Shown: one piece after another, positions 1 to 39,980 of the stretch
How the letters are laid out: each line of letters begins with the position of its first letter
How positions within the stretch are numbered: position 1 is the first letter of the stretch
Virus record (IMG/VR): IMGVR_UViG_3300027739_000157
Span: 1 to 39,980 of that record
Strand: one strand, 5' to 3'
Length of the DNA: 39,980 nucleotides
Source of the DNA: a virus
Translations under genes and position numbers: made by a program
Notes under the pieces: generated by a model
What the model saw: the letters and a program-made list of their open reading frames with translations, nothing else
Database searches by the model: none
What the model was told of the DNA's origin: nothing

Positions 1-8018: not shown

Positions 8019-8809
8019 TCGTCCCAGTAGTTGGGGTTGTTGTAGTCGGACTCAGGCGGCACTGGCGGCGGCGGCCCCGGGGGATCGATGCCGTTGGCGC
8101 GCGCGAGCTCCTCCCACGAAACGGGGGACCCAGCCGCCACCATGGCAAGCCATTCCTCTTCGACCGACTTGCGGTTCGCGGAGTTGCTGCTGCCGGATGT
8201 CTTCGCGCCCTTGGGCGTTCCTGTCCCCGTGGTCTTCGCCTCTGCCACCCACTCGATGGTCGGGATCTTGACCGTCTTCGTGCCTCGAATCGACCCGTCC
8301 TCGAGCCCGCCGATGTTCTTGACGAGCACCGCTCCGATGCCGGCGTCGTACGTCACGGGATGGACGATCTCGAACGGGTCCGACTCCTTGCGGTCCGCGG
8401 GGTCTCGAAGCTGCGGCCTGATCTTCCTCCACTCGGCCCAGTGCGCTGGTGTCCAGAGCAGCAGTTGGATCTCGACCTCGGCAGGCTCCCATCCCTTGAC
8501 GGTCAGCTTTGCCTTCGACTTGCCGTCCGGGCTCTTGACGTCGATCTTGCGCTCTGCCGGCTTCGTGATGACCACACGCGCGAGGCCTGGGAGATGGAAT
8601 GGCCCGAGTTGGCACCGCTCCCAATCGTTGCGAGTGCCGAGGTCGAGGATGCCGCCCGTGCTCGAGAGCCAAAACGGTGCAGCGTCCACGACCGCGGGCG
8701 TCGTCGGCTCACCGTCCGCGATCGTATCGGTGCCCGCGCCGTCACCTGGAGGACGACCGCTTCCCCCGGGAGGAGTCCACGGGCCAAAGGTGTCGTTCTC
8801 GTAGGTCAT
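8015..8809 (-). CDS. tail protein downstream of tape measure, Mu gp43 position, unknown fold
   Basis: A 264-residue protein with a Pro/Gly-rich N-terminus, a central domain (WERCQLGPFHLPGLARVVIT ... LTVKGWEPAEVEIQLLLWTP) and a Pro-rich acidic C-terminus. Position between tape measure and hub suggests a tail-tip component such as Mu gp43. I chose ATG 8809; the frame stays open to 8890, but that stretch is antisense to the Gln/Pro-rich start of a plus-strand gene. No good ribosome site is visible at 8809. Confidence 0.68.
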   Translation of the reverse strand: MTYENDTFGPWTPPGGSGRPPGDGAGTDTIADGEPTTPAVVDAAPFWLSSTGGILDLGTRNDWERCQLGPFHLPGLARVVITKPAERKIDVKSPDGKSKAKLTVKGWEPAEVEIQLLLWTPAHWAEWRKIRPQLRDPADRKESDPFEIVHPVTYDAGIGAVLVKNIGGLEDGSIRGTKTVKIPTIEWVAEAKTTGTGTPKGAKTSGSSNSANRKSVEEEWLAMVAAGSPVSWEELARANGIDPPGPPPPVPPESDYNNPNYWDE

Positions 8810-8827
8810 GGGGTTGCGCGAGGTTTC

Positions 8828-9343
8828 ATGGTCTGCGAAAGTCTGGACATGAACCAGCAATGGCAGCAGCCACCACAGTGGCAGCCGCAACAGCCGAGGC
8901 CGAAACGAGGGCCACCGACCTGGCTCGTCGCTGTGCTTGTCGGGAGCCCGGTCATCGCCCTGATGACCTGTGGTGGCGTGATGTGCCTCAGCGCAGCAGT
9001 TGGGGCCAAACAGAACCGAGCGAAAGCCACGGCTACGGCCACAACCGCAACGACCGCGGCCCCGCGGCAGGCCTGCTACACAGGAGACGACTGCTACCTG
9101 CGGACGATCGGTCGCGACAAGGCTGTTCCCGTCTTCGGAAGCGAGGACGCTCTATCGGAGGCGACGAAAGCTGCTGCTCGGAAGGACGCGCTCGGCTTCG
9201 CCTCGCAGATTGCCTTCAGCGTTGACGATGGGACTCCCGTTCGCGTGACCGACCGCGGGTTCGAGAAGGCCGAGGTCCGGGTGCGGTCCGGCCAGCATGT
9301 GGGCCGGTCGGGATGGGTCGGGGAGGCGAGCCTCAAGCCGTGA
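8828..9343 (+). CDS. membrane-anchored SH3-like protein, inverted moron inside the late operon
   Basis: A 171-residue protein on the opposite strand to all surrounding tail genes. It has a Gln/Pro-rich cytoplasmic start (NQQWQQPPQWQPQQPRP), one membrane segment (LVAVLVGSPVIALMTCGGVM), a Thr/Ala linker, and a C-terminal domain from 'TIGRDKAVPVFGSEDALSEA' to 'GRSGWVGEASLKP' that resembles a bacterial SH3 domain, which binds peptidoglycan or peptides. ATG 8828 has GAGG 4 bp ahead; ATG 8849 is an alternative. It is convergent with the tape measure gene (1-bp gap). This is most likely a host-derived cargo gene expressed in the lysogen, for example in envelope modification or superinfection exclusion. 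Confidence 0.75.
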   Translation: MVCESLDMNQQWQQPPQWQPQQPRPKRGPPTWLVAVLVGSPVIALMTCGGVMCLSAAVGAKQNRAKATATATTATTAAPRQACYTGDDCYLRTIGRDKAVPVFGSEDALSEATKAAARKDALGFASQIAFSVDDGTPVRVTDRGFEKAEVRVRSGQHVGRSGWVGEASLKP

Positions 9344-9344
9344 C

Positions 9345-11369
9345 CTACGTGCTCGGCTGAAGTCCCATCTCGAGCGCGATCTCCTCCCACGCCTCGAGCA
9401 TCCCTCGCTTGACCTCGGCTCGGCTCCCGCCACCGCTGATGTTGACGTTCTCGATGCGGACCTGCATGCCAGCTCTGCCACCGCCAGCACCGCCGCCTGA
9501 GGCAGCCGCCGCCGCACCGTAGCTGGCCGCGAGTTGCTTGGGCTGAGGCGGGGCGATCATGCTCATGGCCGACTCCCTCACGGTCGGGGTCTCGGCGTCC
9601 ATGCCACCTGCCACGCCGAGGGCCGCGTTGACGCCGCTCTTCCAGAAGAGGCGAGACGGGCTCTTCTCCTGAAGGAAGGACGACAGCGCGTTCTTGGCGG
9701 CCTGCCCGAGGGACTTTGCCGCCGAGATGACCGAGGAGATGCCGGCAAGGATGCCGTTCGCGAAGCCGAGGGCCAGGTTCATGCCCGCGCCAATCATCGC
9801 TCCGACGAAGCCCGCCACGGACTCGTAGACCCCGACGACGGCGCCCTTGACCCTTCCAGGCAGCTCCACGATCCAGTTGATGGCCACCGCTGCGTTCACC
9901 GCGATGTCGAGCAGAGCCTTGCCGAACACGGCCGTGAAGGTGACGCCGGCGCCGACGACGAAGCCGAGGGCCTTGCCGATCATGCCGATTGCTTCTGCCA
10001 CCTTCTGTGCGTCCGCGGCCTTGTCGCCGGTGATGGCACCGAAGGCCTTGAGAAGAGGCCCAAGGCCGGAGATCAAGCCTTCCTTGAAGCCTTTGCCGAA
10101 GGCTTCGATGTGGGGAAGGACCTTCTCCACGACGATGAGCACCTTGTCGAAGGCCGCCGTGAGCTGGCCCGTGTCGACGTTGCCCATGAGGTCGGCGAGG
10201 ATGCCGCCCATTCGGTTCATCATCTCGACGGTCTTGTTGCCCGTGGCGGTGAGCTGTCCATCGCTGCTGAAGAACACGCCGAGCAGTGACTTCATCGCCC
10301 CGCGGACGCCTTCGGCGAACCGGTTCAGCCCCCCGCCCTTCATGTCGAAAGCCTTGTTCCAGAACAGCACGGAGGAGCCGGCGAGCTGTGCCCACAAGCC
10401 GGAAATGAGCCCCATTGCTTTCTCGGAGGCTCCGCCAAAGCCCTCCTCGATCGTATTGAGCACGGCTTCGATGCCGACCTTGCTCGAGATCTTGCCGGCC
10501 CGAATCGCCTTGTCGACCTCGGTGACGGACTGACCCGTGATCTTGCCGATCTGCTCCATCACCTTGCCGACCGGAAGGCCCCGCTCGGAGAGCTGGGCGT
10601 TGAGCTCCTCCATCGAGAGGATGGGCTTGGCTTTCATCTGTCCGAGTGCCAGCATGATGCCGTTGGCGTCCGCGGCCGTGCCTCCCATCACGGTGTTCAG
10701 GTCACTCACCGCCCGCATGACCCGCTCGATCTCGGAGGTGTCGAAGCCGCGCGCAAGGAGCTTCTGGAAGCCTGAGACGACCGTCTCGGTGTCGAGCGGG
10801 CTTTGGAATGCGAACTTCAGGGCCCTTGCGTAAAGCTCGCTCGCCTTCGTCCCGCTCTTGAGCATGACCTCCATGCCCACCAGCGTCTTCTCTCGGAAGC
10901 TGTAGGCCGAGATGGCCGCCTGCCCGAAGGCAATAACCGCCTTGGCCCCGAAGTAGCCGATAGCCACGGTCGCCGCGGTGAGGGCCGCCACGACGGCCGC
11001 CACGCCACCGAGAAGGCCGCCCACCGCCGTCGTCGCCACCCCGCCGAGGGACAGGCCGACCTTGCCGAGGGCCCCGTCCACCTGAGTGAGCGCGCTTCCG
11101 AGCTTGAGCACCCCGCCAGCCGCCTCGTTGCCACCCAGCCGGCCCGCGAGCTGGACGAGACGCGAGAACCCGCTGAGCTGCTTCGGAGTCGACTGCAGGG
11201 CCAGCGGGGTCTTGACTGAGCCCATGGACTTCATCGACAGCTCTGCCGACCTGGCAATCTTGTCCGCCTTCGTGAGCGAGGTTGTGTACTTGTCGACGGC
11301 GGACGACATCCGCAACGCGGGGCTGGATGTCTGGTCGATGGCTTTGAAGGACCAGGAAAGAGCGCTCAT
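9345..11369 (-). CDS. tail tape measure protein
   Basis: A 674-residue protein, the longest tail gene, located directly after the frameshifted tail chaperone. It has a helical N-terminus, hydrophobic Gly/Ala segments (residues ~105-150), then the pattern YSFREKTLVGMEVMLKSGTK ... AFQSPLDTETVVSGFQKLLA ... GMILALGQ(M)KAKP, typical of the tape-measure N-terminal domain in Mu gp42-like proteins, followed by membrane-like segments and a short C-terminal helix. By the usual ~0.15 nm per residue rule the tail would be near 100 nm. Its ATG overlaps the stop of the frameshifted chaperone product (ATGA). Confidence 0.93.
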   Translation of the reverse strand: MSALSWSFKAIDQTSSPALRMSSAVDKYTTSLTKADKIARSAELSMKSMGSVKTPLALQSTPKQLSGFSRLVQLAGRLGGNEAAGGVLKLGSALTQVDGALGKVGLSLGGVATTAVGGLLGGVAAVVAALTAATVAIGYFGAKAVIAFGQAAISAYSFREKTLVGMEVMLKSGTKASELYARALKFAFQSPLDTETVVSGFQKLLARGFDTSEIERVMRAVSDLNTVMGGTAADANGIMLALGQMKAKPILSMEELNAQLSERGLPVGKVMEQIGKITGQSVTEVDKAIRAGKISSKVGIEAVLNTIEEGFGGASEKAMGLISGLWAQLAGSSVLFWNKAFDMKGGGLNRFAEGVRGAMKSLLGVFFSSDGQLTATGNKTVEMMNRMGGILADLMGNVDTGQLTAAFDKVLIVVEKVLPHIEAFGKGFKEGLISGLGPLLKAFGAITGDKAADAQKVAEAIGMIGKALGFVVGAGVTFTAVFGKALLDIAVNAAVAINWIVELPGRVKGAVVGVYESVAGFVGAMIGAGMNLALGFANGILAGISSVISAAKSLGQAAKNALSSFLQEKSPSRLFWKSGVNAALGVAGGMDAETPTVRESAMSMIAPPQPKQLAASYGAAAAASGGGAGGGRAGMQVRIENVNISGGGSRAEVKRGMLEAWEEIALEMGLQPST

Positions 11370-11838
11370 TGAGTCATGAACCTTCGCACGACGTACATGA
11401 AGTCAGCCACCAACAGCCACCCGATCCTTGCGTCGTCGCCCTCCTCGTCTCGGAAGGCAGACCTGAGACATTCCGCTGCCACTTGCGGGCTGGCCACCGC
11501 GGAGCGGTAGCGGTTCAGAGTTTTTTTACGCGGACCTTCTCGTGCATCTTGGCGAGCTCGGCGAGTTTGTTGCCGAGCGTCACGACGATGAACGGAAACT
11601 CGTCGGCGATGGCTGCCATCTTCTCTCCGTCGGGGTACACGACGCATGACATCGCCAGCCCCCGGAAGGCCTCGAGCTTCTCACCCTTCTTGTCGCCGCC
11701 GTCCTGCAGAAAGCGCTCGACCTCCGGGACCGTCGGGCCTTTGCACACGTACTCGTCGCCGTCCTCGTCGGTGATCAGGTACAGCGTCTTGTGCTTGGCC
11801 TTCAGCTCTTGAATCGTCGCCTCATCAACCTTGCCCAT
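11366..11838 (-). CDS. tail assembly chaperone, -1 frameshift extension product
   Basis: Ribosomes slipping back by one base at 11527-11521 would read on in a second frame to the stop at 11366, giving a 157-residue product: 106 residues of the zero frame then 51 residues (TLNRYRSAVASPQV ...). That extension stop overlaps the tape measure ATG, and the extension is the only thing filling the 145 bp between the genes, so it is almost surely coding. Such G-GT pairs chaperone the tape measure during tail tube assembly. Shift efficiency unknown. Confidence 0.88.
11494..11527 (-). promoter_or_regulatory. programmed -1 frameshift signal: slippery heptamer plus stem-loop
   Basis: On the minus strand the zero frame reads GTA AAA AAA CTC TGA. 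The seven As at 11527-11521 make the canonical X_XXY_YYZ site A_AAA_AAA. Ten bases downstream a 7-bp stem (CTACCGC/GCGGTGG) with loop TCC at 11510-11494 could act as stimulator. The zero-frame stop lies 2 codons after the slip. Confidence 0.88.
11515..11838 (-). CDS. tail assembly chaperone, zero-frame product (Mu gp41-like)
   Basis: A 107-residue protein encoded between tail tube and tape measure, the fixed place for the tail assembly chaperone (lambda G/T, Mu gp41). Pattern: TIQELKAKHKTLYLITDEDGDEYVCKGP and a helical middle (EKLEAFRGLAMSCVVYPDGE) typical of gp41-like proteins. Strong GAGGTGAAG ribosome site before ATG 11838. It ends two codons after a poly-A slippery site; see the frameshift entry. 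Confidence 0.88.
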   Translation of the reverse strand: MGKVDEATIQELKAKHKTLYLITDEDGDEYVCKGPTVPEVERFLQDGGDKKGEKLEAFRGLAMSCVVYPDGEKMAAIADEFPFIVVTLGNKLAELAKMHEKVRVKKL

Positions 11839-11846
11839 GCTTCACC

Positions 11847-12299
11847 TCAGTCCTGTCGCTGGCTCACGCCAGGCTTGCCGTTCCAGAGGATGACCCCGCC
11901 CACGATCAACTCGACCTTGACGGGGATCGCCTCGTTGTTGCCCTTGCTTGCGTCCACGCTCGACTTCTTGATGCGGCAGAGCGGGACGGTGTCCGTGAGG
12001 ACGGGTGTGACGTTCGTCTCCGAGTAGGATACGACGAGGGGGAAGAACACCTCGTACGGGTACGGTCCCAGGCTGTCGAAGAACTCCTGGAAGTGCCGCC
12101 GGGTGTGAAACTCGAGAGACGCATCGACCTCGTAGGTTCCCTTGGTCATCCCGATCGGGGTGCCGTCGCCGCCCTGCACCTTGCCACCGTCGAGCCCGTC
12201 GGAGTAGTTCACCGAAGAGAGCAAGTCCCCCTTGAGCTTGCCCATGCCTGCCCGGATGGACGTGAAGCTGTACTCGTGTCCGTTGACGAGAAATCCCAT
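11847..12299 (-). CDS. tail tube protein (gp40-like)
   Basis: A 150-residue protein between sheath and chaperone. The pattern GFLVNGHEYSFTSIRAGMG at the start, MTKGTYEVDASLEFHTRRHF in the middle and a closing beta strand (VKVELIVGGVILWNG) fits myophage tail tube proteins (Mu gp40 / P2 gpFII fold). AAGGAGC ribosome site before ATG 12299. This hexameric tube is surrounded by the sheath. Confidence 0.86.
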   Translation of the reverse strand: MGFLVNGHEYSFTSIRAGMGKLKGDLLSSVNYSDGLDGGKVQGGDGTPIGMTKGTYEVDASLEFHTRRHFQEFFDSLGPYPYEVFFPLVVSYSETNVTPVLTDTVPLCRIKKSSVDASKGNNEAIPVKVELIVGGVILWNGKPGVSQRQD

Positions 12300-12309
12300 G
12301 GCTTGCTCC

Positions 12310-13710
12310 TTACTCGCTCACGGTTCGGGTGAACGCGATGTCGTGCTCGATCCACTTGGCGTCCGGGCGGATCTGGATGCGGGTCTTGCACCGGATCGTG
12401 CGCGTGGCGCCCATGTCCACGGTGCGGTTGACGACGAACTGGGAAGCGCTTGCGTTGCCCGCGTCCACAACGCCGTTCTTGACTCCCTGACCCACGAACT
12501 CCTCGATCCTTCGCGCCTCGTGCTCCTTGAGCGTTCCGTTGGCTCCGAGCTCGAAGTCGTCGTGCATGAGCTCGATGAGGAAGCTGTCGGCGATGCGCAA
12601 AGCCTTGTCCATGACGCGGCCGTTGCGGAGCTGCGCGAAGTCCGAGCCCTGCGGGGCCATGGTGTAGTCGTCTTCCGCGTAGAAGCCCGCCTTCTCCACG
12701 TAGGTCCGCAGCACGCAGAACCGCGCCTGGTCGTTGCCGAGGGCCGGGGTTGCGCGTTCGTCTCGGAGCAGCGCCCGCACGCCGGGCAACGTGCCGTCCT
12801 TCACGCGGCCGATGTGCGTGTGCGCCTTGGTGCCAAGGGCCCGCCGTGCCATCGACCATGCTGCGGAGCGCTTGTAGAAGACGCCGTCGATGTCGCTGTA
12901 CAGCTCGACGAAACCGGGACAGCAGACGACGCGCTTTGCCACCGTGTTGATGGTCTCGGTGAGCAGGTCGGCGTCGCTGTCGTCGGCCCCCTCGACGAGG
13001 CCTCGGATGTAACGCTTCGCCGTCTCGGCCGCGGTGAGCCTGGCTTGAAGAGCCACAACCAGGTCGGCCGTGTCCGAGGCGTCGGCCGGGGTGCCGACCA
13101 CGAAGGCAAGCGAGGCCTGGTAGGGCGTCGCCAGAAACGCGTTGACCGCGGTGTTGAGCTCGGTCGTCGTGAACCCTGGCGCGGTGCAGCTGATCGAGTA
13201 GGTCGTTGCCAGCACGTAGGTGCCGACGCCGAAGGTGAGCGTCAGCCCGGTGCCCGGGATCTCGTAGTCGCCACCCGCCGGGATCTGGAACGTCCCAGAG
13301 TACTTCGGGTGGGCGACGTTGCCGTTGAGGCTGTACTTGAACTCCCCAGCCCCGAGAGCGCCGGCCTTGGTGATGACCGCCACGACCGAGTAGGCGTCGC
13401 TCGGCTCTCCGGCGACCGTCACGTCCGGTCCGGAGCCGACCTTCGTCACCGCGCTGGCGACGCCTGCGACGTCCGAGGTGACCGGCACGACCTTGACCGG
13501 ACCTTCGCCGAGCAGATGCGCGACGGCTTGCGCGAGGGGGCCTCTTCCGAGGTCCTCGATCGCGTCGTCCTTGTCCGAGTAGCTGTAGACGGTTCCAGGG
13601 GTGCCGCCGGTCGCCACACCGAACACGACCATGTCGTTTTCGATACTGGCCGGGACCGTCCCGAGCGCGCCGTCGCCCACCGTGTTGTACACGCCGCCGA
13701 GATTGCTCAT
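12310..13710 (-). CDS. contractile tail sheath protein (Mu gp39-like)
   Basis: A 466-residue protein, the normal length of a phage sheath. N-terminus contains VVFGVATGGTPGTVYSYSDK and DLGRGPLAQAVAHLLGEGPV, then a long beta-rich insertion (ADVTVAGEPSDAYS-type), and the conserved C-terminal part (VCCPGFVELYSDIDG, MARRALGTKAHTHIGR, RFCVLRTYVEKAGFYAEDDY, RNGRVMDKALRIADSFL). The family is the Mu-L/DUF2586 type. It polymerises around the tube and contracts on infection. AGGAGTGAAC ribosome site. Confidence 0.9.
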   Translation of the reverse strand: MSNLGGVYNTVGDGALGTVPASIENDMVVFGVATGGTPGTVYSYSDKDDAIEDLGRGPLAQAVAHLLGEGPVKVVPVTSDVAGVASAVTKVGSGPDVTVAGEPSDAYSVVAVITKAGALGAGEFKYSLNGNVAHPKYSGTFQIPAGGDYEIPGTGLTLTFGVGTYVLATTYSISCTAPGFTTTELNTAVNAFLATPYQASLAFVVGTPADASDTADLVVALQARLTAAETAKRYIRGLVEGADDSDADLLTETINTVAKRVVCCPGFVELYSDIDGVFYKRSAAWSMARRALGTKAHTHIGRVKDGTLPGVRALLRDERATPALGNDQARFCVLRTYVEKAGFYAEDDYTMAPQGSDFAQLRNGRVMDKALRIADSFLIELMHDDFELGANGTLKEHEARRIEEFVGQGVKNGVVDAGNASASQFVVNRTVDMGATRTIRCKTRIQIRPDAKWIEHDIAFTRTVSE

Positions 13711-13736
13711 CGTTCACTCCTCGCTAGAGGGGGTTG

Positions 13737-14225
13737 TCATTCACCAGCTTCAATCCACCCGTCTCCCGGCGTGGATTCGGTCTCGTAGGTCCACCCCGTT
13801 GCCGAGGTCGTTGGCACGAGTTCGTCGAGCACCGGCACGTCGATCGTGACGGTCAGTACCACTGCGTCCCCGTTCGTCAGCCAGTGGTCGGATTCGGCCC
13901 CCGGCGTGACACGTCTCGGGCGAAGCGACGTGGACGCCAAGCGTTGCAGCGCCACCAGTTCGTTGGCCCACAGGTCGCGCACCTGGGCCGCGTCCCGGCC
14001 CCAGACGTGGATTTCGACGAGCTGTTGCTCGATCCACAGCATGCGCGGGTTGCCGCCAGGTAGTCCACCGCCGAACTCCGACTCGGCCGCTATCCACACG
14101 ACTCTGGGTGGAGCGCCGCGTTCGTTGAGGTTCGTGCGGCCGAACAGGTGAGACACAGAGGACGCGCCGAGCTCCACGACGACAGCGTCCATGAGCTGTT
14201 CGAGGTTGCTCTTTGCCATGGTCAT
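13737..14225 (-). CDS. tail terminator/completion protein (Mu gp37-like position)
   Basis: A 162-residue protein located between the virion morphogenesis gene and the sheath. The central strand-helix unit LWIEQQLVEIHVWGRDAAQVRDLWANELVAL followed by a beta C-terminus (DAVVLTVTIDVPVLDEL) fits tail terminator/completion proteins that cap the tail and join it to the head. Start at ATG 14225 (overlaps upstream stop) or at the second ATG (14219). Confidence 0.74.
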   Translation of the reverse strand: MTMAKSNLEQLMDAVVVELGASSVSHLFGRTNLNERGAPPRVVWIAAESEFGGGLPGGNPRMLWIEQQLVEIHVWGRDAAQVRDLWANELVALQRLASTSLRPRRVTPGAESDHWLTNGDAVVLTVTIDVPVLDELVPTTSATGWTYETESTPGDGWIEAGE

Positions 14226-14785
14226 CCGCCGAAGTGCGCGTGCATGAAGTCGTCAGCCGCATCTCGGGCCCGCATGTCGAGCTCGGGAGGCATGCCACTC
14301 AGAGGCGCGAAGGGCCGCGGCGGGATGACCACGCGACGGGCGAACACGAACCCGGACGCGCTGCGCTTGGCGTGCTGTCCACGCTTGCCCTTGCTGACCT
14401 GGGTGAAGCTCGATCCAGCCCACCGCAAAGCCTTCTTGCGCTTTGGCACGATGGTGGCGCCGTACTGGTGGGTGGTGGCGTAGATCCTTCCGACGCTCAC
14501 CTTCCAGCCCGTGGCCGTGACCGCAATGGGCGTCGAAGCCGCACGCATCAGGCCAGAGTTCATGAGAGGCTTCTGCCCGCGTCCGTTCGCTGACGACCGA
14601 AACTTGAGCGGCGCCCACCTGTCCCCGTACGGGCTGCGCGACTGCTGAAAGCAGTCCATCATGAAGTCGCGGTACTCTTCCGCGAGATTCGCGACGAAGG
14701 CTTGCTTCATCGATGGTGTCGAAAGCCTGCGAAGCTGGGCGCTCAGCCGCCGAGCCTTACCGAAGTCGCCTACGACGCCGCCCAT
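14222..14785 (-). CDS. phage virion morphogenesis protein (Mu gpG / P2 gpS type)
   Basis: A 187-residue protein with the recognisable order RRLSTPSMKQAFVANLAEEY, FQQSRSPYGDRWAPLKFR, PLMNSGLMRAASTPIAVTAT, VSVGRIYATTHQYGATI and FVFARRVVIPPRPFAPLSG. The 'I Y A t x H Q y G' and 'P x R P F' motifs are hallmarks of the gpS/gpG tail completion family. ATG 14785 overlaps the upstream stop (TGATG); two in-frame GTGs just before it are alternatives. Confidence 0.88.
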   Translation of the reverse strand: MGGVVGDFGKARRLSAQLRRLSTPSMKQAFVANLAEEYRDFMMDCFQQSRSPYGDRWAPLKFRSSANGRGQKPLMNSGLMRAASTPIAVTATGWKVSVGRIYATTHQYGATIVPKRKKALRWAGSSFTQVSKGKRGQHAKRSASGFVFARRVVIPPRPFAPLSGMPPELDMRARDAADDFMHAHFGG

Positions 14786-15495
14786 CACCACCCCCGAAGA
14801 GACTTGGTGTAGACGAACGCGCCGCCAGAGCTCTCCTCTGGCGTGCTGTCCACGATGCCGTCCGGCGAGATCTTCCCCTCCGAGACGCGCTCGAACCATC
14901 GGATGGCGTCCTCGTACATCGTGCGGATGTGCTCGTCGCTTCCCTCCGGAGCGTAGCCGATCGACGCCATGAACCGGTAGGCCGCGACCGCCGCGGTGTG
15001 CCCGGACAGGTCGTCACTCCAGCTCACGAGCGGAAGGTCGTACTGACCCCCGAGGTAGCCCGCGGCCAGATCGCTGCCGTGCACGAGCGCCCGGTTCAGC
15101 TTCTGGGCGTCCACGCCATCGAGGATCGAAGGCCCAAGGCTCAGAGCTTCCAGGTCCTTTGCCGTGGCGAAGAGTTGCCGAGCCGCTCCCGCCACCGCGA
15201 TGGTGGCGTAGGTCCCCGCCAGCGTCCACGACGCTCGGACGTACCTGTCCAGCCCGACCACGACGAGCTCCGCCGACCCAGCCGCCTCCATCGTGACCGA
15301 GTCCACTGGTCGCCAGGTCAGCTCGTCGGGCGACGTCTCCACGGTCACGGTGAGCGATGGATCGGTTCCCTCGAGCGCCGCCACGACCACGCGCAGCTTC
15401 GCGGCAGATCGGGTCGCAGCAATGTCGACCACCTCGCCACTTCCCGCCGAGGACACCGTCGTGACCGGCTGGAGGGTGATGGACAGCTTGTTCAT
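14785..15495 (-). CDS. fusion of a beta-sandwich domain with DUF1320 (Mu gp36-like)
   Basis: A 236-residue protein. Residues ~1-115 form a beta domain (SLTVTVETSPDELTWRPVDS; LDRYVRASWTLAGTYATIAV) that is paralogous to the protein at 17404-17766. Residues ~112-236 (LFATAKDLEALSLG ... DAQKLNRALVHGSDLAAGYLG ... LVSWSDDLSGHTAAVAAYRF) match DUF1320 (Mu gp36), a head-tail connector located after the capsid gene in Mu-like phages. Stand-alone gp36 is ~140 residues, so the N-terminal part is an added domain. ATG 15495 overlaps the glycosyltransferase stop (ATGA). Confidence 0.82.
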   Translation of the reverse strand: MNKLSITLQPVTTVSSAGSGEVVDIAATRSAAKLRVVVAALEGTDPSLTVTVETSPDELTWRPVDSVTMEAAGSAELVVVGLDRYVRASWTLAGTYATIAVAGAARQLFATAKDLEALSLGPSILDGVDAQKLNRALVHGSDLAAGYLGGQYDLPLVSWSDDLSGHTAAVAAYRFMASIGYAPEGSDEHIRTMYEDAIRWFERVSEGKISPDGIVDSTPEESSGGAFVYTKSLRGW

Positions 15496-16613
15496 TGCCA
15501 CAGGCCCTTGATCGCGCTCTCGTGCGCCTGGATGTTCTGCGGGGACGTCGCCAGCACGGTCGCGAGGAAGTCGTCACACCGCTTGCTGTACGCCTCGTGC
15601 TGCGAGTCGTGCACTTGCAGGACGGACGCGAGTAGGCGCCCCCCCGCGACCGCGTCGAAGCCGTCGTAGCGGTAGCCTATGCCGTCGGGCAGAAGCTCCG
15701 AGTTGTGCACGAGCGGGTAGTGGCCGTGCAGGGCGTCGTAGTAGGCGTAGTTCAGCCCGCATTCCCACTGGTGGCTGACCACGACGTCCGTGTGCGTGCT
15801 CAGGAAGTAGGGCGTGTTGAAGCGGCCCTCGAAGCTGCACTTCCTCGCCTTCCACAGGTCGAGCGCGGAGGCCCACGAGTTGAACGTGAGGTGCTCTTTG
15901 AGGTGGAAGGTGTTGGTGAGGTAGACGTGCTCCACCAGGTCTGGCCGAAGGCGGTACGCCTGCTCGATCACGCACGCCGGGATGAACGAGCTTTTCACGA
16001 CGTTGATGTTCGGTTCGAACACCCCGATGCGCTTTGCCTTCGCCCCAGGCTTGTATCCCCACGCACCGTCTGGAAGCTCCGTGATGGCCTTGTCGACGAA
16101 GAGGGGCTCCCAGATGTGAGGGAGATGCAGAACGGGGGCCCGGTACATCGTCTGCCACCAGGCTGCGTTCGTGCGCATGTGCTGCGCGGTCGTCCACACC
16201 TGGTCGTAAACGGCGCCATTGAAGATCGCGCCTGCGTCACGGGAGAACAGGACACGCTCCATGTCGATGACGTATGCGTTCCCGAACTTGTAGGCGACCA
16301 CGCGGCCGCCGCGCGACCGGACCGATGCGATGCTATCCGCCGAGACCTGGGCCCCGGCTTCGATGAGCACGTCTACCTGGTCGAGGACCTCCCCCATGCG
16401 CACGAACTCGAGTTCGAGCCCGTCAAGCATGAGCGCTGGATGGGGCTCGGCCTCGTGCCCTCCGTTGACGGCGAAGACCTTCCCCACGAGGCCAGAGGCT
16501 CGCAGCAACCGGACCAGGAAGACGCAGTTCTGCGCCGCTCCGTTGTCCCAGATGCTGTGACGCTTGTCCCCGTGGAGGAAGAAGGTCACCGCTACGTTTG
16601 GGCGGTCTCTCAT
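15492..16613 (-). CDS. DUF2827-like glycosyltransferase in the structural gene cluster
   Basis: A 373-residue soluble protein. The C-terminal region with VSHQWECGLNYAYYDALHGH then YPLVHNSELLPDGIGYRYDG and FDAVAGGRLL is the pattern I associate with DUF2827 proteins, a GT-B-like glycosyltransferase family. N-terminal half has the Rossmann-like VAVTFFLHGDKRHSIWDNGA start and HPALMLDGLELEFVRMGEVL. It is coupled by overlaps (TGATG, ATGA) to the Ser/Thr-rich fibre protein upstream and the DUF1320 fusion downstream, which argues for glycosylation of a virion protein. Substrate unknown. Confidence 0.82.
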   Translation of the reverse strand: MRDRPNVAVTFFLHGDKRHSIWDNGAAQNCVFLVRLLRASGLVGKVFAVNGGHEAEPHPALMLDGLELEFVRMGEVLDQVDVLIEAGAQVSADSIASVRSRGGRVVAYKFGNAYVIDMERVLFSRDAGAIFNGAVYDQVWTTAQHMRTNAAWWQTMYRAPVLHLPHIWEPLFVDKAITELPDGAWGYKPGAKAKRIGVFEPNINVVKSSFIPACVIEQAYRLRPDLVEHVYLTNTFHLKEHLTFNSWASALDLWKARKCSFEGRFNTPYFLSTHTDVVVSHQWECGLNYAYYDALHGHYPLVHNSELLPDGIGYRYDGFDAVAGGRLLASVLQVHDSQHEAYSKRCDDFLATVLATSPQNIQAHESAIKGLWQ

Positions 16614-17359
16614 CAGGCGTCGATCGAGGCGATGAGCGAGGAGATGGCCGCATCAATGGAGGCGACGTCCGCCACTTCCGTCGACAGGACGACGGATGCG
16701 ACCGCGGTGATGGAAGCCGCAGAGGACGCCGTGGTGCTCAGCGCCGTCGACAGATTCACGGAATCCTTGGCGGTGAGGGATGCGTCACCCGATGCGATCG
16801 TGCTCAGCGCGGTGGACAGGTTGACCGAGTCCTTCGCCGTGAGGGAAGAGTCTGCGCTGGTGCGCGTGCTCTCCTCGGTGCTCAGCCGCGTGGTCAGCGA
16901 CTCGTAGGAGGAAGCCGAACTGAGCTCACCCACGCTCTCGTCAGCCGACAGGCGGGTCTCGAGAGAGGCGACCGCGGACTGCGTCGGTCGCTGCGTGAAG
17001 GTCAGCGAGGTCGTGCCGACGGTGATGCTGCCGGAGGTCGTCAGCGCGTACTCGAGTCCAGCGTTGGCCGTGCCCGTCGCGACGAACAGGTGCACGCCGC
17101 CGCCGTTGGCGATGGCGAGGTCGGACAGATCGTGCCGCGTCATAGGTGCATGGGCGCCTTCGACCTTGCCGACCTTGTAGACGCCGTTGTCCTCGGTCGC
17201 CGTCTGGTTCTTGAGCAGGACGAGGTTGCCTTCGACGAGGGTGACCCCGTCCATGGTGGTGGAGCAGGAGGCGAGGTCGGCGACGTTCCCGGTGCTGGCC
17301 GCGATGACGGTGAGCAGCAGCCGGGCGCCGTTCTGCGGAAACCCGTAGGGAGAGAACAT
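16613..17359 (-). CDS. Ser/Thr-rich repeat fibre-like virion protein
   Basis: A 248-residue protein. Residues ~30-125 (TMDGVTLVEGNLVLLKNQTA, EDNGVYKVG, MTRHDLSD) match a common phage tail-fibre or head-fibre N-terminal domain ('iDGvtlv.gdrVLvknQt...nGiy'). Residues ~130-248 are low complexity, over half Ser/Thr/Ala, with a 22-residue repeat pair carrying SVNLSTALST. This looks like an elongated, possibly coiled shaft and offers many O-glycosylation sites. Its stop overlaps the glycosyltransferase start. Weak AAAGG ribosome site. Confidence 0.78.
   Translation of the reverse strand: MFSPYGFPQNGARLLLTVIAASTGNVADLASCSTTMDGVTLVEGNLVLLKNQTATEDNGVYKVGKVEGAHAPMTRHDLSDLAIANGGGVHLFVATGTANAGLEYALTTSGSITVGTTSLTFTQRPTQSAVASLETRLSADESVGELSSASSYESLTTRLSTEESTRTSADSSLTAKDSVNLSTALSTIASGDASLTAKDSVNLSTALSTTASSAASITAVASVVLSTEVADVASIDAAISSLIASIDA
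16715..16846 (-). repeat. two tandem 66-bp coding repeats
   Basis: The 22-codon unit starting SSLTAKDSVNLSTALST is repeated (codons 172-193 and 194-215 of the fibre-like gene); the second copy differs at a few residues (ASLTAKDSVNLSTALST). Flanking Ser/Thr segments show weaker versions. Confidence 0.85.
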
Positions 17360-17403
17360 GGATGGTTCTGCCTTTCAGCCGCAATGGGCGGCGGATGTGT
17401 TGA

Positions 17404-17766
17404 TCAGACGGCTTCCCCGCTCACGGAGTACGTGGCGGTGGTGGTGCCCCCGGCGAGCGCCCAGTTGGCGCGCGCGTACCGGTCGCAGCCGGGGAAGGAC
17501 TTGCGCTCGGCTCCGGTGGCGTTGGCGGCGGCAAACGCGCCGAGGCTGCGCCACGTGGTGGCGTCCTTGGACGTGTAGACCGTCACGGTGAGGGTGGTGC
17601 CTGCCCCGAGGGCGGCCACGGTCAGGTCGAGAAGAAGCGTGCCCTTGGCGCCCACCTCCACGGTGGTGCCGTCGCCGCTTGCCCCGTCGACTTCCTTGCC
17701 GCTGTCCAGCACGATCTCGTCGAAGTGCTCCAGGCGGCGGGTCCGTTCGTTCTTGTACGATCCCAT
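17404..17766 (-). CDS. beta-sandwich virion protein paralogous to the DUF1320 fusion N-terminus
   Basis: A 120-residue protein from ATG 17766 with GGAG upstream. After a charged N-terminus (RTRRLEHFDEIVL) comes a beta domain with TLTVTVYTSKDATTWRSLGA and CDRYARANWALAGGTT. Both segments align with TVTVETSPDELTWRPVDS and LDRYVRASWTLAG of the protein at 14785-15495. It is located right after the capsid and HhH-like genes, so a head decoration or head-to-tail accessory role is likely. Not a named family that I can place. Confidence 0.74.
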   Translation of the reverse strand: MGSYKNERTRRLEHFDEIVLDSGKEVDGASGDGTTVEVGAKGTLLLDLTVAALGAGTTLTVTVYTSKDATTWRSLGAFAAANATGAERKSFPGCDRYARANWALAGGTTTATYSVSGEAV

Positions 17767-17768
17767 GG

Positions 17769-18059
17769 TCAGGTCTCCATCGCCGCGAGGGCGGACAGGA
17801 CAGACTTCGCCGCCCGCCGGGACATGCCCCTGCGGACGAGCTCGTCCTCGGTTGCGTCTTGGAGGTCCTCGACCGCCGCGTATCCGGCAGCCAGGACATC
17901 CTCCCGGCGGGGGAAGTCGGCGGGCAAGTCGGTGCCAGGCACCTCGGTGTCCCGGATCTTGCGGTACACGCCGCCAAGCTCCGACTTGCGCTCGTCTGCC
18001 CCGTGCGACTGCATGGTGAGCACCCGCCGGTGGTGCAGCAGCATCGACTCGTTCGCCAT
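17769..18059 (-). CDS. small head-region protein with HhH-like C-terminus (Mu gp35 position)
   Basis: A 96-residue protein directly after the major capsid gene. The C-terminal half, VLAAGYAAVEDLQDATEDEL followed by RRGMSRRAAKSVLSAL, resembles a helix-hairpin-helix pair. Mu-like phages often carry a short FluMu/gp35 protein with such a domain here. Start is ATG 18059; the frame is open further upstream, but that part is antisense shadow of the capsid gene. Confidence 0.72.
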   Translation of the reverse strand: MANESMLLHHRRVLTMQSHGADERKSELGGVYRKIRDTEVPGTDLPADFPRREDVLAAGYAAVEDLQDATEDELVRRGMSRRAAKSVLSALAAMET

Positions 18060-18067
18060 GCCGTGCC

Positions 18068-18952
18068 TCAGTTGTGGGTGAGCAGAGCGACGCCGGGCTT
18101 CGTCTTGCCGGGCAGGCGCTTGTAACGGTGCACGACCGCGTAGGTCGAGACCACGATGACATCGGCGCCAGCAAGAATGTCGCGGCCAGTCTCGACCTCG
18201 GGCGTGCCGTTGTACCAGCACACCCCGGCTCCCGGGTTTGCCAGGACCGTGGTGTACTTCGCCGGGGTGATGCCCGCGGCGGCGGCGAGACGGTCGCTCA
18301 TGCCGACCGGGTAGCCCACGAACGTGCTCAGCCCGCCGGTCTGTGGACTGACGAGCAGGTTGCGCCCCGTGGCGTCCTTGAGCTTCCACATGTCGTTCTC
18401 GACCTTGCTGTGGGCCATAAGCAAGGAGCGGGCACCCGCTTCGTCTCCCCACTTGGCGCGGCCGTCGATGACCAGGTCGCTGTCGATCGTCCGGGGCGTG
18501 GTGGCGCTGTAGACGTCCACCGTCATCGCGGGCAGGCTCGCCACGAAGGATAGGATGAGCATGCGATCGATCGCGCCTTCGAATCCCGCGACGGCCTGCT
18601 CGGCGGCCTCCTCGTACGGGTCCTTTCCGCCCTCGCCCTTGGCCCCGGCCATGCGAGCCCAGTCCGTGATGGAGAACGCCTTGCCGATCCGGTGGACCGT
18701 GGCTTCCTCCTCGGTCTGCGTGATCTTGGTCGGCGTGAAAGCGGAACCGTCGGCGAGCGACTCCCACTCTCCGATCGAGCCGAAGTAGGGGACCTTGACC
18801 TTCGTGCCGACGGCGTCAGGCCCGCCGGGGAAGGACGAGTTGAGAATGGCAGCGCCGGTGCCCCACAGGGCGTTGACGCCAGCCGCGAAACGAGCGGAGA
18901 CAGCTTCGGTGAGCTCCTCCACATCGACCAGATCCGTGATCTTCGTTGTCAT
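18068..18952 (-). CDS. major capsid protein, HK97 fold
   Basis: A 294-residue protein immediately after the protease/scaffold gene. It has an N-terminal helix (ELTEAVSARFAAGVNALWGT), the strand/loop VKVPYFGSIGEWESLADGSA, then TVHRIGKAFSITDWARMAGA (the P-domain spine helix region), and ends with strands typical of the A-domain (RDILAGADVIVVSTYAVVHRYK). Pattern, length and synteny fit an HK97-fold capsid protein of the Mu/Myxo-type. Sequence is not close to Mu gpT as far as I can recall. Confidence 0.86.
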   Translation of the reverse strand: MTTKITDLVDVEELTEAVSARFAAGVNALWGTGAAILNSSFPGGPDAVGTKVKVPYFGSIGEWESLADGSAFTPTKITQTEEEATVHRIGKAFSITDWARMAGAKGEGGKDPYEEAAEQAVAGFEGAIDRMLILSFVASLPAMTVDVYSATTPRTIDSDLVIDGRAKWGDEAGARSLLMAHSKVENDMWKLKDATGRNLLVSPQTGGLSTFVGYPVGMSDRLAAAAGITPAKYTTVLANPGAGVCWYNGTPEVETGRDILAGADVIVVSTYAVVHRYKRLPGKTKPGVALLTHN

Positions 18953-18967
18953 GGTGTTTCAGCTCCT

Positions 18968-19498
18968 TCAGACCGAAGTCCGCGCCAGATGCTCGGCCTT
19001 GAGGGCCTTCGCGAGTTCAGGGTTGGTGCGCTTGAGCACAGCGCGCTGCGTGTAAGACAGCTCCTCCCACTTCTTGCCGCTGGCGGTCGCCCCAGCCGCG
19101 CTCTCGTCGGTGTGGTTCGGCTTGGAGGCCAGAACGACGGGGAGGGTGTCGATGAGGCCCTTGAGCCGGTCGGGGTCGTCCAGTCCGATGGCGCGGAGGT
19201 TCGCCTCCATCGCGACGGTGACCTTCTTCTCGGAGATGCCCCTGGTGATGAGGTCGTTGACGCGAGCCTCGCTGGCGCCCTTCTCGAGCTCCACGATCTT
19301 CGCCTGGGACTCCTCGAGCTTCTTGGCCGCCTCCGACCACCCCTCGAGCTTGCCGATCGCTTCGCTCACGGTGTTGGCCCTGGTCAGCGACAGGATGCTG
19401 CGAGTCGCATGGATTGCCGAGTTGATCGCCGCGTTCACCTCGGCGTCGGTGGCGTCGGACTTCAGGCCGAGCGCCAGAATGAGAGCTGTGCGTTCCAT
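18968..19498 (-). CDS. nested internal-start scaffold protein (Mu gpZ-like)
   Basis: A 176-residue product from the in-frame ATG 19498 within the protease gene. It starts MERTALILALGLKSDATDAE, is helical, with a coiled-coil segment (AAKKLEESQAKIVELEKGAS), and ends in a basic segment (RAVLKRTNPELAKALKAEHL), the usual shape of a capsid scaffold. AAGGAAG at 19512-19506 gives a good ribosome site. In Mu, gpZ is produced this way within gpI, so this is very likely real. Confidence 0.82.
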   Translation of the reverse strand: MERTALILALGLKSDATDAEVNAAINSAIHATRSILSLTRANTVSEAIGKLEGWSEAAKKLEESQAKIVELEKGASEARVNDLITRGISEKKVTVAMEANLRAIGLDDPDRLKGLIDTLPVVLASKPNHTDESAAGATASGKKWEELSYTQRAVLKRTNPELAKALKAEHLARTSV

Positions 19499-20296
19499 TA
19501 GGGAACTTCCTTTCTCCGCCTTGGCGGAATCCTCCGTGGCACTCGGCGCACGGAAACTTCTCTGATCGAGGGGGCGCGCCGCGGCGAGGGGCTGGGTGAG
19601 GGGCGCGTAGGTGCGAATGACTTCCTGCGCGTCGTCCGCGAGCTTCGCTTCCTGCCCCTCGAGCACGTACCCGCGGCGGTACAGCTTGCCAGCCACCTCG
19701 TAGACGACCGAGTCGTCGTAGACGGCCTCGACCCACGGGTATTCCTCCGGCATCCTGACCCGAAGCGCTCGGTCAATCGCTCGCACGATGACGTCGAAGG
19801 ACAGGCCGGCCTCGAGACGCCGGTCCGCGATGGCTGCGACAGGCGCGATGCCCAGCATTGCCGGGTCGTTGGTCAGGGCGATGTTTCGGATCTCGACGAC
19901 ACGGCCCGTGGCCACCTCGACGTCGCACCAGGGCGAGAAGTACCCCCACTCGAGGTCTTCGATTGCCTTCTTCGCTGCGGGGGTCCACGTGATGCGCACC
20001 GCCCACAGCTCGGGCCCGGACTCGCTGTCTCGCACCTCGAGGTCGAACCATCCGGCCGCCTTCTGGTGCTGAGGGTCGGGGTCTGCCGACTCTAGCGCAT
20101 GCGGGCGGGCGTGGGCGTAGTCGAAGTGCAGGCGGATGCCACGCTCCTCGAACGCTGCCATGACCGCGGCCGCAGCTTCTGCGTCGAAGACGATGGGCCC
20201 GCTGTAGGACGGATTCGTGCCGGCCCGGAACACGAGGATCTCGGACGGAGCCGTCCCCGCCAGCTCCTTCGCCAGCAAGTAGCGCTTCTTCTTCAT
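18968..20296 (-). CDS. prohead protease with C-terminal scaffold (Mu gpI-like)
   Basis: A 442-residue protein. Residues ~1-150 fit the Mu I peptidase (SEILVFRAGTNPSYSGPIVF, IRLHFDYAHARPHALESADP, WGYFSPWCDVEVATGRVVEI, RNIALTNDPAMLGIAPVAAI), including the His-Asp dyad region and the 'T n d P A m' motif. Residues ~150-265 form an extra domain (MPEEYPWVEAVYDDSVVYEV) and a linker; the remainder is the scaffold, also made alone from an internal start. It matures the prohead by self- and scaffold cleavage. Confidence 0.86.
   Translation of the reverse strand: MKKKRYLLAKELAGTAPSEILVFRAGTNPSYSGPIVFDAEAAAAVMAAFEERGIRLHFDYAHARPHALESADPDPQHQKAAGWFDLEVRDSESGPELWAVRITWTPAAKKAIEDLEWGYFSPWCDVEVATGRVVEIRNIALTNDPAMLGIAPVAAIADRRLEAGLSFDVIVRAIDRALRVRMPEEYPWVEAVYDDSVVYEVAGKLYRRGYVLEGQEAKLADDAQEVIRTYAPLTQPLAAARPLDQRSFRAPSATEDSAKAEKGSSLMERTALILALGLKSDATDAEVNAAINSAIHATRSILSLTRANTVSEAIGKLEGWSEAAKKLEESQAKIVELEKGASEARVNDLITRGISEKKVTVAMEANLRAIGLDDPDRLKGLIDTLPVVLASKPNHTDESAAGATASGKKWEELSYTQRAVLKRTNPELAKALKAEHLARTSV
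19506..19512 (-). promoter_or_regulatory. internal ribosome binding site for the nested scaffold
   Basis: AAGGAAG on the minus strand lies 7 bp before the in-frame ATG at 19498 in the protease/scaffold gene. An internal Shine-Dalgarno of this quality in the right spacing is unlikely by chance and decides the scaffold start. Confidence 0.78.
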
Positions 20297-20307
20297 GGTG
20301 ATTCCGT

Positions 20308-20356
20308 TGCGGCGTCAGCCGCACAAACGCACGCCGCCCAGCTTGCGGCCGGGCGG
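20308..20356 (-). other. pair of stem-loops upstream of the protease gene
   Basis: The 82-bp gap 20297-20378 holds two inverted repeats. TGCGGC/GCCGCA (20308-20323) has a GTCA loop; CCGCCC/GGGCGG (20334-20356) has an 11-base loop. On the minus strand they lie just before the protease ATG and no T-run follows. They could stabilise or process the late mRNA; a terminator is less likely because the operon continues. Confidence 0.5.
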
Positions 20357-20378
20357 AGTCATCTCTTGCGATTGGCCG

Positions 20379-20714
20379 TCAGTACACGGCGCCGGGGGAG
20401 TCTTCCCCGGAATCCCTCTGCAGGATCGCAGCCGCTTCCGACGGGATGTCTTGCTCGGCTGGCACGTAGCTCGTCTCCACGAGGTTCGCTCCGAGCCGAC
20501 GGGCCTCCTGCTCCAGGAACTTGTGCAGGAGCCAGACGCTCAGCGGGTCAAGCCGGACACCACCATCCGGAGCTGGTCCCACTCCCACAGGGGCGCGGAG
20601 GTCGATGCCTACCCTGACGATCTCTGCCATCGGCCCGGCCCCGGAGACAAGCACGCTCCCGCGGTCCGTCCACCGGACCGATGTGCCGTCTTCGAACCGC
20701 CACCGATGAATCAC
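20379..20714 (-). CDS. small head-module protein, unknown
   Basis: A 111-residue protein from GTG 20714, which overlaps the upstream stop (GTGA) and has GGGAGG 7 bp ahead. It starts VIHRWRFEDGTSVRWTDRGS, has IVRVGIDLRAPVGVGPAPDG, and ends acidic (DIPSEAAAILQRDSGEDSPG). No family recognised. Its place between the head morphogenesis and protease genes suggests an accessory head or immunity role for the fused zincin. Confidence 0.65.
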   Translation of the reverse strand: MIHRWRFEDGTSVRWTDRGSVLVSGAGPMAEIVRVGIDLRAPVGVGPAPDGGVRLDPLSVWLLHKFLEQEARRLGANLVETSYVPAEQDIPSEAAAILQRDSGEDSPGAVY

Positions 20715-22306
20715 GCCGAGCCTCCCAGGCACCCGAGCACCCACCAGAAGTGCTCACGATCCAGATGGTAAGTCCAGAATGGGTCGAGCGCCAGGTACTC
20801 GATGCCCATCGAGAGCAATTCCGTGGCGTCGAAGCCGTACACCTTCCCACAGTACGGGTCGAACCACATGTCTCGCTTCGCCAGCTCGTTGAGCTTGTAC
20901 GACTTGCCAGTGAGCGACCGGAGGCTCTTGAGCATCTCTCCCGCGGTCCTCGCCTCGAACAGCGCCTTGGCGGACTTGAGGATCGCGGGGTTGCTCACCT
21001 CGATAGCGTGGCCCCACTCGTGCAGAATCGACCGGAGGCTGTACGCCTTGACGATCGGGGTCGAAGCGAAGACGTCACAGGACGCCCTCGACGACGGCTT
21101 GAGCCACCGCAGCACGGACTTGGTCGTGAGGCCGCTGTCGAGGTGGGCGTCCAGCCAGGCCTTCGCCGCCTCGAGCTCGCCGGAGGGGCCCTTGCCGATC
21201 ACCTTCACCATCGCCGCGGTGCCAGGCTTCGCCTTGACACCGTCGAGGTGCCCGAGGATGGCAGCCATCGGGTCTGCGTACTTCACGCCGAAGAAGTCGA
21301 GCGAGGATGCCAGGTCCCGGACCGGCGTGTTCGGGAAGGACTTGGCGAGCGCCTCGATCTTGGCGAACTTGTCACCGGCTCCGACGTGCTTTGCCAGCCC
21401 GTGCGCCCGAACGAGCTCGGCCGCGCGCTCTGCCGTCATGTCGAGGCCTCGTTCCTGAGCCGCTCTGCCCCAGGCCGCCGCCTTCGCTGCGTCTCCGAGG
21501 TGGGCGAAGCTCTTTTCCCAGTGCGCCGCCGTGTGCTCGGGCTTTGGCGCCTTGGCCTTGGGAGCGGCCTTCGGCTTCTCGGCCTTCGGCTTGGGAGTCG
21601 AACGGGGCTTACCCGTCCTCTTGAGCCTCCCCTCAAGCTCCTTGCGGATGTCCTGCGGGTACTTCTTCGTGTCGGGCTTCCACTCCGAAGCCCCAGGCTC
21701 TAGCCCGAATCCGTCTTGCGCCGGCTCGTCCGTAGGCTTCTTCGTGACGCCTTTGGCCTCGGCCTGCGACCGCCTGAGTGACCGGACGATCGACCTGCAC
21801 CCGAAATGCAGCGGAGGGTAGTGGGTCTTCCACCACGGGTCGTCGTGAGGCAGGATGGTGCCGTCCGACTTCTCGCACATCAGCGAGGTGCGGTTGTCGA
21901 GGATGGCATCGAACTGCCAGAACGGCCGGACCTTCACGATGGCCGGGTCGGACTGCTGCTTGTGCCGACCCGCATTGTACGCGGCTTGCGCGTTGGTGCG
22001 GAAGATGGTCTCGAGTCGCCACGCCGGGTTCGGCACGCTCCCAGCCCATGCGTCGATGAGCTGTTGTCCTACGTCGCGCTTGAAGTCCTCGAGCGTCGTG
22101 CCGTTCGCAACGGCACGGTCAAGAGCGAGAAGCACGTCACGCAGAAGGTCGGCTTGCGCCACGCCTGCGACGGTGAACGCCTTGCGCTGCGCTTGTTCGT
22201 CGAGGGTGTCCCACACCGACTTTGGTACAGGCACCCGAGCCAGGAGCCATGCGGCCGCAGCGGAGAACTCCTCCACGTCAGTCGATGCGGCCCACGGCGC
22301 AGTCAT
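20711..22306 (-). CDS. SPP1-gp7/Mu-F head morphogenesis protein fused to a zincin-like metallopeptidase domain
   Basis: A 531-residue protein. Residues ~35-180 are the minor head family: LETIFRTNAQAAYNAGRHKQ, WQFDAILDNRTSLMCEKSDG and the invariant YPPLHFGCRS (163-172). A Lys/Pro-rich linker (~228-257) follows. Residues ~260-531 form a second domain with HEWGHAIEV (HExxH, residues 429-433) and a downstream E in ATELLSMGIEYL (E496 or E503) as a third zinc ligand candidate, followed by a Trp-rich C-terminus. Similar head proteins in other phages carry toxin-like C-terminal domains, so the zincin may be packaged and injected. No signal peptide is seen; function is inferred. Confidence 0.86.
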   Translation of the reverse strand: MTAPWAASTDVEEFSAAAAWLLARVPVPKSVWDTLDEQAQRKAFTVAGVAQADLLRDVLLALDRAVANGTTLEDFKRDVGQQLIDAWAGSVPNPAWRLETIFRTNAQAAYNAGRHKQQSDPAIVKVRPFWQFDAILDNRTSLMCEKSDGTILPHDDPWWKTHYPPLHFGCRSIVRSLRRSQAEAKGVTKKPTDEPAQDGFGLEPGASEWKPDTKKYPQDIRKELEGRLKRTGKPRSTPKPKAEKPKAAPKAKAPKPEHTAAHWEKSFAHLGDAAKAAAWGRAAQERGLDMTAERAAELVRAHGLAKHVGAGDKFAKIEALAKSFPNTPVRDLASSLDFFGVKYADPMAAILGHLDGVKAKPGTAAMVKVIGKGPSGELEAAKAWLDAHLDSGLTTKSVLRWLKPSSRASCDVFASTPIVKAYSLRSILHEWGHAIEVSNPAILKSAKALFEARTAGEMLKSLRSLTGKSYKLNELAKRDMWFDPYCGKVYGFDATELLSMGIEYLALDPFWTYHLDREHFWWVLGCLGGSA

Positions 22307-22309
22307 TCA

Positions 22310-22726
22310 TCACACCCCGGTCGGGTCGCCGAAGGCCCAGTACTTCACGATGCCGTCTCCGGACTGCTCGGCGCTGGTCGTCACGGTGAGAGCGGTGATC
22401 GGGGTCGCGGAAGGCTCGGTCGGGAAGGCGATGATGACCATGCCTCCGGTCGGAATGGAGAACGGCTTCTCGGTACCATCGTTGAACTCCACGTCGAGTT
22501 CCTGACCCGACTCGTTCTTGAGCGCGATCCCGGTGGCAGCCGTGCCGATCCCGGCGAGGGAAATGGGCAACTCGGTGCTGGCCGCCGTCGCGTCGGGAAT
22601 GTCAAGTTCACCGTAGGTCATGGCCTGGTAGGGAACCGAGACGACCTGGGTAGGGGCGGCAGCCACGGCGCCGCCGGGGTTCGGGTAGGACAGCGAGAGC
22701 GAAAACGTTGCGGTCTTGTCGGCCAT
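22310..22726 (-). CDS. beta-rich structural protein, unknown (between portal and head morphogenesis genes)
   Basis: A 138-residue protein with alternating strand patterns (FSLSLSYPN, IALKNESGQELDVEFND, FSIPTGGMVIIAFPTEPSAT) resembling an Ig-like or jelly-roll decoration protein. It starts with an AGGAG-type site before ATG 22726. Not a standard Mu gene at this place; a minor head decoration protein is a guess. Confidence 0.62.
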   Translation of the reverse strand: MADKTATFSLSLSYPNPGGAVAAAPTQVVSVPYQAMTYGELDIPDATAASTELPISLAGIGTAATGIALKNESGQELDVEFNDGTEKPFSIPTGGMVIIAFPTEPSATPITALTVTTSAEQSGDGIVKYWAFGDPTGV

Positions 22727-22738
22727 TGGTGCGCTCCT

Positions 22739-24562
22739 TTACAGGTCCTCGACGACGGATGCCCTGCCGGCAAGCTCCGCCAAGATTGTCGCCTTGTGCA
22801 CCAGCGACTCGAGGGCAGATGGGTTGGTGGTGTTCTCGTAGTGCTTCGCCAGTTCGGCCCTCAGCCTTCCAGGCCAGTCGCCGCCGTCTTCCAAGCCGTC
22901 GATGAGCTCGAGAAGAGCTGCCACGTCGGGCTCGATCGCCGCCGCCGCGGACTGCACCGCACCGGCGGACGCGGTATCCACGAAGGACTGCCCGCGGATC
23001 GCTCCGGCCGCTTCCGATGGGTCGTCTCCTGAGGCCAGGGCGATGGAACGCGCCGAGAGCTTCGCCTCAAGGATGGGCCCAACGATGCGTGGCACTTCGG
23101 CTTGCATCGCAACCAGGAAGCGTTGTTCTGTCATCGCCACTGCATCAGCGACAACTGCGTCCCAGACAGGGCGCTGACGGCTCGCCTTGATGTCGCCAGG
23201 CTTGTCTTCGGCTTCGGTTTCGGGCGCCAGCTTAGGCTCAGGCCCGACCGGCTCTTCCCACTCCTTCCCGTCGACCACTGGGAGCCTGAACATCCGAGCG
23301 TATGCCTCGTTGTCCACGGGAGCGCCGAGCGCCGTCCACTTCTGCAGTGCATCAGCCGCGTCGATGAGGGTCTTCGCGAGGGCCGCGGTGTCCGCCGGCG
23401 GCGTCGTGTCGCGCTTCGGCCACGGGGCCTTCTTGCCGTCTCCGAAGTTGAAAGAGGCCCACCACCAGATGAGCTGGGACCGCAGCGTGGTGGCGCTCGT
23501 CTCGTCGTCGGCTCGGATGATCGACGCCGCTACGGCCTTGTGCACCTCGGCCGCGGCGTAGCTTCCGCCGCTCACCTCGGTGGAGAGGTTCTGCCCGAGG
23601 ATGCGAATGGTGATGGCCGTGTTCGCCATCTCCACCTGGGCCTTGAAGGTCTCCCAGGTGTTGGCCTCCGCCTCGATGAGCTTCAGGTCGTAGCCGGGCG
23701 GCAGAGCAATCGACGTCTCGCGCCCGAGATCCTGCAGGTCCGCCGCGAGTTCGTCGCGGTGTTCCTTCTTCGTCTCGGCTTGTGCGATGCCCACGAGCAC
23801 GCCTTGGCCGTGACGCTCCGAGTACCGCCCCCAGTCGTCTACAGCATAGCTCTTGAGCAGCCACCACCGAGACAGGCTGCGCCACGCGCCGCGAGCCCAT
23901 GGCCGCTTCGCGCCATACGGCATGTAGACGATCCAGGTGCCGTCGCCCGGAGTGACACGCACCTCCGACCCGGCCCGCTGCTTGGCGAACCAGGCCTTCT
24001 GCTCGTGGTCGTAGCGCAGAGCAGACGGGTGGATGACGTCGAATCCGATCGACCCATCGTCCCGATGTGGAAGGAGCCTGACCCCGCTCGGCTGTTCGAC
24101 ACGCTCCCAGCTCGCCACCCTGCCGACGCCGATGCCGAGGATGATGCCCCACTCCATCCACTCGGACAGCGTGTCCTCGGGAACCATCTCCCACCAGTCT
24201 TCGGCGAGTTCGTCGACCGGAGACTTGGCGTCCTGCTGCGGGGGCTCGAACGTGATCGGTAGGCCGAGCAGCCCGCGGATGCGTACCTCACGCAGGCACC
24301 CGGACAGGCGGTCATCGGCGAGGATCTGGTCGCAGAGCTGGGCAGCGAGCCGAAGCGAGCCGGAGTCGGCCATCCGCTCGGCTTGCTTGATCAGGCGCGG
24401 GGTCCACTCGATCGCGGACGCGCGAGGAGGCTCCTCGGCAAACGAGGCGGCCTTGGGGGCTCTGGGGGCAGGCGACGAAGCAAGGCTCACGGCGGCCGCG
24501 ATTGCGAGCACACGCCTCCCCACCTGAGTGAGGGTGTTGCTCGTAGCGTTTCGCCAGTTCAT
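22739..24562 (-). CDS. portal protein, DUF935 (Mu gp29-like)
   Basis: A 607-residue protein. The pattern DQILADDRLSGCLREVRIRG, WWEMVPEDTLSEWMEWGIIL, GVGRVASWERV, FDVIHPSALRYDHEQKAWFA, YGAKRPWARGAWRSLSRWWL, AVDDWGRYSERHGQGVLVGI, and ILGQNLSTEVSGGSYAAAEV is typical of DUF935 portals, which form the dodecameric DNA entry ring. The N-terminal ~40 residues are unusual, hydrophobic and Ala/Pro-rich. ATG 24562 overlaps the terminase stop (ATGA). Confidence 0.9.
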   Translation of the reverse strand: MNWRNATSNTLTQVGRRVLAIAAAVSLASSPAPRAPKAASFAEEPPRASAIEWTPRLIKQAERMADSGSLRLAAQLCDQILADDRLSGCLREVRIRGLLGLPITFEPPQQDAKSPVDELAEDWWEMVPEDTLSEWMEWGIILGIGVGRVASWERVEQPSGVRLLPHRDDGSIGFDVIHPSALRYDHEQKAWFAKQRAGSEVRVTPGDGTWIVYMPYGAKRPWARGAWRSLSRWWLLKSYAVDDWGRYSERHGQGVLVGIAQAETKKEHRDELAADLQDLGRETSIALPPGYDLKLIEAEANTWETFKAQVEMANTAITIRILGQNLSTEVSGGSYAAAEVHKAVAASIIRADDETSATTLRSQLIWWWASFNFGDGKKAPWPKRDTTPPADTAALAKTLIDAADALQKWTALGAPVDNEAYARMFRLPVVDGKEWEEPVGPEPKLAPETEAEDKPGDIKASRQRPVWDAVVADAVAMTEQRFLVAMQAEVPRIVGPILEAKLSARSIALASGDDPSEAAGAIRGQSFVDTASAGAVQSAAAAIEPDVAALLELIDGLEDGGDWPGRLRAELAKHYENTTNPSALESLVHKATILAELAGRASVVEDL

Positions 24563-25950
24563 CGTCCTCTTGCGCTGCGTCTGCCTCTGCGAATTCCGTC
24601 GTAGTCCTGGAGCTTCTTGTTCACGTCCAGGAACGAGATGCCCCACACCAGCGCGTCGACCCTATCAGGCGACGTCTCATCGTTCGCCGGGTCCCATCCG
24701 CACATCTGGTCCTCCAGGCGCCCAAGCATCCCGAGGTGATGTACCCGGCCCTGTTCGTAGAGGGTCGAGATTGGGTCCGCCCGAACCGCCTTGCCCCTCG
24801 ACGCGTGCACCGACTTGAACGGAGGGGCGTCGTCGCGCTCCACCTGCACGTTTCGCTCGACGAGGTCTCCGCCGTTGTTGACCTCGCCGACGATGTAATC
24901 CGCTTCCCAGCGGTCAAATGCTTCGAGGGCTCGAGCGGCCCATTGCGCTGGCGAGTAGACCCCAGAGAGGTCATCCAGCACATAAGCGTGCCCGTCCTCT
25001 CCCAGCCCCACGACGATGATGCCGGTCTCGTTCGACTTCGGGTTGGTCGAGACCGCCGGGTCGATTGCGACAACGACCCGCCGCATCTGCGGGAGATTCT
25101 CCCGCGACATGACCCGCAAGTCGTCGATGCGAGTCCGGACCCATAGAGCGTTTGGGTTGTCCTCGAGAATCTCCGCCTCGAGTTCCTGCCGTCCCAACCT
25201 CGTACCCTCGTACTCGCGGATGATCTGTTCCAGGAACTGCTTTGCCAGGTTGGCTCGATTGTCGTATGTCGTGCCCTTCGTCAGCGCGACATCCTGCCCG
25301 CCTCGGGCGACAAGGGCCTTGATGAGCGGCGTCGGCCTTGGCGTCGTGGTCACGATGCCCTGTGGGTTCGACCCCAGCCGGAATCCGAGCTGCAACTGCG
25401 TCCACGCGTCCGGGTACCGCCAGCTCGCGAGTTCGTCGGCCCAGAACGAATCGCACTGCTTGCCGCGGAATCTGTCTGGCTTCTCCGCAGTGATGCAAAG
25501 CGCCTTCGCCCCACACTTCGGCCATACAACCTGGCTCTTGTTCGCCAGATATAACGGCTTGTTCCATGGAGGCGAGACGGCCAACAGGCCCGACTCGCCC
25601 TCGATCATGATGTCCCGAATGTCGTCCGACGTTGGACCTGCGATGATGAGTCGCTTGCCTTGACCAGATTCTACCCTGTCACGAACCCACTCTGCGCCAG
25701 TTCGCGTCTTGCCGTACCCTCGTCCGGCAAGAATGAGCCATATGACCCACGCCCACACGGGCGGCAGCTGCTGCTCTCTGGCCCAGACTCCCTTCCAATC
25801 GTACAGGAGGGCTCGCGCCGTCTCATCCGGGAGCGTCGCTATCGCCTGGCGAACCTGCCCCGGGCTCATCTTGCGGAGCAAGTCGCGCAAGCGCGTCGGC
25901 AAGCTGTCCACGGGCATCCTCGATTTCGATTGCTCCACCGTCTGGGCCAC
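24559..25950 (-). CDS. terL: terminase large subunit
   Basis: A 463-residue DNA packaging ATPase/nuclease. Walker A is GRGYGKT (residues 76-82), Walker B region CDSFWADE (~167-174), and the nuclease domain has VVVAIDPAVS (Asp ~298) and DRVDALVWG. Ends in a basic tail (RRGRRSARGR). GTG 25950 overlaps the small subunit by 128 bp; ATG 25917 is a possible alternative that loses 11 residues. Position next to portal and small subunit is standard. Confidence 0.92.
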   Translation of the reverse strand: MAQTVEQSKSRMPVDSLPTRLRDLLRKMSPGQVRQAIATLPDETARALLYDWKGVWAREQQLPPVWAWVIWLILAGRGYGKTRTGAEWVRDRVESGQGKRLIIAGPTSDDIRDIMIEGESGLLAVSPPWNKPLYLANKSQVVWPKCGAKALCITAEKPDRFRGKQCDSFWADELASWRYPDAWTQLQLGFRLGSNPQGIVTTTPRPTPLIKALVARGGQDVALTKGTTYDNRANLAKQFLEQIIREYEGTRLGRQELEAEILEDNPNALWVRTRIDDLRVMSRENLPQMRRVVVAIDPAVSTNPKSNETGIIVVGLGEDGHAYVLDDLSGVYSPAQWAARALEAFDRWEADYIVGEVNNGGDLVERNVQVERDDAPPFKSVHASRGKAVRADPISTLYEQGRVHHLGMLGRLEDQMCGWDPANDETSPDRVDALVWGISFLDVNKKLQDYDGIRRGRRSARGR

Positions 25951-26326
25951 TCACCTCTGCTCGCGAGGGGGCGTCCAGTCCGAGCAGCTTGGCGCGCCTG
26001 TCCTCGATACGGAGCGCGGAGTCGATGGCCCGCGGGTCTCCTCGCTTCACCTTGCCTCGCAGCGCGTACAGCATCGCGTCGAGTCGGTGGATCTGCTGGT
26101 CTCGAACGTCCGTGGCTGTCTCCGCCGTCTGCTCTCGAAGCTCCGCGAACCTGGCCTGGACAAGCTTCCAGGCGCCCTGGCGCGTGATACCGAGAGTCCG
26201 CCCGATGGCGTCGTAGCTCATGCCGTCCCGTCGAAGTTCGAGCGCCATCGTAGACCGGTCACGAGCTCGGATCCTGTGCGGCGTCACCTTGGTCGTCTGG
26301 ACCTTTGCCGCCTGCTTCTTCGCCAT
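25823..26326 (-). CDS. terS: terminase small subunit
   Basis: A 167-residue protein with a basic N-terminus and an HTH (ELRRDGMSYDAIGRTLGITR, QGAWKLVQ) typical of small terminases that recognise the pac/cos site. The C-terminal part is helical and then acidic. It ends inside the start of the large subunit gene, so the two are coupled. Confidence 0.82.
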   Translation of the reverse strand: MAKKQAAKVQTTKVTPHRIRARDRSTMALELRRDGMSYDAIGRTLGITRQGAWKLVQARFAELREQTAETATDVRDQQIHRLDAMLYALRGKVKRGDPRAIDSALRIEDRRAKLLGLDAPSRAEVSGPDGGAIEIEDARGQLADALARLAPQDEPGAGSPGDSDAPG

Positions 26327-26348
26327 GACCCGTAAACCTGCCCGTACG

Positions 26349-26567
26349 TCAACCCCACGACCACCGAAAGACGAACCGCATGCTCCCGCACCGGCACGCC
26401 GTGAGCGGGTCCGGCACCTCGAGCTCGAACACGGTCCGTCCGTCTACCTTCATCTCCCTCGAGATTCTCGCCCCGGCCGCCTTGAGCCGGTCTAGGTCAG
26501 CTTCCGCCTTGCATGCGACGCACCTGCACGCGAAGCCTACTTCCACGTCCTGCTCGAACACGGCCAT
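26349..26567 (-). CDS. small cysteine-rich protein, possible zinc binder
   Basis: A 72-residue protein with CRCVAC near the N-terminus (residues 14-19) and CRCGS near the C-terminus, a spacing consistent with a single four-cysteine zinc site. Its ATG lacks a clear ribosome site. No family known. It lies 22 bp from the terminase small subunit. Confidence 0.55.
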   Translation of the reverse strand: MAVFEQDVEVGFACRCVACKAEADLDRLKAAGARISREMKVDGRTVFELEVPDPLTACRCGSMRFVFRWSWG

Positions 26568-26901
26568 CGGCCAAACCGTAGCAGCGGAGAAGCGTCAACG
26601 CCAGGCTCCGCAACGGGGAGGTTCCGCGCGGTCGGGGCCGGCCTGGCACGACCCTCAGGAGGGGGAAGGAGGCCCGACGGTGATGAGGCGCCGGGGACGA
26701 GAGACCAGCCGAAACGAAGACGGCTCGCCACACGTCCTCGGGGCCTCGCGCGCGATCGTGTCTGCGCTGAGGTTGACGCCGTTTCGCTCTCAGCTTCGCT
26801 GAATCGCGAGTTACTCCGTCCGGGCTCCGCCCGTCCGGTTGCCCTCACCCCCTACCCCCTCTCCCAGAGACACGAAGTCCTACTGTAAGGGTGGGACACA
26901 A
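26568..26901. other. 334-bp intergenic region between the replication and packaging modules
   Basis: No convincing gene. It contains a stem-loop CGGGC-TCC-GCCCG at 26821-26833 within a direct repeat of CCGTCCGG, and a small CAGC-TTC-GCTG hairpin at 26791-26801. I see no strong promoter, but as the longest gap in the minus-strand block it is the best place for a late promoter or a terminator for the replication operon. Open frames here have no ribosome sites and low-quality composition. Confidence 0.5.
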
Positions 26902-27243
26902 TTACGTTCCCTCGCTTTTCCGTCTTTCCAACTTCGCTCGTATGCACGCGCGCACGCGACACATCACCGTCGCGTACTCCTGGGGCCGCCCGGGGCCATG
27001 CGCGACCGGAAACATGATGCCGCACCCGCACGCGCAGAACCGCTCTTCGATCCCCTCGAGCCTCCGAATCTCGGCAAGAATCGCTCGAATGTCGCGCTGG
27101 TCTGCCTTGCGCTCCCGATCCCGTTCTCGCTCCTCCTCGGTCCGCTCTGCGACGTACCGGGCCTCGGCCTCGAACCGTTCCTGCCTCGCGACGGCCCCCG
27201 CGTCGCAGAACTCCTCGAGCACTTCAGCCGCGAGATCGCGCAT
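26902..27243 (-). CDS. coiled-coil protein with cysteine cluster (CGC zinc motif), unknown
   Basis: A 113-residue protein from ATG 27243 (20-bp overlap with the upstream gene). Residues ~18-65 are a charged coiled coil (QERFEAEARYVAERTEEERE, RDRERKADQRDIRAILAEIR). The C-terminal ~45 residues carry CACGCG (70-74) then CRVRAC (95-100), giving a likely zinc site. It closes the replication-module block. Possibly DNA-binding; no family known. Confidence 0.65.
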   Translation of the reverse strand: MRDLAAEVLEEFCDAGAVARQERFEAEARYVAERTEEERERDRERKADQRDIRAILAEIRRLEGIEERFCACGCGIMFPVAHGPGRPQEYATVMCRVRACIRAKLERRKSEGT

Positions 27244-27817
27244 AGTACGCCTCCAGCGCAGCGGAGAGCATGACCCTCGCCCTTTGCACGAGCTCGTCGA
27301 CGATCGAGGAGTCCGCTTGACTCGTGGACATCGAGAGCATTTCGAGGGCGCCGCGGGGCCCGAGGGGCGGGCGGTGCCGGCGGGCCCGACGAGCGTTGAT
27401 GACGGCGACGGCCTGCTGCACCGTGTCGAGCTGGCAGAGCAGGGCGACCGAGATCCCGCACAGGCGCGATTGATCGCCGAACTGAAGCTCGAGCACGGCG
27501 CGGTCAGTGGGGGAGAGCTGCCGGACGCGGGCGAAGATCCGGCGGGCATCGGCCAGCTTGCGACGGCGAGCGTGGAGCCGCTCGATGGCGTCGTCGCTTG
27601 CCGAGCATGTCGAACGGGTCTCTCGGGCCGGTTGCTGCGCTTCCAGCCACTCAGGTGCCCCCTGCGACCACACCTCTCGCGCCTCAAGCCTTCGCCCGGA
27701 AAGCGCCATGCGATCCATCGACGCTTCGAACCCAGATTGGACGCTCCGCACGCCAAGATCCGCCTCGGCCCCTCCGCCGAAGTACCACTCGAGTTCCAGC
27801 AGGTCGTCCGTGCTCAT
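27224..27817 (-). CDS. hypothetical helical protein of the late-early junction
   Basis: A 197-residue protein. Residues ~80-125 (LHARRRKLADARRIFARVRQ, LSPTDRAVLELQFGDQSRL) resemble the sigma-region-4-like or antiterminator-like helical regions of phage late activators, but the match is weak and I do not call it one. The rest is charged and helical. Start ATG 27817 overlaps the preceding gene by 4 bp. It lies just before the longest intergenic gap, where a late regulator would often be. Confidence 0.6.
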   Translation of the reverse strand: MSTDDLLELEWYFGGGAEADLGVRSVQSGFEASMDRMALSGRRLEAREVWSQGAPEWLEAQQPARETRSTCSASDDAIERLHARRRKLADARRIFARVRQLSPTDRAVLELQFGDQSRLCGISVALLCQLDTVQQAVAVINARRARRHRPPLGPRGALEMLSMSTSQADSSIVDELVQRARVMLSAALEAYYARSRG

Positions 27818-28011
27818 TTCGCCTCCACCGGCACATGAGGGGTCGTCGGCTCCGCAGGCGTCCCATGCACGACGAGCCTAACGGCGCATCCGAGGTCGAT
27901 CAACTCCTCGCCTTGCGGGCACGCTCGCACGATTGCCCCGGCGAGACGGCGAGCCGACGCGTGGTCGATGTGGATCTCGGTCACCTGTCCTCGTTTGCGG
28001 ATTTCAATCAC
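27814..28011 (-). CDS. small protein, unknown
   Basis: A 65-residue protein from GTG 28011 with the strong site GGAGGTCC 6 bp upstream and a GTGA overlap with the nuclease gene before it. Sequence: IEIRKRGQVTEIHIDHASAR then a helical segment and a VRLVVHG strand. No family recognised. Confidence 0.66.
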   Translation of the reverse strand: MIEIRKRGQVTEIHIDHASARRLAGAIVRACPQGEELIDLGCAVRLVVHGTPAEPTTPHVPVEAK

Positions 28012-28769
28012 GTTGGACCTCCGTCCTTCGAATCCTTGCCGCCTAGAACGCGTAGACCGCCCCGGGCCGTCTCCTTGCCCGTCGGGAGGTCCACGGGCGC
28101 GCTGGCTGTGGCAAGGGGTTGGCTGGGCCACACCGTGAGACGCCTCCCGTCCCTTCTGATCTCCAGCCCCGGGACGAGCCCCTCTTCGATGCGCTTGGCG
28201 AACGCGCCGCGGGCCGTCATCGCGCTGTGGTAGTGGTGGTCGATGCTGTCGAACAGCTCGCGGAGTGTGCATCCGGGGCGGTGCCGGACATGATCGGCGG
28301 CACGCCGGCACGTCTCGCGAAACGGCGTCCACTGCCCACCGGCTTGGGAACCCGCGGCAAGAGCGGTGCGGTGCTCGTCGCAGAGATCCTTGGTCCACCG
28401 GGTGGTTGCGCGGCGATGCAGGTTGGCCCGGCGCGTCTGCTGCACCCGCATACCGTCAGCCCATCGATCTTGCCTCACCTCGAGCAGCCCAACCCCCTCG
28501 TGCGCCAGCAGGCTCCGGGCGAAGTGTCGCGGCTCCCTCGCTTGCGGGACTGCGACGCTGACGAGGTGAGCGTAGTGCGTCCGAGCAAAGGCTTGCTCGA
28601 TCAAATCTAGGGATAGGCTCGTCTTGGTCTCGATGACCCAGACGAGCGGGCGCAGACGGGCCACGATGTCGGCTCTCCCGCCGTCGGGGAGCGTGACTTC
28701 CTGCCACGTCTCCCAGCCATCACCGGATAGGAATTGCAGCACGGTGGCTGCTAGGTCGGTTTCCTTCAT
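28008..28769 (-). CDS. putative PD-(D/E)XK-type nuclease
   Basis: A 253-residue protein. Near the N-terminus: LPDGGRADIVARLRPLVWVI, then ETKTSLSLDLIEQA: the D34 ... E47-x-K49 arrangement (GGRADIVA / VIETKT) is that of the restriction-endonuclease fold. Central region contains Arg/His-rich segments; the C-terminal part is basic and Pro-rich. It could be a nuclease acting on host DNA or in recombination. Overlaps neighbours by 4 bp on both sides. Confidence 0.66.
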   Translation of the reverse strand: MKETDLAATVLQFLSGDGWETWQEVTLPDGGRADIVARLRPLVWVIETKTSLSLDLIEQAFARTHYAHLVSVAVPQAREPRHFARSLLAHEGVGLLEVRQDRWADGMRVQQTRRANLHRRATTRWTKDLCDEHRTALAAGSQAGGQWTPFRETCRRAADHVRHRPGCTLRELFDSIDHHYHSAMTARGAFAKRIEEGLVPGLEIRRDGRRLTVWPSQPLATASAPVDLPTGKETARGGLRVLGGKDSKDGGPT

Positions 28770-28972
28770 CGCTTGCCCTCATGGCACTTTCGCCCACGGT
28801 GCTTCCCCATCCACTCCCAAGGCAGGCCCCAATCCGCATCCACCTTCTCGGAGTCACCACACGCCGTGCAGACGAACTCTTCGCCCCGGCACAGTATGGG
28901 ATCGGGCTCCAGGTGTGACGTGTCGCGAGCCTGCCGCGCGATCTCGTCGGGGGTGAGCTTTGCGCCGGTCAC
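28766..28972 (-). CDS. small zinc-finger-like protein
   Basis: A 68-residue protein from GTG 28972 (GTGA overlap with the VRR-NUC gene). It holds CRGEEFVCTACGDSEK, a CxxC with further Cys on each side, and a C-terminal RGRKCHEGKR, so one zinc site is likely. Probably a DNA- or protein-binding accessory of the neighbouring nucleases. Confidence 0.66.
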   Translation of the reverse strand: MTGAKLTPDEIARQARDTSHLEPDPILCRGEEFVCTACGDSEKVDADWGLPWEWMGKHRGRKCHEGKR

Positions 28973-29451
28973 ATTGCCACCCCGAATACCGACGCGGAAA
29001 GCCTCTCAGCCTGCTCTCGAATCCGCGCCACCACACCGCGCGCCTCGCTCGGGCTCGTCACGACGGCGTACACGCCGCCGGCGGCCTCGTGCATCGCCTG
29101 CCACTCGCGTTGCTCCGCGCTCTGCTGCTCGTCGTAGCGCTTGACCTCGAGAGCCACCGACCGACCGCACACCACGCCGAGGATGTCCGCGGTTCCCTTC
29201 GGAGCCGCCTTGAACAGCCCTCGGCCAGTCTCCCCGGCCTTCGTGGTGTAGTCGTACACGCGCCTGCCGCTGTTCGCGCGCCACCAGTACGCTTGCCCGT
29301 CGCGCGAAACGTAGAGCCCGGTTCGGACCCACGAGCCCTTACCTGTTTTCCTGGATACCTCGTATCGGCGCCGTTCGGCACCAAGCGAGGCCAGGATCCA
29401 GGCTTGGATGTCCTTCTCGAGCGGGCCGGTGAGTGCGAATCGCTTACCCAT
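28969..29451 (-). CDS. VRR-NUC domain nuclease
   Basis: A 160-residue single-domain protein. LEKDIQAWILASLGA is followed by a beta core, then GTADILGVVCGRSVALEVKR (D89 ... E102-x-K104) and QQSAEQREWQAMHEAAGGVY. This is the classic stand-alone phage VRR-NUC pattern (PD-(D/E)XK superfamily), a structure-specific nuclease for DNA junction processing. ATG 29451 with GGAGG 8 bp upstream; the frame is open farther upstream but antisense to the next gene. Confidence 0.88.
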   Translation of the reverse strand: MGKRFALTGPLEKDIQAWILASLGAERRRYEVSRKTGKGSWVRTGLYVSRDGQAYWWRANSGRRVYDYTTKAGETGRGLFKAAPKGTADILGVVCGRSVALEVKRYDEQQSAEQREWQAMHEAAGGVYAVVTSPSEARGVVARIREQAERLSASVFGVAM

Positions 29452-29674
29452 CGACGCGCCCTCCGGACGTTGCCGCCCACGCAAGCATCTTTGCTCGCTG
29501 CCGCTGCTTGCGTGACTCCTCGGCAATACGCTGTCGCAGCGCGATGAGGCTGCCTTGCTGCCGCAGCGTCCAGCCGATCTTGAGCCGGCGCGCTTCCTCG
29601 ATGAGCCGCCGCCGCCGTTCGGCCCCCTCGCGTAGGCGCTGGGACAGCTTCTCAATTCGGTCGGTGGGGGTCAT
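29444..29674 (-). CDS. small basic coiled-coil protein, unknown
   Basis: A 76-residue protein, very rich in Arg, Glu and Ala and predicted helical throughout (IEKLSQRLREGAERRRRLIE). ATG 29674 overlaps the preceding stop (ATGA). Probably binds DNA or another replication protein; no family recognised. Confidence 0.65.
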   Translation of the reverse strand: MTPTDRIEKLSQRLREGAERRRRLIEEARRLKIGWTLRQQGSLIALRQRIAEESRKQRQRAKMLAWAATSGGRVDG

Positions 29675-29856
29675 CGCTGCCTCGCGTCGTCGTTCTCTCG
29701 CCACTCGCGAATCCGATCGCGCGTCCGCTGTAGAGCCTCCGCCGCCAGCAGCTCGATCGCGACGGTAATGGCGTCGGTCCTGTCAATCTTGCGCCCCTCT
29801 TCCGCCGCCGCCACGATGCGCTTGGCCGCCTGATGAGCTGTCGAGCAAATCGCCAT
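29671..29856 (-). CDS. small helical protein, unknown
   Basis: A 61-residue protein starting MAICSTAHQAAKRIVAAAEE and ending RDRIREWRENDDARQR. Its ATG shares a base with the DnaB stop (TGATG) and has GGGAGGTAC before it. Probably one or two helices. No family. Confidence 0.65.
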   Translation of the reverse strand: MAICSTAHQAAKRIVAAAEEGRKIDRTDAITVAIELLAAEALQRTRDRIREWRENDDARQR

Positions 29857-31211
29857 CAGTACCTCCCATCGGGTTCGTATCCGGGTTCCAAGTCGTCGAA
29901 CCGTGTGAACGCCTTCGTGAATGCGATCTGCGCCGCACCAGTGCCGCGGTGCCGCCCCTTCGCCACGTCGGCGTTGATCACGGTCGGCTTGTACGGGTCC
30001 GATTGTTCCGCTTCCTCGCTCAAAAACACGATCGCGTCGGCGTCTTGCTCGATGGCACCGGACTCCCGCAGGTCCGAGAGCTTCGGCTTCGGCTTCTTGC
30101 CTCGCTTCTCGACCTCGCGGTTGAGTTGGGCGAGCACGACCACAGGCACATCGAGCGACTGAGCCAACCGCTTGCACCCTCGAGAGATCGCCGCCACGCC
30201 CTCTTCCCGAGAGCGGTACTTCGGATCGGTCGCGACGAATTGCAGGTAGTCGATCAGCACGAGTCCCAGGTCGAGCCCGAGCTTCTTTCTCGCGATCGAG
30301 GCAACGCGCCGGGCCTTCGCGCGAATCGTCGCCATCGTCATGCCGCTTTCGTCGTCGATGAACACTGGCAGAGATCGGATGTTCTGCGCCGCCGCAGTGA
30401 GCCGCCTCCAGTCGTCTGGCTGCAAACGGTCCTGGTCCATGAGCCTGCTGTTGACTCGACCCTCGCTACACGCAACGCGCTGCACAAGGCGCTCGCGCCG
30501 CATCTCGAGCGAAAACACCGCGACAGCCCTTCCGGCCCTCGCGGTGTTGAGTGCGAAACAATTGACCCCCAACGCCGTCTTGCCCATTCCGGGCCGTGCT
30601 GCCACCACAGTGACGTCGCCTGGGTCAGTGCCCACAAGCACCTCATCCAGGCTCGCAAGCCCGGAGATGGCTCTTCGCGTGCGGTCAGCCTTGATGCGCT
30701 GTTGCAGGTTCGCAAAGCTCTCGGACACAAGCTCCTTGAGCACCATGGGAACCGAGGCCGCTCGGGCCTCCGAGATCTCGAAGATCGACTGCTCCGCCCC
30801 ATCGATGAACTTCTGCACGTCCTCCACCGTGCCGTACGCCTCCGCCGCCATGCGCTGCGCTTCGGAGATCAGCCGTCGGAGCCTCGCCTTGTCGCGCACA
30901 CGTCGCGCGTACTCGCCCACGTTCGCGATGCTCGGGACCTTGTCCATGATTTCGACCAGGTACGTCGCCCCTCCGACCTTCGGCATCTGGCCCCGGTCCT
31001 CGAGCCAACCCTTGATCGTCAGCACATCGATCGTCTTGTTCTCCTCGTCCAGCGCGAGAATCGCCTCGTAGATGGCGCGGTGCGCACTGGTGGACACGTC
31101 GTCCAGCGACATGATCGGCACGACCTCCGCGATCACGTCTGGCTTGAGCAGCAGGGCCGACAACACCGCGGCTTCCGCCTCGACGTCGCTGGGAGGAATT
31201 CGGTCAGACAT
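29856..31211 (-). CDS. dnaB: replicative DNA helicase, DnaB family
   Basis: A 451-residue protein with the DnaB N-terminal domain (PPSDVEAEAAVLSALLLKPD ... AHRAIYEAILAL), linker, and RecA-like ATPase: Walker A ARPGMGKTA (205-213), Walker B LVLIDYLQFV, and QSLDVPVVVLAQLNREVEKR with the DLRESGAIEQDAD motif. Length and motifs are complete, so it is likely active. It follows the initiator-like gene with an 8-bp overlap. This points to a bidirectional (theta-type) replication mode. Confidence 0.95.
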   Translation of the reverse strand: MSDRIPPSDVEAEAAVLSALLLKPDVIAEVVPIMSLDDVSTSAHRAIYEAILALDEENKTIDVLTIKGWLEDRGQMPKVGGATYLVEIMDKVPSIANVGEYARRVRDKARLRRLISEAQRMAAEAYGTVEDVQKFIDGAEQSIFEISEARAASVPMVLKELVSESFANLQQRIKADRTRRAISGLASLDEVLVGTDPGDVTVVAARPGMGKTALGVNCFALNTARAGRAVAVFSLEMRRERLVQRVACSEGRVNSRLMDQDRLQPDDWRRLTAAAQNIRSLPVFIDDESGMTMATIRAKARRVASIARKKLGLDLGLVLIDYLQFVATDPKYRSREEGVAAISRGCKRLAQSLDVPVVVLAQLNREVEKRGKKPKPKLSDLRESGAIEQDADAIVFLSEEAEQSDPYKPTVINADVAKGRHRGTGAAQIAFTKAFTRFDDLEPGYEPDGRY

Positions 31212-32208
31212 CGAGCACCCCGATCTGCGCCATGCTCTCCTGAGCTCGACGCTTTGCCGCCTCGCCCCATCCCTTCGGGAGACCGTACTCGCTCAGGCTC
31301 TTGAGCAGGTACTCGACGGCATGGCGCTTCGTGGCGAGAAAGTCGTTGAAGCCGTCGTCGCGCAGAAAGCTCGCGAACCAGTGGCGCAAGATCTCCTCGA
31401 CCAGTGGCTCGGGGTTCGCGCCGGGCTGCCCCCGGTCGGTCAACTCCGAGATCGCCTCGGACAGTGCCCGCTCCGCCAGCGCCTCGATCGCCTTGGCGCT
31501 CGCGGGGTTCTCGACGTACTTGCCGTATCCGCGGCGAGACCTCGAGTACATGTCCCGCCACAGCTTCCAGCAGAGACCCTTAGGGGCGGCGGGCTTCATC
31601 GGCAGTTGCTTCCCGTTCACCCTCTGCCTTCGAGAGGCTGGTGGGTCTTGAGACAAGATGGGCTGGGACGGTTCCGGTTCTCTGGATTCCGAACCGGGGT
31701 CCGGTGCGCCAGCACCCCTCGGAGAGATCTCTTTAAGTTGGGTTGGGTTGGGTTGGGTTGGGTTTAGTAGCGTTACACCAGCGTTTGAAACGCGTTGCAG
31801 CAACGGTGTTGAAACGGCGTTACATGAGCGTTTCTCTTCCGCGTTTTTGCTGCCCTTGCTGGCTTGCTTTTCCCTGAATCTACGCAGCCTTTCGCGCGAA
31901 TTGGCCCTTGCCTTCTCAACCGTCTCTTTGTCCTCGTTCCACTTCGTAAACTCGTGGATAACCCATTGCTTTCCTGGTTCAGTTTCATGGAGCAACCCGC
32001 GGTCTACGAGAGTTTTGAGGTGCCTAAACTGGCTCTTCCTTGGCAGATCCATGGCCGCAACGGTCAACGTTTGGGAAGTGATCACGCCATCCGTGAGCTG
32101 CTCGCGGGCGTAGGTCAGAAGGTCGACCCAGAGCAACCGGGCGTCCCGATCCATCCCGGCGAACTTCGGATGACGATTCCACCCATCGTGCAGCTTGAGC
32201 CACGACAT
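31204..32208 (-). CDS. replication initiator / replisome organiser-like protein
   Basis: A 334-residue protein. N-terminal winged-helix-like unit: MSWLKLHDGWNRHPKFAGMD, ARLLWVDLLTYAREQLTDGV, MDLPRKSQFRHLKTLVDRGL, LHETEPGKQWVIHEFTKWNE, which is the phage replisome organiser / O-like N-terminal domain. A linker with RRFREKQ and the repeat-coded NPTQPNPTQ follows, then a basic C-terminal domain. The origin may lie in this gene, as in other O-type genes. ATG 32208 with GGAGGAG upstream. Confidence 0.8.
   Translation of the reverse strand: MSWLKLHDGWNRHPKFAGMDRDARLLWVDLLTYAREQLTDGVITSQTLTVAAMDLPRKSQFRHLKTLVDRGLLHETEPGKQWVIHEFTKWNEDKETVEKARANSRERLRRFREKQASKGSKNAEEKRSCNAVSTPLLQRVSNAGVTLLNPTQPNPTQLKEISPRGAGAPDPGSESREPEPSQPILSQDPPASRRQRVNGKQLPMKPAAPKGLCWKLWRDMYSRSRRGYGKYVENPASAKAIEALAERALSEAISELTDRGQPGANPEPLVEEILRHWFASFLRDDGFNDFLATKRHAVEYLLKSLSEYGLPKGWGEAAKRRAQESMAQIGVLDV
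31738..31762 (-). repeat. five tandem TTGGG pentanucleotides in the initiator gene
   Basis: The plus strand reads TTGGG five times without interruption; the minus strand encodes NPTQPNPTQ in the initiator-like gene. One unit gained or lost would shift the reading frame. G-runs of three could also form a G-quadruplex on the template strand. Confidence 0.9.
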
Positions 32209-32570
32209 CAGCCTCTCCTCCCAGCAAAAACAGATTCCTCCACCGTCGCGTCCCACGACTCGGTGAAAAGCTCGAGCTGGCCTGACTTTCGAGCCCTCGT
32301 CCGCCTCGCGTTCGACGCGTGCTCCTTCGCATCGTGACGGAGATGACATCGCTGGCACAGAGCGGCGAGGTTCTCCTCGTCGTTGTGCGTCGGGTCGTGG
32401 TCGACGTGCGCGACCGTCAGGATGACCTTCGATCCCGTGACAGGGTGGGGCTGGTAGTTCTCGGCTCCGCACCACTCGCAGCGGTTTCCCGCCCTCTCGA
32501 AGCGGATGCGTTTGGACAGTTCGCGCCAGTTCGTCGGGTACAGCGCCCGCGCTTCAGCCCGGATCGGCAT
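32208..32570 (-). CDS. HNH endonuclease
   Basis: A 120-residue protein with CEWCGAEN (C31, C34), the HNH core VAHVDHDPTHNDEENLAALC and the second zinc pair CQRCHLRHD (C72, C75). The pattern is a full HNH with structural zinc. GGAGGTGA before ATG 32570. Placed between an MT-A70 methyltransferase and the initiator; it could be a packaging-associated, restriction or homing nuclease. With two methyltransferases beside it, a restriction partner is possible but unproved. Confidence 0.85.
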   Translation of the reverse strand: MPIRAEARALYPTNWRELSKRIRFERAGNRCEWCGAENYQPHPVTGSKVILTVAHVDHDPTHNDEENLAALCQRCHLRHDAKEHASNARRTRARKSGQLELFTESWDATVEESVFAGRRG

Positions 32571-33135
32571 GCTCACCTCCCAGCAGTCCAAACGTAATCT
32601 CAACCCCCAGATCGCTTCCCCAGCACTCCCACCCCGGTCTTGCCCTCCGGGCGAACATCTCCAGACGCGGCACCGCTCCAGCCGTGAGCCTCTCGATGAC
32701 GTCGTATGTCGCACCAGGCTTCGCGCTGTGAGGGCCGCGGGGGGCGAAGACCACCGACCTCACGCCGTGGTCTGTGACGAGCTGGGCGCCACGTCCTCGG
32801 ACCCCGATGAGGCATACCTCGTGGTCGAGGCGGACGTAGTGACCCATGCCCATCCGCCCGTTCTCGCGCCCCCCGGCAGTCTTCGTCTTCACCCACACCA
32901 ACTCGCTCTTGAGGGTGAACCCCCAGGCCTGCATCACATCCAGCGCGGCCTGTTGCATCGCAGAGACCCGCCAGAGGAACAGGAGAGAGTCTGGCGCGAT
33001 CTGTGGCAACCGAATGGCGCAGATGTCTCGCGTCGTCATGGTGCGGTAGTGCTTTGACGCGCCACGACCATTGCCTGGCAGACGGTCCCCGAATCGCCAC
33101 GGGGGATCGGCAAGCACGACGCGAAATGGAGTCAT
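32554..33135 (-). CDS. MT-A70 family DNA adenine N6-methyltransferase
   Basis: A 193-residue protein starting MTPFRVVLADPPWRFGD with the catalytic DPPW (10-13), then MQAWGFTLKSELVWVKTK, LDHEVCLIGVRG and PRLEMFARRARPGWECWGSD, the diagnostic elements of the phage MT-A70 group. It transfers methyl from SAM to adenine N6. Overlaps the HNH gene by 17 bp and the other methyltransferase by 4 bp. Confidence 0.9.
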   Translation of the reverse strand: MTPFRVVLADPPWRFGDRLPGNGRGASKHYRTMTTRDICAIRLPQIAPDSLLFLWRVSAMQQAALDVMQAWGFTLKSELVWVKTKTAGGRENGRMGMGHYVRLDHEVCLIGVRGRGAQLVTDHGVRSVVFAPRGPHSAKPGATYDVIERLTAGAVPRLEMFARRARPGWECWGSDLGVEITFGLLGGEHADPG

Positions 33136-33929
33136 GACGCCAGCCTCGCCGATGCCACACGCACCGCCTCAGGGCTTGAGTCGATCCCGATGCCGATGCG
33201 GCCGAGACGCCGCGCGACGGCAATCGTCGTCCCACTGCCCATGTACGGATCCAGCACGAGATCGCCGGGGTCAGTGGTGGCGAGGATGAGTCGCTCGAGC
33301 AACGCCTCGGGCTTCTGCGTCGGGTACCCGGTACGTTCCCTCGCACATGGGGCGATGATGGGGAGGTCCCAGACGTCGCCGAGGGGGCACCCTGGAGACT
33401 GCTCCGGCAAGTACTGCACCGTCGTCCTCCTGTCGCCTTGCCAAGAGTGCTTCTGCCTCCGTCCCCCATGAGTCTTGATGGTGGAAGGCGCCAAGGGCTC
33501 GTAGAGTTGGTTCCATCGGGACGGAGCGGACGCGTCGCGGACCCACCGAAACAACGTGTCATGCACGCGCTGGAAGTTGCGGGTCTTCGCGGGCCAGCGG
33601 CGGTACCGCCAGATGATCTCGCTCGCAAAAGCAGTCCGGTCGAACACGTCGTCTCCGAGCAACCGCACGTGCGCGGATATGTGCCAGTCGACGTGGATGA
33701 CGCAGCACCCCCACGGGGCGAGCAGATCGCGTACGGCCATGATGCGGGGTGTCAGGTGGGATATGTACTCGGCATACGATGTCCACCGGTCGTCGAACGC
33801 CTCTACTCCCTCGCTCGTGACGTGCTTGCGCTGCGTCATGTATGGTGGGTCCAGGTAGGCGAGCGTGACACGCGTCCCGTCGGCCACGAGCTGGCGCATG
33901 ACGTCGAGGTTGTCCCCGTGATGGATCAT
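33132..33929 (-). CDS. DNA methyltransferase, DPPY type (beta-class N6-A/N4-C)
   Basis: A 265-residue protein with LDPPY (residues 26-30) near the N-terminus and the SAM-binding DPYMGSGTTIAVARRLG near the C-terminus. Motif order (IV before I) fits the beta class. The middle holds a presumed target recognition domain. No cognate restriction enzyme is clearly adjacent except possibly the HNH gene, so it is probably an orphan methylase that protects phage DNA. Confidence 0.92.
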   Translation of the reverse strand: MIHHGDNLDVMRQLVADGTRVTLAYLDPPYMTQRKHVTSEGVEAFDDRWTSYAEYISHLTPRIMAVRDLLAPWGCCVIHVDWHISAHVRLLGDDVFDRTAFASEIIWRYRRWPAKTRNFQRVHDTLFRWVRDASAPSRWNQLYEPLAPSTIKTHGGRRQKHSWQGDRRTTVQYLPEQSPGCPLGDVWDLPIIAPCARERTGYPTQKPEALLERLILATTDPGDLVLDPYMGSGTTIAVARRLGRIGIGIDSSPEAVRVASARLAS

Positions 33930-34004
33930 CTACAGCCGCATCCATGGGTTCAGGCCGAACTCGACGAAGACCACGGCCGCGATGAAGCAGAGCAGGCGGG
34001 TCAC
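33930..34004 (-). CDS. 24-residue single-span membrane peptide (micro-gene)
   Basis: A GTG-started frame exactly filling the gap between two genes: its GTG (34004) overlaps the upstream stop as GTGA and its TAG lies directly before the methyltransferase ATG. The peptide starts VTRLLCFIAAVVFVEFGLNP and ends WMRL, a single hydrophobic span with a positive start. The fit to the gene boundaries suggests it is real; function unknown. Confidence 0.6.
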   Translation of the reverse strand: MTRLLCFIAAVVFVEFGLNPWMRL

Positions 34005-34765
34005 GACGCACCCGTCAGCCAGTACTTCGTCCCCCGCTTCTCGCCTTCGCTCGCGACGGCGCCGGAGTCGATCAGCGCCTTGAGCGCCTTTCGAATCTGC
34101 GACGCATCGATCTCTTCGTCGCCGGCGTCCGCCAGCGCTCGGATGATGTCGCCCATCCCCATGGGCTCTGAGGTGAGCACGTCGAGCACTCGTTTCGTGG
34201 CTTCGTCACTGGCGCCCTTCTTGGACCGCTCGACAAGCACAGTCTTGATCGGCATCGAGGCGAACTTGCACGCCCCCGGCCAGTTCGCGCGCTGCATCGA
34301 CTTGGTCACGCCGTCGGGGGCTCGTAGGATGACTCCGACGTCCGTGACTTCGACCACGCGGCAGAGTTGCCCATCCATGAGCCAGATCTGGTCCACGTCG
34401 ACGTCGGGAACCGGAGTCGCGTCCAGCTTCTTGACGTCCTCGTTGAGCTTCATCTGGAGGTCTTCGGACGTCATCTCCCGCGTCTCGACCTCCTCGTCCG
34501 TGTCGGTCCGAACGATGGTCACCTTCTTGGCCTTCCAATCGCGCTTCGCCTTGCACGCGACCATGCGCGACTCGGCGCCGTCTCGCACGCACTCGAGTAG
34601 GCTGTCGCGTTCGACTTCGAGCTTGGCGATAGCCGTCTTGTAGCCGTCGACGACGGCCTTCTTCTTCTCCTTCTCCAGCGTGATTTCTCGGTGGATGCGG
34701 CTTGCCTTGATGGCCTTCTCCGCGATCTCGCTCTCCGTCAATGCGACCTTCAGATTCCGTAGCAT
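34001..34765 (-). CDS. coiled-coil protein with C-terminal winged helix
   Basis: A 254-residue protein. Residues ~10-70 are coiled coil, a charged middle follows, residues ~120-160 resemble a small SH3-like beta barrel (VDQIWLMDGQLCRVVEVTDV), and residues ~188-254 form a winged helix (EATKRVLDVLTSEPMGMGDI, IRKALKALIDSGAVASEGEK, RGTKYWLTG). The gene is next to another with a similar C-terminal wing. Probably a DNA-binding replication or regulatory factor. AAGGAGAG ribosome site in the tail of the 53-codon gene. Confidence 0.72.
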   Translation of the reverse strand: MLRNLKVALTESEIAEKAIKASRIHREITLEKEKKKAVVDGYKTAIAKLEVERDSLLECVRDGAESRMVACKAKRDWKAKKVTIVRTDTDEEVETREMTSEDLQMKLNEDVKKLDATPVPDVDVDQIWLMDGQLCRVVEVTDVGVILRAPDGVTKSMQRANWPGACKFASMPIKTVLVERSKKGASDEATKRVLDVLTSEPMGMGDIIRALADAGDEEIDASQIRKALKALIDSGAVASEGEKRGTKYWLTGAS

Positions 34766-34767
34766 CT

Positions 34768-34929
34768 TCAGCTCTCCTTCTTCACAGCGACGAACCGCGC
34801 GAGCAGCGCGCCGTCGCGAATCCGGTGCAGTTCAGTCCCCACCACGCACACGTGCCGATGCTTTCGGTCCAAAGCCTCGTCCAGGCTCGGATACATGCCG
34901 ACACGCCTCTTGCCGCGGGACGCGATCAC
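34768..34929 (-). CDS. 53-residue protein, unknown
   Basis: GTG 34929 overlaps the upstream stop (GTGA). The protein starts MIASRGKRRVGMYPSLDEAL and ends RFVAVKKES; it is basic with a HVCVVGTELH strand. It fills the gap between two genes and ends 2 bp before the next ATG, with that gene's ribosome site inside its last codons. No family recognised. Confidence 0.64.
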   Translation of the reverse strand: MIASRGKRRVGMYPSLDEALDRKHRHVCVVGTELHRIRDGALLARFVAVKKES

Positions 34930-35426
34930 GGGCTCACCACGTCGTAGTACCGACTCGCCGTTGTCCCCGATGCGCAGAGCTTCCCCGCGTCCAACAGGTC
35001 CTTCAGCGCGGTCGAGAGGGTGGACACCTGGCGGCTCGGGACCGACAGTAGGCGGAGTATCTCCACGGGGCGCAATGGCCGGCCCTGCTGCCGAATCAGC
35101 GCCGGGATCTGGTCGAAGAGCGCGAGGCGAAGCGCACCCTTCTCGTTCGGATTTCGGGCTTTTGGGGCCGCTGTTGGCGGCTTCTCCTTCTGCTTGCGAT
35201 CTGGTCCCTTGCTCGACTCCTTCTCAGAGAACACGATCTCGACCACGCCGGGGATGGTCGTCAGTTCGCCGTTGATCATGATCTGGCTGGATGTTGGGGC
35301 TCCGACTTCAACCGTCAGGTCGATAGCCGCCTGGACAGCTCGCAGCACACGCGCCCGGTCGTGTCCCTCGAGCGGAACGAGCAAGTCGAGGACTTGAGTC
35401 GTAGAAGCAAGGATGTTAGCGGACAT
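34926..35426 (-). CDS. winged-helix protein, unknown
   Basis: A 166-residue protein. N-terminal ~70 residues are helical then beta (VLDLLVPLEGHDRARVLRAV, MINGELTTIPGVVEIVF). After a basic linker, residues ~94-166 form a winged helix (ALFDQIPALIRQQGRPLRPV, STLSTALKDLLDAGKLCASG, ASRYYDV). It resembles the C-terminal half of its downstream neighbour. A DNA-binding regulatory or replication role is likely. Confidence 0.7.
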   Translation of the reverse strand: MSANILASTTQVLDLLVPLEGHDRARVLRAVQAAIDLTVEVGAPTSSQIMINGELTTIPGVVEIVFSEKESSKGPDRKQKEKPPTAAPKARNPNEKGALRLALFDQIPALIRQQGRPLRPVEILRLLSVPSRQVSTLSTALKDLLDAGKLCASGTTASRYYDVVSP

Positions 35427-36003
35427 TGCTCACCTCCCCCGAAGCCAGCTTCGCAGCTTCGTGGCGAATCTTCGCGCACGCGATCTCGACCTCGTGTACT
35501 TCCCGCATCAAGTCACGAGCCTCAGAAGCTGAGATGCACCCATCGACCATCGCAGCCCTCCACGCCGAGGAGACGTCACCAACCTCCGCGTGCAAGTCGT
35601 CGATCCGGTCTCGGAGGGTACGGCACGACTCGACCGGGTCGGGCCCATCGAGGTACGCTAAGGCCGACGTCAAAATGAGACGAGCTGCATCTCGCCCCCT
35701 CGCGCTCGACGAGCCCATGACGAGTAGGCGTCCGATGGGCATGGTCCGAGGCATGTCGGCGCCCATCCACCTGTCCACCATCGACCTGGACACGCCTGCG
35801 GCGTCGGCGGCGGATTGCCTCGTAAGGCCGGCGGTCGCAAGGGCGGTGGCCACGATCTGTGCCGCCTTCGCTTTGCACTGCTCGACTGTCCAGGCAGCGG
35901 GCTTTCGCACTCTGCGGACTGTCGGGCCCTCTCGGCACGCGTCATCTTCAGAGGCATGCCCGTTGACATCCATCCCAATGAAAGCTACGTTTCGCATCGA
36001 CAT
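35416..36003 (-). CDS. HTH DNA-binding protein (early regulator)
   Basis: A 195-residue protein. The helix-turn-helix is about residues 57-80 (LTRQSAADAAGVSRSMVDRW); flanks are helical and charged. It might act like CII-type phage regulators. AGGAGG lies 6 bp before the ATG at 36003 (an adjoining GTG 36006 is possible). It is the third gene on the minus strand downstream of the Cro-like gene. Confidence 0.75.
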   Translation of the reverse strand: MSMRNVAFIGMDVNGHASEDDACREGPTVRRVRKPAAWTVEQCKAKAAQIVATALATAGLTRQSAADAAGVSRSMVDRWMGADMPRTMPIGRLLVMGSSSARGRDAARLILTSALAYLDGPDPVESCRTLRDRIDDLHAEVGDVSSAWRAAMVDGCISASEARDLMREVHEVEIACAKIRHEAAKLASGEVSNVR

Positions 36004-36065
36004 CACAACCCTCCTGCGCCCGGCTCCACCCGGGCGTTTGGTTTTTGTAGGCCGTCAGCCCACGG

Positions 36066-36136
36066 AGCCGCCGCCCGGAGTCGAACCGGGACCTCCCGGG
36101 TACAAACCGGGGGCACGACCATCGTGCTGCAGCGGC
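36066..36136 (-). tRNA. tRNA-Thr, anticodon UGU
   Basis: A 71-base cloverleaf on the minus strand. Acceptor GCCGCTG/CGGCGGC, D arm GCAC-GATGGTC-GTGC, anticodon arm CCCGG-TTTGTAC-CCGGG with anticodon TGT at 36104-36102, variable loop AGGT, and T arm CCCGG-TTCGACT-CCGGG. U33, A37 and GG in the D loop are present. Base 8 is C instead of U and base 14 is G instead of A, a C8/G14 change that may be compensatory. No CCA is encoded. It would read ACA, likely rare in this G+C-rich genome. It could also be a phage attachment target, but nothing supports that. Confidence 0.85.
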
Positions 36137-36144
36137 GAGTGCAT

Positions 36145-36321
36145 CTACAGCACCTCCACACCAGGAATCGCCCACCCATTGCCGCCGTCGAGCATGACGA
36201 GACGCACGGCGGAGTCTTCCCGGAGTTCGCGGACGAACGCCCGGTAGTCGCCGAGTCGGCCCTGCTCTCGGGCGTACTCCGGCAGCGAGAGACGGCGCAT
36301 GTGGAAACGGGGAGGCGTCAC
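36145..36321 (-). CDS. small protein in the immunity region, unknown
   Basis: A 58-residue protein from GTG 36321, overlapping the Cro-like stop (GTGA), with AAGGA upstream. It runs MTPPRFHMRRLSLPEYAREQ ... LVMLDGGNGWAIPGVEVL and is mostly helical with a hydrophobic end. An ATG at 36300 is an alternative. No family known; the position suggests regulation or an accessory to the Cro-like protein. Confidence 0.6.
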   Translation of the reverse strand: MTPPRFHMRRLSLPEYAREQGRLGDYRAFVRELREDSAVRLVMLDGGNGWAIPGVEVL

Positions 36322-36578
36322 GCTGCTTCCTTCGGGTCGACGGTTGCGGCGCGACGTTGCTGCAAGCGTCTCCGCTGTTCGTCGGCGATGGCCTCCCATG
36401 CCTCACACGGCACGCCTGTCACTCTTTCGAGTTTCACGGCCTGCCCAACGTGCGGACACTTCTTGCCGCTCTCCCAGTCGCTCCACGTCACCTGGCTGAC
36501 CCCGACCAGGTCCCCCGCAGCGGTCTGCGAGAGCCCTTGGGTGAGGCGCCACCCTGCCAACATCTCTGGTCCGTTCAT
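36318..36578 (-). CDS. Cro/XRE-family HTH regulator
   Basis: An 86-residue protein. RLTQGLSQTAAGDLVGVSQV followed by TWSDWESGKKCPHVGQAVKL is a typical XRE HTH (about residues 10-60), with a basic C-terminus. It is first in the leftward transcript and divergent from the XRE gene at 36661, with operator-like palindromes between. It likely plays the role of Cro, favouring lytic growth. Confidence 0.82.
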   Translation of the reverse strand: MNGPEMLAGWRLTQGLSQTAAGDLVGVSQVTWSDWESGKKCPHVGQAVKLERVTGVPCEAWEAIADEQRRRLQQRRAATVDPKEAA

Positions 36579-36584
36579 CTCACT

Positions 36585-36616
36585 ATTGCGATAGCAATCG
36601 TTCGACCACCTGTCAA
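36585..36616 (-). promoter_or_regulatory. leftward early promoter candidate with operator O1
   Basis: On the minus strand TTGACA (36616-36611) is followed 17 bp later by TATCGC (36593-36588) as a weak -10. The inverted repeat ATTGC-GATA-GCAAT (36585-36598) covers the -10. A repressor bound there would block the leftward operon that starts with the Cro-like gene. Confidence 0.6.
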
Positions 36617-36621
36617 GTGGC

Positions 36622-36636
36622 TTGCGTCTATCGCAA
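36622..36636. promoter_or_regulatory. operator-like palindrome O2
   Basis: TTGCG-TCTAT-CGCAA, a perfect 5-bp inverted repeat around 5 bp, lies between the divergent HTH genes. It shares CTATCGCAA with the reverse strand of O1 and CTATCGC with O3 at 38440-38455. This is the hallmark of a common regulator site. Confidence 0.72.
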
Positions 36637-36660
36637 AGGTGATTCCGCCGAGGTGGTACG

Positions 36661-37194
36661 ATGCACGACGAAATGACAGCGAAGACCAAGGCCCTCGAGA
36701 AGTCTCAGAACGAGACGGTGCGCGCGATCGCTCGCAGGATCGTCAAGGAGCAGTTCGACAAGAACGAGTCGGCCGCGGCGCGCGCGCTCGGGATTTCGCA
36801 GTCGATGCTCCACGAGTTCATCGCCGACCCGCCGAAGCGGGGCGCCGGGGTTCGCGTGCTCAACGGACTGGCCAAGTACCTCGGATGGACCATCGATGAG
36901 GTGCTGCGCGGGGAACGAACGCTGACGGTCCCCTCACATCTCGACGACGACGCGGAGACCGCCGAGACCATCGCGTTCGCAACGAAGTGGCTGGGCGTGC
37001 AGCAGGAAGCTGTTGATCGAGCGATGACACTGTGCAAGGGCGGGACACGGATGCCGGCTAAACAGCTCCTCGAGCAGCTCGTGGCCGCTCAGAACGCGCT
37101 GCAGTTCGAGGTGTCGGTCGGGGAGGTCGAGGCGAAGCGTCTTCGCGGGGAGGTGGACGTTGGCGACGAGCTCGACCCGCCGTTGGATCGGTGA
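36661..37194 (+). CDS. XRE-type HTH repressor candidate
   Basis: A 177-residue protein. HTH at about residues 37-58 (NESAAARALGISQSMLHEFI), followed by LAKYLGWTIDEVLRGERTLT and a C-terminal helical domain. No autocleavage (LexA-like S24) motif is obvious, so inactivation is more likely through the ImmA-like protease to its right or another route. Divergent from the Cro-like gene; GAGGTG ribosome site. This is the best phage repressor candidate. Confidence 0.76.
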   Translation: MHDEMTAKTKALEKSQNETVRAIARRIVKEQFDKNESAAARALGISQSMLHEFIADPPKRGAGVRVLNGLAKYLGWTIDEVLRGERTLTVPSHLDDDAETAETIAFATKWLGVQQEAVDRAMTLCKGGTRMPAKQLLEQLVAAQNALQFEVSVGEVEAKRLRGEVDVGDELDPPLDR

Positions 37195-37197
37195 TGG

Positions 37198-37638
37198 CTA
37201 CCGATTGACCAGTGAGCAGTCGGACATCACGACCCGAAAGATCGACATGCCTTCGCACCTGCAATCGACGGTGACGACGTTTCCCCTCGACAGCGCAGCC
37301 ACCTGGGACGTCCATCGGTCGCTGAACATGCACCGCAGCTTCAGAACCTCGTTCGGCTTGCCGGTGCCGACGACGACCATGATCTCATCGGACATGTCCT
37401 TGGCGACCTCGGAAACCTTGCCCGTCACCTCCATGCGCTTGCCGCGATACCACCCGTCCGCCCTCACCTCGTTGCTCTCGTAGTCGGACAGGATCTCGGA
37501 GGCTTCCACCTTCATCTTGCGAGCCTGGACGGCCGACGTTGGTGGCGGAGTAGCCGGCTTCTGCTCCTTCGGGTCGGCTGGCGCGTCCTTGCAGCACCCA
37601 GCCGCGACGATGGCGACCGCGAGCAAGGCCTTGCGCAT
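37198..37638 (-). CDS. lipoprotein with tRNA_anti-like (OB) domain
   Basis: A 146-residue protein: N-terminal signal with lipobox AIVAAGC, then a Pro-rich linker, then an OB-like fold with EILSDYESNEVRADGWYRGK, RMEVTGKVSEVAKDMSDEIM, LRCMFSDRWTSQVAALSRGN and VVTVDCRCEGMSI. This matches the tRNA_anti-like family of bacterial envelope proteins. It overlaps the ImmA-like gene (TGATG), convergent with the repressor gene. A moron-type lysogenic gene, possibly for exclusion of other phages at the envelope. An in-frame GTG at 37641 is an alternative start. Confidence 0.82.
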   Translation of the reverse strand: MRKALLAVAIVAAGCCKDAPADPKEQKPATPPPTSAVQARKMKVEASEILSDYESNEVRADGWYRGKRMEVTGKVSEVAKDMSDEIMVVVGTGKPNEVLKLRCMFSDRWTSQVAALSRGNVVTVDCRCEGMSIFRVVMSDCSLVNR

Positions 37639-38288
37639 CACCCAACCTCGTCCTTCAACACCAGGGCGACGCGCCGAGGGTCGTCTGTCAGCGTCGCCTT
37701 CTTGATCCCGGGCCCGACCCGCTCGAGCTCGTCATCCGATGCCCGCGCGAGCCACCGAAGGTCCTCCTCGGTCGGAAGGACAATCTCTCCGATCGAGCGT
37801 GCTCGCACCGCCCCTGGAGCCACCACGATGGACGCCGCTACCTCACCAACCTCCCCCAGGCGTAGCGCCACCGCCGTCTGGGTGACGAGGAAGGTGTCGG
37901 CCAAGGCCTCGAGGTCGTCTCCAAGTTCGGCCCGCAGGCAGTGAAGGGCTCGCCACGGCATCAGCAGAGCCGCCGCAAACCGGTCGGCTTCTGCCTCGAT
38001 CCGATCATTCCTGCGAAGGTCGTGCCCAAGAACGGCATGCCCGAGCTCGTGCGCGGCGGCAAACCGGCCTGCCGCGATCGGAAGCCCGTGGGCGACGCGG
38101 ATGACCGCGCGCCCGCCGTCGCTCCCCAGCTCCGCCATCCCACGAAGCTCCCTCCTCGACACGAACCGAAGCGCGCCGCGTCCGAGTACAGCTTCGACCG
38201 CGGGGCGGACAGGGACCCGCACGAAGTCATCAAGGCCTGCCGTTCGCAGCACATGCTCGGCTTCGCCCTCGATTCGCTGCCACGTCAT
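37638..38288 (-). CDS. ImmA/IrrE-family metallopeptidase
   Basis: A 216-residue protein: an N-terminal helix (QRIEGEAEHVLRTAGLDDFV), then RVAHGLPIAAGRFAAAHELG, HELGHAVLGH (zinc motif) and EAEADRFAAALLMP, which are the full ImmA/IrrE active-site set. The C-terminal domain is acidic and helical. ImmA proteases cleave XRE repressors in mobile elements to trigger induction. ATG 38288 gives the usual family start; a GTG at 38324 (with AGGA) is possible. Confidence 0.88.
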   Translation of the reverse strand: MTWQRIEGEAEHVLRTAGLDDFVRVPVRPAVEAVLGRGALRFVSRRELRGMAELGSDGGRAVIRVAHGLPIAAGRFAAAHELGHAVLGHDLRRNDRIEAEADRFAAALLMPWRALHCLRAELGDDLEALADTFLVTQTAVALRLGEVGEVAASIVVAPGAVRARSIGEIVLPTEEDLRWLARASDDELERVGPGIKKATLTDDPRRVALVLKDEVG

Positions 38289-38406
38289 GGACGGATGATC
38301 GCTCCATGGAGCCGCTCGGTCCACTTTTCCTGATTCGCTTCAAACGAAACGGAACGGAGTCAAGCCGCGCGCACCGAATGATCTGGTAGCACACTGTGCG
38401 CAAAGA

Positions 38407-38425
38407 ATTATCACAAAAACGATAA
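38407..38425 (-). promoter_or_regulatory. candidate minus-strand extended -10 promoter with inverted repeat
   Basis: On the minus strand TGTGATAAT is an extended -10 (GATAAT at 38412-38407) without a clear -35. It coincides with the inverted repeat TTATC-N8-GATAA (38408-38425). It would drive the ImmA-like and lipoprotein genes; the repeat may be its operator. Confidence 0.48.
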
Positions 38426-38433
38426 CCATCCTC

Positions 38434-38461
38434 TTGACTCGATACGCGCTATCGCTATAGT
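38434..38461 (+). promoter_or_regulatory. rightward early promoter with operator O3 in the spacer
   Basis: TTGACT (-35, 38434-38439), a 16-bp spacer and TATAGT (-10, 38456-38461) give a strong sigma70-like promoter. The spacer is itself the inverted repeat CGATA-CGCGC-TATCG (38440-38454) and carries CTATCGC as O1 and O2 do. The first gene follows with AGGAGG at 38469-38474. Confidence 0.82.
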
Positions 38462-38481
38462 GTGCGTCAGGAGGAACGAAC

Positions 38482-38697
38482 ATGGTGACCCGCGAGATCG
38501 AAGCTTCTGACCTGGACTTCAACATCGACGCGATGACTCGGCCCCAGAAGGCCCCTGGCCGCATGGCCCGAGCGGGCGGCTTCCGCGTCATGCGCCCGAC
38601 CAACCGCGGCCCGGTCTGCGTCGCCAAGGTGCCCTCCCGTGACCTGGCTGTTCGGGTCGCGCTCCGCAACGACTGGATCGAGGAGGTGGCAGCGTGA
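38482..38697 (+). CDS. small early-operon protein, unknown
   Basis: A 71-residue protein from ATG 38482 with AGGAGG upstream. Basic with RMARAGGFRVMRPTNRGPVC and SRDLAVRVALRNDWIEEVAA. First gene of the rightward operon, so probably an early antitermination, host takeover or regulatory factor. No family recognised. Confidence 0.72.
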   Translation: MVTREIEASDLDFNIDAMTRPQKAPGRMARAGGFRVMRPTNRGPVCVAKVPSRDLAVRVALRNDWIEEVAA

Positions 38698-38891
38698 AGG
38701 TCCAAATCACCCACACGGTCGTCCTCACCGTCGAGGAGCACACGCCCGAGCATGCGCACGTCGAGCGCGCCCTCTCCACCGTCTACTCGGAGGACGTGAC
38801 CCGTCACCGTCACGGTGGCGACGTGACCTACCGGATCGCAGCGTCCGACATGGATGAGGTGGCCGAGATTCGCCAGGCGGTGGGGGCATGA
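38694..38891 (+). CDS. small early-operon protein, unknown
   Basis: A 65-residue protein starting GTG 38694 (GTGA overlap). Runs MKVQITHTVVLTVEEHTPEH ... RIAASDMDEVAEIRQAVGA. His-rich middle (RHRHGG). No family recognised. Confidence 0.68.
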   Translation: MKVQITHTVVLTVEEHTPEHAHVERALSTVYSEDVTRHRHGGDVTYRIAASDMDEVAEIRQAVGA

Positions 38892-39388
38892 AACGCCTCC
38901 CCTGCTCCCTCTGCGGTGGCGGCGGAACGGACACGCCTTGCCCAGAGTGCGGGGAGACGCTCCCGCCGAACCCGCTCACGCGGGCTCTGGATGCCGCTCA
39001 GGAGACGTTGGAGCCCGTCCTGTACCATCCGGGCGTCGCCATCTCCAACGGCCGCGCCAAGGTCTACGTGGGAGGCTCCGTCATCGCTTCCGTGCCTGTC
39101 CTCGGAGGGGACAAGATCGCCGCGGTTCGGCAGGTGACTCGGCGGGCCCTCGAGCAGTCGCGGGTCCGCTGCGCCTGCGGGCTGTCCCACCGGTGGGGCG
39201 ACCTGCCGAGCATCGGTGAGCAGAGGATGGAGTGGGGCGAGCGGTTGGAGCTCAGGAATTGCACCTGTGGGTCCACGCTCTCCGTGACCGTCGACCCGGG
39301 ACAGTGGGACGCCCACGAGCTGGCCGACATCCAGCGAGACCCTGATGGGTGCGTGGCTGCTCTGGGGATCGGGAGGAGGGTGGCATGA
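38888..39388 (+). CDS. zinc-ribbon protein, unknown
   Basis: A 166-residue protein with CSLCGGGGTDTPCPECGE at the N-terminus, a classic CxxC...CxxC zinc ribbon, then a beta/alpha middle, and further CACG and CTCG pairs in the second half (second zinc site). ATGA overlap with the previous gene. Early-operon position suggests host or phage nucleic acid binding. Confidence 0.72.
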   Translation: MKRLPCSLCGGGGTDTPCPECGETLPPNPLTRALDAAQETLEPVLYHPGVAISNGRAKVYVGGSVIASVPVLGGDKIAAVRQVTRRALEQSRVRCACGLSHRWGDLPSIGEQRMEWGERLELRNCTCGSTLSVTVDPGQWDAHELADIQRDPDGCVAALGIGRRVA

Positions 39389-39627
39389 GTCAGGCCGGGA
39401 TCGACGCGGCCCGCATCCTGCGGGAGCTTTCGCCGGAGGTCGCCGCGGTAGTGGCGGCGGAACTCCGAAACGCGGTGACGCCGGCGTCTTGCACCGTGCA
39501 GGAGATGCACGACTACGGGTCTGGCGCCGTGCGGGTGCAGGACCACGTGGACCGCGTGACTGCCATCGCGGACACGGTGTCGTACGTCCTGGCCCTGGCC
39601 TCCGCGCTTCAGGGGGCAGGACAATGA
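39385..39627 (+). CDS. small helical early-operon protein, unknown
   Basis: An 80-residue protein from ATG 39385 (ATGA overlap). Helices: AARILRELSPEVAAVVAAEL and VDRVTAIADTVSYVLALASA. No family recognised; ends with a 4-bp overlap with the next gene. Confidence 0.66.
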   Translation: MSQAGIDAARILRELSPEVAAVVAAELRNAVTPASCTVQEMHDYGSGAVRVQDHVDRVTAIADTVSYVLALASALQGAGQ

Positions 39628-39824
39628 CCCCCACCATCCTGCTAGCCCTCGCTCGACTCGCCCATGCCGAAGCTGACGAGGCGACAAGGCACGGGACCCA
39701 GGAGGACGTCGTGTTCCTCCTGGCCCTCGAGGAGCGCATCCACGCGATGTTGATGTCTCGAGATCGGCCTGCGACGGGGAGCGCTCCCCCTCCAGCCTCG
39801 TCGTGGGCCGATCTCGGGATCTGA
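39624..39824 (+). CDS. small helical early-operon protein, unknown
   Basis: A 66-residue protein from ATG 39624 (ATGA). A helical N-terminus (ILLALARLAHAEADEATRHG; EDVVFLLALEERIHAMLMSR) and Pro-rich tail. No family recognised. Confidence 0.64.
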   Translation: MTPTILLALARLAHAEADEATRHGTQEDVVFLLALEERIHAMLMSRDRPATGSAPPPASSWADLGI

Positions 39825-39842
39825 GCTTCAGGAGGAGGAGCG

Positions 39843-39980
39843 ATGAACGAAGACAGCTTCGAGACGTTGTGCGCGATCAAGGAGACGCTGATCTGGCTGG
39901 GCATGGGAGATCTGCTCGCCCAGCTCGGGGAGGATGAGACAGCGGCTGAAGCCGCGCTGGAGGGCCTATGCGAATCGTAG
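39843..39980 (+). CDS. small acidic protein, last gene of the window
   Basis: A 45-residue acidic helical protein, starting MNEDSFETLCAIKETLIWLG and ending LEGLCES, with AGGAGG upstream. Its TAG is the window's last codon, so the operon probably continues. Confidence 0.62.
   Translation: MNEDSFETLCAIKETLIWLGMGDLLAQLGEDETAAEAALEGLCES

What the first reader, a model, noticed from the sequence alone, without database searches (positions are those of the whole stretch)
20711..22306. Head morphogenesis protein fused to a HEWGH zincin domain
The gp7/Mu-F family domain ends near residue 200, then a Lys/Pro linker and a 270-residue domain with HEWGHAIEV and a downstream Glu. Toxin-like C-terminal fusions on minor head proteins are known in outline; a metallopeptidase version packaged in the capsid and probably injected would be new to me. 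The adjacent 111-residue gene (20379-20714) is a possible specificity or immunity partner.
Basis: partly seen in the sequence, partly recalled or inferred. Interest (0 to 1): 0.85.

Follow-up and report, generated by a model that had tools for sequence, protein, structure and literature searches.

The report
Phage head protein carrying a metallopeptidase
A phage minor head protein ends in a zinc-protease domain that is probably carried into the host cell with the phage DNA; this kind of fusion was already known, but its small neighbour gene, whose relatives often end in a recurring short tail and which may be its inhibitor, was not described in the papers I could search.

Summary
The gene at 20711-22306 (-) encodes 531 aa: a Phage_Mu_F domain (58-173), a Lys/Pro linker and a 274-aa C-terminal domain with HEWGHAIE. 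AlphaFold2 models that domain at pLDDT 95. It is a zincin, nearest in fold to anthrax lethal factor and the PPEP proteases (Z 7.7-9.2). In 57 distinct phage sequences H429, E430, H433, Y490 and E496 never vary.

The novelty claim fails: Jamet et al. 2017 report a metallopeptidase domain on 20% of 191 MuF toxins and a small downstream ORF after 89%. This is a new member of that kind.

Not found described is the partner. The 111-aa neighbour (20379-20714) belongs to a family without Pfam or PHROG match, seen here only beside zincin genes. [quoted passage not shown] Modelled alone, its body is folded and its tail disordered. In two contigs the partner lies antisense.

Best reading: capsid-carried protease effector plus inhibitor (immunity) protein, whose tail may plug the active site. 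Activity, packaging, injection and inhibition are inferred.

The parts
20711..22306 (-). MuF-zincin minor head protein, 531 aa (P0001)
21788..22135 (-). Phage_Mu_F domain, residues 58-173
   Evidence: Pfam PF04233 E 2.1e-19; TIGR01641
21536..21691 (-). Lys/Pro-rich linker, residues 206-257
   Evidence: composition
20714..21535 (-). C-terminal domain, residues 258-531: helical front part plus zincin core
   Evidence: AlphaFold2 pLDDT 95.2, pTM 0.93; VIA Z 9.2 lethal factor, 7.7-9.1 PPEP-1/2/3
21008..21022 (-). HEWGH motif, residues 429-433 (two zinc His, catalytic Glu)
   Evidence: invariant H, E, H in 57 of 57; roles inferred
20819..20839 (-). Y490 to E496: candidate active-site Tyr and third zinc ligand
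   Evidence: Y490, T495, E496 invariant in 57 of 57; roles inferred
20379..20714 (-). Partner gene (P0002), 111 aa, GTG start overlapping the head gene by 4 nt; candidate inhibitor/immunity protein
   Evidence: no Pfam, PHROG, NCBIfam or PADLOC match at E <= 1
20382..20399 (-). C-terminal tail of the partner (SPGAVY), predicted disordered
   Evidence: mean pLDDT 58 for residues 101-110, 55 for 111; tail statistics; varied codons

Best explanation
The gene encodes a MuF-type polymorphic effector. Its N-terminal domain places the protein at the portal inside the capsid. A flexible Lys/Pro linker carries a zincin protease (zinc on H429, H433 and E496; E430 as general base; Y490 probably stabilising the transition state) that enters the host with the DNA and cleaves an unidentified host protein. 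The 111-aa neighbour is the cognate inhibitor or immunity protein of the protease; its folded body binds the zincin domain and its disordered GAVY-type C-terminal tail may occupy the active-site groove. Shown by computation: domain make-up, fold, invariant residues, linkage of partner and zincin, recurrent tail. Inferred: packaging, injection, proteolysis, inhibition, and the tail-plug mechanism.
For: Fold and site. Same core on proteins annotated as head or structural proteins in phages of Bacillus, Geobacillus, Flavobacterium and Lactococcus, and on a hypothetical protein beside a structural gene in Streptococcus phage 315.3. 37 of 57 homologues carry Phage_Mu_F at E <= 0.01; L012, L077 and L086 carry a portal domain. 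MuF relatives mostly lack the domain: 55 of 63 de-duplicated MuF loci have no HExxH C-terminus, as expected of an exchangeable effector; one relative, L096, carries an ADP-ribosyltransferase instead. Partner: its profile hit 56 ORFs, all beside a zincin gene and none in the 67 of 176 stretches without zincin. Searches that start from the partner found 9 contigs, all zincin contigs (the contigs the query came from and near-copies), and 16 loci, all with zincin, 15 of them directly upstream, 11 of the 16 on contigs not seen before. Tail. Antisense partners in L012 and L013 fit a protein needed outside late expression. Precedent: small inhibitors adjacent to MuF toxins Apk2 and Bxa (passages of PMC12226406 and PMC11699363). 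The window also carries temperate-phage-type genes.
Against: No biochemical or virion-protein data were found. The host and the substrate are unknown. No complex of zincin and partner could be modelled. The partner profile hits only 55 of the 109 stretches that hold zincin, so partners are too diverged or absent in the rest. The tail is not universal: 20 of 52 zincin genes with a small downstream ORF have none ending in [VIL][YFH], and 3 of 55 have no same-strand small ORF (L013, whose partner is antisense, L037 and L080). In the window the partner is in the late operon, which also fits a chaperone or structural protein. No integrase was identified among the ORFs scanned.
Confidence: 0.6

Rival explanations
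1. The zincin acts during assembly: it processes itself or other head proteins in the procapsid, and the small partner is its substrate or an assembly chaperone.
For: PMC5512222 (passages) argues that metallopeptidases in phage polyvalent proteins often do autoprocessing. The gene pair lies among head genes and the partner often overlaps it in the same orientation.
Against: The phage has its own Mu-like prohead protease-scaffold gene (18968-20296). Most MuF relatives do without the domain (55 of 63). In L012 and L013 the partner is antisense to the zincin gene. The domain also sits at the end of portal proteins.
Confidence: 0.25
2. The C-terminal domain is a structural or binding module without protease activity, kept for head or DNA contacts.
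For: I found no activity reported for any member of this domain family.
Against: H, E, H, Y and E are invariant in 57 of 57 sequences, most of them 20-30% identical to the window's domain, which a structural role does not require.
Confidence: 0.08
3. The injected protease serves the phage (counter-defence or lysis-lysogeny control) and is not a toxin against cells; the partner protects the prophage-bearing or producing cell. This overlaps with the best explanation and differs in target and outcome.
For: PMC5576092 (passages) proposes a mild role for peptidase MuF proteins. The window has CII-like, ImmA-like and superinfection-exclusion-like genes.
Against: Nothing here separates it from the toxin reading.
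Confidence: 0.4

Closest known systems
MuF polymorphic toxins, metallopeptidase group (Jamet et al. 2017, PMC5576092; passages seen)
   Same: MuF N-terminus, C-terminal metallopeptidase (20% of 191 MuF toxins), small downstream ORF (89.4% of 191 against 25.5% of 952 short MuF genes), link with temperate phages.
   Different: One small ORF lies between portal and MuF gene here. The domain types in their tables could not be compared (supplements not readable). The partner family and tail were not in the passages seen.
Apk2-IapK and Bxa MuF toxin-immunity pairs (PMC12226406, PMC11699363; passages)
   Same: MuF head domain plus enzyme plus adjacent small protein; IapK occludes the toxin active site.
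   Different: Their enzymes are a (p)ppApp synthetase and an ADP-ribosyltransferase, not a protease.
Anthrax lethal factor catalytic domain and PPEP-1/2/3 proteases
   Same: Zincin fold (Z 9.2 and 7.7-9.1, 125-140 residues aligned, rmsd 3.0-3.6), HExxH plus distal Glu (recalled for these proteases); PPEP-1 entries mutate a Tyr (Y178) together with E143 (titles), and this family has an invariant Tyr before its Glu.
   Different: 8-17% identity in those alignments; a profile of the phage family lists none of them at E <= 10; carried by phage heads and paired with a partner.
Zincin metallopeptidases of polyvalent proteins (Iyer et al. 2017, PMC5512222; passages)
   Same: Phage proteins thought to be injected, HExxH plus Glu, MuF among the hub domains of their network.
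   Different: No Pfam metallopeptidase model matches this protein at E <= 1; among 57 relatives one hits Peptidase_M66 and one Zn_peptidase_2, both weakly (E 0.002-0.004). Placement among their 12 clades was not testable.

Membership tests
MuF polymorphic toxin | N-terminal MuF domain | tested here: met
   PF04233 E 2.1e-19, above its cut-off
MuF polymorphic toxin | gene directly downstream of the portal gene | tested here: inconclusive
   Portal_Mu at 22739-24646, but a 138-aa ORF (22310-22726) lies between; [quoted passage not shown]
MuF polymorphic toxin | C-terminal effector domain that varies between relatives | tested here: met
   MuF relatives: 55 of 63 without HExxH, 3 with this zincin, 5 with other HExxH; L096 with ADPrib_exo_Tox
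MuF polymorphic toxin | small candidate immunity ORF downstream | tested here: met
   P0002, 111 aa, 4-nt overlap; family-wide 52 of 55
MuF polymorphic toxin | temperate phage | tested here: inconclusive
   CII-like, ImmA/IrrE-like and Sie-like genes; no integrase found among the ORFs scanned
MuF polymorphic toxin | toxicity neutralised by the partner | not testable with these tools
   needs expression assays
Zincin metallopeptidase | HExxH plus distal Glu in a zincin fold | tested here: met
   57 of 57; model pLDDT 95.2; Z up to 9.2 to zincins; coordinates not held, so zinc geometry not measured
Lethal factor / PPEP family as a sequence family | detectable sequence similarity | tested here: not met
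   profile search of PDB sequences at E <= 10 lists no member among its 8 hits; resemblance is of fold only
Polyvalent-protein zincin clades | belongs to one of the 12 published clades | not testable with these tools
   their alignment is not held

The most novel reading that the evidence does not exclude
The partner is a new family of protease inhibitors that work by a C-terminal peptide plug: a small alpha/beta body recognises the phage zincin and a free tail of the type G-x-[VI]-[YF] enters the active-site groove, its terminal carboxylate perhaps facing the zinc. One tail would then serve a whole family of capsid-carried proteases on MuF and portal carriers, while the bodies have diverged widely.
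Probability: 0.4. Interest if true: 0.7.

Novelty: new member of a known kind. Interest (0 to 1): 0.5.

Why it matters
In the passages read, only two enzyme types of MuF toxins have been characterised, the alarmone synthetases and the ADP-ribosyltransferases; I found no tested member of the metallopeptidase group. This report gives that group an invariant active site, a fold, a set of isolated phages with the same module (for example Lactococcus phage 62503, Flavobacterium phage pippi8-1, Geobacillus phage GBK1) and a specific, testable partner with a short tail. If the partner inhibits the protease, it shows how a phage keeps a protease silent in the producing cell and active in the next one.

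Tried and rejected
Rejected: 'metallopeptidase version is new'. Rejected: chance HExxH. Thought unlikely: tail explained by DNA-level constraint; the codons vary and the window's next gene starts about 80 nt on. Considered and left open: partner as substrate or chaperone.

Led nowhere: genome-contig scan with A1 found nothing, because only one pattern (HEWGHAIE) was used, so hosts in bacterial genomes were not surveyed. PDB sequence search with the single protein: 0 hits. Partner fold search: best Z 4.5, no clear match, which does not show a new fold. Literature searches for virion proteomics of relatives gave nothing usable (PMC6375668 searched by term only, 0 places). Searches behind the statement that partner and tail are not in print: (open-access PMC texts only, listings and passages; supplements not readable). 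The first partner-zincin alignment (A7) misplaced most partner rows and was dropped.

Rows dropped: 78 loci reduced to 57 distinct ORFs; A2 has one fewer than A3; two of 57 loci (L031, L058) were skipped because the contig ends at the gene, leaving 55. MuF control: the scan kept the best 80 of 169 loci; 8 are the window's own family, 72 were tabulated, 63 remain after 8 duplicates and 1 cut gene. One search had counted 62 (54 without HExxH) through a slip in finding gene ends; one search corrects this to 63 (55), with 0 tails as before. dN/dS against L003, L004 and L009: 0.12-0.42 for the zincin part, 0.11-0.25 for the partner, 0.07-0.14 for MuF, so all are under purifying selection.

Full report
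What is there. The window is a whole IMG/VR virus record of 39,980 bases. On its minus strand, terminase (24559-25950), Mu-type portal (22739-24646), a 138-aa ORF (22310-22726), the gene in question (20711-22306), a 111-aa gene (20379-20714), a Mu-like protease-scaffold gene (18968-20296) and a capsid gene (18068-18952) follow one another. The 531-aa product has a Phage_Mu_F domain at 58-173 (E 2.1e-19), a linker at 206-257 with 13 Lys and 9 Pro, and a C-terminal domain without any Pfam or NCBIfam match at E <= 1. PHROG profiles do cover its core: phrog_33618, phrog_20397, phrog_8561 and phrog_19443, the last annotated minor head protein.

Family. Scans of IMG/VR brought 13 and then 78 loci (the 13 included) that encode relatives of the C-terminal domain. 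Each of the 78 has an ORF with HExxH and a T/S-E within 110 residues. They reduce to 57 distinct ORFs. In their alignment H429, E430, H433, Y490, T495 and E496 are invariant, and E436, Y485, G501 and D516 each hold in 56 of 57. Each sequence carried one of the two motifs by construction of the scan, and my script looked for HExxH, so this is conservation under a selection bias. In eight annotated phage records, where I also looked for HExxH, the later Glu is present each time; the Thr before that Glu is not kept in GBK1, BboS-125, pippi8-1, 315.3 or one PaV-LD gene. 37 of 57 carry Phage_Mu_F at E <= 0.01. L012, L077 and L086 carry a portal domain, L086 together with MuF.

Fold. AlphaFold2 on residues 258-531 with 56 sequences gave mean pLDDT 95.2 and pTM 0.93. 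Foldseek found only weak PDB matches, led by PPEP-1 (E 0.35); the VIA re-alignment of those candidates gave lethal factor Z 9.2 and PPEP-1, -2 and -3 Z 7.7-9.1 over 125-140 residues. These Z values are only just above the level that models without a clear match reach, so I take the match as support for the zincin fold because it agrees with the invariant motif, not on its own. A sequence profile lists no lethal factor or PPEP chain; its eight weak hits include other zinc proteases. BFVD has 7 matches at E <= 0.001, one of them named 'phage head morphogenesis domain'; a second of that name has E 0.03.

Is it new? No, in kind. Jamet et al. [quoted passage not shown] Here the same contrast appears as 52 of 55 zincin genes against 17 of 55 MuF genes without HExxH. 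Iyer et al. 2017 (PMC5512222, passages) describe zincin metallopeptidases as the commonest domain of polyvalent proteins.

The partner. The 111-aa product has no match in Pfam, PHROGs, NCBIfam or PADLOC at E <= 1, and ten relatives have only weak ones (best E 0.005). A profile built from 26 neighbour genes hit 56 ORFs among 176 stretches (many overlapping), every one beside a zincin gene and none in the 67 stretches without zincin; it hit 55 of the 109 stretches with zincin. The seeds came from such genes, so the informative part is the non-seed hits (for example L014, L057, L075 and PaV-LD in L018) and the empty controls. Searching from the partner side: A5 led to 9 contigs, all already known zincin contigs, and three further partners led to 16 loci, 11 of them on contigs not seen before, all with zincin, 15 of them directly upstream. 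In L190 only the C-terminal half of a partner was matched, about 2 kb from the zincin.

The tail. A small ORF (55-130 aa) starting within -30 to +100 nt of the stop and ending in [VIL][YFH] follows 32 of 55 zincin genes (27 of 55 for [VI][YF]) and 1 of 170 other long ORFs in the same loci; 0 of 55 MuF genes without HExxH, 0 of 5 MuF genes with other HExxH motifs, and 3 of 3 zincin genes found through the MuF scan. Fisher p is 7e-13 against the MuF genes and 8e-23 against the other ORFs, neither corrected for relatedness. Three of 55 had no same-strand small ORF and 20 of the other 52 had none with this ending, though several end in similar forms (VP, EY, IL). The convergent partners of L012 and L013 end RVY and RIY and are not in the 32. 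Four of six small ORFs in the annotated phages end in [VI][YF]. Codons at the tail vary. AlphaFold2 on the window's partner gives pLDDT 88-96 for the blocks up to residue 100 and 55-58 after that: a folded body with a loose but recurring tail, which is what a binding peptide would look like. The partner's fold had no clear PDB match.

Orientation and copies. In L012 and L013 the partner is convergent with the zincin gene, on the other strand. L013 holds two zincin genes (3-1865, HMM E 2e-50, and 2543-4342), each followed by its own convergent partner. This pairing through a change of strand argues for a functional pair, and antisense placement fits a protein needed in the lysogen better than an assembly factor. 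That last step is inference.

How it most likely works. MuF/gp7 proteins sit at the portal in one or two copies (SPP1 gp7, as cited in PMC5576092). The linker would let the zincin domain hang in the capsid interior and travel with the DNA. In the new cell it would cut an unknown protein. The partner would silence it in the producing or lysogenic cell, as IapK does for Apk2 by occluding the active site (PMC12226406, passages) and as one of the two Bxa immunity proteins does by binding (PMC11699363, passages). The window's phage is probably temperate: CII-like (35416-36006), ImmA/IrrE-like (37638-38324) and Sie-like (37198-37641) genes. No step of delivery, cleavage or inhibition was tested.

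Verdict. The part worth a bench is the partner and its tail.

Noticed in passing
L012 4333-4638 (-); L013 1865-2152 (-) and 4342-4638 (-): Partner genes are antisense to, and convergent with, their zincin gene; L013 has two such pairs.
   Followed up: yes
L006-L008, from 2072 to 4807; L053 about residues 348-735: Intein-like insertions in the MuF region: Intein_splicing in L006 below cut-off, Hint_2 (below cut-off) and a REase-like domain in L053; the close relative L009 lacks the insertion.
   Followed up: partly
L096 3446-5548 and 5538-5756: A related MuF protein carries an ADP-ribosyltransferase (ADPrib_exo_Tox) in place of the zincin, followed by a small cysteine-containing ORF unlike the zincin partner.
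   Followed up: partly
L018 (Planktothrix phage PaV-LD), L051, L177-L184: Cyanophage-type loci with two or three zincin-profile ORFs in tandem, the partner gene directly after one of them; in L179 the upstream one is a short piece.
   Followed up: partly
L060 4483-6027; L015 from 5012: By eye, a partner-like stretch forms the N-terminus of the next large protein; in L060 that protein also has a weak second zincin match (HMM E 0.038).
   Followed up: no
L190 3001-3135: C-terminal half of a streptococcal partner gene about 2 kb from the zincin gene, possibly an orphan copy.
   Followed up: no
L110, L114, L132, L133, L163 (MuF scan): Other MuF proteins with HExxH C-termini that the zincin profile misses or barely matches, with no tailed partner; perhaps other protease groups.
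   Followed up: no
window 37638-38324, 37198-37641, 35416-36006, 32554-33135, 33132-33929, 36064-36136: ImmA/IrrE-like peptidase, Sie-like protein, CII-like activator, MT-A70 and N6/N4 methylases, tRNA-Thr.
   Followed up: no
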